NCBI GenBank assembly: GCA_947479645.1
Contig: CANKAJ010000016.1
Span: forward strand, 1-53,061
Source of the DNA: Betaproteobacteria bacterium
GTDB lineage: Bacteria > Pseudomonadota > Gammaproteobacteria > Burkholderiales > SG8-39
Length of the DNA stretch: 53,061 nt
Reading direction: 5' to 3'
The position numbers and the translations under genes are program-made. Shown one piece after another: positions 1-53,061 of the stretch. Below the pieces are notes generated by a model. The model saw nothing but the letters and a program-made list of their open reading frames with translations. It was not told the DNA's origin and searched no databases. How positions within the stretch are numbered: position 1 is the stretch's first letter; each line of letters starts with the position of its first letter.

Positions 1-70
1 ACCAAATGTTTGTGATCGAGGCGAATAAATTCAAGGCAAACTCCACTCTGCGCAAATAAGAAAGCATTTG

Positions 71-511
71 ATGTCCATTTCAATCGAGCAGGGCCCCTGG
101 AGAAAGATCGCCTGCGCGGAATGCCATGGCGAAGACATCCTCATCGAGCGGCTTGGCGCGGGACTGGGCATCCTGGTCTATGACTCCGTATCGCAGGCGA
201 CCTTCGGTGGCCACTTTCCCTCGCCCGATGCACAGAGCGCCGATGGACTGTTCGCGCTTCTGCATCAGTCCATGCAGGACTTCAGGGACAGTCCGCTGGT
301 CCATATCTATGTCTCGGGCTGCGCCGAGCAGGACCATGAGTCGTGGGACACGACCGGATCGGTGACACACCGCTTCGTCGAGGCCGAACTCCGAAAACGC
401 CATCGGACAAACCAGCGCAAGGATGTGCGCTGGCCGCGCAGCAATGTGCTTTATGCGGAAATGTCGCTGTACCCGGATAGCGGAGAGTACGGCTGCGGCT
501 TTCGCTGGTGA
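71..511 (+). CDS. Uncharacterised 146-residue protein
   Basis: I do not recognise this protein. The ATG at 71 is chosen over an in-frame TTG at 68; only a weak purine run (AAGAAAG) precedes it. The product appears cytosolic, with no signal peptide or membrane segment. A CxxC pair (CAEC, residues 15-18) lies near the N-terminus. The segment LVYDSVSQATFGGHFP followed by an amphipathic stretch and VHIYVSGC vaguely recalls the CheD deamidase layout, but I do not see the CheD Cys/His pair clearly and do not assign it. It ends 15 bases from the convergent oxidoreductase gene. The open frame and codon pattern suggest a real gene; function is open. Confidence 0.55.
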   Translation: MSISIEQGPWRKIACAECHGEDILIERLGAGLGILVYDSVSQATFGGHFPSPDAQSADGLFALLHQSMQDFRDSPLVHIYVSGCAEQDHESWDTTGSVTHRFVEAELRKRHRTNQRKDVRWPRSNVLYAEMSLYPDSGEYGCGFRW

Positions 512-526
512 GGCCCTCTACGGCCT

Positions 527-1459
527 TCACCGCACGTGCGGCCGCACCTCGCTCATGAACCGCTCCATCAGTTCCAGCCGCACATCCACTTCGCGCGTGC
601 GAAAGTCGAACTGCACGGTGTCCACGCCCATTTCGGCAAAGGCATTCAGTTCATCGATCATCTTCTGCCGGTTGCCTTCACCCAGCAGCTTGCGCTGCAG
701 TTCCGGCGCGACTGATGCATCGGCAAACTCAAGCGATGTGCCCAGACAGATTTCGATCCCGGCCGGATCACGGCCCGCGGCTTCCGCCAGTGCGCGCAAC
801 TCCTGCAGCTTCGGTTTGAATTCCGCGGAAGTGAAATGGATGGGAAACCAGCCCTGCCCGACGCGCACGGTGCGCCGCATGGCAACTGTGGTGTTGCCAG
901 CCACCCAGATCGGCGGATGGGGTTTCTGCACCGGCTTGGGGGTGAACTGCACTTCATCGAACTTGAAGAATCGGCCGTCGTGGCGCGGGCGTTCCTCGGT
1001 CCAGAGCTTTTTGTAGATATCCAGAATCTCGTCGGTGACGGCGCCACGCTGCTCAAAGCGCATGCCCATAACGTCGAACTCCTCCTTCAACCAACCCACA
1101 CCGATGCCGACGATGACCCGGCCCTGCGTGAGGAAATCCAGGCAGGAAAACATTTTCGCCGCCAGCACCGGATGACGATAGGGAACGACCAGCACACCGG
1201 TCAAGAGCTTGATGGATTTGGTGGCGCCAGCGATGTAACTCAACAGCGTCATCGGCTCGATGTAATTCCCCGCAGCCACCGATGGATTGGGACCGCCGCC
1301 GCCATAGGGATAGGCGGCTTCGATGCGCTCCGGAAAAACAATGTGGTCTCCCACTGCGATGATGTCATAACCCATGCGCTCGGCTTCCTGCGCGAAACGC
1401 ACAACTCCCGGCCCGCTGATGTTGGGGCCCATTTGTGGAACTCTTGCAGCAAAACGCAT
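527..1459 (-). CDS. LLM-class (luciferase-like) flavin/F420-dependent oxidoreductase
   Basis: A 310-residue TIM-barrel protein of the bacterial luciferase-like monooxygenase superfamily. Typical marks are the N-terminal strand MRFAARVPQMG, the segment YDIIAVGDHIVFPE, the conserved GRVIVGIGVGWLKEEF loop, and PVQKPHPPIWVAGNT. These match the TIGR03619-type F420-dependent subgroup, but the cofactor (F420 or FMN) cannot be read from sequence and the substrate is unknown. The ATG at 1459 is preferred over an in-frame TTG at 1483 because it gives the family's usual start; GGAAAG lies about 9 bases upstream. It is transcribed divergently from the SDR gene at 1731, so the two may share a control region. 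Confidence 0.85.
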   Translation of the reverse strand: MRFAARVPQMGPNISGPGVVRFAQEAERMGYDIIAVGDHIVFPERIEAAYPYGGGGPNPSVAAGNYIEPMTLLSYIAGATKSIKLLTGVLVVPYRHPVLAAKMFSCLDFLTQGRVIVGIGVGWLKEEFDVMGMRFEQRGAVTDEILDIYKKLWTEERPRHDGRFFKFDEVQFTPKPVQKPHPPIWVAGNTTVAMRRTVRVGQGWFPIHFTSAEFKPKLQELRALAEAAGRDPAGIEICLGTSLEFADASVAPELQRKLLGEGNRQKMIDELNAFAEMGVDTVQFDFRTREVDVRLELMERFMSEVRPHVR

Positions 1460-1519
1460 GATCCCGCTTTCCAATCTGATCAAAATAGTGGAGCAAGTGA
1501 AGAAAATGAATTACACCGG

Positions 1520-1552
1520 TATGCGTGCAGTGTGCGTTTTTACGCACGCATA
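1520..1552. promoter_or_regulatory. Dyad in divergent intergenic region
   Basis: In the 271-base gap between the divergent oxidoreductase and SDR genes, TATGCGTG (1520-1527) and CACGCATA (1545-1552) form a perfect 8-base inverted repeat. A nested dyad GTGCGT-TTTT-ACGCAC (1532-1547) shares the right arm. A further TTGTAT/ATACAA dyad lies about 20 bases to the right. This is a plausible operator for a divergent pair, but no regulator gene adjoins it, so the role is inference. Confidence 0.35.
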
Positions 1553-1730
1553 CACCAATCGAATATCATGTGTTGTATCGCCTGAGAAGTCAAAAGTAAT
1601 ACAAGCGCTGCGTGCATATCGATGCGAGCCTCTCTCGTTTATTGAAGAGCATGAGAAAATCCCGCAACACCAATTTATCATTGGGCACCACGCTGCCAAT
1701 ATCGAACCAAATGAACAGGACGGATGAACA

Positions 1731-2519
1731 ATGACCATGCCGGAATATGACATTACGGGCCGCAAGATCCTTCTCGTGGGCGCAGCGCGAGGACTGGGCA
1801 AAGGCATCGCGCTCGTGCTGGCCGAGGCGGGCGCGGAAATCGCCATCGCATCGCTGAACCTCGCCAGCGCCAATGCCGCCGCCAGCGAGATCAAGGCAGC
1901 CGGCGGCAAGGCAGTGGGCTATGCCGCGGACGCCACCCGTTGCGCCGACATGGAGCGCCTGGCAAGAGAGGTCAAGGACTCCTTCGGGCCGATTGATGTG
2001 CTGGTAAATTGCGTCGGCGATTCCATCAGCAAGGCGGTGGTAGGCCGTCCGGGCCAGGACGAAGAAGGCATGACGGAAGCGGATTGGCAGTACGTCATGA
2101 ACGTGAACCTGACCCAGGTATTCACCGGGTGCAAGGCATTCGGTCCGCATTTTCTGCAGCAGCAGCGCGGTTCCATCATTAATATTTCGACCAGCCTGTC
2201 GGCACGACGCACCGGACCCATGCGCGTTGCCTATGCCGCAGCCAAGGGCGGCGTCATCAGCTTCACCGAGGCATTGGCGCTGGAGTGGGCCCCCTTCCAT
2301 GTGCGAGTAAATTCCCTCGCGCCCGGTTCATTCCCTGACGAAGCGCAACTCACGCCGGAAGAATACCGCCGCGGCAATGAGCGCTGGTCAAAAGTCCCGC
2401 TGGGACGCGCCGGCAAGCCGCGTGAGGCGGGCCTGCTTGCGCTGTACCTGGCATCGGACGCATCCGCCTTTGTCACGGGCCAGACCTGGTGCATCGATGG
2501 CGGGGATGGCATAGCATGA
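1731..2519 (+). CDS. SDR family NAD(P)-dependent oxidoreductase
   Basis: A 262-residue classical short-chain dehydrogenase/reductase. The cofactor loop is GAARGLG (residues 17-23), a variant of TGxxxGxG. LVNCVGD replaces the usual NNAG, and the catalytic residues are Ser155, Tyr168 and Lys172 (YAAAK), with Asn125 also in place. The C-terminal FVTGQTWCIDGG strand is typical. It probably oxidises or reduces a hydroxyl/keto group; the substrate is unknown. AGGACGG lies upstream of ATG 1731, and an alternative ATG is at 1737. It heads a forward run with three Bug receptors and a hydrolase, suggesting a catabolic role. Confidence 0.9.
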   Translation: MTMPEYDITGRKILLVGAARGLGKGIALVLAEAGAEIAIASLNLASANAAASEIKAAGGKAVGYAADATRCADMERLAREVKDSFGPIDVLVNCVGDSISKAVVGRPGQDEEGMTEADWQYVMNVNLTQVFTGCKAFGPHFLQQQRGSIINISTSLSARRTGPMRVAYAAAKGGVISFTEALALEWAPFHVRVNSLAPGSFPDEAQLTPEEYRRGNERWSKVPLGRAGKPREAGLLALYLASDASAFVTGQTWCIDGGDGIA

Positions 2520-2625
2520 GCATTTGCGGTTTAACGCAGTCGCGTTGACTCTGGCCAGCGCCCGCTCAGGCGGCACCGGCCCGACGGGCAACGGCACCCC
2601 TCCGACAAAAGTGAGAGACATCAAA

Positions 2626-3600
2626 ATGAAATTGCTTGAGAAATTGAAGTCATTGTTGATCGCAGGTGTTCTGGCGATGTTGGCCATCCCTGCCGCAGCC
2701 CAGCAAAACTATCCCAGCAAACCCATTCGTTTCATTGTTCCCTACGCGGCCGGTGGCGGCGTATCAGTGGTGGCGCGCATGGTTGGCCAGAAAATGACGG
2801 ATGCCTGGGGCCAGCCGGTGATCATCGACAATCGCCCCAGCGCCAATGGCATTGTCGGCACCGAGGCGGCGGCCCGTTCCAGTCCGGATGGTTATACCTT
2901 CCTCGTGGTGACCGGAACCCATGTCATCGTCCCGCATCTGCTCAGCACTTCATACGATGCCGTCAAGGATTTTTCGCCGGTCGCCACCATTGCCAGCAGC
3001 GAGTTTCTGCTGGTCGTGCATCCGTCGGTCCCAGTCACGACGCTGCAGGAATTGATTGCTCTGGCCAAGGCCAAACCCGGACAGCTCAACTATGCGTCCT
3101 CGGGCAGCGGTTCTTCGGGCCAGCTGGCAACCGAACTCTTCAACATGATGGTCGGCATAAAGATGCAGCATATTCCCTACAAGGGCATAGGCGCGCTCAT
3201 CACCGATCTGGTCGGCGGCCAGATTCAGCTGGTACTCAGTCCGCCGCTGTCGGTGATGCCGCAGGTCAAGGCGGACAAACTCCGGGCCATCGCCGTCTCC
3301 GGGGACACACGACTGGCTGCACTGCCCCGCGTGCCGACCTTTACCGAGGCGGGCGTACCCGGCTTCTCCGTACGTTACTGGAACGGCGTGCTGGCGCCTG
3401 CCGGGATGTCGAAGGCGATTATCGACAAGGTATCGGCCGAGGTTGCCCTGATTCTGCGCAAGCCCGAGGTCACCGAGATGCTGTCGGGCCAGGGCATGGA
3501 TCCCTTCGTATCGTCACCCGACCAGTTCGCAGCGCTGATGAAGTCAGACGCCGCCAAGTTCGCCACGGTCATCAAGGCTGCGAACATCAAATCCGAATAG
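2626..3600 (+). CDS. Bug/TctC-family periplasmic substrate-binding protein (copy 1)
   Basis: Periplasmic receptor of the tripartite tricarboxylate transporter (TTT) family, 324 residues. Members bind small carboxylates and hand them to TctA/TctB, neither of which is encoded here. A signal peptide (LLIAGVLAMLAIPAAAQ) is followed by YPSKPIRFIVPYAAGG and the family segments SPDGYT and HIPYKG. ATG 2626 is chosen because it gives a normal signal peptide and has GAGAG upstream; the open frame extends back to a TTG at 2524. Odd point: the loop after PYAAGGG reads VSVVAR, where the other six copies in the window have an Asp (for example NDLISR). Ligand binding may therefore differ. Confidence 0.92.
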   Translation: MKLLEKLKSLLIAGVLAMLAIPAAAQQNYPSKPIRFIVPYAAGGGVSVVARMVGQKMTDAWGQPVIIDNRPSANGIVGTEAAARSSPDGYTFLVVTGTHVIVPHLLSTSYDAVKDFSPVATIASSEFLLVVHPSVPVTTLQELIALAKAKPGQLNYASSGSGSSGQLATELFNMMVGIKMQHIPYKGIGALITDLVGGQIQLVLSPPLSVMPQVKADKLRAIAVSGDTRLAALPRVPTFTEAGVPGFSVRYWNGVLAPAGMSKAIIDKVSAEVALILRKPEVTEMLSGQGMDPFVSSPDQFAALMKSDAAKFATVIKAANIKSE

Positions 3601-3620
3601 AAATCATCAAGGATCACAAG

Positions 3621-4586
3621 ATGCAAACACGCATTTCACTTATAACTGCCCTGCTGCTGGGCGTCACGGCCGCCTCGGCCCAGGCGCAGCCTGCCTTTCC
3701 ATCCAAGCCCATGCGCATTCTGGTCGGCTTCGAGGCGGGTGGCCCCAATGATACGCAGGCCCGCCTGATCGGCCAGAAAATCGGCGAGGCCATGGGGCAG
3801 CAGGTGCTGGTCGAAAACCGCCCTGGCGCCGACGGCGTCATTGCCGGAGAAATGGTGGCGAGAAGCACCCCCGACGGCTATACGATGATCCTGGTGTCCG
3901 CGGGTCATGCCATCAACTCCAATTTCGTCAAGCAAATGCCGTATCACGCTTTGAATGATTTCAGCGCCATCGCGCAGGTATCATCGGCGCCGTTCGTGCT
4001 GGTTGTGCATCCCTCCGTTCCGGTGCAGACGACGAAGGAGTTGATTCAATATGCCAAAGAGCACCCCAACGAGCTCAACTACGGATCAACGGGAACAGGC
4101 AGTTCGCTGATGATGGCAATGGAACTGTTCAATGTCATGGCCGGCATCAAGATGCACCACGTGCCATACAAGGGTGGGGCGCCAGCGACATCGGATCTCA
4201 TCGCCGGCCGCATTCACGTCATGATGAACAATGCGGTGTCGTCGCTGCCCAATGCGCGCGCCGGAAAGCTGCGTGCACTGGCCGTGAGCACCTTGCGACG
4301 CTCGCCGTCGGCACCCGAACTACCTCCCGCCAGCGACGCGCTGCCGGGCTATGAAGTGGAAGCCTGGTATGGCCTGCTGGCGGCCAAGGGAGTACCCGCA
4401 CCCATTGTCAGCCGGATCAATACCGAGGTTGGCAAGGCGCTGATGCAGGCCGATGTGAGACAGCGCTTCGCGACGCTGGGGCTGCAACCGGTGGGCGGCA
4501 CACCCGAGCAATTCGGCAACTTCCTGCAGAACGAAATCCGCAAATGGGTCAAGGTCGTGAAGGACAGCGGCGTCACTGCTGACTGA
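3621..4586 (+). CDS. Bug/TctC-family periplasmic substrate-binding protein (copy 2)
   Basis: A 321-residue receptor with a short signal peptide ending ASAQAQ, then FPSKPMRILVGFEAGG and the ligand loop GGPNDTQAR. AAGGA precedes ATG 3621 at a good distance. It starts 20 bases after copy 1 and is probably cotranscribed with it. Family segments STPDGYT and HHVPYKGG are intact. The fairly low similarity to copy 1 outside these motifs suggests separate ligands rather than a recent duplication. Confidence 0.92.
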   Translation: MQTRISLITALLLGVTAASAQAQPAFPSKPMRILVGFEAGGPNDTQARLIGQKIGEAMGQQVLVENRPGADGVIAGEMVARSTPDGYTMILVSAGHAINSNFVKQMPYHALNDFSAIAQVSSAPFVLVVHPSVPVQTTKELIQYAKEHPNELNYGSTGTGSSLMMAMELFNVMAGIKMHHVPYKGGAPATSDLIAGRIHVMMNNAVSSLPNARAGKLRALAVSTLRRSPSAPELPPASDALPGYEVEAWYGLLAAKGVPAPIVSRINTEVGKALMQADVRQRFATLGLQPVGGTPEQFGNFLQNEIRKWVKVVKDSGVTAD

Positions 4587-4605
4587 ATTCAGCCACTTAA
4601 CCAAT

Positions 4606-5610
4606 ATGAAAATGAGCGAAATGGCAATGGGCATGGCCTGTGTCCGGCTGATTGCATCGGTCGCGGCGATCACGCTGAGTGGCGCGTCTGCAGCGCAGGT
4701 TTCCGCCGATGCCTGGCCGGCCAGAACCGTCACCATCATCGTGCCGCTCGCCGCGGGCGCCGCAACCGATATCGAAGCGCGCCTGTATGCGCAAAAGCTT
4801 ACCGAGAACCTCGGCAAGCCCTTCATCGTTGACTTCAAGCCCGGCGCGGGCAGCACCATTGGCACGGCCTATGTCGCCAGGGCGGCGCCAGACGGCCATA
4901 CCCTGCTGACCATGGCCCCCACATTCACGCTTGCTCCGTTGGCCTATCCCAGCCTGCCCTATGACCCCGACAAGGACATTGTCCCGGTCTCGCTGGTCAG
5001 CAAGCGGCCCAGCATTTTTCTGGTGCATCCCAGCCTGCCGGTGAAATCAGTGACGGAATACATTGCCTATGCCAAAGCGAATCCGGGCAAGCTCAATGTC
5101 GGCACCGCCGGCGCCGGCAGCCTTGCCGAACTGGGCTGGGGCTGGTTCAACAGCATTACCGGCATCAAGGTCACTGTGGTCAATTACAAGGGAGGCGGCC
5201 CGGCGACACTCGCGCTGTTGTCCGGTGAAGTACATGCCGCGCTCGGCGGCATCTCGCTGTTGCTGCCGCAGATCAAGACCGGAAAACTGCGCCTCATTGG
5301 CATCTCGACGCCGGAGCGCTCGAAGATTCTGCCCGATGTGCCGACAATGGCGGAGCAGGGTGCACCCGGATTTTCCTATGCGCAATGGATAGGTATCGGT
5401 GCACCGGGCGGCACACCGGTGAGCATCGTCAACAAGGTGCAGACCGAATTTGCCCGCGCCGCAAGAACGCCGGAGATCGTGCAGAAACTGGAAGAAGATG
5501 GCACCGTCATCATCGCCAGCACGCCGGAACAATTCAGGCAGATCATCACAGAAGAAACTGCGCGCTGGCGCCGGGTTGCTCGCGACACCGGCACCAGGCT
5601 GGCGCAATAG
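4606..5610 (+). CDS. Bug/TctC-family periplasmic substrate-binding protein (copy 3)
   Basis: A 334-residue receptor, third of the tandem set. The N-terminal region has several closely spaced Met codons (4606, 4612 and beyond), so the exact start is uncertain. The signal peptide core is LIASVAAITLSGASAA. The ligand loop is AGAATDIEAR, and VNYKGGGPATLALLSG carries the conserved second-lobe motif. It starts 19 bases after copy 2. It is followed by an alpha/beta hydrolase 84 bases downstream, probably in the same transcript. Confidence 0.9.
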   Translation: MKMSEMAMGMACVRLIASVAAITLSGASAAQVSADAWPARTVTIIVPLAAGAATDIEARLYAQKLTENLGKPFIVDFKPGAGSTIGTAYVARAAPDGHTLLTMAPTFTLAPLAYPSLPYDPDKDIVPVSLVSKRPSIFLVHPSLPVKSVTEYIAYAKANPGKLNVGTAGAGSLAELGWGWFNSITGIKVTVVNYKGGGPATLALLSGEVHAALGGISLLLPQIKTGKLRLIGISTPERSKILPDVPTMAEQGAPGFSYAQWIGIGAPGGTPVSIVNKVQTEFARAARTPEIVQKLEEDGTVIIASTPEQFRQIITEETARWRRVARDTGTRLAQ

Positions 5611-5694
5611 AAAACTGCAGCATCAGGCAGTGCGCCTTAGCGCAGGGCTTTGCCGAATCGGCCCGCAACCCGCTCGTCCATTCAGGGAATCCAC

Positions 5695-6537
5695 ATGACC
5701 GCACCCGGCACCACCGCAGAACCGCCAATCGACGCCTATATCAATGCAAACGGCCTGCGCATTCATTATCTCGACTGGGGCCGCCAGGGCAGGCAACCGC
5801 TCGTGCTGCTGCACGGCATCGGGCGAGTCGCGCACAATTTCGATCATCTCGCACCGCATTTTCGCGACAACTTCGACGTGATTGCGGTGGACATGCGCGG
5901 ACACGGCGATTCGCAATGGCATCCCGAAGGCGCCTACCTCGTCGAAGATTACGTGCAGGACATCGAGGTGCTGGTCAGCACGCTCAATCTGCGCGACATT
6001 GTGTTCTGGGGTGCGTCCACCGGTGGCCGCGTGGCACAGGTCTTTGCCGGAATGCATCCGGATCTGGTGGCCGCCGTCATCGTCGAAGACGTCGGCCCGG
6101 AACGTCCCAAGGAAGTGTCCGACCGGCGCTCTTCGCGCATGAGCGCAGAAGAAGATGGCTGGACCACTACTGAAGAATTGTTCGCCGTGACCAGGGCGCG
6201 TTACCCGCTGACACCAGATGCGACGCTGCGCAATTTCGTGAAGCATGGCTCAAAGCCGCGCACCGACGGACGCATCGTGTGGAAATGCGATCGCGCCATC
6301 ACCAAGGGCTTCGTGCCCACCGAGTTGTGGCGTTTCATTCGCCAGATCAAGGCACCCATCGCCTACATCCTCGGTGGTGCCAGCAACATCGTGCCGGCGG
6401 AGACGCAACAGCAGTTGCGCGAAACGCTGCCGCAAGTGCAGATCATCACCATGCCGGGACTGGGCCACTATCCCAGCGACGAAAAGCCCGGGGAATTCCT
6501 CGCCATCGTTGACCAGTTTCTTGCGAGTGCCAGCTGA
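5695..6537 (+). CDS. Alpha/beta-fold hydrolase
   Basis: A 280-residue cytosolic alpha/beta hydrolase. The oxyanion motif is VLLHGIG. The nucleophile elbow is GASTG (fits GxSxG), and the likely catalytic His is in PGLGHYPSDEKP. The strand VIAVDMRGHGDS is typical. ATG 5695 has AGGGA upstream and is preferred over a TTG at 5650. It closes the SDR-Bug-Bug-Bug run, so it may cleave an ester, amide or C-C bond in whatever compound that set handles. It is similar in layout to the hydrolase at 7310 (shared HxLDWG near the N-terminus), suggesting paralogy. Confidence 0.9.
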   Translation: MTAPGTTAEPPIDAYINANGLRIHYLDWGRQGRQPLVLLHGIGRVAHNFDHLAPHFRDNFDVIAVDMRGHGDSQWHPEGAYLVEDYVQDIEVLVSTLNLRDIVFWGASTGGRVAQVFAGMHPDLVAAVIVEDVGPERPKEVSDRRSSRMSAEEDGWTTTEELFAVTRARYPLTPDATLRNFVKHGSKPRTDGRIVWKCDRAITKGFVPTELWRFIRQIKAPIAYILGGASNIVPAETQQQLRETLPQVQIITMPGLGHYPSDEKPGEFLAIVDQFLASAS

Positions 6538-6722
6538 TCTGTCCGGCACGCGAGTGAATTCCAGCGGCCAGAATAGCCAGTGGGCCCGAGCAGACGGAAA
6601 TGATTACGGTTATCATATTGAATCAAGGCGCTATTCACTGCTATTCACATTGGGCCACACACGATTGGGCATTTTCCCTGGCATGCCACGAACAGCCGAT
6701 CGTCATTTGACAGGATGAGTTA

Positions 6723-7313
6723 ATGATCGTTGGCGTCGTTTCAGACATTCACTGCAATGTGGAAGGCCTGGAGGCTGCGGTTGCCACCATGGGACCGATA
6801 GATCACCTTATCTGCCTGGGTGACAGCATATTTGATTACCGGTTTTCCAATGAGGTGGTCGCCCGGCTTCGCGACTATGAGGCCACTGTCATCATGGGTA
6901 ATCACGAAGAAGGCTTTTTCGGCCCCAATGGCGAGCGCGCCCGCAAGGCGGCATGGATCGATCCGGAACAGATGAATTGGCTGAGTCAGCGGCCGCACCG
7001 CCTGGAACTGGAGATGGCGGGCAGAAAAATCCTGGTGGTGCATTCAACACCGTGGAACCCGCGTGGCGAATACATCTATCCCAGAAGTCCCAAACTCAGC
7101 CGCTTCGGCGAGGTCGATGCCGATTTCGTGCTGTACGGCCACACTCACATGAACGTGGCCACGCGCTTCGGACGCACCATGGTGGTCAATCCGGGAACCG
7201 CCGGCGATCCGCGCTTTGGCACCGCCATGAGTTGCGCCGTGCTTGATCTCTCCGCGAACGACGCGCGTATCGTCGAATATTTCCTCAACCCTGAAGAAAC
7301 GCTCACACCATGA
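6723..7313 (+). CDS. YfcE/MJ0936-like metallophosphoesterase
   Basis: A 196-residue calcineurin-like phosphoesterase. All metal-ligand motifs are visible in order: SDIHCN (residues 7-12), LGDSIFD, GNHEEG, VVHSTPW and GHTHMN. The compact size fits the YfcE-type family of phosphodiesterases or phosphatases; the natural substrate is not known. ATG 6723 follows AGGA by about eight bases. The stop overlaps the next hydrolase's start by four bases (ATGA, 7310-7313), indicating translational coupling. In the 185 bases before it, CTATTCAC occurs twice close together near 6632-6650, with nothing else clear. Confidence 0.88.
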   Translation: MIVGVVSDIHCNVEGLEAAVATMGPIDHLICLGDSIFDYRFSNEVVARLRDYEATVIMGNHEEGFFGPNGERARKAAWIDPEQMNWLSQRPHRLELEMAGRKILVVHSTPWNPRGEYIYPRSPKLSRFGEVDADFVLYGHTHMNVATRFGRTMVVNPGTAGDPRFGTAMSCAVLDLSANDARIVEYFLNPEETLTP

Positions 7314-8176
7314 CTTCTCATCCCGCCAAGAGCCACTTTGTCGTACGCGACAGCGTCAAGCTGCATCACCTGGACTGGGGCAATCACGGCCAGCACCCGG
7401 TGGTGCTGATGCACGGCATCCGGCTGCACGCCCACGTCTGGAACCACTTCGGACGCCGCTTCAAGGACCGCTACCATGTCATGGCGCTGGATCAGCGCGG
7501 CCATGGCGACAGCGGCTGGGGTGAAGACGAGCACAACTACCAGTTCGAGGATTTTTACCATGACCTGTGCGCCGTCGTTCAGGAGCGTGGCCTGAAGCGA
7601 TTCACGCTGATCGGCCATTCCATGGGCGGCCGGGTATCCATGCTGTACGCATCGCGCCACCCCGAGACGCTGGAACGCCTGGTGCTGGTGGACATCACCG
7701 CCGGGCGCCCGCCTGCCCCACCACCCAAGCCCGATGCCAAGAGCGATGCCGAAGCCGACCTTTCGCGCATCACCGAAACACCACCGCCAGGCGATTTTGA
7801 GTCGCACGAATCGGCGGCGACCTACCTCAAGAAGATCATGAAACTGGCACCACCTGAAATCGTCGACGAAAGCGTGCGACACGGCATGCGTCAGATCGAG
7901 AACGGGCGATATACGTGGAAGTATGATCCGGCACTGAATCGCCGCAGCCAGTCATCCTCACTGGATTTCTGGAGCATCGCGAAATCCATCCCCACTCCGA
8001 CACTGCTCCAGTATGGGAGCCACAGCAACGTCGTGACGCCGGAACTGGCGGCCCGTATGGCCGAGACTATGCCCAGTTGTGCCGTTGAGCGCGTCGAGAT
8101 GGCGGGTCACGGCCTGTTCACGGACCAACCGGAGGCGTTCGCCAACAGCGTGGAACGCTTCATGGCGAAAAGCTAA
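7310..8176 (+). CDS. Alpha/beta-fold hydrolase
   Basis: A 288-residue alpha/beta hydrolase coupled to the upstream phosphoesterase by a 4-base overlap. It has the oxyanion motif VLMHGIR, LDQRGHGDSGWG, a canonical nucleophile elbow GHSMGG, and the catalytic His in EMAGHGLFTDQPE. The lid region (PPAPPPKPDAKSDAEADLS) is rich in Pro, Ala and Asp. Substrate is unknown. Likely functions are esterase or C-C hydrolase activity in a degradation pathway; the coupling suggests its product or substrate carries a phosphate, but that is speculation. Confidence 0.9.
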   Translation: MTSHPAKSHFVVRDSVKLHHLDWGNHGQHPVVLMHGIRLHAHVWNHFGRRFKDRYHVMALDQRGHGDSGWGEDEHNYQFEDFYHDLCAVVQERGLKRFTLIGHSMGGRVSMLYASRHPETLERLVLVDITAGRPPAPPPKPDAKSDAEADLSRITETPPPGDFESHESAATYLKKIMKLAPPEIVDESVRHGMRQIENGRYTWKYDPALNRRSQSSSLDFWSIAKSIPTPTLLQYGSHSNVVTPELAARMAETMPSCAVERVEMAGHGLFTDQPEAFANSVERFMAKS

Positions 8177-8190
8177 GTCCAAGTCTTGGA

Positions 8191-8217
8191 GGCCATAACG
8201 GCGGCCCCGTTATGACC
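8191..8217. terminator. Hairpin between convergent genes
   Basis: GGCCATAACGG (8191-8201) and CCGTTATGACC (8207-8217) pair over eleven positions with one mismatch around a 5-base loop. It lies just after the forward hydrolase gene and before the end of the reverse phosphoesterase, where a bidirectional terminator is expected. There is no T-tract, so intrinsic termination is uncertain. Confidence 0.4.
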
Positions 8218-8290
8218 GCTGCTGCAGGCAGTTGCGAGGGGAAAGTTCCCTCACATTGAAATACGATCCCGGAAAACCCGGCCGGAGAAA

Positions 8291-9055
8291 TCAGGCGGCC
8301 TGTGCCACCAATGGTTCGGCGACTTGCCGTGCCACCGCCGTGCCAAGCCGGTGTTCCGCGACGCGAACACCCTCTCCGGGAACCAGATCGATCAAGGCGA
8401 CGCTTCCCGCCTTGGACCCGTAATAGGGCACGGGCGCCCCTGGATAACAAGCCACCGTATTGCCATGGCGAACCTGCTGGTGCACATGCACATGGCCCAT
8501 CGCCAGGTAATCAAAGCCGGATGTCTCAATCTCCCTGGGCGTGATCAGCGAGGAGCGGCCCGTTTCTTCGTAATCGACATACAGGCCATGCGCCATGCCG
8601 ATGTGCCACATGTCGCGGGTCCGGGCAGGCGATCCCGCCATGGGTTTATTTTCCAGCGTGTGCTCGAGCATGCAGCGGCCCCACACGGTGGCATGCAATT
8701 CGGGATATTCCACCGTGGCGCCTTCGACCTGATCGAGCATCGTAACGTGATGCCCGGCACCGGCACGAAAGTCCATGCGTTGCAGTATGGCGCGCTCTTC
8801 ACCCCAGCAATCGTGATTGCCGGCAATGATGACGACGGGACAGCGAACCCTCGCCAGTTCCTCGTAGACAAAGTCGATGACATCACTGTGTATGCGGTTG
8901 TGATCGAAGAAGTCACCCGCGATCAGGAACAGATCGGATTCAGCCTCAAGCACGACATCAACGACCTGCGAGAATGCCTTTCGCACAGGCATGCCCTCCT
9001 CGCCATCAAAGAGGTGGACGTCGGAGGTGTGCACAATCTTGAGCGGTCGAATCAT
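8291..9055 (-). CDS. SbcD-like metallophosphoesterase
   Basis: A 254-residue phosphoesterase whose motifs TSDVHLFDG, AGDFFDHNR, AGNHDCWG, AHGLYVDYEE and MGHVHVHQQ match the nuclease-type calcineurin superfamily (SbcD/Mre11-like N-terminal domain). It lacks the long C-terminal capping region of true SbcD, and no SbcC-like ATPase is adjacent, so a stand-alone phosphodiesterase is more likely. ATG 9055 gives the usual start (MIRPLKIVHTSDVH); in-frame ATG 9112, with AGGGCAG upstream, is an alternative. It is divergent from the Bug gene at 9276, and the 220-base gap holds a small CGGGG-AACA-CCCCG hairpin near 9150. Confidence 0.85.
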   Translation of the reverse strand: MIRPLKIVHTSDVHLFDGEEGMPVRKAFSQVVDVVLEAESDLFLIAGDFFDHNRIHSDVIDFVYEELARVRCPVVIIAGNHDCWGEERAILQRMDFRAGAGHHVTMLDQVEGATVEYPELHATVWGRCMLEHTLENKPMAGSPARTRDMWHIGMAHGLYVDYEETGRSSLITPREIETSGFDYLAMGHVHVHQQVRHGNTVACYPGAPVPYYGSKAGSVALIDLVPGEGVRVAEHRLGTAVARQVAEPLVAQAA

Positions 9056-9275
9056 GGTCGGAACTTGGCTGTCGTCAAAATGCGAATGGGTCTTTTTATC
9101 ATGAATAGGCATTTGCTGCAGGACTGCCCTCGCACATGACTGCGGGGAACACCCCGATCCAGCCATCCGCCAGCACCAATCACGGTACCATCGGTCGACG
9201 CAATCCGGAATCGCAACGCGAACAGCCACATTCCTGACATTAGAATCAGCACATCAATAAGGCAAGGAAATCATC

Positions 9276-10349
9276 ATGATCCATAGCAAAAATGCTGCGC
9301 GCTGCGTGACCGAGGCTGCGGCAGGCAACTGGCGCCTGAACCGGCTCAGGTGTGCCCTGCCTGAAGGCTTGCCAACACGCGGCACCTGCTTCCCGATAAT
9401 CATCACGGCCGCACTGATGCTGGCGGTGCCGTTCATGCCGGCACATGCACAAACTTACCCGGTCAAGCCGGTGCGTATCATCTCGCCCTATCCTCCCGGC
9501 GGCGGCAACGATCTGATCTCACGCTCCATTGCGCAAAAGCTGACTGGCCGATTGGGTCAACAGGTGTTTGTTGAGAACAAGCCGGGCGCCAACACCGTGA
9601 TCGGTACCGAAGCACTGGCCAAGTCCGCGCCCGATGGCTATTCCATCATCCTCGTGCCCAGCAGCCACGCCATCAATCAAAGTCTCTATGCCAAGCTGCC
9701 CTACGATGCCGTGCGTGATTTCTCGCCGATTACGCTGGCCGGCTCCAGCCCCCTGCTGCTGGCGGTCAATGCTGCCTCGCCGCTCAAAACTGTCCGCGAC
9801 CTGATATACGCGGCGCAGGCCAAGCCCGATGAACTGACCTACAGCACTGCAGGCAGCGGCTCGTCAGGGCATCTGGCAGGCGTGCTGCTGGCACTCACCA
9901 CCGGCATCAAGCTGCAACATGTGCCTTACAAGGGAACGGCGCCAGCCCTGACGGCGGTGCTGACCAACGAAGTTTCCATGAGCTTTGCGCCGCCGCCGCC
10001 GTTCCTGGCGCAGATCCGCGCGGGCAAAATGCGCGCGCTCGGCATGAGCAGTGCGCAGCGCTCTCCCGCCGCACCGGATATTCCCACCATTGCGGAGTCG
10101 GGCGTTCCCGATTTCGCGGCCAGCGTCTGGTATGGATTTCTGGCCCCGGCCAATACACCCCGCGACATCGTGCAGCGACTGAACGCCGCCATCAGCGCGG
10201 TCATCAAGGAGGCCGATGTGCACGACCTGCTGTCGGCCCAGGGCATCGATCCCTACAGCAGCACACCAGAGGAATTCGCGCGCTTTATTGCGACCGAGCT
10301 TGAAAAATGGGCCAAAGTCGTCAAGGCCTCTGGCGCAAGAGTCGAGTGA
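9276..10349 (+). CDS. Bug/TctC-family periplasmic substrate-binding protein (copy 4)
   Basis: A 357-residue receptor. The region before the mature start (AQTYPVKPVRIISPYPPGGG) is unusually long, with about 37 residues ahead of the hydrophobic core FPIIITAALMLAVPF. AAGGA at a good distance supports ATG 9276. The ligand loop is GGGNDLISR and the pocket segment is VENKPGANTVIG. It is very similar along its length to the next gene (copy 5), which indicates a tandem duplication. It may share an operon with copy 5 and the pseudo-hydrolase at 11464. Confidence 0.92.
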   Translation: MIHSKNAARCVTEAAAGNWRLNRLRCALPEGLPTRGTCFPIIITAALMLAVPFMPAHAQTYPVKPVRIISPYPPGGGNDLISRSIAQKLTGRLGQQVFVENKPGANTVIGTEALAKSAPDGYSIILVPSSHAINQSLYAKLPYDAVRDFSPITLAGSSPLLLAVNAASPLKTVRDLIYAAQAKPDELTYSTAGSGSSGHLAGVLLALTTGIKLQHVPYKGTAPALTAVLTNEVSMSFAPPPPFLAQIRAGKMRALGMSSAQRSPAAPDIPTIAESGVPDFAASVWYGFLAPANTPRDIVQRLNAAISAVIKEADVHDLLSAQGIDPYSSTPEEFARFIATELEKWAKVVKASGARVE

Positions 10350-10381
10350 AAATTACGGATCAAAACATCGGAGAGATTTCA

Positions 10382-11467
10382 GTGAAGCAACCTATCAATA
10401 CACATAGCGAAGCAGATCGTGAATTACGTCGCGAATTACAACGCGAATTACAACGATTTGTCGCACGCGTGCCGCGCCGAGGTCAGGGCACAACAGCGCG
10501 TCTCAAGGCGGCCTGCGCCGCCGTGGCCGCGACGCTCGTCACATTAACGGTTACAAGCGCTAATGCACAAACCTATCCGACCAAACCCGTGCGCATCATC
10601 TCGCCCTACGCACCGGGCGGCGGCAATGACGTGATTTGCCGCGCCGTGGCGGTGCGTCTTGGCCCGGTGATGGGGCAATCGGCGGTCGTCGAGAACAAGC
10701 CCGGCGCCAACACCATCATCGGTACTGACTACGTGGCCAAGTCTGCGCCTGACGGCTACACCATCATCCTGTTGCCCAGCGCGCATACCATCAATCCGCA
10801 TCTGTACGAAAAGCTGCCCTACGATTCGCTGCGCGACTTTACCCCCATCACGCTGGTGGGCGCCGCACCGCTCCTGCTGGCGGCCAATTCGTCCTCGTCG
10901 ATCAAGTCGATCCGTGACCTGATCCAGGCCGCCAAAGGCAAACCCAACGAGATCACGTACAGCACCTCGGGCAGCGGCTCTTCAGGCCACCTGGCCGGCG
11001 CACTGCTGGGCTCGATCGTGGGAATCCAACTGCAGCACATCCCGTACAAAGGTGCGGCACCAGCGGCAACCGCGCTGCTGGCCAATGAGGTCCTGCTCAG
11101 TTTCTCGCCGCCCTCCACGTTGATCCCGCATGTGCGCAGCGGCAAGCTGCACGCGCTGGGCATGAGCGGTGACAAGCGCTCGGCCATCGCCCCTGACATC
11201 CCCACCATCGCCGAATCCGGGATACCCAATTACGAGGCCGGCCTGTGGTACGGCTTTCTGGGACCGGCCAAACTGCCGCGCGACATCCTGCAGCGTCTTA
11301 ACGCCAGCATCGCCACCGTCATCGCGGACAAGAGCACGCAGGAAGTGCTGGCCAAACTGGGGATTGATCCCTTTACCAGCACACCCGAGGCATTCACCAA
11401 GTTGATCGCCGACGACATCCAGAAATGGGGCCCGATCGTCAGGGCATCCGGGATCAAGGCCGAATGA
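10382..11467 (+). CDS. Bug/TctC-family periplasmic substrate-binding protein (copy 5)
   Basis: A 361-residue paralogue of copy 4, with the shared segments TYPTKPVRIISPYAPGGG, ENKPGANTIIG and GSGSSGHLAG. The start is taken as GTG 10382 because GGAGAG sits six bases upstream; the open frame also contains ATG 10307 and GTG 10346, both overlapping the previous gene. The N-terminal extension contains a repeated ELxREL pattern (ELRRELQRELQRF) encoded by a 12-base tandem repeat (about 10420-10457). It precedes the signal core AACAAVAATLVTLTVTSANA. The stop overlaps the next start (ATGA at 11464). Confidence 0.92.
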   Translation: MKQPINTHSEADRELRRELQRELQRFVARVPRRGQGTTARLKAACAAVAATLVTLTVTSANAQTYPTKPVRIISPYAPGGGNDVICRAVAVRLGPVMGQSAVVENKPGANTIIGTDYVAKSAPDGYTIILLPSAHTINPHLYEKLPYDSLRDFTPITLVGAAPLLLAANSSSSIKSIRDLIQAAKGKPNEITYSTSGSGSSGHLAGALLGSIVGIQLQHIPYKGAAPAATALLANEVLLSFSPPSTLIPHVRSGKLHALGMSGDKRSAIAPDIPTIAESGIPNYEAGLWYGFLGPAKLPRDILQRLNASIATVIADKSTQEVLAKLGIDPFTSTPEAFTKLIADDIQKWGPIVRASGIKAE

Positions 11468-12267
11468 ATGGGGGCGGCATGAATGCCCACACACCGGTCA
11501 CGGACAACATTGCCGAACTCTCCACCGGAAAAATCTTCTATCGTGATTCCGGTGGCAGCGGCGTGCCGGTGATCTTCCTGCACGCCGCCTCGGGCAGCAG
11601 CATGCTGTGGGAACACCAGATTCCGGCGTTCACGCAAGCGGGCTTTCGCTTCATTGCCATCGATTATCGCGGTGTCGATGGCGCCTCCGGCGCAGGCGAC
11701 TGGTCGGACCCGATCGACGAGCTGCTGACCAGACTGGCCGTCGACCGCTTTCACCTGCTGGGGACCGCAGCAGGCGGCGGCACTGCTTTGCAATATGCGC
11801 TGGGATATATGAACCGGTTGCGCAGCATCATCATCGCCAACAGCCACGGCAATGTGCAGGATGCGGACTACCTCGACATGGGCAAGCGCATGCGCCCACC
11901 CGCGTTCGATGCGCTGCCGGTTGATCTGCGCGAACTGGGCCCCTCCTACCGCGCTGCAAACCCTGAAGGCGTGGCGCGCTGGCTGGCGCTGTCATCGCCC
12001 GTCAGGCCCTCGGCCAATACCAGAAAACCGCCGTCGCTCAGCGCAGCGCGCACCGTCACCTGGGCCAGGCTGGAAGCGCTCAAGCTGCCGGTGCTCCTGG
12101 TCACCGGGGACGCCGATCTCTACACACCGCCGTCGGTGCTGCGCCTGTTTGCGCGGCACATTCGGCACGCCGAATCCACCATCATCCCGGAGACCGGCCA
12201 TTCGTCCTATTGGGAAAGTCCCGAATTATTCAATCGAACCGTGCTGGAATTCATCAGAAAGCATTGA
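11464..12267 (+). CDS. Alpha/beta-hydrolase-fold protein lacking the nucleophile serine
   Basis: A 267-residue alpha/beta-hydrolase-fold protein. The fold is clear: VIFLHAASGSSMLWEHQ, FIAIDYRGVDGAS, acid position LVTGDADLYTPP and terminal His in PETGHSSYWESPE. The nucleophile elbow reads G-T-A-A-G where G-x-S-x-G is expected, so the serine is replaced by alanine (codon GCA). It may be catalytically inactive, a binding protein, or a fold member using different chemistry. ATG 11464 overlaps the Bug stop by four bases; ATG 11479 after GGGGGCGG is an alternative. Coupling to two Bug receptors implies a role with the same ligand. Confidence 0.85.
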   Translation: MNGGGMNAHTPVTDNIAELSTGKIFYRDSGGSGVPVIFLHAASGSSMLWEHQIPAFTQAGFRFIAIDYRGVDGASGAGDWSDPIDELLTRLAVDRFHLLGTAAGGGTALQYALGYMNRLRSIIIANSHGNVQDADYLDMGKRMRPPAFDALPVDLRELGPSYRAANPEGVARWLALSSPVRPSANTRKPPSLSAARTVTWARLEALKLPVLLVTGDADLYTPPSVLRLFARHIRHAESTIIPETGHSSYWESPELFNRTVLEFIRKH

Positions 12268-12304
12268 TAACAAATACATCACAATTGCTTATCAGCATTT
12301 GTTA
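12265..12304. promoter_or_regulatory. AT-rich double dyad before the selenoprotein module
   Basis: Two interleaved inverted repeats occupy the start of a 211-base gap: TGATAA/TTATCA (12265-12270 and 12289-12294) and TAACAAAT/ATTTGTTA (12268-12275 and 12297-12304). The area is far richer in A/T than its surroundings. It could be the operator or promoter for the thioredoxin-fusion gene, or a terminator for the preceding operon; the sequence does not decide. Confidence 0.35.
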
Positions 12305-12478
12305 AAAAATCGATTTCGATATTAATTTTCGTCCCTGGATAAGATTCCCCGGTCTGCCGCCATGCTGACATGCAGGACTGCCGGCGGCGACCCGCGCCAA
12401 AGAGCAAATTGACAGTATGGCAAGCGGGCATACAATGCCCAGGCCCAACCCATGACCAATCCGTCGACAGGACCGACC

Positions 12479-13909
12479 ATGCTGCCCGCAACCGGTTTCG
12501 TGATTTTCGCCAAGCGTGATTGCCCGACCTGCACCCTGATCGAGCCGGTGCTGCGCAAACTCTGCGCAGCCGACCCGGCCACCTGTTTCATCTCGCAGGA
12601 CGATCCGCAATTTCCCGAAGGCGTGAGCGCAGTTCTCGATGACCGTGAGCTTGAGCAGTCCTTCCGCCACAACATCGAATTCGTCCCCACGCTGATCCGT
12701 CTGGAAAACGGCCGCGAAGTCGATCGCACCTACGGCTGGGATGTCAGGGAATGGCGCCGCATCACCGGCCTCGCCGATCTGGGCAATGGCCTGCCGGAAT
12801 TTCAGCCGGGCTGCGGTTCGCTCAGTGTGGCCCCCGGCGCCGCCGAGAACCTGCAGGTGCGTTACGGCGAGACCGGTTTGAAGTCGCGCAAGATCGAGTT
12901 GGGCGAGTGGGACGACCCCATCGAGGCCTGCTTCGAGCGCGGCTGGAGCGATGGCCTGCCAGTGGTGCCGCCCACCGACGTGCGCATTGTGCGCATGCTG
13001 GCGGGAACAAAACGCAAGCCCGACGAGATCATCGGCCGCATCCCGCCCTTCCTGCCCGAATGCACCGTGGAGAAGGTCGCCATCAGCGCCGTGATGGCCG
13101 GCTGCAAGCCCGAGTACATGCCGCTGGTGCTCGCCGTCGTGGAAACGGCGCTGGTGCCTCTCTTCTCGTTGCACGGCATCCTCGCCACCACCTCCTTCGG
13201 TGGACCCATCGTCATCGTCAACGGCCCGATCGCCAAGAAGCTCGGCATGAACTGGGGCTTCAACGTGCTGGGCCAGGGCAACCGCGCCAACAACACCATC
13301 GGCCGCGCGCTGCAGCTCTTGGTGCGCAATTTCGGTGGCGGCCGCCCCGGCGAGGTCGACCGCGCGGCGCTGGGCAGCCCCGGCAAGATCACCTTCTGCT
13401 TCGCCGAGGACGAGACCGACCCGAGCTGGGAGCCCTATCACGTGTCACTGGGCTTCCGGCGCGACCAATCCACGGTGACGCTGTTCCAGGGCCATGGCGT
13501 CGAAACCTTTAACGACGACAAATCGCGCACCCCAGAGCAGTTGGCGCATTCCTTCGGTCTGGGCCTGCGCACCATCGGCCATCCGCGGTTGCAGAAGGCG
13601 CAGGCCGTGATCGTGCTTTCACCCGAGCACTACGCCATCTTTCGCGATGGAGGCTGGGGCCGGAAACAGATCACCGAGGCCCTGCACAAGTACTCCACGC
13701 GCCCGGGCAGGGACATCGTGGCAGGCACCGACGGCATACCGCTGGGCATAGACCCCAGCCGCGCCGATGAAATGGTGCCCAAGTTCGCCCCCGACGGGCT
13801 GCTGATCGTCCGTGCCGGCGGTCCGGCGGGACTGTTCAGCGGTGTGCTGCCCGGCTGGGGCTCCAAGCCGGCCGAAGTGGGGCCGGTCACCCGCGAAGTA
13901 CATGAATGA
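12479..13909 (+). CDS. Thioredoxin-domain fusion protein, partner of the UGSC selenoprotein
   Basis: A 476-residue protein with two parts. Residues 1 to about 100 are a thioredoxin-like domain with redox motif CPTC (Cys15, Cys18) after the strand GFVIFAK, and the cis-Pro loop FVPTLIRLENG. From about 130 to the end is a large conserved domain of unknown function with GWSDGLPVVPP, EKVAISAVMAGCKPEYMP, FGGPIVIVNGP and GNRANNTIGRAL. From memory, this domain is commonly encoded next to UGSC-family proteins, as here. ATG 12479 has AGGA six bases upstream and is preferred over ATG 12452, which has no ribosome site. A thiol-exchange role with the selenoprotein is inferred from the pairing. Substrate is unknown. 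Confidence 0.8.
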   Translation: MLPATGFVIFAKRDCPTCTLIEPVLRKLCAADPATCFISQDDPQFPEGVSAVLDDRELEQSFRHNIEFVPTLIRLENGREVDRTYGWDVREWRRITGLADLGNGLPEFQPGCGSLSVAPGAAENLQVRYGETGLKSRKIELGEWDDPIEACFERGWSDGLPVVPPTDVRIVRMLAGTKRKPDEIIGRIPPFLPECTVEKVAISAVMAGCKPEYMPLVLAVVETALVPLFSLHGILATTSFGGPIVIVNGPIAKKLGMNWGFNVLGQGNRANNTIGRALQLLVRNFGGGRPGEVDRAALGSPGKITFCFAEDETDPSWEPYHVSLGFRRDQSTVTLFQGHGVETFNDDKSRTPEQLAHSFGLGLRTIGHPRLQKAQAVIVLSPEHYAIFRDGGWGRKQITEALHKYSTRPGRDIVAGTDGIPLGIDPSRADEMVPKFAPDGLLIVRAGGPAGLFSGVLPGWGSKPAEVGPVTREVHE

Positions 13910-13968
13910 AAATGCGCGAATCCAATTACTTGAATGAACATGCCTGACCACCCAAAGGAGGTACGCGA

Positions 13969-14502
13969 ATGATGAAACTGTCCGGGGAAACATTACGTGA
14001 TCCCACCGCGGAAACAACCTCGGTGAAGCGGGCGCGGACTAGCCCGCCCAAATCGCTGGAGGGCCTCTGCGTGGGCCTGTTCGGCATCGGCAAGACGCGC
14101 ACGCCGGAATTCCTTGACCAGGTCGAAAAGCGTCTCGCCGAGCGCGGTCTGATCACCAAACGCTTTGCCAAGCCCACCAACGCCAAGACCTGTCCGCCCG
14201 AGATCATGGAACAGGTGGTACGGGAATGCGACGTCGTATTGGTCGGCTTATCGGATTGAGGCTCATGCACGTCGTGCAGTTTGCACGACCTCATCAAGAT
14301 GGACAGCAGCGGCGTTCCCGGTGTCACAGTGGTTTCCAGGGGCTTCGTGGACGCCATGGAAATGCAGTCCGGTGTGCTGGGGTTTGACCCCGCCGTGATC
14401 TACGTGCCGCACCCGATCCAGAACCTGTCAGCCGACGAACTGAACAAGATTGCCGACGATGTCATCGAACCGGCGCTGGCGCTGCTGACATCGAAGGAAT
14501 GA
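13969..14502 (+). CDS. UGSC-family selenoprotein (in-frame TGA = Sec97)
   Basis: The gene is one frame of 178 codons interrupted only by TGA at 14257-14259, and both halves are in the same frame. Translated through, the codon lies in VGLSD-U-GSCTSCSLHDLI, which is the defining U-G-S-C motif of the UGSC (seleno)protein family; Cys homologues carry CGSC. Sec97, Cys100 and Cys103 form UxxCxxC, a pattern also known from the Sec subunit of glycine reductase. A SECIS-like stem-loop follows the TGA. AAAGGAGGT six bases before ATG 13969 is the strongest ribosome site I see in the window. The upstream half has GLFGIGKTRTPEFLDQ and AKTCPPEI; the downstream half has VTVVSRGFVDAM. The product is probably a cytosolic redox protein working with the thioredoxin fusion 59 bases upstream. 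The final stop is also TGA, without such a hairpin. Confidence 0.88.
14257..14292 (+). promoter_or_regulatory. Candidate bacterial SECIS element
   Basis: Starting at the Sec TGA, GTCGTGC (14271-14277) and GCACGAC (14283-14289) form a perfect 7-base stem, extendable to 8, around the loop AGTTT. The loop begins 18 bases after the TGA and has a G at its second position. Both agree with the known bacterial SECIS rules as I recall them (16-37 base distance; G in the first two loop bases). GAG (14258-14260) and CTC (14290-14292) can close the base. SelB is expected to bind it. Confidence 0.78.
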
Positions 14503-14566
14503 CCAATAACGAATGACCCATCGAGGGGAAACCCTTCATTTTGAAATATGATCCCAGGAGAAATGC

Positions 14567-14857
14567 ATGTCCATCAGGCTCGTCGTCACGTTCACCGCGG
14601 CCCCCGGCAAGGGAGCCGAGCTGGCGAAAATCTACAAAGCGCGCTGCACGGAAATCATGCAGGAACCGGGCTGTGAGCAATTTGAAGTGTTTCAAAGCGT
14701 CGTCGACCCGGACAAATTGGTGCTGATGGAGCGTTGGAAAGACAAGGCTGCACTTGACGTTCACCACAAGGTCAACGAGACCCGCGCGCCGCTGCCGCCG
14801 GGCTTGCGCGTGGGCAGCGGCGCGCGTGAGGACTACGAGTACAACCGCACGCGCTAA
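14567..14857 (+). CDS. ABM-type (antibiotic biosynthesis monooxygenase) family protein
   Basis: A 96-residue dimeric alpha-beta barrel type protein. IRLVVTFTAAPGKGAEL, EPGCEQFEVFQSVVDPDKL and ERWKDKAALDVHHK match the ABM family, whose members include YgiN-like quinol monooxygenases and small heme- or flavin-free oxygenases. AGGAG precedes ATG 14567. It starts 64 bases after the selenoprotein stop and is probably in the same operon, so it may oxidise the same aromatic or quinone-like compound; that is inference. Confidence 0.85.
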   Translation: MSIRLVVTFTAAPGKGAELAKIYKARCTEIMQEPGCEQFEVFQSVVDPDKLVLMERWKDKAALDVHHKVNETRAPLPPGLRVGSGAREDYEYNRTR

Positions 14858-14874
14858 GAGAGTCGAGTTTTAGT

Positions 14875-15027
14875 AGTTTGTTGAAGGTCGCAGAAATGTC
14901 ATTCTGAGGAGCGTAGCGACGAAGAATCCGCCCCGAAGGAAGCCCCCCCCTTTCGGGATGCTTTTCAAGTTATTGCTTCAAAGCACCAGCAGAGCCTTCG
15001 TTCCGCTCAGGATGACAAGAATTGAGC
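14875..15027. repeat. MITE-like dispersed repeat, copy 1
   Basis: This stretch matches the reverse complement of 20996-21128. The left end (ATGTCATTCTGAGGAGCG, from 14896) and the right end (TCCGCTCAGGATGACAAG, to about 15018) are nearly conserved between copies and are imperfect inverted repeats of each other, while the middle differs. Similarity extends leftward to 14875. It encodes no protein. It fills most of the 317-base gene-free stretch 14858-15174, in which I otherwise see only the hairpin GTACCGC/GCGGTAC at 15060-15079. Confidence 0.75.
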
Positions 15028-15174
15028 ACGTCCGGTTGACGCTGCACCCTGAAACCGCAGTACCGCCCCAGCGCGGTACAATTCCCATTCGCTTGCGCGG
15101 TTCTCCGCTTTTGCGCCACCCCACCGGGGTCGAATTCATTCATCTCTTCATCGAAATTCACGGAGTCTCAACCC

Positions 15175-17261
<2,087 letters not shown>

Positions 17262-17265
<4 letters not shown>

Positions 17266-17672
17266 GTGCAAAAGAAGACAGCAATGGCTTCGGTATCGAC
17301 ATTCCGTTTGCCAAATTCGTCGGACTGCATGTCGTCGAGCAGAATGAGGAACGCTCGCTGATTCGCGTGGACCAACGCCCCGAGCTGCTCAACAGCTGGG
17401 GCGTGGTCACTGGCGGCGTCATCATGACCATGCTGGACCTGGCTATGGGCGCAGCCGTGCGCGGACGCGTGGGCCCCAAAGTGTCGGTGGCCACCATCGA
17501 CATCAGCATGGCCTTCATGAACCCCGCCAGCGGCGATCTGGTCGTGGAGGGTCGCGTGCTCAAAGGCGGTTCGGCGACGTACTTTTGCGAAGCCGAAGCC
17601 CGCAGTGCTGATGGCAAGGTGCTGTTCGCCAAGGGCATCGGCACCATGAAGCCGGTGCTGCCGAGGAAGTAG
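17262..17672 (+). CDS. PaaI-family hotdog thioesterase
   Basis: A 136-residue hotdog-fold acyl-CoA thioesterase of the PaaI/YdiI type. The hotdog helix is VVTGGVIMTMLDLAMG with the catalytic acid position (Asp in MLDLA), followed by VATIDISMAFMNPASG. The start codon overlaps the stop of the beta-oxidation enzyme (ATGA at 17262-17265), so the two are translationally coupled. It probably releases dead-end or product acyl-CoA from that pathway. Two long palindromes follow the gene. Confidence 0.9.
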
Positions 17673-17730
17673 GACTCGCCGGCAAAAAATGCACTCAAAC
17701 CGCTCCGGAATGCATGCGAAAGCATTTCCA

Positions 17731-17783
17731 GACCTCGGGTTTTGGGTACGGATGATGTGTATCCGTACCCAAAACCCGAGGTC
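17731..17783. repeat. Long perfect palindrome, first of twin pair
   Basis: Two 23-base arms (17731-17753 and 17761-17783) are perfect reverse complements around the 7-base loop GATGTGT. The left arm starts GACCTCGGG and ends GTACGGAT. The hairpin lies 59 bases past the thioesterase stop. It is too long and perfect for an ordinary terminator, and no T-tract follows. A second palindrome with a related loop is 62 bases further on. Confidence 0.85.
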
Positions 17784-17844
17784 GCAAGCGAAGCGCGCGA
17801 GGACTTCTGCAAAAGCCCTCCACGGACGTCGAATCCATCTGTGC

Positions 17845-17897
17845 GGGTCATGTTTTGTGTGCAGATGATGAGGCTATCCGCACACAAAACATGACCC
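17845..17897. repeat. Long palindrome, second of twin pair
   Basis: Arms of 22 bases (17845-17866 and 17876-17897) pair with a single A/C mismatch (17863 against 17879) around GATGAGGCT. The left arm begins GGGTCATG. Stem sequence differs from the first palindrome, yet both read GATGATG at the top of the left arm and have ATCCG opening the right arm. It lies 36 bases before the end of the reverse Bug gene, so both hairpins separate convergent genes. Confidence 0.85.
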
Positions 17898-17933
17898 TTG
17901 GTCAAACTCTCGGCTTCATTTTGAAATCCGGCG

Positions 17934-18908
17934 CTACTGATCCGTCTGCACGAAGTTGATCGCCTTCACCACCTTGCCCCAGCGGGCGATCTCGGCGCGC
18001 AAGGCGGCACCGAATTCCTCGGGTGTGCTGATCACCGGCTCCACGCCGGACTTGGCGAAACGTTCCCTGACCTCCGGGCTGGCCAGCGCCCTGGCCATGG
18101 CCTGATTGAGGCGCGCAATCACCGCTGCCGGCGTCCTCGCCGGCGCGACGATGCCGTTGCTGGCCGTCACTTCGAAGCCGGCGTAGATGGAATCCATGGT
18201 GGGCAGGTCCGGCAGCGCGGTGGCGCGTTTCAGCGACGCCACGGCCAGCGGCCTGATTTTCCCGGAACTCGCCAGTGGCAGTATCGACGCCATGGACACG
18301 AATAGCATGGACAGATGATTGCCCATGATATCGGTGAGCGCCTGGGCAGCGCCCTTGTAGGGCACATGCACCATGTCGATTCCGGCCATCAGCTTGAACA
18401 TTTCACCGCCCAGGTGCAGCGACCCACCCAACCCGACCGAGCCAAAGGTGAGCTTGCCCGGATTGGCCTTGGCGTAGCTGACCAGCTCCTGAACACTGCG
18501 CAAACCCAGCTTGGGATCGGTCGCCAGCACGATGGTGCTGGCCGACACCGTGCCCACCGGCGCCAGATCCTTCAGGGGATCGAAAGGCATTCTGGGATTT
18601 GAACTCGGCATGATCGCGATGGCCGCCGTGGTAATGAGCAGGTTGTAACCATCCGGGGCGGACTTGGCGACATGGTCAGAGCCGATCATGCTGCCGCCAC
18701 CGCCGATGTTCTCGATGATGATGGGCTGGCCGATCACCTCCCCCAGCTTCTCTGCAAACGGACGCACGGTCAGATCGATCGGGCCTCCCGGTGGCGAATA
18801 GGGGATGACCAGCCGGATCGGCTTGAACGGGTAAGTCTGCGCCATCACCAGTTGCGACAGGAGTACCGAAACCAGGGCCATGCCCATTGCCCACAGCCTG
18901 ATCTGCAT
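17934..18908 (-). CDS. Bug/TctC-family periplasmic substrate-binding protein (copy 6)
   Basis: A 324-residue receptor with the signal peptide MALVSVLLSQLVMAQ and mature start TYPFKPIRLVIPYSPPGG. The ligand loop is GGPIDLTVR. The next segment reads ENIGGGGSMIG where most relatives have ENRPGA, a glycine-rich variant that may change the pocket. GAGGAGG stands just before ATG 18908. An AT-rich 143-base gap before it could hold its own promoter. It is last in a reverse run of acyl-CoA genes. Confidence 0.92.
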   Translation of the reverse strand: MQIRLWAMGMALVSVLLSQLVMAQTYPFKPIRLVIPYSPPGGPIDLTVRPFAEKLGEVIGQPIIIENIGGGGSMIGSDHVAKSAPDGYNLLITTAAIAIMPSSNPRMPFDPLKDLAPVGTVSASTIVLATDPKLGLRSVQELVSYAKANPGKLTFGSVGLGGSLHLGGEMFKLMAGIDMVHVPYKGAAQALTDIMGNHLSMLFVSMASILPLASSGKIRPLAVASLKRATALPDLPTMDSIYAGFEVTASNGIVAPARTPAAVIARLNQAMARALASPEVRERFAKSGVEPVISTPEEFGAALRAEIARWGKVVKAINFVQTDQ

Positions 18909-19051
18909 TGCGCCTCCTCGGTGCTCGGTTGATCAGCCGGACCACGGCCAATCGATGACTACAATTGATTTTGAAAATTGCGTGTTAGATAGCTTATTTC
19001 ATCAAATCGATAATAACCATTTTTCCGATCAGATGTGTCGATCCAGTGCGC

Positions 19052-19855
19052 CTACTCCCCGGTGTACACCGGCTTGCGCTTCTCCAGGAAGGCCGCCACC
19101 GACTCCTTGTGGTCCTTGGACAATCCGACCACGGGTTGATAGTCCTGCTCGGCACGAAAGCACGCCTCCAGCGTATGGTAGCTGTTGATCATGGCTGACT
19201 TGGTCAGCGCGAAGGCGAGCGGTGGGACCGCAGCAAAGCGCTCGGCCGCAACCATGGCCGCTTCCAGCGTCTTGCCCGGCGCAACCACCTCGTGGACGAT
19301 GCTATGCCGTTCCGCTTCCACGCCGCCCAGCACCCGGCCCGACAGCATGATTTCCCGTGCGCGCCCCGGACCACAGCGTGCGGTAAGCAGATAGTAAAGG
19401 CCGCCATCCGGGCACAGGCCACGCAGGATTTGCGCCGCGCACAGTCGCGAATTATCAGCCGCCACGGTGTAATCGCCGCCAATGGCCAGTGAGAAGCCGG
19501 CGCCAAAGGCTGCGCCCTCGACTGCCATGACCACCGGCTTGGGCCCGCTGGCCAGGATCCTGATCGTCGCGCTGGTGCCATCGGAGACGCTGCGACGTCG
19601 GCCGAGAAAGTCCATCGTTCCCTGCCTCGCCTTCATGCCGGATACATCGGCCCCTGCGCAAAAAGTGCCGCCTGCGCCGGTCAGAATAATGGCGCGGCAG
19701 CTCTTGTCGGTCATGAGCTCATTCAGCGACCCATTCAGCGTCTGCCGCACCGATGGCGATAGCGCATTGCGACGCGCCACATTGTTGATCGTCAATATTG
19801 CAATGCCGCCTTCGCGGCGCAGTTGGGTTTCGTTGATTTCCTGGGCTTCTGACAC
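19052..19855 (-). CDS. Enoyl-CoA hydratase/isomerase (crotonase) family protein
   Basis: A 267-residue crotonase. The oxyanion loops are TFCAGADV and GAAFGAGFSLA. The first classical hydratase Glu is not seen: the position reads CAAQILRGLCPDGG, resembling PaaG-type isomerases that use the Asp of PDGG. The second Glu is present in REIMLSG. It is therefore more likely an isomerase or other crotonase activity than a standard hydratase. The start is GTG 19855, supported by AGGAGGT at 19861-19867 five bases upstream. It lies between the reductase and Bug genes of the reverse run. Confidence 0.88.
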   Translation of the reverse strand: MSEAQEINETQLRREGGIAILTINNVARRNALSPSVRQTLNGSLNELMTDKSCRAIILTGAGGTFCAGADVSGMKARQGTMDFLGRRRSVSDGTSATIRILASGPKPVVMAVEGAAFGAGFSLAIGGDYTVAADNSRLCAAQILRGLCPDGGLYYLLTARCGPGRAREIMLSGRVLGGVEAERHSIVHEVVAPGKTLEAAMVAAERFAAVPPLAFALTKSAMINSYHTLEACFRAEQDYQPVVGLSKDHKESVAAFLEKRKPVYTGE

Positions 19856-19959
19856 GACACACCTCCTGTTTGGAATGATTGGATCGTCATCAATGGATTG
19901 ACGACAATTTGAACGAACACGCCTTCTGTACAGTCGCTGCCGGCCAGGCAGCCGTCATT

Positions 19960-20958
19960 TCAAGTCAACTTGACCACCTGCTTGCCGAAATTTTCACCCT
20001 TCAGCATGCCGATGAATGCCTGCGGCGCGCGCTCCAGGCCCTCTGCTACGCTCTCGCGATATTTCAGCTTGCCCTCCTTGACCGCCTGGGTCAGCTCGGC
20101 AATGGCCTGCGGCCACACTGACTTGTAATCGGACATGATGAAGCCCTGCAGCATGATGCGATTGACCAGGAAGGAGCGGAAATTGCGCACGCCATGAACC
20201 TTTGCTCCGTCGTACTGGGATATGGTGCCGCACAGCGGAATGCGCGAGTGCGCATTCATGCGCGTCAGCACCGCATCGAGAATCTCGCCGCCGACGTTAT
20301 CGAAGTAGACATCAACACCCTGCGGCGTCGCCGCCTGCAGGTCCTCGAGCAGGCGGCCGGCCTTGTAGTCGACACAGGCATCGAATCCCAGCTCACTGAC
20401 GCAGTAGCCGCATTTGGCCGGGCCGCCGGCAATGCCGATCACGCGGCAGCCGCGCAACTTCGCCAACTGGCCAACAACGCTGCCTACCGCACCCGAGGCC
20501 GCCGACACCACCACCGTCTCGCCAGCCTTCGCCTTGCCGATATCGATCAGTCCGATCCAGGCCGTCAGCCCGGGCATGCCGAGCACGCCAAGGTAATACG
20601 ACAGCGGCGCGACCGTGGTGTCCACGCGGGTCAGGCCACGGCCATCGGACAGCGAGTACAACTGCCAGCCCTGCGCGCCGATGACCTTGTCACCGACCTT
20701 GAACCTGGCATGATTGGAGGCGATGACTTCTCCGGCGATGGCCCCCACCATGACTTCGTCGATGGCCACGTTCTGCACATAATTCTTCGCGTCATCCATG
20801 CGTCCGCGCATGTACGGATCAAGCGACAGATAGTCATGACGCACCAGCAACTGGCCTTCCCCCGGCTGCGACAATGGCACATCGACCAGGCGAAAATTGT
20901 CCGTTGAAACCGCCCCCTGGGGGCGACTGGCCAGCAACACCTGTTTATTAACCGTCAT
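19960..20958 (-). CDS. NADP-dependent MDR oxidoreductase (CurA/leukotriene-B4 reductase type)
   Basis: A 332-residue zinc-independent medium-chain reductase. YLSLDPYMRGRMDD near the N-terminus and VSAASGAVGSVVGQLAKLRG for the nucleotide site are hallmarks of the PTGR/CurA family, which reduces alpha,beta-unsaturated ketones or enones with NADPH. ATG 20958 is preferred over ATG 20973 because AGGA lies seven bases before it. Its upstream gap (20959-21145) contains copy 2 of the MITE-like repeat, which may separate it from the acyl-CoA dehydrogenase genes. Confidence 0.9.
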   Translation of the reverse strand: MTVNKQVLLASRPQGAVSTDNFRLVDVPLSQPGEGQLLVRHDYLSLDPYMRGRMDDAKNYVQNVAIDEVMVGAIAGEVIASNHARFKVGDKVIGAQGWQLYSLSDGRGLTRVDTTVAPLSYYLGVLGMPGLTAWIGLIDIGKAKAGETVVVSAASGAVGSVVGQLAKLRGCRVIGIAGGPAKCGYCVSELGFDACVDYKAGRLLEDLQAATPQGVDVYFDNVGGEILDAVLTRMNAHSRIPLCGTISQYDGAKVHGVRNFRSFLVNRIMLQGFIMSDYKSVWPQAIAELTQAVKEGKLKYRESVAEGLERAPQAFIGMLKGENFGKQVVKLT

Positions 20959-20995
20959 GACTTTCCTATACATTTGTTGAATTTATCCGTAATGC

Positions 20996-21128
20996 GCTCA
21001 ATTCTTGTCATCCTGAGCGGAGCGAAGGATCTGCTGTTGCTTAGGGATAGCCGCGTGAATCGGCGCACAAAGCAGATTCCTCGTCGCTTCGCTCCTCGGA
21101 ATGACATGTCTGTGAATTTCAATAAACT
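20996..21128. repeat. MITE-like dispersed repeat, copy 2
   Basis: In the opposite orientation to copy 1 at 14875-15027. The end that reads ATTCTTGTCATCCTGAGCGG on the plus strand matches copy 1's right end, with ten further identical bases (GCTCAATTCT overlap), and the other end (CTCCTCGGAATGACAT) matches its left end. The interior is diverged and about 20 bases shorter. It sits inside a reverse gene run without interrupting a coding frame. Confidence 0.75.
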
Positions 21129-21145
21129 GCAATACGTTATTGTGT

Positions 21146-22300
21146 TCAAGCGTTGATGAATCGTTTGAGATGGTGATCGCTGTCGCCCAGATTGAAATCG
21201 ATCATGGTCAGTCGCCTGGCGTAGTGCGCGGCAGCCAGTTCATTGGTGACGCCCATGCCGCCGTGCAATTGCGTGGAGGCCTGGCTGATGGCGCGGCCGG
21301 AGCGACCGACATGCACCTTGGCCGCCGACACCACACGCCGCCGCTCCGCGACGTCTGTTGATGACAACTTCATTGCCGCCAGATAGGCCATCGACTTGGA
21401 TTGTTCGGCATGGATGAACATGTCAGCGGCGCGATGCTGCAGCACCTGAAAGCCGCCGATGGGGTGACCGAACTGCTGGCGTGTCTTCAGATGCTCCAGC
21501 GTCAGCGCATTCAAGGTTTCCATGACACCCACCGCCTCGGCGCACAAGGCGGCCGCGCCGGCATCGGCAATGGCATCGATCGCAGCATAGGCGCCGCCCT
21601 CGGCGCCCAGCAATGCCTCGGGACCGACGCGCACTTCGTTAAACGTAATATCGGCGGCTCGCAGCCCGTCCACGGTGCGGTAATCGCGAACGGAAACACC
21701 GGCCGCGCCACGGTCAACCAGATACAGGCTGATGCCATCGATGGCGGCCACATTATTGGAAGAATCATCGGAAGAATCCCCGGACGATCGCGCCGACACA
21801 ATGAGCTGGTCGGCCTGTGCACCGTGCAGCACCACCGCCTTGCGGCCCGACAGCATTGTGTCACCGCCTTTGCGAGTTGCCGTGGTTTCAACCCGATTCA
21901 AGTCGTAACGCGCCCCCGGTTCAGCCAGCGCAGTCACCACGATCCGCTTGCCGGCTGCGATCGGCGGCAGCAGCGCCTGCTTCTGCGCTTGGTTGCCACA
22001 GCGACTGATCAACCCGCCCGCCATGATCACGGTGGCAAGGTAGGGTTCGAGCACCAGGCCATTGCCGATCGCCGTCATCGCGAGCAGCATTTCAGCAACC
22101 CCGGCACCGAGGCCACCATACTGTTCGTCAAAGGGCAATCCCAGCAGGCCCATGTCGGCAAACTGCGCCCAGATATCACGACTGAATCCCTCGGGCAGCG
22201 CCTGGTAGGCGCGACGCCGTTCAAAGCCATAATCGCGTTCGATGAATTTCGCCAGCGACTCCTGGAACTGCTTTTGCTCGTCGTTGAAACTGAAGTCCAT
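21146..22300 (-). CDS. Acyl-CoA dehydrogenase family protein (second of adjacent pair)
   Basis: A 384-residue flavoprotein-type acyl-CoA dehydrogenase. It has the N-terminal helical domain (MDFSFNDEQKQFQESL), a middle beta domain (VVTALAEPGARYDL) and the C-terminal helices (KTRQQFGHPIGGFQVLQH, QLHGGMGVTNE). A Ser/Asp-rich insert SSGDSSDDSSNN near residue 170 reflects a short DNA repeat. GGAAGGA precedes ATG 22300, 17 bases after the partner gene's stop. Side-by-side unequal acyl-CoA dehydrogenases often form alpha2-beta2 enzymes; that is likely here but inferred. Confidence 0.9.
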   Translation of the reverse strand: MDFSFNDEQKQFQESLAKFIERDYGFERRRAYQALPEGFSRDIWAQFADMGLLGLPFDEQYGGLGAGVAEMLLAMTAIGNGLVLEPYLATVIMAGGLISRCGNQAQKQALLPPIAAGKRIVVTALAEPGARYDLNRVETTATRKGGDTMLSGRKAVVLHGAQADQLIVSARSSGDSSDDSSNNVAAIDGISLYLVDRGAAGVSVRDYRTVDGLRAADITFNEVRVGPEALLGAEGGAYAAIDAIADAGAAALCAEAVGVMETLNALTLEHLKTRQQFGHPIGGFQVLQHRAADMFIHAEQSKSMAYLAAMKLSSTDVAERRRVVSAAKVHVGRSGRAISQASTQLHGGMGVTNELAAAHYARRLTMIDFNLGDSDHHLKRFINA

Positions 22301-22317
22301 AGGGTTCCTTCCGCCAC

Positions 22318-23505
22318 TCAGAGGCCCAGCACGGCCTGCGCGATGATGTTGCGCTGAATTTCATTGGAACCACCGTAGATGGTGGTCTTGCGCCAGGCAA
22401 AATAGCGCGCGGCCAGTGGTGACGCGTAATCAGGACCGACTGCCGCCGTGCCTTCGCCGGCAATGGCCTCGGGCACAAAGGGCAGCGCATAGGGGCCGAC
22501 AGCTTCCATCATCAGTTCAGTCAGCGCCTGCTGGATTTCCGAGCCCCTGATCTTGAGGATGGACGCTTCGGGCCCCGGCGTCTTGCCGCGTTGCGACAGC
22601 ACACGCATGACGGTGGTTTCCAGCGCCATCAGATCGATCTCCACCTGCGCCAGGCGCGCGGCGAAATGCGGGTCCCGGGCCAGTGATTGGCCGCCGCGCT
22701 GTTCCTGCGCTGCAATTGTTTTCAGCGTGGCCAGTTCGCGCTTGGAAGCGCCCACGCCGGCAATATTGGTGCGCTCGAATCCGAGCAGATACTTCGCATA
22801 GGTCCAGCCCTTGCCTTCCTCGCCGACCAGATTGGCCACGGGCACCTTGACGTTGTCGAAGTACACGTCATTGATCTCGTGCTCTTCGTCAATCATGATG
22901 AGCGGGCGCACCGTCACGCCAGGCGAATGCATGTCGATCAGCAGGAACGAAATGCCCTCCTGCTTGCGCGCGCCGGTGGAGGTTCGCACCAGACAGAAAA
23001 TCATGTCGGCGTGCTGCGCCAGCGTGGTCCAGGTCTTGTGGCCATTCACGATGAAATGATCACCGTGCGCCTCGGCGCGTGTTTTCAGGGAGGCCAGATC
23101 GGACCCGGCCCCGGGTTCCGAGTAACCCTGGCACCACCAGTCCTTGTTTTCACGCATGCGGCCCAGGTAATGCTGTTGCTGCCATTCGCCGCCAAAGGCC
23201 ATCAGCACCGGCGCCACCATGTTGATCCCGAACGGCACCAGGCGCGGCGCGCCGGCCGCTGCCGTTTCCTCGTCGAAGATATGCAACTGCACCGGGGTCC
23301 AGCCAAGACCGCCAAAGGCCCTGGGCCAATGCCCGGTCAGCCAGCCTTTCTTCGCCAGAATATCCTGCCAGCACACATAGTCGCTTCTGGCCAGACGGCG
23401 ATGGTCAAAGACCTTGCGCGCCAATTCAGGCGGGAGACTGGCACGCGCGAATGCGCGCACTTCGTCGCGAAAAGCCTGTTCATCCGCTGTATAACTGAGG
23501 TCCAT
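22318..23505 (-). CDS. Acyl-CoA dehydrogenase family protein (first of adjacent pair)
   Basis: A 395-residue acyl-CoA dehydrogenase. MDLSYTADEQAFRDEVRAF begins the helical N-domain; WCQGYSEPGAGSDLASLKT is the flavin/substrate loop; the C-terminus ends YGGSNEIQRNIIAQAVLGL. At the position where many family members have the base Glu (YEG), this protein reads YGG, as in subunits of heteromeric acyl-CoA dehydrogenases. ATG 23505 has GGGGAA upstream and fits the family start; the frame runs open to 23667. It heads the reverse run and is divergent from the reductase at 23701. Confidence 0.9.
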   Translation of the reverse strand: MDLSYTADEQAFRDEVRAFARASLPPELARKVFDHRRLARSDYVCWQDILAKKGWLTGHWPRAFGGLGWTPVQLHIFDEETAAAGAPRLVPFGINMVAPVLMAFGGEWQQQHYLGRMRENKDWWCQGYSEPGAGSDLASLKTRAEAHGDHFIVNGHKTWTTLAQHADMIFCLVRTSTGARKQEGISFLLIDMHSPGVTVRPLIMIDEEHEINDVYFDNVKVPVANLVGEEGKGWTYAKYLLGFERTNIAGVGASKRELATLKTIAAQEQRGGQSLARDPHFAARLAQVEIDLMALETTVMRVLSQRGKTPGPEASILKIRGSEIQQALTELMMEAVGPYALPFVPEAIAGEGTAAVGPDYASPLAARYFAWRKTTIYGGSNEIQRNIIAQAVLGL

Positions 23506-23551
23506 GGAATTCCCCGAAGCCCGAAACGATGTCGGTAATGGAGTTGCCTTA

Positions 23552-23577
23552 CGCAAACAGATCGCGCAAACAGATCG
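23552..23577. repeat. 13-base tandem direct repeat in divergent promoter region
   Basis: CGCAAACAGATCG occurs twice without spacer (23552-23564 and 23565-23577). It lies in the 195-base gap between the divergent acyl-CoA dehydrogenase and quinone-reductase-like genes. It may be a tandem binding site for a regulator, or simply a slippage duplication. Confidence 0.5.
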
Positions 23578-23700
23578 AATGGATCGGAATCGTGCAACCG
23601 CCTCATTACATGGTATCCGTTTCATTGGAGCCGGAGCAACCTGCTGTAACATTGCGCCTCCCGACACGGGTTGATCAGATCAAATACGGAGAAACCGCAA

Positions 23701-24681
23701 ATGCGCGCAGTGTTATGCAAACAATGGGGGCCACCCGAGTCCCTGGTCGTCGAGAACCTGCCCGACTTGAGTGCCGGACCCGACGAGGTGGTGGTCAGCG
23801 TCAAGGCGTGCGGCGTGGCATTTCCCGACGTGTTGACCATACAGGGGAAGTATCAGATCAAGCCGGCGTTCCCGTTTTCTCCGGGCAATGAGATTGCCGG
23901 CATCGTCAGTTCGGTGGGCAGCAACATCACCGCGTTCAAGCCCGGCGACGCCGTGCTGGGTCGCGGCAAGACTGGCGGCTGTGCCGAAGAGGTCATCGCC
24001 ACACCGGAAAATCTCTGGCCGCTGCCAGCGGGTGTCGACTTCACCGTCGCTGCGGGATTCGGGATGAATTACGCCACCAGTTACCATGCATTGCGGGACC
24101 GCGGACAACTGAAAGCGGGCGAAACACTGATGGTGCTTGGCGCCTCGGGTGGCGTGGGCCTGGCCGCCGTGGAACTGGGCAAGATGATGGGTGCGCGTGT
24201 CATTGCCTGCGCATCAACCGAGGAAAAACTCGAAACCTGCAGGCGTTTTGGCGCCGACGAAGTCATCAACTACGAAACCGGGAACCTGCGCGACGCCGTC
24301 AAGCAACTCACCGGCGACAAGGGTGTAGACGTCATCTATGATCCGGTCGGTGATCGCTTCGCCGACCCGGCCGTGCGCTGCATGGCCTGGGGCGGGCGTT
24401 ATCTGGTGGTGGGATTCGCCGCCGGGGCCATCCCGAAGATTCCGCTCAACCTGGCCTTGCTCAAGGGCTGTTCAATCGTCGGGGTGTGGTGGGGCGGACT
24501 CACCAAGGCGGATCCGAAACGCGCCAACGCCGTGTTCGCCGAACTCCTCGCAATGGTCGCAAGCGGAAAAATCAAGCCCTATATCTCGGCGACCTATCCG
24601 CTGGAACGCACCGGGGATGCGCTCAAGGACTTGATGACGCGCAAGGTGCAGGGAAAAATCGTGGTGGTCACCGGGCGCTGA
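23701..24681 (+). CDS. NADPH:quinone oxidoreductase family protein (zinc-free MDR)
   Basis: A 326-residue medium-chain reductase with PFSPGNEIAGIVSSVG, the cofactor site MVLGASGGVGLAAVELGK and GADEVINYE, typical of QorA-like NADPH:quinone reductases. No zinc ligands are visible. ATG 23701 (MRAVLCKQWGPPESL) is chosen over a TTG at 23671; CGGAG precedes it. It is divergent from the acyl-CoA dehydrogenase pair and may reduce an enoyl or quinone intermediate. It ends 71 bases before the convergent lipoprotein gene. Confidence 0.9.
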   Translation: MRAVLCKQWGPPESLVVENLPDLSAGPDEVVVSVKACGVAFPDVLTIQGKYQIKPAFPFSPGNEIAGIVSSVGSNITAFKPGDAVLGRGKTGGCAEEVIATPENLWPLPAGVDFTVAAGFGMNYATSYHALRDRGQLKAGETLMVLGASGGVGLAAVELGKMMGARVIACASTEEKLETCRRFGADEVINYETGNLRDAVKQLTGDKGVDVIYDPVGDRFADPAVRCMAWGGRYLVVGFAAGAIPKIPLNLALLKGCSIVGVWWGGLTKADPKRANAVFAELLAMVASGKIKPYISATYPLERTGDALKDLMTRKVQGKIVVVTGR

Positions 24682-24752
24682 GCGGGTGTTGACGGTGTGT
24701 TAACCAAGCGCCCATTCCAAGGCGTGAGGCATTCGAGAGATCGGCACCACAA

Positions 24753-25133
24753 TCACGACACCCGCTTGCAGTTTGCAAAGATACTGGCGCCACCTTCTTC
24801 CAGGAATACCTCGTCGCCTTTGGTTTCGAGCGTAGTGCGTCCATTGGTATAGCGGGCGCCGGCCCCCGCTGATGCCCCGGGGACTGCATCCAGCCTGAAT
24901 TCCCGGTCGGGCAGAATCACCAGCGCGGCATTGGCAGGCGTGCCATAACGCACGGCGAGGCGCTTGTTGCCCGCACACTCATAGCGTGTTGCGCCGGCCA
25001 GTTGCTGCGACACCTGCTCGGATGGGCCGCTCCACCATTCCAGCGGATTGACCCTGATATCGCTGACGCCGCCGCATCCGGACAACGCCAGCAGCAGCAC
25101 GGCCAGTACAGTTCGTTTCACATTCATCTGCAT
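24753..25133 (-). CDS. MliC-like lipoprotein (lysozyme-inhibitor fold)
   Basis: A 126-residue lipoprotein. The signal peptide carries the lipobox LALSGCG, so the Cys should be acylated. The mature part has the MliC/PliC pattern: YECAGNKRLAVRYG, ARYTNGRTTLETKGDEVFLE and a final Cys (FANCK) for a disulfide with YEC. Members inhibit C-type lysozyme at the outer membrane. ATG 25133 is chosen for its spacing from AAGGA; ATGs at 25142 and 25127 are also possible. Family assignment is by pattern and fairly secure; actual inhibition is not shown. Confidence 0.78.
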   Translation of the reverse strand: MQMNVKRTVLAVLLLALSGCGGVSDIRVNPLEWWSGPSEQVSQQLAGATRYECAGNKRLAVRYGTPANAALVILPDREFRLDAVPGASAGAGARYTNGRTTLETKGDEVFLEEGGASIFANCKRVS

Positions 25134-25180
25134 CTCTTTCATTCCTTGTTTGAAGCGTATTTACCCTTGCCCATTTAAGG

Positions 25181-25759
25181 CTACACCGGCACCGGCTCTG
25201 CAACAAATCCAAACCGGCTCGCGATCCCGGCATGATCCACGCCAGCCGCCAGGACCGGCACATCAAGCAGCCGAATTCTCCTCGCTCCCTGCGTTCGCAG
25301 GCTTTCAAGCAGGGCGTCCACCTCCAGGCCCCGTCCATCGATTTCGGTAATATTATCAATCATCGCAGGCAAATCGCGATCAAGCACCAGACCCGGTCCT
25401 AAATCCGTCACCAGAACAACATCGTCACGTTCGTCAAACAGCAATTCCAATGGATTCCCCGCAGGCATGCCCGCCTGCGTCAGCCAGCCTCGCCGGGCGT
25501 CATCCAGGCGGTACACATGAGGGGTGTAATCCAGCGACACGAACACACGCTGCGGCCCGTTCTGAAAATACCACTGCCCGGCTTCATCCTGCTCGTAGTT
25601 ACGTCCGATAAATGCAACCACCGCCGAATTGCTGATGCGCTCAAACTGATCCAGCTGCACCTTCAGGAGCCAGTTGCCGCGCCGATCCAGGCGCAGCCAC
25701 CCGAAAACATTGGGCACATTGGGCCATTTCTGCAAGGCCCGCCTGACGGTGTCATCCAT
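25181..25759 (-). CDS. Conserved proteobacterial DUF protein, 192 residues
   Basis: The N-terminus MDDTVRRALQKWPNVPNVFGW followed by LRLDRRGNWLL is a pattern I know from an uncharacterised beta/gammaproteobacterial family (a DUF294x-type family; I am not certain of the number). It includes RVFVSLDYTPHVYRLDD and LVTDLGPGLVLDRDL. No signal peptide, membrane segment or known catalytic motif is visible. It lies in a reverse block with clsB 58 bases upstream in transcription. Function unknown. Confidence 0.75.
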   Translation of the reverse strand: MDDTVRRALQKWPNVPNVFGWLRLDRRGNWLLKVQLDQFERISNSAVVAFIGRNYEQDEAGQWYFQNGPQRVFVSLDYTPHVYRLDDARRGWLTQAGMPAGNPLELLFDERDDVVLVTDLGPGLVLDRDLPAMIDNITEIDGRGLEVDALLESLRTQGARRIRLLDVPVLAAGVDHAGIASRFGFVAEPVPV

Positions 25760-25817
25760 TACGCGGTTTCATCCAAAATACGGTTATATCGATTACAGCC
25801 AGTGTATCCGAACCACC

Positions 25818-26978
25818 TCAGTGCTGTCCGCCATACGCGAACGCCCCCATCAGCAGTCGCACCAGGCCGTAACTGATCCATATCGGCACGCGCTTCCAGA
25901 TCGGCTGGTGGAACCAGTGCTCACGCGGTACGGCAATGGCCCCCTCCTCCATGGCACGATGCAGCGACAGCCGCAGTTCCGCGGCAAACACCCTGTCCTC
26001 GACAATGACATTGGCCTCGCGCGCCAGCATCAGGCTGAAAGGATCAATATTGGATGACCCAACGGTCGCCCAGTGCCCGTCAATCACCGCGACCTTGGCA
26101 TGCAGGAAGCTCTTGTGATACTCGCGGATTTCCACTCCCGCCGACAGCAGCGTCCCGTACAGCGCCCGCGACGCGTAATGCAACAGCATATACTCGACGC
26201 GGCCCTGCAGCAGCAGCGTCACCCGCACGCCTCGCCGCGCCGCGCGCACCAGGGCGTGCCGGAAACGAATCCCCGGAAAGAAATAGGCATTGGCGATGAG
26301 AATTTCGTCTTTGGCCGAGTCGATCGCAGCCAAATAGGCGTCTTCGATATCGGAGCGGTGGCGCACATTGTCTCTCACCACCAATGCGGCTCGCTGATCG
26401 CCCTTGGGCAGGTCATCCATCTGGACGGTGCGACGCACCGGCCAGCGTTCGTGAAGGCTCGACCAGGCAATCCAGCGCGAGAGGCGGGAGGCACTCTCGC
26501 GAATCGAAATCACCAGAGGCCCTTCCACCTGGACGGCGTAATCGTAGCGCGGCGGAATGTGCCCCGGCGTATGCATGTCGTCGATGAGGTTGATTCCGCC
26601 GACGAAGGCAACGCTCGCATCAACCACCGCTACCTTGCGATGCAGCCGCCGCAAACGATTGCGGCGCAAGGTCAGCGGCGAGATTTTCCGGCGAAACACC
26701 AGCAGGCGCACCCCGGCCTCGCGCATGCGCAGCACCATTTCGATCGAGATATCCTTGGATCCGAATCCGTCCACCATCACATGCACGGCCACGCCTCGAC
26801 TGGCTGCATCGCAAAGCGCTGATGCAATGCGTTGACCGGAGGAGTCATCCGCGAAAATATAGGTTTCGAGATAGATTTCGCGGCACGCACTGCGAATCGA
26901 CGCCTCCAGCGCGGGAAAGTACTCAAGTCCGGAGTGCAGCAACCTCAAACGGTTTCCACCGATGAACTGGGGAGTCAT
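25818..26978 (-). CDS. clsB: Cardiolipin synthase B-like phospholipase D family protein
   Basis: A 386-residue protein with two HKD motifs, HRKVAVVD (first half) and HAKVAVID (second half), each followed by a GG/GS-N segment (GGINLID and GSSNIDP). The N-terminus lacks the two membrane helices of ClsA, matching ClsB (YbhO). It should condense phospholipid head groups to make cardiolipin at the inner membrane. The gene follows an endonuclease/phosphatase-family gene by 21 bases, the same pairing as ybhP-clsB in E. coli. Confidence 0.88.
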   Translation of the reverse strand: MTPQFIGGNRLRLLHSGLEYFPALEASIRSACREIYLETYIFADDSSGQRIASALCDAASRGVAVHVMVDGFGSKDISIEMVLRMREAGVRLLVFRRKISPLTLRRNRLRRLHRKVAVVDASVAFVGGINLIDDMHTPGHIPPRYDYAVQVEGPLVISIRESASRLSRWIAWSSLHERWPVRRTVQMDDLPKGDQRAALVVRDNVRHRSDIEDAYLAAIDSAKDEILIANAYFFPGIRFRHALVRAARRGVRVTLLLQGRVEYMLLHYASRALYGTLLSAGVEIREYHKSFLHAKVAVIDGHWATVGSSNIDPFSLMLAREANVIVEDRVFAAELRLSLHRAMEEGAIAVPREHWFHQPIWKRVPIWISYGLVRLLMGAFAYGGQH

Positions 26979-26999
26979 GTTTGAGGCCTCATTGCTCGG

Positions 27000-27758
27000 T
27001 CAGCTCAAGGCCAATTCTGCCGACAACGCCGCGTGGTCGGAAATACGCGACCATGGATACCCATGATGTACCTCGGTATGCTGCACCGCGAATCCCCGCA
27101 CATAGATACGATCCAGCCGTAAGACCGGAAATGCGCTGGGAAAACTGCGTGCGGCGCCGCCACGGCGATCTCGAAATGCCTCGCTCAATCCAAGTTCGGT
27201 GGCCAGCCTGCGGCCGGCCAGATTGCGCCAGTCATTGAAATCACCGGCGACAATGACGGGCGCCCCCTCGGGCACTTCGCGAAGCAGGCGCTCGACCAAC
27301 GCGCCGATCTGCTGCCGCCTGCCGCGCTCATGCAATGCCAGGTGCACACACACGCAGTGCAGGGGTTGTGCCGCGCCGGGGATGTCGATTTCGCAATGCA
27401 GCAGGCCGCGCTTCTCGTACGCATGCGCCGACACATCCTGATTCTCGGCGCGCAGGATGCAATAGCGACTGAGAATGGCATTGCCGTGATGCCCCTGGTC
27501 GTACACGGCGTTGCGGCCATAGGCAAATTCACCCCAAACCGACTCGGCGAGAAATTCGTACTGGGGTTCGGCCGGCCAGGCCGGATAGCGCCTGGCATGA
27601 TGATCGTGCTCACCAACGACTTCCTGCAGGAACACGATGTCGGCATTCAGGCTGCGCAGACGCTCACGCAATTCATGCACCATCATGCGGCGATTGAAAT
27701 GCGAGAAACCCTTGTGAATGTTGTAGGTCGCTACTTTGAGAATATGCGGATACTGCAT
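27000..27758 (-). CDS. Endonuclease/exonuclease/phosphatase family protein (YbhP-like)
   Basis: A 252-residue DNase I-like fold hydrolase. In order: ATYNIHKG (Asn), FLQEVVGEH (Glu), VHLALHERGR, VAGDFNDW (Asp/Asn) and ISDHAALSAEL (His). These are the full active-site set of Mg-dependent phosphodiesterases. Neighbouring clsB suggests a phospholipid-related or phosphodiester substrate, but this is unproven. ATG 27758 is used. Confidence 0.88.
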   Translation of the reverse strand: MQYPHILKVATYNIHKGFSHFNRRMMVHELRERLRSLNADIVFLQEVVGEHDHHARRYPAWPAEPQYEFLAESVWGEFAYGRNAVYDQGHHGNAILSRYCILRAENQDVSAHAYEKRGLLHCEIDIPGAAQPLHCVCVHLALHERGRRQQIGALVERLLREVPEGAPVIVAGDFNDWRNLAGRRLATELGLSEAFRDRRGGAARSFPSAFPVLRLDRIYVRGFAVQHTEVHHGYPWSRISDHAALSAELALS

Positions 27759-27845
27759 TGGCTTCTACTATTCAGCATTAATAGATCGGTGTGACTGGAC
27801 TCCACGCCGGGAATATTCTCTGCGACTGCGACACCCATGAGCGGC

Positions 27846-27863
27846 AACCCTCGACGGAGGGTT
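27846..27863. terminator. Hairpin downstream of nudB
   Basis: AACCCTC (27846-27852), loop GACG, GAGGGTT (27857-27863): a perfect 7-base stem in the gap between nudB and the endonuclease-like gene, both on the reverse strand. No T-tract follows on either strand. Nearby, CAAGGTCATG is repeated directly at the nudB stop (27893-27912). Confidence 0.4.
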
Positions 27864-27908
27864 CATTGCAGCAGAATAACACCCGGCGGCTCAAGGTCAT
27901 GCACAAGG

Positions 27909-28400
27909 TCATGCCCCTTTGCCGCGCCAGGCCAGACGCCTCTGCGGCAGCGCCAGTATCGCGTCACGATTGGTGTTTGAAATGGTCAGATCCGCCGCGT
28001 CGCGCCAGGGCAACCAGCGATAGTTCAGGTGTTCGGCAGGGGACAATGTGATCTGCAGCGGCGCCGGCAGCTCCAGGCTGAATACATGCTCCAGATTGTG
28101 CGTAACGCCAGGTGCGAAGCGACTCTGGTGCCTCGGGAAAATCTCGAACTCCCACTTCAATTCCCAGTCGTGCAGTCGATGCGCCTCGGCATCGAGCCCG
28201 GTTTCTTCGCGCACCTCCCGGATGGCCGCCTCGCGCAAGGGCTCGTCTTCCCGGTCCAGACTGCCGGTAACCGACTGCCAGAAGCCGGGCCAGGATGCGC
28301 GCTCCATCATCAGCACCTGCAGGTCAGTCGTGTGAATGACCACCAGCACCGAACGCGGGATTTTGTGACGGGGCGCCGAATCAGTGCTCAGGTCGGTCAT
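27909..28400 (-). CDS. nudB: Dihydroneopterin triphosphate diphosphatase
   Basis: A 163-residue Nudix hydrolase removing pyrophosphate from dihydroneopterin triphosphate in folate synthesis. The Nudix box runs GSLDRED...REAAIREVREETGL with correct spacing. RSVLVVIHTTDLQVLMMER, SWPGFWQSVTGSLD and NLEHVFSLELP match NudB. It is part of the aspS-proximal reverse block, as is common in betaproteobacteria. The start ATG 28400 gives a normal length. Confidence 0.88.
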   Translation of the reverse strand: MTDLSTDSAPRHKIPRSVLVVIHTTDLQVLMMERASWPGFWQSVTGSLDREDEPLREAAIREVREETGLDAEAHRLHDWELKWEFEIFPRHQSRFAPGVTHNLEHVFSLELPAPLQITLSPAEHLNYRWLPWRDAADLTISNTNRDAILALPQRRLAWRGKGA

Positions 28401-28439
28401 CAGGTCGACTATCAGATCAGGAATTCCGTGCTGCTGCAG

Positions 28440-28465
28440 TCAGCGTGAATCCATCATCACGCTGA
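28440..28465 (-). terminator. Hairpin over the barstar stop codon
   Basis: TCAGCGTGA (28440-28448) and TCACGCTGA (28457-28465) form a perfect 9-base stem with an 8-base loop. The right arm contains the barstar stop codon. It probably ends the RNase/barstar transcript or protects its 3' end. No U-run follows in the reverse direction. Confidence 0.5.
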
Positions 28466-28909
28466 AGGGGCGTTACTCCAACCGGATTGCCAGCCTTCGG
28501 GTCCGCCAATCAATGTCCACAGGGGCTTGCCCTGGGTCCGCCAGAACTCCGCCGCCTCGGCCATCACATCCATGGCTTCCTTGAATTCATGGTGATGGCC
28601 GGCGCAAAAATGCTTGCTCTTTTCGAGTATGACGACCCAGCCCGCGGCGGTGTCAGCTCCGGCCCAGGACAGGTCCTTCAGGCAATCGGCGAATGCATCC
28701 CAGTTGCCGCCAAAGCTGGCCGGGAAATGCATCGCCCTGGCCAGATGGACCAGGAAATCCTTTTTGTCATGGGCATGGCCAATATCGATTCGATACACGC
28801 AAAGACCCGCCAACTCCGCCTGTTCGGCCAGTTCGCGTGCATCGTCGATAAGATGAAAAACCCCGGCTTTGGCAGAATCCTTCAGCCACTCTGCTGCATT
28901 GATGCCCAT
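28457..28909 (-). CDS. Barstar-family ribonuclease inhibitor
   Basis: A 150-residue cytosolic protein with the barstar signature FPASFGGNWDAFADCLKDLSW around residues 83-103, acidic helices, and a strand GWVVILEKSK. Barstar binds and blocks barnase-type ribonuclease. It begins two bases after the stop of the secreted RNase gene, so the two are one operon and the inhibitor presumably protects the cell before export. The N-terminal 40 residues and C-terminal tail are longer than in B. amyloliquefaciens barstar (about 90 residues). Confidence 0.88.
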   Translation of the reverse strand: MGINAAEWLKDSAKAGVFHLIDDARELAEQAELAGLCVYRIDIGHAHDKKDFLVHLARAMHFPASFGGNWDAFADCLKDLSWAGADTAAGWVVILEKSKHFCAGHHHEFKEAMDVMAEAAEFWRTQGKPLWTLIGGPEGWQSGWSNAPSA

Positions 28910-28911
28910 GC

Positions 28912-29271
28912 TTACTCCCTGATCCGCTTGAAACTGCGGTAATGATCGTCGGTATAGAAAAAATCCACCGGCGGGACGCCAGCGGAGATGATGCGCCTTG
29001 CGCCACGGTCACGCGCCCCGGGCGTGGTCACCGTGTATTCGTGATAGTAACCGTGACGCTGTTGTGGCAACAGCCCTTCGCGGTTGCCAAACACCGTGCC
29101 ATCCTGGCGATGGGCAAAGGGGCCGCCCTTCCTGATCTGCGCCAGCATTGCCTGCCCTTCCGCGGGCAACTGCGCGACAGTAATCTCGCCCGGGGCTAGC
29201 GGACCGCGTGCGAACGAGCAGACAGCAAACAACAGCGCAAATAATGCCGCCGCAATGCGCATCATCCACAT
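28912..29271 (-). CDS. Secreted barnase/RNase Sa-type ribonuclease
   Basis: A 119-residue guanyl-specific type ribonuclease with a signal peptide (MMRIAAALFALLFAVCSFA). The mature part has the family motif DGTVFGNREGLLP, the catalytic Glu in YHEYTV, Arg in RGARRI and His in YTDDHYRSF, so the active site is complete. ATG 29271 is preferred over a TTG at 29286. It is paired with a barstar gene immediately downstream. The role may be nutrient RNA digestion or competition. Confidence 0.88.
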   Translation of the reverse strand: MWMMRIAAALFALLFAVCSFARGPLAPGEITVAQLPAEGQAMLAQIRKGGPFAHRQDGTVFGNREGLLPQQRHGYYHEYTVTTPGARDRGARRIISAGVPPVDFFYTDDHYRSFKRIRE

Positions 29272-29387
29272 GGAGTTACCCCGCAACTATTGAGCGTTTC
29301 ATAATAGATGACAGATTGAATCGCTCAATCCCTCACCCCGGCCCTCTCTCCCACAGGGACTTCCTTCGGTCGCCGGCGGGAGATGGT

Positions 29388-29428
29388 GATCCTGGCCCAA
29401 ATTCGCTGTCGCAAATTTGGCAAGGATC
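29388..29428. repeat. Imperfect hairpin with common-repeat flank
   Basis: GATCCTGGCCCAAATTCGC and GCAAATTTGGCAAGGATC are imperfect reverse complements around TGTC, in the 175-base gap after aspS. On its left, CCTCACCCCGGCCCTCTC (from about 29331) resembles a widespread proteobacterial dispersed repeat. It may act as an aspS terminator, though there is no clear T-tract. Confidence 0.4.
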
Positions 29429-29446
29429 AATAATAGCAGCCCTGCA

Positions 29447-31222
29447 TTACACCTTGTCGACGCTGCGCAGCCGGATATGCAACTCACGCAACTGCTTTTC
29501 GTCGACAGCCGATGGTGCCTCGGTCAGCAGACATTGCGCGCGCTGTGTCTTGGGGAAGGCGATCACATCGCGGATCGACTCCGACCCCGTCATCAAGGTC
29601 ACCATGCGATCCAGGCCAAAGGCAATGCCGCCATGCGGAGGGGCGCCGTATTGCAGGGCATCGAGCAGGAAGCCGAACTTGAGCTTGGCTTCTTCGGCGT
29701 CTATTCCGAGTGCGCGAAATACCCTGGACTGCACCGCCTCGCGATGGATACGCACGGAACCACCGCCCATTTCCCAGCCATTGAGTACCAGATCGTAGGC
29801 TTTGGCCACCACCTTGCCCGGATCACTTTCAAGATACTCGTCATGACCATCTTTGGGCGAGGTAAACGGATGATGCATGGCGTTCCAGCGGCCAGCCTCG
29901 TCGTCGTACTCGAACATGGGGAAATCGACGACCCAAAGCGGCTTCCAGCCGGCTGCGGCAAGACCTTTTTCGTGGCCGATCTTGACACGCAATGCCCCCA
30001 GAGCATCGTTGACAACCTTGGCACGGCCGGCGCCGAAGAACATCAGGTCGCCGTCTTTGGCGCCGGAAAGCTCGACGATCGTCAACAGCGCTTCGTCGGA
30101 AAGGTTCTTGACGATGGGCGACTGCATGCCTTCGCGGCCTTTGGCAATGTCGTTGAACTTGATATAGGCAAGCCCCTTGGCGCCGTAGATACCGACAAAT
30201 TCGGTATAGGCGTCGATTTCGCCGCGCGTCAGCTCGCCGCCTTTCGGAATCAGCAAGCCGGCCACACGTCCACCCGGCGCATTGGCCGCGCCGGAAAATA
30301 CCTTGAATTCGACCTTCTTCATCACATCGGTGAGTTCAGTGAACTGCAAGTGCACGCGCAGATCCGGCTTGTCCGAGCCATAGCGCAGCATGGCTTCGCG
30401 ATAGCCCATGATCGGAAAGGGATCGGGCAGATCGACATTAATCGTTTCCTTGAAGACCGAACGAATCATGCCTTCAAAGATGGCGCGAATTTCGGCTTCC
30501 CCGAGGAAGGACGTTTCGCAGTCAATCTGCGTGAACTCCGGCTGACGGTCGGCGCGCAGGTCTTCGTCGCGAAAGCACTTGGTGATCTGGTAGTAGCGGT
30601 CAAATCCGGCCACCATCAGCATCTGCTTGAACAATTGCGGCGACTGCGGCAACGCAAAGAACTGCCCGTCATGCACCCGCGACGGCACCAGGTAGTCACG
30701 CGCACCTTCCGGCGTGGACTTGGTCAGCATCGGTGTTTCAATGTCGATGAATCCCTGTGCATCGAGGTAGCGGCGTACCGCCATCGCGACTCGATAGCGC
30801 AGCATCATGTTCTTCTGCATCTGCGGCCTGCGCAGATCAATGACACGATGCGTCAGGCGCACCGTCTCGGACAGATTGTCTTCATCGAGCTGGAACGGCG
30901 GCGTCAGTGACGCGTTGAGAATTTCCAGGTCATGCGCGAGCACCTCGATTTCACCACTGTGCAGCGATGGATTGGTGGTGCCCTCCGGGCGCCTGCGCAC
31001 CAGGCCGGTCACCTTGAGCACATACTCGCCGCGAATGCGCTCGGCATTGGCGAAGGTTTCCGCGCGATCCGGGTCGCTGACGATCTGCACCAGGCCTTCG
31101 CGATCACGCAAATCGATGAAAATGACACCGCCGTGGTCACGACGCCGGTGTGCCCAGCCAAACAACGTTACGGTCTTGCCAAGATCGGCCGCGCCGACCA
31201 GGCCGCAATAATGAGTTCTCAT
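29447..31222 (-). CDS. aspS: Aspartyl-tRNA synthetase
   Basis: A 591-residue class II synthetase of the bacterial type. The N-terminal anticodon-binding OB fold includes [19 protein letters not shown]. Motif 2 is [19 protein letters not shown], the bacterial insertion domain lies in the middle, and motif 3 is [16 protein letters not shown]. It charges tRNA-Asp; whether it also charges tRNA-Asn cannot be told here. It sits in a reverse transcript behind the DUF502 and FmdB-like genes, with a hairpin in the 62-base leader. Confidence 0.97.
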
Positions 31223-31255
31223 CCGCGAAAGCCTAACAAGTCAAGGTAAAGGGCA

Positions 31256-31294
31256 TGCCAAAATTAGCGGGCTGAATCCGCTCGCTAATTGGCA
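31256..31294 (-). promoter_or_regulatory. Hairpin between the DUF502 gene and aspS
   Basis: TGCCAAAATTAGCG (31256-31269) pairs with CGCTAATTGGCA (31283-31294) apart from a two-base bulge, and AGCGG/CCGCT offers an inner alternative. It overlaps the DUF502 stop codon and lies 34 bases before aspS. It could be an intercistronic processing site or attenuator; no U-run marks a terminator. Confidence 0.4.
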
Positions 31295-31893
31295 CGGGTT
31301 TCAGTGTTGCGGCGCTTGGCAGCCGGCGCCACAACACCCATGGAAATGACGTACTTCAGCGCCTCATCAACACTCATGTCCAGGTCAATGACATCGGATT
31401 TGGGCATCATCAGAAAAAATCCGGATGTCGGATTGGGCGTGGTCGGCACATAGACACTGACGTAATCGCCCTGCAGGTGATTGGCCACATCGCCACCGGG
31501 CTGACCGGTCATGAAAGCAATGGTCCAGCTACCCTGGCGTGGATACTGCACCAGCAACGCCTTGCGAAACGCCTGCCCGCCCGGCGAAAAAAGCGTGTCG
31601 CTCACCTGTTTGACGCCGCCATAGATCGAATTCACCACCGGAATACGCCTGAGAATGCCTTCCCAGAAGCGCAACAACTTCTGTCCCAGCAGATTTGAAG
31701 CCAGCACGCCGGTACCGAACACCACCACAATCGTCAGCAATACCCCCATCCCCGGGATGTGGTATTTCGGCTGCAGATCCGGCGGCAACACCATCAGTGT
31801 CTGGTCCATCGTATTCACGATGAGTTGCAGCACCCATAGCGTGATCGCCAGAGGGATCCAGATCAGCAGGCCGGTGATAAGGTATTTTTTCAT
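31285..31893 (-). CDS. DUF502 family membrane protein
   Basis: A 202-residue protein of the DUF502 family. Two membrane segments lie near the N-terminus (ITGLLIWIPLAITLWVLQLI and GVLLTIVVVFGTGVLASNLL). Then come the family motifs IYGGVKQVSDTLF and VYVPTTPNPTSGFFLMMPKS. Function is unknown. Its position between the FmdB-like gene and aspS is a conserved betaproteobacterial arrangement. Confidence 0.92.
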   Translation of the reverse strand: MKKYLITGLLIWIPLAITLWVLQLIVNTMDQTLMVLPPDLQPKYHIPGMGVLLTIVVVFGTGVLASNLLGQKLLRFWEGILRRIPVVNSIYGGVKQVSDTLFSPGGQAFRKALLVQYPRQGSWTIAFMTGQPGGDVANHLQGDYVSVYVPTTPNPTSGFFLMMPKSDVIDLDMSVDEALKYVISMGVVAPAAKRRNTETRAN

Positions 31894-31978
31894 TCAATCA
31901 TCATTCACTGCAGCAAACGCGCGTGCACATCTCATCGTCGTCGTTAACGTCGTGGCCATCAAGCACGTGAATCCGCTG

Positions 31979-32371
31979 TCAGGAGTCCGATGAAGACGAA
32001 CTGGCCGTTGACGATGCGGCTGGCGCTGCAGCCGGCTTGTCGCCGCCGCCGTCCTTGGCTTTGGCACCGCTGTCCTTGGCGCCACTGTCCTTGGAACTGC
32101 TGTCGCCGGCGCCAGCGTCTTTCGAGGCCGCACTATCAGCGCCACCATCCTTGGTGCCGCCGGCGGATTTAGCCGTTGTTGCCGAGGTTCCGCCCTTGAA
32201 GTCCGTCGCATACCAACCCGACCCCTTCAACTGGAAGCCGGCAGCAGTCAGCTGCTTCTGATAGGTGGACTTGCCGCAATCGGGGCATTCGGTTAGGAGC
32301 GGGTCACTGACCTTGAGCAGGTGCTCTTTCTGAAACCCGCAGGACGAGCAACGATATTCGTAGATCGGCAT
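31979..32371 (-). CDS. FmdB-family zinc ribbon protein
   Basis: A 130-residue protein whose first 40 residues form a zinc ribbon: MPIYEYRCSSCG (Cys8, Cys11) and CPDC (Cys29, Cys32). The rest is a low-complexity tail rich in Ala, Gly, Ser, Asp and Lys (repeated KDSGAKDSGAKAKDGG), probably disordered. FmdB-like proteins are often called putative regulators but the biochemical role is not settled. It heads the DUF502-aspS transcript. Confidence 0.9.
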   Translation of the reverse strand: MPIYEYRCSSCGFQKEHLLKVSDPLLTECPDCGKSTYQKQLTAAGFQLKGSGWYATDFKGGTSATTAKSAGGTKDGGADSAASKDAGAGDSSSKDSGAKDSGAKAKDGGGDKPAAAPAASSTASSSSSDS

Positions 32372-32500
32372 GTGGAGACCTTCCGGAACAAAACCGGGAA
32401 TTATACCCGATCAGGACCATGATTTTGGCCCTGAAATCGATGCAAGCCCCGGAATTTCAAGGCAGTTCATTCAAATACCGCGCCGGGAACGGATTCCGGG

Positions 32501-32998
32501 CTAGAACGGAATATCGTCGTCCAGATCGTCAAACTGGCCACCCGGCTTCTTTGCCGCTGCCGGTTTGGGGCCGGATGGGCGAGCGCCTGACGAAGCCGGC
32601 GCCGAATCACGCATGTCCGGGCCCGGGCCGCCGCCATCATTCATTGCGCCACCACCGGCACCCTGGCGGCTGCCCAGCATCTGCATGCGATCAGCGATCA
32701 CTTCAGTGGTGTAGCGCTCCTGACCTTCCTTGTCGGTCCACTTGCGCGTCTGCAAGCGACCTTCGAGATAGACCTGCGAGCCCTTTTTCAGATACTCCCC
32801 GCAGATTTCCGCGAGTCGCCCGAAAGTCGAAATGCGGTGCCACTCGGTGCGTTCCTGCTTCTCACCGCTCCCCTTGTCCTTCCAGGTGTCCGTGGTGGCA
32901 ATGCTGAAATTCGTGAAGGCGGCACCTTCCGGGCTGAAACGCGTTTCAGGATCACGCCCGAGATTACCGACCAAGATGACTTTGTTTACGGATGCCAT
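32501..32998 (-). CDS. ssb: Single-stranded DNA-binding protein
   Basis: A 165-residue SSB. The OB fold starts [20 protein letters not shown] and contains [21 protein letters not shown] Gly/Pro/Ala-rich linker follows, and the acidic tail DDLDDDIPF ends the protein, the docking peptide for repair and replication partners. Its ATG overlaps the MFS stop (TAATG at 32996-33000), and it lies near uvrA, a common ssb-uvrA neighbourhood. Confidence 0.96.
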
Positions 32999-34383
32999 TA
33001 CGCTTGTCCTCCAATAAGTTTGACGACCGACTGTTCGTCCCAGATTTCCACCTGCACGGTCAGCACGGCAATTCCCTGTTCCGGATTGATAACGGCTTCG
33101 CGGACGCCGCGCAATGCCACCAGTTTCTGCCGCAGCACCTCAACATCGCCTACCAATCCGAGCTTGAGCGTGCGGCTGACCAGCTTTCCCGGCACGCGCA
33201 TGCCCCACGCCACTATCAACCATAACGCAATCAACACCAATCCGAATACAAAGACCGCGACACTGCCCCAAATTTGGGCCAGCCATCCGCCCACCAGGCC
33301 ACCGGCAAACAATCCCAGCGCCTGAGTCGTGTTATAGACACCTATCGCCGTGCCGCGGGCCGCGACCGGCGCCAGACGCGATACCAGCGACGGCAGGCTC
33401 GCCTCGAGGATATTGAAGGCGACAAAAAATCCGATCATCAGCACCACGATTGCCGCCAGCGAGTCCTGAAACAGGGCAAAACCGATCTGTACCACCAGCA
33501 ACAAGGCGATCGACGCAAGAAACATCTGCCTCATCTTGCCGCGGCGCTCGGCCATGAAGATGGGCGGCATCATGAGCGCAAAAGACACCAGCACCACCGG
33601 CAGATAGACCTCCCAGTGCGACTCGACAGGCAGAGCGCCGCTGCGCACCAGCAATACCGGTATCACCACGAACATGGCCATCTGCACCATATGCAGCGTG
33701 AATATGCCGAAATTGAGCCGCAGCAATTCGACATTGCGCAGCACTTCGCCGAGCGAAACGCCTTCAGCATGACCTGAGGTGCTGGCCGGAATCTCAGGCT
33801 GCGGCGGCACGACTTTCAGCACCACATAGATCGCCGCCACGGCCAGCACGCCGGTGACCATAAAAATGCCAGCCATGCCAATCGAGACATAGAGCACGGG
33901 TGCCGCCATCAGGGATAATGCGAAGGTCAGTCCGATTGAAGCGCCTATCATCGCCATGGCCTTGGTGCGGTGCTGATCCCGGGTCAGATCGGCCGCCATC
34001 GCCACCACTGCGGCCGAGATCGCCCCGGAACCCTGGATGGCCCGCCCCAGCACCACAATCCAGATATCGCTTGCCACCGCCGAAACAAAGCTGCCTGCCG
34101 CAAACAACAGCAACCCGAACACAATCACGGGCTTGCGGCCATAGCGATCCGATGCCATGCCGAACGGAATCTGCAGGATGCCCTGTGTCAGCCCGTAGAT
34201 GCCCAGGGCCAGGCCGACCAGGATGCTGTTGTCACCGCCCACCAGATGTTGCGAGGCATGCACGGCGAACACCGGAAGAATCAGGAACAGGCCAAGCATG
34301 CGCAGCGCGAACAGCGACGCCAGCGACAAACTGGCGCGAATTTCCAGCGGAGACATGCGATCTGCGGACGGCTTAAGCGTCAT
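32998..34383 (-). CDS. MFS transporter
   Basis: A 461-residue transporter of the major facilitator superfamily with about twelve membrane segments. The loop [16 protein letters not shown] between helices 2 and 3 is the MFS signature. The last 70 residues (from [15 protein letters not shown]) leave the membrane and may form a small ferredoxin-like domain, which is unusual for plain drug exporters. The substrate is unknown; the organisation (uvrA, MFS, ssb) is conserved in betaproteobacteria. The stop overlaps the ssb start. Confidence 0.92.
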
Positions 34384-34441
34384 ATTGGAATAACAAGGAA
34401 GGAAACAGGATAAAAATACGAATGGCGTACTACGGGGGATG

Positions 34442-34457
34442 TTGCGTATATTAGCAG
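34442..34457. promoter_or_regulatory. Candidate LexA (SOS) site upstream of uvrA
   Basis: TTG-CGTATATTAG-CAG differs in one position from the LexA consensus CTG-N10-CAG and has the expected alternating AT-rich core. It lies 22 bases before the uvrA start, in the divergent gap to the MFS/ssb genes, where LexA sites are known in E. coli. Confidence 0.45.
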
Positions 34458-34479
34458 GTTTAATCAGGCTCCCCGATCA

Positions 34480-37323
<2,844 letters not shown>

Positions 37324-37324
37324 G

Positions 37325-37380
37325 GCGAAGTGGCCGGTCGCCAGCCTGCTGCAGAATAAAAAGGCGACATGCCACTTTGC
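37325..37380 (+). terminator. Long hairpin after uvrA
   Basis: GCGAAGTGGC (37325-37334) pairs with GCCACTTTGC (37371-37380) with one G-T wobble. Inside, GTCGCC (37337-37342) pairs with GGCGAC (37363-37368). Together this makes a 16-pair stem with a two-base internal mismatch and an A-rich loop. It starts two bases after the uvrA stop. No T-tract follows, so it may be an mRNA end-stabiliser or part of the thrH leader. Confidence 0.45.
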
Positions 37381-37449
37381 AATCCCTGAACCCCCGGCCC
37401 GGCCGTGTAAAATGGCCGCTTCTCAAAGCCCGTGCATAAGGATCGTGTC

Positions 37450-38073
37450 GTGCAAATCGTTTGTCTGGATATGGAAGGCGTACTGGTACCGGAAATCTGG
37501 ATCGCCTTTGCCGAGCGCACCGGCATTCCCGAACTGCGTCGCACCACGCGCGATGAGCCCGATTACAACAAGCTGATGCGCTATCGGCTGGACATTCTGG
37601 CAGAGCGCAAGTTGGGCCTGCCCGATATCCAGGCCGTGATTGCCGGCATGGGGCCGATGGAAGGCTGCAAGGATTTCCTCGATGGCCTGCGCACCCGCTA
37701 CCAGGTGGTGATCCTGTCGGACACTTTCTATGAATTTGCCGCCCCGCTGATTGCCCAGATGGGCATGCCGACGATCTTCTGCCACCGCCTCGAAACCGAC
37801 GCCAAGGGCATGGTGACCGGCTACCGCCTGCGCCAGCCGGACCAAAAGCGCGCCGCGGTACGCGCCTTCAAGGCGCTGAATTTCAAGGTCATCGCGGCGG
37901 GCGACTCCTATAACGACACCAGCATGCTGCTGGAAGCCGATGCCGGCATCCTCATGCATCCGCCGGAAAATGTGGTGCGCGAGTTCCCGCAATTCCCGGT
38001 CGTGCGCAGCTACCCCGACCTGCGCGCCGAGATTGACCGCGCCGCCGCCGGACTGCCCGGTTTTCGCGACTGA
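37450..38073 (+). CDS. thrH: Bifunctional phosphoserine phosphatase/homoserine phosphotransferase
   Basis: A 207-residue HAD-family enzyme. CLDMEGVLVPEIW replaces the usual DxDGT motif and is characteristic of ThrH. ILSDTFYEF, the Lys region and GDSYNDTSML complete the active site. ThrH can dephosphorylate phosphoserine and transfer phosphate to homoserine. The start is GTG 37450, seven bases after AAGGA (37438-37442); a GTG at 37432 has no ribosome site. It is convergent with the synthetase-like gene, 7 bases apart. Confidence 0.9.
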   Translation: MQIVCLDMEGVLVPEIWIAFAERTGIPELRRTTRDEPDYNKLMRYRLDILAERKLGLPDIQAVIAGMGPMEGCKDFLDGLRTRYQVVILSDTFYEFAAPLIAQMGMPTIFCHRLETDAKGMVTGYRLRQPDQKRAAVRAFKALNFKVIAAGDSYNDTSMLLEADAGILMHPPENVVREFPQFPVVRSYPDLRAEIDRAAAGLPGFRD

Positions 38074-38080
38074 GGCGTTC

Positions 38081-40183
38081 CTACTTCAACACGACCAGGG
38101 CATCCACCGCGACGGCCCCAAGTCCGCGCGGCCGCACGATCAGCGGATTGATATCAATCTCTGCAATTTTATCCTTGCAGCGCCAGACTAATTGCGAAAC
38201 TGCAACCAATGCATCCGCAACGGCATCGATGTCCAGGGCCGGTTTGCCGCGCACACCATCAAATATGGCGCGGCCACGCAGTTCGGACACCATGCTCAGG
38301 GCGGTCTGCCGGTCAAAAGGGGCGACACGGTAAGCCAGGTCCTTCAGAACCTCCGTATGGATGCCGCCCAATCCAAATGCGATAACGGGACCGAACACCG
38401 GATCATTCACCGCGCCGATCAGTGCTTCGACGCCATCGGTCAGCATTTCGGAAACCATCACACCATCGATACGCGCGTCCGGTGCAGCGCGTTTCACGCT
38501 GCTGAGCACGTCATTGATCGCCGCCTTCAGGGAAGGTTCGTCCGGCACGCCCACGCGAACGCCGCCGACTTCGGTCTTGTGCGGAATGTCCGCAGACACG
38601 ATCTTCACCACATACGGCGCTGCCAGCGTCAATCCTGAAACATCGGCATCCGCTGCCAGGATCAGGTCACGCGAGACCGGAACGCCGTAGCGCGCCAACA
38701 GCGCCTTGCTTTGCGTTTCGCTGAGCGCACCATGCGACTGCGGCAACTCGACGGGTTCCCCGATCGCCTCAATATCCGTGCAGCTTGCAGCCAAACCCCG
38801 CATTTCCGAAAACGTCGCCAGCGCGGCGGCAGCCAATGCGACATTTGACGGCGAGGACAATACCGGAATGCCCGCTTTATCGAAGACTTCGTAGGCTTCG
38901 ACCGCGGTCTCGCGTGGGATGGTGGAACACACGAGTATCGGCTTTCCATGCCGCGCCGCGCCGGCCGCCAGCGCGCGCGCGCCATTCAGCGCCGGCTTGC
39001 CAAGAATCGTCATCAGGAACACGCACAACTGGTCTATCTGCGGATCGGCGAGCATGGCATCCACGGCAGCCACGAATTTCGGCGCGCTGGCATCTCCCAA
39101 AAAGCCCGGTGCGCAATCCATCGGATTGACACTGTCACCGATGTCCAGATCCAGTTTTTGCAACGCATCCAGTGTGACGCCAGTCGGCTGCGGCAACGTA
39201 AAACCCATTGTGGCCGCGCAATCGGCAAATACGGCAGCAGCGCCACCCGAGCCGCTCATCAGCGAGACGCGCCGGCCAGCCGGCCGGCAACCGTAGCTGA
39301 AGGTCTTTACGAGTTCCGAGACCACATCAAAGCTGTTCACTTCAATGATGCCCGACTGCTTCAGCGCCGCGCGATAGATGTCATAGCTGCCGGTCACGTT
39401 GCCCGTATGCGAGGCGGCGGCGCGTTTGCCTTCCTCGCTGTTGCCCGCCTTCCACAGCAGAATGGGCTTGCCAAGACGCAGTGCCTTGCGGCCAACGGCC
39501 ATGAGCGCGCGTCCGTCCTTGACTCCTTCGATATAGGCCACGACAACGCTGGTGCCGGAATCATCCAGGCAGGCATCGATCAATTCGGGCGTGGTGATAT
39601 CGCATTCATTGCCGCTCGACACGAGGTAGCGCAGTCCGGCGCCATCGGCAAAGCAGCGCAGCGCCATGCTGTAGCCAAAGCCGCCGCTCTGCGAAACCAG
39701 CGACACGCTGCCGCTGCGCAGGCGCGGCTCGCGGCTCATGCTGCCAAAGGAGGCGTAGACGTTCTCCGCGACATTCACAACACCGAGGCAGTTGGGGCCG
39801 ATCAGGCGGACATTGGCCTCGCGTGCCGCCAGCTTCAGATCATCTTCAAGCGTCGGCCCCACGCGTCCGGGCACACGGAATGCCCCCGTGTACATGATCG
39901 CAAATGCAATGCCTTTCCTGCCGCACTCCCTGACCGCCTCGATGGCGTCGAGCGGCGGTATGGCAACCACCGCCACGTCACACGGCCCGTCTATTTCGCC
40001 AACCGACGCATAGCAGCGAAGACCGTTGACGTCCCGGTGCCTGGGATGCACCGGGTAGATCCGCCCGGTGTATCCATAGGCTTGCAATGCACGCAACGTC
40101 TGGCCGCCACCGCGGGTGGGGTCGGGTTGTGCGCCGATGATGGCGATGCCGCGAGGGCTGAACAGTTTCTGGAATGGATGCAT
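38081..40183 (-). CDS. ADP-forming acyl-CoA synthetase-like protein (acetate--CoA ligase family)
   Basis: A protein of about 700 residues combining the alpha and beta halves of NDP-forming acyl-CoA synthetases. Order: CoA-binding Rossmann domain (FSPRGIAIIGAQPDP), succinyl-CoA-synthetase-like domain with the phospho-His loop ASHTGNVTG, and a C-terminal ATP-grasp domain (VVKIVSADIPHKTEVGGVRV, VSEML). It should activate an organic acid to its CoA ester. ATG 40183 fits the family start but has no ribosome site; TTG 40204 has AGGA upstream and is a real alternative. It follows an acyl-CoA dehydrogenase gene in the same direction. Confidence 0.88.
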   Translation of the reverse strand: MHPFQKLFSPRGIAIIGAQPDPTRGGGQTLRALQAYGYTGRIYPVHPRHRDVNGLRCYASVGEIDGPCDVAVVAIPPLDAIEAVRECGRKGIAFAIMYTGAFRVPGRVGPTLEDDLKLAAREANVRLIGPNCLGVVNVAENVYASFGSMSREPRLRSGSVSLVSQSGGFGYSMALRCFADGAGLRYLVSSGNECDITTPELIDACLDDSGTSVVVAYIEGVKDGRALMAVGRKALRLGKPILLWKAGNSEEGKRAAASHTGNVTGSYDIYRAALKQSGIIEVNSFDVVSELVKTFSYGCRPAGRRVSLMSGSGGAAAVFADCAATMGFTLPQPTGVTLDALQKLDLDIGDSVNPMDCAPGFLGDASAPKFVAAVDAMLADPQIDQLCVFLMTILGKPALNGARALAAGAARHGKPILVCSTIPRETAVEAYEVFDKAGIPVLSSPSNVALAAAALATFSEMRGLAASCTDIEAIGEPVELPQSHGALSETQSKALLARYGVPVSRDLILAADADVSGLTLAAPYVVKIVSADIPHKTEVGGVRVGVPDEPSLKAAINDVLSSVKRAAPDARIDGVMVSEMLTDGVEALIGAVNDPVFGPVIAFGLGGIHTEVLKDLAYRVAPFDRQTALSMVSELRGRAIFDGVRGKPALDIDAVADALVAVSQLVWRCKDKIAEIDINPLIVRPRGLGAVAVDALVVLK

Positions 40184-40209
40184 GAATGAGATGGCGGATA
40201 CCAAGGTCA

Positions 40210-40229
40210 GGATCCTGAGATCAGGATCC
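40210..40229. promoter_or_regulatory. 20-base near-perfect palindrome upstream of the synthetase
   Basis: GGATCCTGA (40210-40218), two bases GA, and TCAGGATCC (40221-40229) form a perfect inverted repeat. It lies between the acyl-CoA dehydrogenase stop and the synthetase start, and its arm overlaps the ribosome site of the alternative TTG start. It looks like an operator or a translational control hairpin. Confidence 0.4.
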
Positions 40230-40278
40230 AGAAGTCATGAGCGGGATGATCGTACTGGGCGGGATGCAGCCCGCTTGA

Positions 40279-41517
40279 TCAGGATGCCAGGCTTGCCGGC
40301 GCCGGGCAATTGCGCGGATCGCGGAACTGCAGTTTTCCAACGTGACGGTCGGCCCGCTTGTAGCCAAGCGCATCTTCGGCAATCAGGATGCGCTGCACGT
40401 TGGTGGAACCTTCGCCGTTGAAATAGAGATAGGCGTAACTGGTCAGCCACGCCACTCTGGATTGACGCGCCAGTCCATAGCCTCCGAAAAACTGCTGTGC
40501 CTTGTCGGAGGCGTGCTTCGCGGTGAGCGAGGCGTGGTACTTCGTGATCGATGCGATGCGATTCGACATGCGCCCCTCATCCATCATCATCGCGGTGCGA
40601 TAGACGAGAAGACGCGACGCCTCGATGTTGGCCACCATGTCGGCCAGGTCGGCCTGGATCATCTGGTTGGTGCCGATGGGCCGGCCACGCAACACGCGCT
40701 CATTGAGATAACGCAAGGATTCGTCAAGGCAGGCCTGCGCGATGCCAACGGAGCGCGCGGCGACGTTGAGCCGCCCCGGTTGCAACGCGCGCATGATGAT
40801 CTTGAAGCCCTCGCCCTCCTCGCCGATGCGGTTCTCAACCGGCACCACGAAGTCATCGAGAAACACCGTGCACGAATCGAGCGCCTGGGACAGCCCGTGC
40901 ATCGGAATGGGACGCGCCTCGAATCCCGGGTATTTCTTGGGTTCGACCAGAAAAGCGGTCACGCCGCTCGCTCCGGCGCCGGAGTCGGTCTTGGCGAACA
41001 GCATGCCCACGTCGCACTGATTCGCCAGCGTCGTCCACATCTTGCTGCCATTGAGCCGATAGACGTTGCCATCGCGCTTTGCCGTCGTCTTCATGTTCCC
41101 GACAGGGTCGGAGCCGCCGCCCGATTCGCTCAGCGACATCATGCCGATGGTTTCACCGGCGAGAAAATTCGGCACGTACTTGAGCACCTGCTCCTCGGTG
41201 CCCGCCAGGAAGATGCACAACGGACAGGTGACGCCCTGCTGATTGGTCGACGAGGCGAAGCGCGCATCCATGCGCGTGAGTTCCTCGGTGATGACGGCGG
41301 CGGCGAGATAGCCCATGTCGGTGCCGCCAACCCAGTCCGGAAAGATGGAGCCATACAGGCCAATTTGACCCGCCTTGCGCACCAGCTCGCGCGGAAACTC
41401 CTTGCGCTCCTCATACCCGTCCATCACGGGAACCACTTCGTCGCGCATGAAGCGGACCACGGTATCCCGCGCGGCGCGGATCTCGTCGGTCAGGAAACCG
41501 TCTGTCATTTCATGCAT
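40279..41517 (-). CDS. Acyl-CoA dehydrogenase family protein
   Basis: A 412-residue acyl-CoA dehydrogenase. GMMSLSESGGGSDPVGNMKT is the substrate/flavin loop. WTTLANQCDVGMLFAKTDS and DKAQQFFGGYGLARQS follow, and the C-terminal YFNGEGSTNVQRILIAE includes a Glu at the usual base position. It is followed by an acyl-CoA synthetase gene, a pairing seen in organic-acid degradation. ATG 41517 and ATG 41508 are both possible; neither has a strong ribosome site. Confidence 0.9.
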   Translation of the reverse strand: MHEMTDGFLTDEIRAARDTVVRFMRDEVVPVMDGYEERKEFPRELVRKAGQIGLYGSIFPDWVGGTDMGYLAAAVITEELTRMDARFASSTNQQGVTCPLCIFLAGTEEQVLKYVPNFLAGETIGMMSLSESGGGSDPVGNMKTTAKRDGNVYRLNGSKMWTTLANQCDVGMLFAKTDSGAGASGVTAFLVEPKKYPGFEARPIPMHGLSQALDSCTVFLDDFVVPVENRIGEEGEGFKIIMRALQPGRLNVAARSVGIAQACLDESLRYLNERVLRGRPIGTNQMIQADLADMVANIEASRLLVYRTAMMMDEGRMSNRIASITKYHASLTAKHASDKAQQFFGGYGLARQSRVAWLTSYAYLYFNGEGSTNVQRILIAEDALGYKRADRHVGKLQFRDPRNCPAPASLAS

Positions 41518-41762
41518 TGAATGCTTCGCAACACAACGGGTTATTGGCCCGCGCTGCCATCTGTTATCGAGTCGGCACTATAGAGCGAAGGAACAGGAAA
41601 TTCAATCCTGCTATTGCAGCACACCAGTACGACGACCCTTTCATGTCGAGCGTTTGCCAACGCGCCCGCTTGCGAAGGCGTGGTATTGTCTTGGCTAAAT
41701 GCGCCACTCGTGCAGAGTGGCCGCGCTTCCAGATATCAAATCCAATCATGAAAGGATCAGCA

Positions 41763-42149
41763 ATGTCCGACGAAAAGGCGCGTAAGACCAAGGCGATCAT
41801 TGAGCGCATTGAAAAGGAACGGGGATTCGTGCGCGAGTGGCCAAGGCTGCTCGCCGAGCGCGATCCGGATTTCATGGAGTGCCTGCATAACGTCACGACC
41901 CATGTGCTGCACAAGCGCGGCAGCCTGCCGCGCAAGACCAAGGAACTGATCCTCATCAGCATCAATGCATTCAACTTCTACGAATACGGATTCCGCGTGC
42001 ACGTCAGAAGCGCGCTGAAGGAAGGCGCCACCGAGGACGAGCTTCTCGAAGCGCTGGAAGTCGTTGGCGTGCTGAACGTGCATGGCCTCAGTGCCATGCT
42101 GCCCGTGCTCGTCGAGGAAGTCGAAAAATTCAAGAATGCCGGGGCATAG
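41763..42149 (+). CDS. Carboxymuconolactone decarboxylase (CMD) family protein
   Basis: A 128-residue all-helical CMD-family protein. KTKELILISINAFNFYEYGFRVHVRSAL contains the family helix with the HVRSAL ending, followed by GATEDELLEALEVVGVLNVHG. The CxxC pair of AhpD-type peroxidase relatives is absent, so thiol chemistry is unlikely. ATG 41763 has AAGGA upstream; the frame is open back to 41517 but that part is not gene-like. It precedes a Bug receptor and an aldolase, suggesting a catabolic set. Confidence 0.86.
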   Translation: MSDEKARKTKAIIERIEKERGFVREWPRLLAERDPDFMECLHNVTTHVLHKRGSLPRKTKELILISINAFNFYEYGFRVHVRSALKEGATEDELLEALEVVGVLNVHGLSAMLPVLVEEVEKFKNAGA

Positions 42150-42209
42150 GCAATCGTTCATGCAGATGACGGTGATTCACTTCGTCACTGCCGTCCAGAG
42201 GAGAATCAG

Positions 42210-43184
42210 ATGAAGATGGTGAGAGGCCTGTTGAATGTCGTGTCATGCTGCCTGGTCGGATTTGTCGGAACATCCTTCGCGCAGGGATATCCCAACCGGC
42301 CCATCGAATTTGTCGTGGCCTACCCGCCTGGCGGCGCGAACGATATCTTTGCGCGCGTGATGGCACCGCCCCTGCAGGAAAGCCTGGGCAAACCGGTCAT
42401 CGTCAAGAACGTGACCGGGGCGGGCGGCACGATCGGCACGGCTGCCGTAGCCAGGGCCGCCCCTGACGGACATTCCTTGTTGCTGGGTTCGTCCGGCAGC
42501 ATTGTGGTCGCCCCCAGCCTCATTCCGAATCTTCCCTACAACCCGCTGAAGGACCTTGCCCCGGTCACCATGGTAGGCATCGTTCCGAATATCCTGGCGG
42601 TGCACCCGTCGGTTCCGGCCAATACCACCAGGGAACTGATCGCGTACGCCAAGGCCAATCCCGGCAAGCTTGCATTTGGCTCATCCGGCATTGGCGGTTC
42701 AGGCCACCTCGCCGGCGAATTGTTCAACATGATGGCCGGAATCAAGATGACCCATATTCCGCATCGCGGCTCCGGCCCGTCGGTCATCGCCCTGGTAAGT
42801 GGCCAGATATCCCTGACCTTTGAAAACATGCTGACGCTGCTCCCGCATATCAAGGCGGGCAAGCTGCGCGGGCTGGCTGTCACTACAGAACACCGCTCCC
42901 CGGTCATTCCCGACGTGCCCACGATTGCCGAGTCGGGGCTGCCTGGCTACAGCGCCGGCCCCTGGTTCGCCATCGTCACCACGGGCGGCACGCCACCGGA
43001 TGTGGTGAACCTGCTCAATCGCGAGTTCGTGAAATTACTCAAACGCCCCGACGTCACCAAGCAACTGGCCACGGGCGGCGCCGAGCTGGCCACAAGCACA
43101 CCGGCTGAACTGGCCGAATACATGCGCGCCGAAGTCACCCGCTGGGCCGATGTCGTGCGGGATGCGAATATCAAGGCAGAGTGA
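42210..43184 (+). CDS. Bug/TctC-family periplasmic substrate-binding protein (copy 7)
   Basis: A 324-residue receptor: signal peptide ending GTSFAQ, then YPNRPIEFVVAYPPGG with the ligand loop GGANDIFAR. The pocket segment reads VKNVTGAGGTIG. The usual HxPYKG motif is HIPHRGSG here, which differs from the other six copies. AGAGGAG precedes ATG 42210. It lies between the CMD and aldolase genes, which may handle the acid it captures. Confidence 0.92.
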   Translation: MKMVRGLLNVVSCCLVGFVGTSFAQGYPNRPIEFVVAYPPGGANDIFARVMAPPLQESLGKPVIVKNVTGAGGTIGTAAVARAAPDGHSLLLGSSGSIVVAPSLIPNLPYNPLKDLAPVTMVGIVPNILAVHPSVPANTTRELIAYAKANPGKLAFGSSGIGGSGHLAGELFNMMAGIKMTHIPHRGSGPSVIALVSGQISLTFENMLTLLPHIKAGKLRGLAVTTEHRSPVIPDVPTIAESGLPGYSAGPWFAIVTTGGTPPDVVNLLNREFVKLLKRPDVTKQLATGGAELATSTPAELAEYMRAEVTRWADVVRDANIKAE

Positions 43185-43255
43185 TTGCGCCATTTCAATC
43201 TGGGGCATGCACCAATGGCAATCGCCGGCAAACAACTCAAGGACAGGAGAGCAGC

Positions 43256-44032
43256 ATGAGCGTGACAGCACTGAAGGGACACAAATCGGTCCGGGACCAG
43301 GTCAGCCCCGAGGAATGGCAGAAACGCGTCGATCTGGCCGCCTGCTACCGGCTGGTTCACAAGTACGGCATGGACGAGATGATCGCCAACCACATCTCCT
43401 GCCGCGTGCCGGGCGAAGACAACGCCTTCCTGCTCAATCCCTACGGGCTCTTGTACAAGCAGATGCACGCGTCCTGCTTCATCAAGATCGACGTGGCCGG
43501 CAACACGCTGTTCAATCCCGGCGAATATCAGGTCAACCAGGCCGGCTTTGTCATCCATGGCGCGATCCACGGCGCGCGCCACGACGTGGATTGCGTCATC
43601 CACACCCATTCGCTCCCCGGCATGGCGGTCTCGGCGATGAAGACCGGCCTGCTGCCGCTGGCGCAGACCGCCATGCGCTTCATCGACGTTGCCTATCACG
43701 ACTTCGAGGGCATTGCGATCAACCTCGACGAGCAGCAGCGCCTGGTGCGCGACCTGGGCAATCGCGAGGCGATGATCCTGCGCAATCACGGCCTGCTGGT
43801 GGTGGGCGCGAGCATCCCCGAGGCTTTCAACAATATCTACCGGCTCGAGCGCGCCTGCCAGTTGCAGGTCATGACCCTGTCGTGCAATGCCGAAATCACG
43901 CTGCCGCCGAAAAACATCGTCGAAGAAACAGCCAATCTGTTCAAGCCGCAGGGAATGCGCCGCCTGGGCCTGCTGGAATGGCCGGCGCTGCTGAAAGACC
44001 TCGACTCGATTGACCCGAGTTTTCGGGATTAA
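43256..44032 (+). CDS. Class II aldolase/adducin family protein
   Basis: A 258-residue protein of the FucA/adducin fold. The zinc ligands appear as HTHS (HxH, residues about 122-124) and NHGLLVVG (His), with GMDEMIANHISCRVPG near the N-terminus. Members cleave sugar-phosphate-like or hydroxy-acid substrates, or act as decarboxylases. ATG 43256 has AGGAGAG upstream and is preferred over GTG 43181, which overlaps the Bug gene. Its substrate is unknown. Confidence 0.88.
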   Translation: MSVTALKGHKSVRDQVSPEEWQKRVDLAACYRLVHKYGMDEMIANHISCRVPGEDNAFLLNPYGLLYKQMHASCFIKIDVAGNTLFNPGEYQVNQAGFVIHGAIHGARHDVDCVIHTHSLPGMAVSAMKTGLLPLAQTAMRFIDVAYHDFEGIAINLDEQQRLVRDLGNREAMILRNHGLLVVGASIPEAFNNIYRLERACQLQVMTLSCNAEITLPPKNIVEETANLFKPQGMRRLGLLEWPALLKDLDSIDPSFRD

Positions 44033-44101
44033 CGCATTGTCACCATCATTGTCATTGTGAATGACCTGCCATTGCCTGCGATCACCCCTGCGGCATAGCG
44101 C

Positions 44102-45034
44102 ATGACCCTGACCGAACTGCGCTACATCGTTGCCCTCGCGCGCGAGCGTCATTTCGGTCGCGCCGCCGAGGCCTGCTTCGTATCGCAGCCGACCCTTTCC
44201 GTGGGCATCCGAAAGCTGGAAGATGAACTCGGCGTAGCCCTGTTCGAACGTGGCACTGGCGAGGCGACCTTGACCACGGTGGGCGAGCGCGTCGTGGAAC
44301 AGGCGCAGCGGGTCCTGGAACAGGCACAGGACATCCGCGAGATCGCCAAACAGGGCAAGGATCCATTGCAAGGGCCCTTGCGCATCGGCGTGATCTACAC
44401 CATCGCGCCCTACCTGCTCCCCGGCCTGGTGCGCCTGCTGCACAAGCGCGCCCCGAAAATGCCGTTGCTGCTGCAGGAAAACTACACGCATCGGCTGCGC
44501 GAATTGCTCAAACAAGGCGAACTCGACGCCGCCATCCTGGCGCTGCCATTCGAGGATCCGGGCTTTGCCGTGCAGCCGCTCTATGATGAAAATTTCATCG
44601 TCGCGGTTCCGCGCGCGCATGCCTGGGCCGGTCGCACGTCGATCAGGAGCGCCGATCTGAAGAAGGAAAGCATGGTGCTGCTGGGCACCGGTCATTGCTT
44701 TCGCGATCAGGTGCTGCAGTACAGCCCGGAACTCGCTCGCGTGGCAAACGCCACGGCCGGCGGCGGACTGCAAAGGACATTCGAGGGGTCCTCGCTGGAA
44801 ACCATACGCCAGATGGTGGCCTCAGGCGTGGGCATCACGGTGCTGCCCGCCACGTCGGTGCCGGCCAAAACGCCGCACGACAGCCTGCTTGCCTACGTCC
44901 CCTTCTCCGCCCCCGTGCCCGACCGGCGAGTGGTGCTGGTGTATCGCAAGTCGTTTCCGCGCACGGTGGCCATCGACACGCTGAAGCAGGCGGTGCTTGA
45001 CTCACCGCTGCATGGGGCGACAAAGCTGCCCTGA
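44102..45034 (+). CDS. oxyR: OxyR-type LysR-family peroxide sensor, with Ser at the second cysteine position
   Basis: A 310-residue LysR-type regulator. Residues 1-60 are the helix-turn-helix (HFGRAAEACFVSQPTLSVGI); the effector domain has RIGVIYTIAPYLLP as in OxyR. The sensor loop is GTGHCFRDQVLQYSPEL. Its Cys is residue 199, the same number as in E. coli OxyR, but residue 208, which is Cys in E. coli, is Ser here. The classical C199-C208 disulfide cannot form, so sensing must differ or use another thiol. katG is 144 bases downstream, the expected target. No clear ribosome site precedes ATG 44102. Confidence 0.88.
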   Translation: MTLTELRYIVALARERHFGRAAEACFVSQPTLSVGIRKLEDELGVALFERGTGEATLTTVGERVVEQAQRVLEQAQDIREIAKQGKDPLQGPLRIGVIYTIAPYLLPGLVRLLHKRAPKMPLLLQENYTHRLRELLKQGELDAAILALPFEDPGFAVQPLYDENFIVAVPRAHAWAGRTSIRSADLKKESMVLLGTGHCFRDQVLQYSPELARVANATAGGGLQRTFEGSSLETIRQMVASGVGITVLPATSVPAKTPHDSLLAYVPFSAPVPDRRVVLVYRKSFPRTVAIDTLKQAVLDSPLHGATKLP

Positions 45035-45073
45035 TCCGCTCCCCCGGCGCCCCATTGCAGCGAATCGGCGTAA

Positions 45074-47365
<2,292 letters not shown>

Positions 47366-47388
47366 TCCCATAGGAAGTCAGTCAGCAA

Positions 47389-47414
47389 GCGGCGGTGGCG
47401 CAAAACGCCGCCGC
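47389..47414 (+). terminator. GC-rich hairpin after katG
   Basis: GCGGCGGTGGCG (47389-47400) and CGCCGCCGC (47406-47414) pair around the loop CAAAA, with a three-base bulge. It lies 23 bases past the katG stop and is followed by three copies of CCTCACC (47416-47436) instead of a T-tract. Confidence 0.5.
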
Positions 47415-47447
47415 TCCTCACCCCTCACCCCTCACCCCACGGAGAGT

Positions 47448-47534
47448 ATGATGTCCACCAGCACAATCAGCAGTAATGACAAAATCAGTAATATTGTCAT
47501 TTTCTATTTATCTTCATTAGCTCATGCTTTTTAA
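47448..47534 (+). CDS. Possible 28-residue small protein
   Basis: ATG 47448, with GGAG three bases upstream (close spacing), opens a frame of 28 codons ending in TAA. The peptide has a polar Ser/Thr-rich start and a hydrophobic end (NIVIFYLSSLAHAF). It lies in the 198-base gap between katG and the CbiX-like gene and overlaps an AT-rich hairpin. It may be chance. Confidence 0.2.
   Translation: MMSTSTISSNDKISNIVIFYLSSLAHAF
47476..47500 (+). terminator. AT-rich hairpin with T-rich tail
   Basis: ATGACAAAAT (47476-47485), loop CAGTA, ATATTGTCAT (47491-47500), with one mismatch, then TTTCTATTTATCTTC. This is the most terminator-like shape (stem plus T-rich run) in the katG downstream region, though the stem is weak. 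Confidence 0.45.
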
Positions 47535-47563
47535 GGCGACAATTATGCTCAATCAGGCCCATC

Positions 47564-47956
47564 ATGCAGGATGAGCAGGCAGGCCCGCGCCGCGCCATGG
47601 TGCTGTTCGCCCACGGCGCGCGCGACCCGGACTGGGCCAAGCCCTTCGAGGAATTGCGCCGCAGCATCATCAGACTCACCCCAGGCATAACGGCGGAAAT
47701 CGCCTATCTGGAAATGATGCAGCCCAGGCTGCCGGAACTGGTCGACGACCTGGCCGGACGCGGCATCAAGCACATCACCATCGTGCCGGTATTCTTCGGC
47801 CAGGGTGGGCACCTCAAGCGCGACCTGCCGGCCATGGTGGAAGTCATCCGCACGGCACATCCCGCGCTCAGGATCGATGTCACCGCCGCCATCGGCGAAC
47901 AGCCCCAGGTCATCGCCGCCATCGCCGCTTGTGTCACCGGCCTGGCCAAATCCTGA
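47564..47956 (+). CDS. CbiX/SirB-like (sirohydrochlorin chelatase family) protein
   Basis: A 130-residue single-domain member of the CbiX/SirB family. MVLFAHGARDPDW has the metal-binding His of the active site, and ITIVPVFFGQGGHLKRDLP contains the second His. Short versions act as dimers, inserting Co or Fe into sirohydrochlorin for cobalamin or siroheme. No tetrapyrrole gene adjoins it, so the metal is unknown. It is convergent with the transporter fusion at 47991. Confidence 0.88.
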   Translation: MQDEQAGPRRAMVLFAHGARDPDWAKPFEELRRSIIRLTPGITAEIAYLEMMQPRLPELVDDLAGRGIKHITIVPVFFGQGGHLKRDLPAMVEVIRTAHPALRIDVTAAIGEQPQVIAAIAACVTGLAKS

Positions 47957-47990
47957 TTGCGTACAGTACGGGGGGCGGGGTGGGGGCAGA

Positions 47991-49604
47991 TTATCGGGTG
48001 TGAACCGCCGAGCGTTTCTCCAGCCACTCAAATACGCCCTGTATCACCAATGCCAGCACTGCGGCCGGGATCGCGCCCGCCAGCAACATTGCATTGTCGT
48101 TGACCGCCAACCCCGCGGCGATGCGTTCACCGTAACCCCCCGCGCCAATAAAAGCGGCAATCGTGGCGGTACCGACGTTGATCACCGCCGAGGTCTTGAT
48201 GCCCGCCAGGATGGCCGGCCGCGCCAGGGGCAGCTCGATGAAGCGCAGCGTATCGCGCCCCGACAAACCCAATGCCAGCGCCGCCTGGCGCATGGCCGCA
48301 CCGACGCCCGCCAATCCGGTATGGGTATTGCGAACAATGGGCAGCAGCGCGTATAGAAACAGCGCGATCAGCGCCGGCAACAGGCCGATGCTTCCGGTCA
48401 GCGCGATCAGGAAGGCCAGCAACGCCAGCGACGGGATGGTCTGCATGATGCCCACCACGGCAAAGATCGGCTGCGCCAGGCGTGGCACGCGCGCAGCCGC
48501 GACACCCAGCGGCACACCCACCAGAATGCCGGCAGCCAGCGAGCCGAACACCAGCAGCAGGTGCTCGCGGGTCAGACGCCACAGATCCGGGCCGAACAGC
48601 ACCGCCAGGAATTCACGCGGTTGCGGCGCAGATGCCGGCTTGGCGGCATTCGTTGTTGCCTCGAAATACGCGGCAGCTGCCTGCGCGAAGCTGCGACCTT
48701 CCAGTTCCACGGCCGCGTTCATACGAATCATGCGCGCATCATCCAGCCGGCCCTGCAAGGCTGCGATGCCCTGCCACTGGCGCGGATAGCGTGAAGGCGC
48801 CTCGACACGATGAAACAACACCGCCTCGTAGCGCGGAAAATATTGCCGCTCATCGGCCAGCACACGAATGTGATAGCGCAATATCTTTGCGTCGGTTGAA
48901 TAAAGATCGACCACATCAATGCGCCCCGCGGCCAGCGCCTCGTAGGCAATGCCGTGATCCAGCCCGGAGGGCGACAGCGCGTCCAGGCCGTAGGCGCGCG
49001 CGAGGCCGGGCCAGCCATCCCGACGCGCCAGGAACTCCGGCGACAAGCCGAATTTCAATTCCGGATGCGTCACCAGATCGGAAATCGTGCGCAGCCCGAA
49101 TTTGGCTGCGATCGGCTCGCTGACGCCCAGCGCGTAACTGTTGTTGAACCCCAGCGACGCCGACACCGCCAGCCCCTGCGGCGCCAGCGCGCGATTCAGA
49201 TCGGCAATGGTGGGATTGCCCTCCAGCTTGAGAATCTCGCGCGCGATGGTGCCGGTGTACTCCGGATACACATCGATCGACCCGGCGCGCAGCGCCGCGT
49301 ACAGGATTGCGGTATTGCCCAGCCCGGGCTTGTGCTCGGCCGGCCCGCCCTTCGCCGCCGCCTGCTGCAGCAGTTCGCCCAGAATGTAGGACTCGGTAAA
49401 TCGCTTGGACCCGATATGCAGGAAATCGTCCGCCAGCGCTGAACCGCCGCAATACAACAACACGGCAAACAACACCGTTTTCACAAGCCACGGCACTTGC
49501 CTATCCGGATTCGATCCTGCTGCAACCGAGGACTCACGGAACGAATCGCTGCGCGAATGCTTGCGCCAATGCCGGCGCGGGTTAATGTCATCGAAGTAAG
49601 CCAT
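47991..49604 (-). CDS. Betaine/ergothioneine-type ABC receptor-permease fusion
   Basis: A 537-residue protein. An N-terminal segment VLFAVLLYCGGSALA (about residues 44-58) is a signal or anchor. The receptor domain follows, with HIGSKRFTESYILGELL and DVYPEYTGTIAREIL, of the OpuAC/OsmX type that binds quaternary ammonium compounds. From about residue 345 there are membrane helices, with the permease EAA loop ALGLSGRDTLRFIELPLARP. Such fusions import glycine betaine, choline or ergothioneine. No cognate ATPase is adjacent. ATG 49604 leaves a 40-residue polar leader; a GTG at 49484 is an alternative start. egtD lies 2.5 kb away on the other strand. Confidence 0.88.
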   Translation of the reverse strand: MAYFDDINPRRHWRKHSRSDSFRESSVAAGSNPDRQVPWLVKTVLFAVLLYCGGSALADDFLHIGSKRFTESYILGELLQQAAAKGGPAEHKPGLGNTAILYAALRAGSIDVYPEYTGTIAREILKLEGNPTIADLNRALAPQGLAVSASLGFNNSYALGVSEPIAAKFGLRTISDLVTHPELKFGLSPEFLARRDGWPGLARAYGLDALSPSGLDHGIAYEALAAGRIDVVDLYSTDAKILRYHIRVLADERQYFPRYEAVLFHRVEAPSRYPRQWQGIAALQGRLDDARMIRMNAAVELEGRSFAQAAAAYFEATTNAAKPASAPQPREFLAVLFGPDLWRLTREHLLLVFGSLAAGILVGVPLGVAAARVPRLAQPIFAVVGIMQTIPSLALLAFLIALTGSIGLLPALIALFLYALLPIVRNTHTGLAGVGAAMRQAALALGLSGRDTLRFIELPLARPAILAGIKTSAVINVGTATIAAFIGAGGYGERIAAGLAVNDNAMLLAGAIPAAVLALVIQGVFEWLEKRSAVHTR

Positions 49605-49807
49605 GTCTGGCGCAAGCTTAACCGCTTTTACCGAACCGCAAGGGCATCTCGACAGCAGATGCTCTGGATCATCGCAACTTGCCGTTCAGGCGATAGCGCA
49701 ATTGCATGGGAATGGTTATAGTCGACGCAGTCTTGGCGCAACCGCCAAACCGCCATAGTGGCTCCTCGCTACTGGCTCCTGGCTGCAAAACTCAAAGGAC
49801 GTGCGGA

Positions 49808-50809
49808 TTGCCCCCAATCAACAAGATGGTTCATGTCGAACATCTGATCTACGAATACCCCGGCCTGCGCGCGCTTGATGACGTGTCGTTCGCGATCGCC
49901 CCGGGCAGCATCACCGCGCTGGTGGGGCCCAACGGGGCCGGCAAGACCACGCTGCTGCGTTGCATGGCGGGGCTGGAGCAGCCGCTGGACGGGAACGTCA
50001 CGATCGACGGCATCGACGTGCTTGAACATCCGCGGGAATGCCATCGGCGCATCGGCTACCTGTCGGATTTCTACGGGCTTTACGATGCCCTCACGGTACG
50101 CCAATGCCTGCATTTTGCCGCCGATTCGCAGGGCGTTGCCACCCACGCGATGGAAGAGCGCATCGTTGCTGCTGCGCACGATGTCGGACTGGTCGACCGG
50201 CTCGATGCGCGCGCGAGCGACCTGTCCCGCGGTCTGCGCCAGCGCCTGGCCATCGGCCAGGCCATCATCCACGCCCCGAAACTGCTGCTGCTCGACGAGC
50301 CCGCCTCAGGACTGGATCCGGAGGCCCGTCACGCGCTGTCGGTGCTGCTCAGGCAATTGCGCGATCGTGGCATGACGCTGATCGTCTCCTCGCACATCCT
50401 GGCGGAACTGGAAGAATACTGCACCGAGATGCTGATCCTGCGCGCCGGCCGTGTCATCGAGCAACGCGACGTCAGCGCCGCGCCACAAGCGGGAATGCGC
50501 CTGCGCGTGGAGCTGTCCGCTGCCGTGCCGCAATTGCGCGAACGCCTGGCCACGCTCGATCCCGAACACATCACCATCATCGATGCGGGTGCCAGCACCG
50601 CAGTATTGCTGTTCCGCGGTGACGCGGTTGCGCGTCACGCGTTGTTGAAGCGCATGCTGGGCAGCGATCTGCCGGTGTGCGGATTTGCCGAGGAACAGCT
50701 CAACCTGCAGGACGCCTACCTCGCCACCATCCGCGAAGTGGACAGCACGGTGGATGGCGCAGTTCGTGGCGATGTTCATGGCACGGCCGCACAAAAGGCC
50801 GCGTCATGA
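49808..50809 (+). CDS. ABC transporter ATP-binding protein (ABC-2 exporter type)
   Basis: A 333-residue ATPase. It has Walker A GPNGAGKTT, signature DLSRGLRQRLAIGQ (LSRG instead of LSGG), Walker B LLLLDEPASGLDPE and the H-loop SSHI. The C-terminal 90 residues are an accessory domain as in CcmA/NatA-like exporters. TTG 49808 is chosen because AGGA lies eight bases upstream; ATG 49826 is an alternative without a ribosome site. Its stop overlaps the permease start by four bases (50806-50809). It does not look like the betaine-type ATPase needed by the neighbouring fusion. Confidence 0.88.
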   Translation: MPPINKMVHVEHLIYEYPGLRALDDVSFAIAPGSITALVGPNGAGKTTLLRCMAGLEQPLDGNVTIDGIDVLEHPRECHRRIGYLSDFYGLYDALTVRQCLHFAADSQGVATHAMEERIVAAAHDVGLVDRLDARASDLSRGLRQRLAIGQAIIHAPKLLLLDEPASGLDPEARHALSVLLRQLRDRGMTLIVSSHILAELEEYCTEMLILRAGRVIEQRDVSAAPQAGMRLRVELSAAVPQLRERLATLDPEHITIIDAGASTAVLLFRGDAVARHALLKRMLGSDLPVCGFAEEQLNLQDAYLATIREVDSTVDGAVRGDVHGTAAQKAAS

Positions 50810-52140
50810 GCCGCAATCCTGAATTCCGCCGCAACCTCGTGCTCGAGTTGACCCAGTATCGGCTGGTGGCCATGCCCTGCGTGCTCGTGCTGACCATGCT
50901 GCTGGCGTACGCCATCGCCACGGAACCGGGCAAACTGTACGCCGCCGGCTGGACGGCGTTTGCGCTGTTTACCGCCATCACCCTGTTCTGGGGAACGCAG
51001 CTGGCGGTGGCATCGATATCGGATGAATTCCGCGACAAGACCTGGGACCAGCAACGTCTCTCCGCACTGGATCCATGGACACTCACCTGGGGCAAGCTGC
51101 TCGGTGCCCCGGTCTTCGCATGGTACGGGGGCGCCTTCTGCATGCCGGTATTCATTGCCGGGATGCAGCACGAGCCCGGCGGACCACCGGCACTGGCACT
51201 GGCTGCGCTGATGCTGGGAACCACGCTGATGATGCATGCGCTGGGACTGCTGTCCGCGCTGCTGACGCCGCGCAGCGGACGGCGCTCATCGATGGCGATC
51301 TTCGCGTTGCTGTTCCTGCTGATGGCGGGCGGGCCGCTGGTGTCCGGCCTGATGAAGAGCGACCCGATCACCTGGTGGGGCATTCGATGGAATGCCATGT
51401 GGTTCAGCGTGGCCAGCAGCTGGGTATTCGCCGCGTGGGCAGTGACCGGGGTCTACCGCTCGCTCAGCACCGAGTTGCAGGTGCGCACCATGCCGGTTGC
51501 ATGGCTTTCGCTGGCCGCATTTCTGTCCTTTTACATGACCGGATTCGCGGTTGGCCACATGGCCATCCGGTCGGTGCCGACCGTGTTTGCGCTCATCGCA
51601 TTCGGCATCACGCTGACCATGACTTACGCTTCGGTCTGGATCGAAAGACGCGATGTCATCAGCGTGCACCGCCTGGTACTGCGCTTCAAGGCCGGCAATA
51701 TGCGCCGCACCGCCGAGGAAACGCCGTGCTGGCTGGCCACAGTGCCCTTCGTGCTGCTGTTCGCGCTGTTTCTGCTGGCGCGCGGCGACATCCCGGTCCT
51801 TGACCTGCTTCCCGACAGATTTTTTGCCGAACTGCCGCTGACCCTGCTGCTGCTGGCGCTGCGCGATATTGCATTGCTGTACTTTTTCAGCTTCACGGAC
51901 AAGCGGCGCAATGTGGAAGTGGCAGTGATTGTCTATCTGGGAATGCTGTACTGGCTCATCCCCGCCCTGCTGTCGGCGCTGGGATTGGGGCCGCTGGCAA
52001 ACCTGATATTGCCGCCGCTCTTGAGCAATCCGACGCTGGCACTCGTCGTTGCCGCGCTGCAGGCGGTCATCGCCGCATGGCTTGCGATCGCGCGCTGGCG
52101 CAAACGGCTCGGCGCAATTGCGCCGCCCGCGCCGGGCTAG
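50806..52140 (+). CDS. ABC-2-type permease
   Basis: A 444-residue integral membrane protein with about ten or more hydrophobic segments, starting with AMPCVLVLTMLLAYAIAT. The cytosolic segment SDEFRDKTWDQQRLSALDPW resembles the coupling region of ABC-2 permeases. It is translationally coupled to the ATPase. The transported compound is unknown. egtD starts 19 bases downstream, so export of or protection by a thiol-related compound is possible. Confidence 0.85.
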   Translation: MSRNPEFRRNLVLELTQYRLVAMPCVLVLTMLLAYAIATEPGKLYAAGWTAFALFTAITLFWGTQLAVASISDEFRDKTWDQQRLSALDPWTLTWGKLLGAPVFAWYGGAFCMPVFIAGMQHEPGGPPALALAALMLGTTLMMHALGLLSALLTPRSGRRSSMAIFALLFLLMAGGPLVSGLMKSDPITWWGIRWNAMWFSVASSWVFAAWAVTGVYRSLSTELQVRTMPVAWLSLAAFLSFYMTGFAVGHMAIRSVPTVFALIAFGITLTMTYASVWIERRDVISVHRLVLRFKAGNMRRTAEETPCWLATVPFVLLFALFLLARGDIPVLDLLPDRFFAELPLTLLLLALRDIALLYFFSFTDKRRNVEVAVIVYLGMLYWLIPALLSALGLGPLANLILPPLLSNPTLALVVAALQAVIAAWLAIARWRKRLGAIAPPAPG

Positions 52141-52159
52141 CCGGCGACGGTCACTTCAC

Positions 52160-53061
52160 ATGAACCAACCCGCCAACCAGGCCACGGCCTGTGCCAATGC
52201 CATGAAGTCGCAACCCACGGCGGACGCGACCGCCACGACGGGCGCGCCGGCGAATGCTGTTCCGCAAAGCGACATCATTACGGGGCTGATCGCCCCCGCA
52301 GCCTCGATATCGCCAAAATATTTTTACGATCCACTGGGATCGCGGCTGTTCGAGGACATTACCCGGCTCGCCGAGTATTACCCCACCCGCACCGAACAAG
52401 GCATCTTTGCCGATCATGCGGCGGACATCGCCCGTTCGGTCGGCACCGGCGCCACGCTGATCGACCTGGGCGCCGGCAACTGCGAGAAGGCAAGCCGGCT
52501 GTTTGAGACGGTCCGGCCCGCGCAGTATGTCGCCATCGACATCTCCGCGGAATTTCTCGACGATGCCCTTAACGATTTAAGGCGGCGCTTCCCGGGCATC
52601 GACATGCTCGGCCTGGGTATGGACTTTTCGGCAAGTCTTGTTTTGCCCGACACGGTGAGTGCCGCGCATCGCCTGTTTTTTTATCCGGGATCGTCCATCG
52701 GCAATTTCAGTCCGCGCGGTGCACTGGCGTTTATCACCAACCTGCGCCGGCAAATTGCCCCCGCTGGCAAGACCGCCGGAGGACTGCTGATCGGCGTCGA
52801 CCTGGTCAAGGACAAAGCGATACTGGAAGCCGCCTATGACGATTCCCTTGGCGTGACCGCGGCATTCAACCTGAACATGCTCAATCACATCAATGCGCTG
52901 ATCGGCAGTGATTTCTCGGCGGGTGACTGGCGCCATTGCGCGCATTTCAATGAAGCGCAATCCCGCATCGAAATGCATCTGGAGGCGAGACGCGACGTGA
53001 TCATCCATTGGCCGGACGGCGAGCGACGCTTTCGCCAGGGCGAACGCATTCACACCGAGAA
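52160..53061 (+). CDS. egtD: L-histidine N(alpha)-methyltransferase, 3' end outside window
   Basis: The open frame runs from ATG 52160 through the window end (300 codons). PKYFYDPLGSRLFEDITRL, EYYPTRTEQGIF, the SAM loop LIDLGAGNCEKA, FYPGSSIGNFSPRGA, LNMLNHINA and GERIHTE are the EgtD family marks. The enzyme trimethylates histidine to hercynine, the first step of ergothioneine synthesis. About 40 residues are probably missing. The first 40 residues are an Ala/Thr-rich extension; ATG 52202 is an alternative start. It lies 19 bases after the permease gene, likely in one operon; egtB would be expected nearby. Confidence 0.92.
   Translation, partial: MNQPANQATACANAMKSQPTADATATTGAPANAVPQSDIITGLIAPAASISPKYFYDPLGSRLFEDITRLAEYYPTRTEQGIFADHAADIARSVGTGATLIDLGAGNCEKASRLFETVRPAQYVAIDISAEFLDDALNDLRRRFPGIDMLGLGMDFSASLVLPDTVSAAHRLFFYPGSSIGNFSPRGALAFITNLRRQIAPAGKTAGGLLIGVDLVKDKAILEAAYDDSLGVTAAFNLNMLNHINALIGSDFSAGDWRHCAHFNEAQSRIEMHLEARRDVIIHWPDGERRFRQGERIHTE

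Follow-up and report, generated by a model that had tools for sequence, protein, structure and literature searches.

The window, a 53,061-nucleotide stretch of DNA from a Betaproteobacteria bacterium of the Burkholderiales, carries on its forward strand a predicted UGSC selenoprotein gene of 177 codons and a stop (13969..14502), recognised from its reading frame, its match to PF24696 and its homologues. Codon 97 is an in-frame TGA (14257..14259) predicted from the frame, homologues and relatives to encode selenocysteine (Sec). The preliminary description of this DNA had proposed that two short open frames are one gene, and reading the window from 13969 to 14502 bears this out: a single frame runs from the ATG at 13969 through the TGA, seven sense codons and the TTG at 14281 to the terminal TGA at 14500-14502. 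The ribosome binding site proposed there is also present, as AAAGGAGGT (13954..13962, plus strand), read from the sequence and ending 6 bases 5′ of the ATG. The encoded protein contains the motif UxxCxxC, as U97-G-S-C100-T-S-C103, and the codon for U97 opens a bacterial SECIS-type hairpin (14257..14289, plus strand). Upstream on the same strand, a gene of 485 codons (12452..13909), here termed the partner gene, ends 59 bases before the UGSC gene. Profile searches and fold divide its product into a thioredoxin-fold domain (residues 6-107, 12467..12772), with the motif C24-P-T-C27, and a partner domain of approximately 340 residues (approximately residues 150-485, 12899..13906); between them lies codon 121, a TGC encoding Cys in the motif PG-C-GS (12812..12814). 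The finding is larger than that first described, for it takes in the hairpin, the partner gene with its thioredoxin domain and an expansion of the family to 31 copies.

The assignment to the UGSC family, originally suggested from the U-G-S-C motif, is upheld by profile searches, for which C was written in place of U in both the Pfam and NCBIfam scans. The window UGSC protein matches the Pfam UGSC family PF24696 at nearly full length (residues 9-174) with 129.8 bits and an E-value of 1.5e-37, against a cut-off of 25 bits. Its score of 119.6 bits against NF041046 falls just short of the NCBI equivalog cut-off of 125, and thus the protein is placed in PF24696 and not in the NF041046 equivalog. 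By this Pfam score and by its U-G-S-C motif, it belongs to the same family as the UGSC proteins described from ocean metagenomes, in which, according to the accessible text, Sec forms outnumbered Cys forms 255 to 21 (PMC2398784). The predicted structure is a confident five-strand α/β domain in which Sec97 sits between a strand (residues 89-95) and a helix (residues 98-113). The structures that it matches best are flavodoxin-, receiver- or TIR-like, whereas a thioredoxin-like fold had been supposed for the family (PMC2398784, accessible text).

The identity of codon 97 is addressed by homologues that align across it at full length and hold either Cys or TGA there, as the proposal of Sec at this position required. 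Among 65 database homologues, 58 have Cys at this position, four end at D96, one has Ser and two are fragments (P0059 and P0060) with unrelated ends at position 97. The Ser-bearing homologue, P0054, reads S-G-A-C. The TGA itself is kept in the seven nearest betaproteobacterial contigs (L049-L055), which share 64-85% DNA identity with the window gene, as well as in an eighth relative, an Acidimicrobiaceae MAG that is only 34% identical. Against each of the seven, the majority of substitutions fall at third codon positions on either side of the TGA; for L049, substitutions at positions 1, 2 and 3 number 8, 5 and 25 before it and 11, 7 and 28 after it. This bias 3′ of the TGA indicates that selection acts on the downstream half at the protein level in the same frame, in agreement with the continuity of coding sequence claimed at the outset.

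The hairpin consists of an eight-pair stem (14271-14278 with 14282-14289) closed by the three-base loop GUU (14279-14281), and the loop begins with G-U in 51 of 52 TGA-bearing UGSC genes, 18 from this genome and 34 from relatives. Covariation was assessed over 39 distinct 33-base stretches against 500 shuffles. Pairing holds in 95.8% of cells compared with 85.2% in the shuffles, and the covariation score is 0.279 compared with 0.105, with none of the 500 shuffles as high. Six of the eight stem pairs have changed on both sides, and in a control with the pairing partners slid by one to three columns the covariation reached at most 0.076. The pair 21-27, which joins two third codon positions, is G-C in 20 sequences, C-G in 19 (the window among them) and broken in none. 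In the Cys homologue L106, the letters break two of the third-position hairpin pairs. Folding energy alone is unremarkable, with a z-score of -0.55 for the window, a mean of -1.23 over 31 genes and values below -1 in 18 of these, and by itself is weak evidence for the hairpin. The 18 hairpins of this genome were among the training sequences of a covariance model, R1, and hence their top ranks in the genome search arise by construction; outside the training set, the search matched six TPAV-type hairpins with E-values of 0.0015 to 0.0052, and among the 150 of 4096 candidates scored there was no match outside UGSC genes with E below 0.09. A divergent pair of UGSC fusions (L061:383-2068, with UGRC, and L076:2789-4480, with UGNC) places its hairpin differently, also with GUG in the loop.

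The genome also holds the machinery that the preliminary description expected, as selA (572.7 bits), selB (393.9), selD (422.6) and the tRNA-Sec gene selC (80.2) all score over their profile cut-offs, and ARAGORN reports a tRNA-Sec with anticodon tca. One UGSC fusion gene (C13:8387-10018) lies approximately 140 bases before selB (L074:8387-12050), and another (C54:2789-4480) approximately 1 kb from tRNA-Sec, itself next to selA (L076:2789-7168); the family and the Sec machinery are thus linked on the chromosome. Cys exchange, a covarying hairpin and the Sec machinery constitute three independent tests, each favouring Sec at codon 97 as judged from sequence, and we regard the TGA as almost certainly a selenocysteine codon. 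There is next to no likelihood that the TGA is a sequencing error, the refutation named beforehand, or that a nonsense mutation has recently struck a gene in decay; the 308 contigs form a draft assembly and the four homologues that stop at D96 resemble a truncated gene, but the identical TGA recurs in seven relatives and 30 paralogues, the third-position bias persists 3′ of it and the hairpin that follows covaries. Equally negligible is a genome-wide reassignment of TGA to another amino acid such as Trp, which would account for 31 genes being read through a TGA, but an ordinary TGA stop ends 20 of these same 31 genes, homologues carry Cys and not Trp, and tRNA-Sec and selA/B/D are present.

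These 31 genes come from a genome assembly of 5.74 Mb in 308 contigs, 94% complete and 1.8% contaminated. PF24696 is matched 34 times in it, 33 of these over the cut-off, and 31 of the matching genes contain exactly one TGA; the other three matches are two contig-end pieces (C260 and C186) and a sub-threshold match in an FAD protein. All 31 carry U-G-x-C, and they comprise 11 short genes and 20 long genes fused with the partner domain. Even the closest pair is only 74.5% identical in the UGSC domain, with a median of 26%, so that strain duplication does not account for the 31; the window copy shares no more than 34% identity with any of the other 30. The last Cys of the motif is less constant than the U-G-x-C core: Cys at position 103 is found in 54 of 66 aligned UGSC rows, query included, is replaced by W in the TSW-type paralogues and is absent from the TPAV type. 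At E 1e-5, UGSC matches occur in 24 of 61 related genomes, this one included. By rank, these are all six others of the genus (with 1 to 25 copies), 14 of 30 in the family and three of 24 in the order, one of which has 19, and a single TGA is present in all except five of the matches listed in the related genomes. When the class was sampled evenly, two of 274 other genomes had any UGSC match at E 1e-12.

The partner domain accompanies this expansion throughout. It was delineated by its own profile, as Pfam and NCBIfam scans of the 485-residue partner protein returned no family match at E 0.01, and from approximately residue 150 onward the protein resembles the long UGSC proteins in their C-terminal part, at 37-41% identity to the nearest of them. 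In this genome it adjoins every one of the 11 short UGSC genes on the same strand, downstream in six and upstream in five, and is found inside all 20 long genes, with C148 extending only 24 positions before its contig ends. In all eight related loci it lies upstream of UGSC on the same strand. The partner domain alignment has 28 invariant positions, and Cys218 and Cys316 are present in 112 of 113 rows. In one relative, a PhzF-like gene (L055:4986-5867) stands between the partner and UGSC genes, and in another MAG an in-frame TAA falls within the partner frame (L054:4559-5659). From these sequence associations, UGSC and partner very likely make up one enzyme.

The thioredoxin domain is restricted in its occurrence. 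In the window partner both the thioredoxin fold and the CxxC motif are found, the latter in all 50 aligned thioredoxin-partner rows, and no Pfam thioredoxin model is reported for the protein at E 0.01. Thioredoxin and partner domain share one frame in the window and in L049-L055. In the stretches searched, a thioredoxin profile found no match in the ten other stand-alone, UGSC-adjacent partner genes of the genome, nor in L056, and on this sequence evidence the domain belongs to the clade of the window gene. There it is probably the electron donor. Residue 121 is Cys in the window, L049, L050 and all 120 of the database homologues listed, and is an in-frame TGA between the two domains in all five of L051-L055 (L051:1763-1765, L052:506-508, L053:4582-4584, L054:4556-4558 and L055:3618-3620). 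With TGA in place of Cys121, the partner of these five is also a predicted selenoprotein. A seven-pair hairpin follows this TGA in all five, which are too alike for covariation, and four of its seven pairs are broken in the Cys form of the window. The possibility that the thioredoxin of L051-L055 is a separate gene was rejected, for in all five it shares the partner's frame, with one TGA as the only interruption between the two. A search of 98 genomes of the family at E 1e-110 or better yielded 15 thioredoxin-partner genes in 13 genomes, the present one included; none has an internal stop, and thus the Sec121 form is seen only in L051-L055. PG-C-G is present in 14 of the 15, with L153 outside the pattern, and the Sec UGSC motif occurs in all 15 loci, again with the window's own. 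The L050 record (CAMCYY010000065.1) is titled Bordetella parapertussis and has an isolate name like that of an environmental MAG; the UGSC region in it shows 78-89% likeness to that of this genome, and its species label is doubtful.

Among characterised systems, there is a likeness to glycine reductase protein B (GrdB: TIGR01917, PF07355) and D-proline reductase PrdB (TIGR04483), by a weak match to the C-terminal region of GrdB, which includes its Sec. Of the 66 members of alignment A1, which are not independent, 37 match TIGR01917 at E 0.01 or better, the best at 5.1e-5; others match sarcosine GrdF (24 members), TIGR01918 (six), GrdH (four) and PrdB (one). The window UGSC protein matches positions 331-420 of the 431 in TIGR01917 at E 4.8e-4, its 19.2 bits lying far below the cut-off of 602.2, and PF07355 was not reported for it at E 0.01. 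GrdB carries a UxxCxxC motif and uses thioredoxin as reductant (PMC13188914, accessible text), and both features are paralleled in the window gene pair. It differs in that UGSC is a single short domain that scores far below the curated cut-offs, and in that the partner matches no model. No pyruvoyl subunit was recognised, the partner, with its two near-invariant Cys residues, having no Pfam or NCBIfam match at E 0.01. The likeness is marginal but repeated, and suggests a thioredoxin-fed reductase. A further parallel, by description only, is FarB/FarE of Cloacibacillus porcorum, a proposed fluoroacetate reductase that pairs a Sec protein of the GrdB kind with a second subunit; its GrdB relative, FarB, is proposed in the accessible text to attack the C-F bond of fluoroacetate with its Sec, and the system serves a single small carboxylate and includes a transporter gene in its operon (PMC10838667). 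With thioredoxin itself, residues 6-107 of the partner share fold and CPTC, the difference being that here the domain forms one chain with the partner domain.

The neighbours of the 31 UGSC genes fit catabolism. Among 92 scanned of the 113 listed are six acyl-CoA dehydrogenases, four α/β hydrolases, three CoA-transferases and three enoyl-CoA hydratases. TctC-like receptors are common beside UGSC genes, but are common everywhere in the genome. At least 150 TctC solute-receptor genes are present (150 scored of 701 first-look candidates), three of them in the window (9276-10349, 10307-11467 and 17934-18908).

Taken as a whole, the best explanation, and one that we consider rather more probable than its competitors together, is that a Sec-containing UGSC protein and a thioredoxin-partner protein form one reductase. 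SelB and the hairpin would enable ribosomes to place Sec at codon 97, and UGSC and partner would assemble into one enzyme whose partner domain holds the substrate. Sec97 would attack this substrate, as is thought for the Sec of glycine reductase protein B, with release of the leaving group; the oxidised selenium would be taken over by Cys100 (and Cys103), and electrons would arrive from the CPTC thioredoxin domain, perhaps via Cys121. The 31 diverged copies would then be enzymes for different imported organic acids. The GrdB-like cleavage chemistry, drawn by analogy, is possible and is offered tentatively. The foremost alternative is that UGSC and partner are a thiol-disulfide or peroxide reductase of general redox or repair function and not a substrate-cleaving catabolic enzyme. 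A UxxC motif with a thioredoxin domain is typical of redox relays, and the family is filed among redox proteins in the accessible text of PMC2398784; however, 31 diverged copies with a partner domain apiece would scarcely be required for such a role, and neither the acyl-CoA dehydrogenases, CoA-transferases and TctC-like receptors nearby nor the GrdB-type matches favour it, so that we judge it unlikely. It is less probable still that UGSC works alone, with the partner domain serving as a regulator or as an aid to binding. In the 17 kb inspected around it, a stand-alone partner gene (C1:13333-14475, L067) lies approximately 5 kb from the nearest UGSC gene, itself already paired with a partner, and thus the partner domain can occur with no UGSC gene next to it; against this stand its co-occurrence in 31 of 31 genes and eight of eight loci, in both gene orders and as a single-chain fusion in 20 genes, and the 28 invariant positions.

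UGSC selenoproteins, including one fusion of UGSC with a domain named Unknown_1, have been known since 2008 (PMC2398784, accessible text); that domain is known here by name only and may or may not equal the partner domain. Compared with that description, the partner is constant here (31 of 31), can also be encoded separately on either side of UGSC, and occurs with a thioredoxin domain. The accessible portions of the literature on UGSC and on selenoproteins in connection with betaproteobacteria, Burkholderiales, Methylomirabilota, Rokubacteria and tripartite tricarboxylate systems (including PMC9312934, PMC12013277 and PMC1088965) mention neither a separate partner gene nor a thioredoxin link, and neither a second Sec site nor an expansion to tens of copies. 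A table in PMC5029168 gives UGSC counts of 26 and 33, read here as organisms and genes, compared with 31 Sec copies in this one genome.

UGSC proteins are among the commonest selenoproteins of water samples (PMC2398784, accessible text), and a 2026 review states, in its accessible part, that the functions of such families are largely uncharacterised (PMC13188914). That part also cites a Methylomirabilota MAG with 63 selenoprotein genes; the 31 copies of a single family approach whole record selenoproteomes (39, 46, 57 and 63 genes), and the host group is absent from the selenoprotein-richest groups that it names. Annotation loses these proteins by cutting them at the Sec codon, as had been guessed: for the fused paralogue on C85, each of the best 120 of 7529 database matches starts downstream of the Sec codon, the first of them at residue 104, and Cys forms predominate among the database proteins that match the short window gene. 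A partner that is constant, a thioredoxin domain and the existence of single-chain fusions make the UGSC system amenable to expression and assay. In the broadest reading, which we hold as tentative and a little short of evenly balanced, UGSC, partner and thioredoxin may represent a new class of selenium-dependent reductase, glycine-reductase-like but stripped-down, which in some lineages would carry Sec in both chains, which public annotation tends to cut at the Sec codon, and which one betaproteobacterial lineage would have multiplied into 31 substrate-specific versions for the degradation of organic acids.
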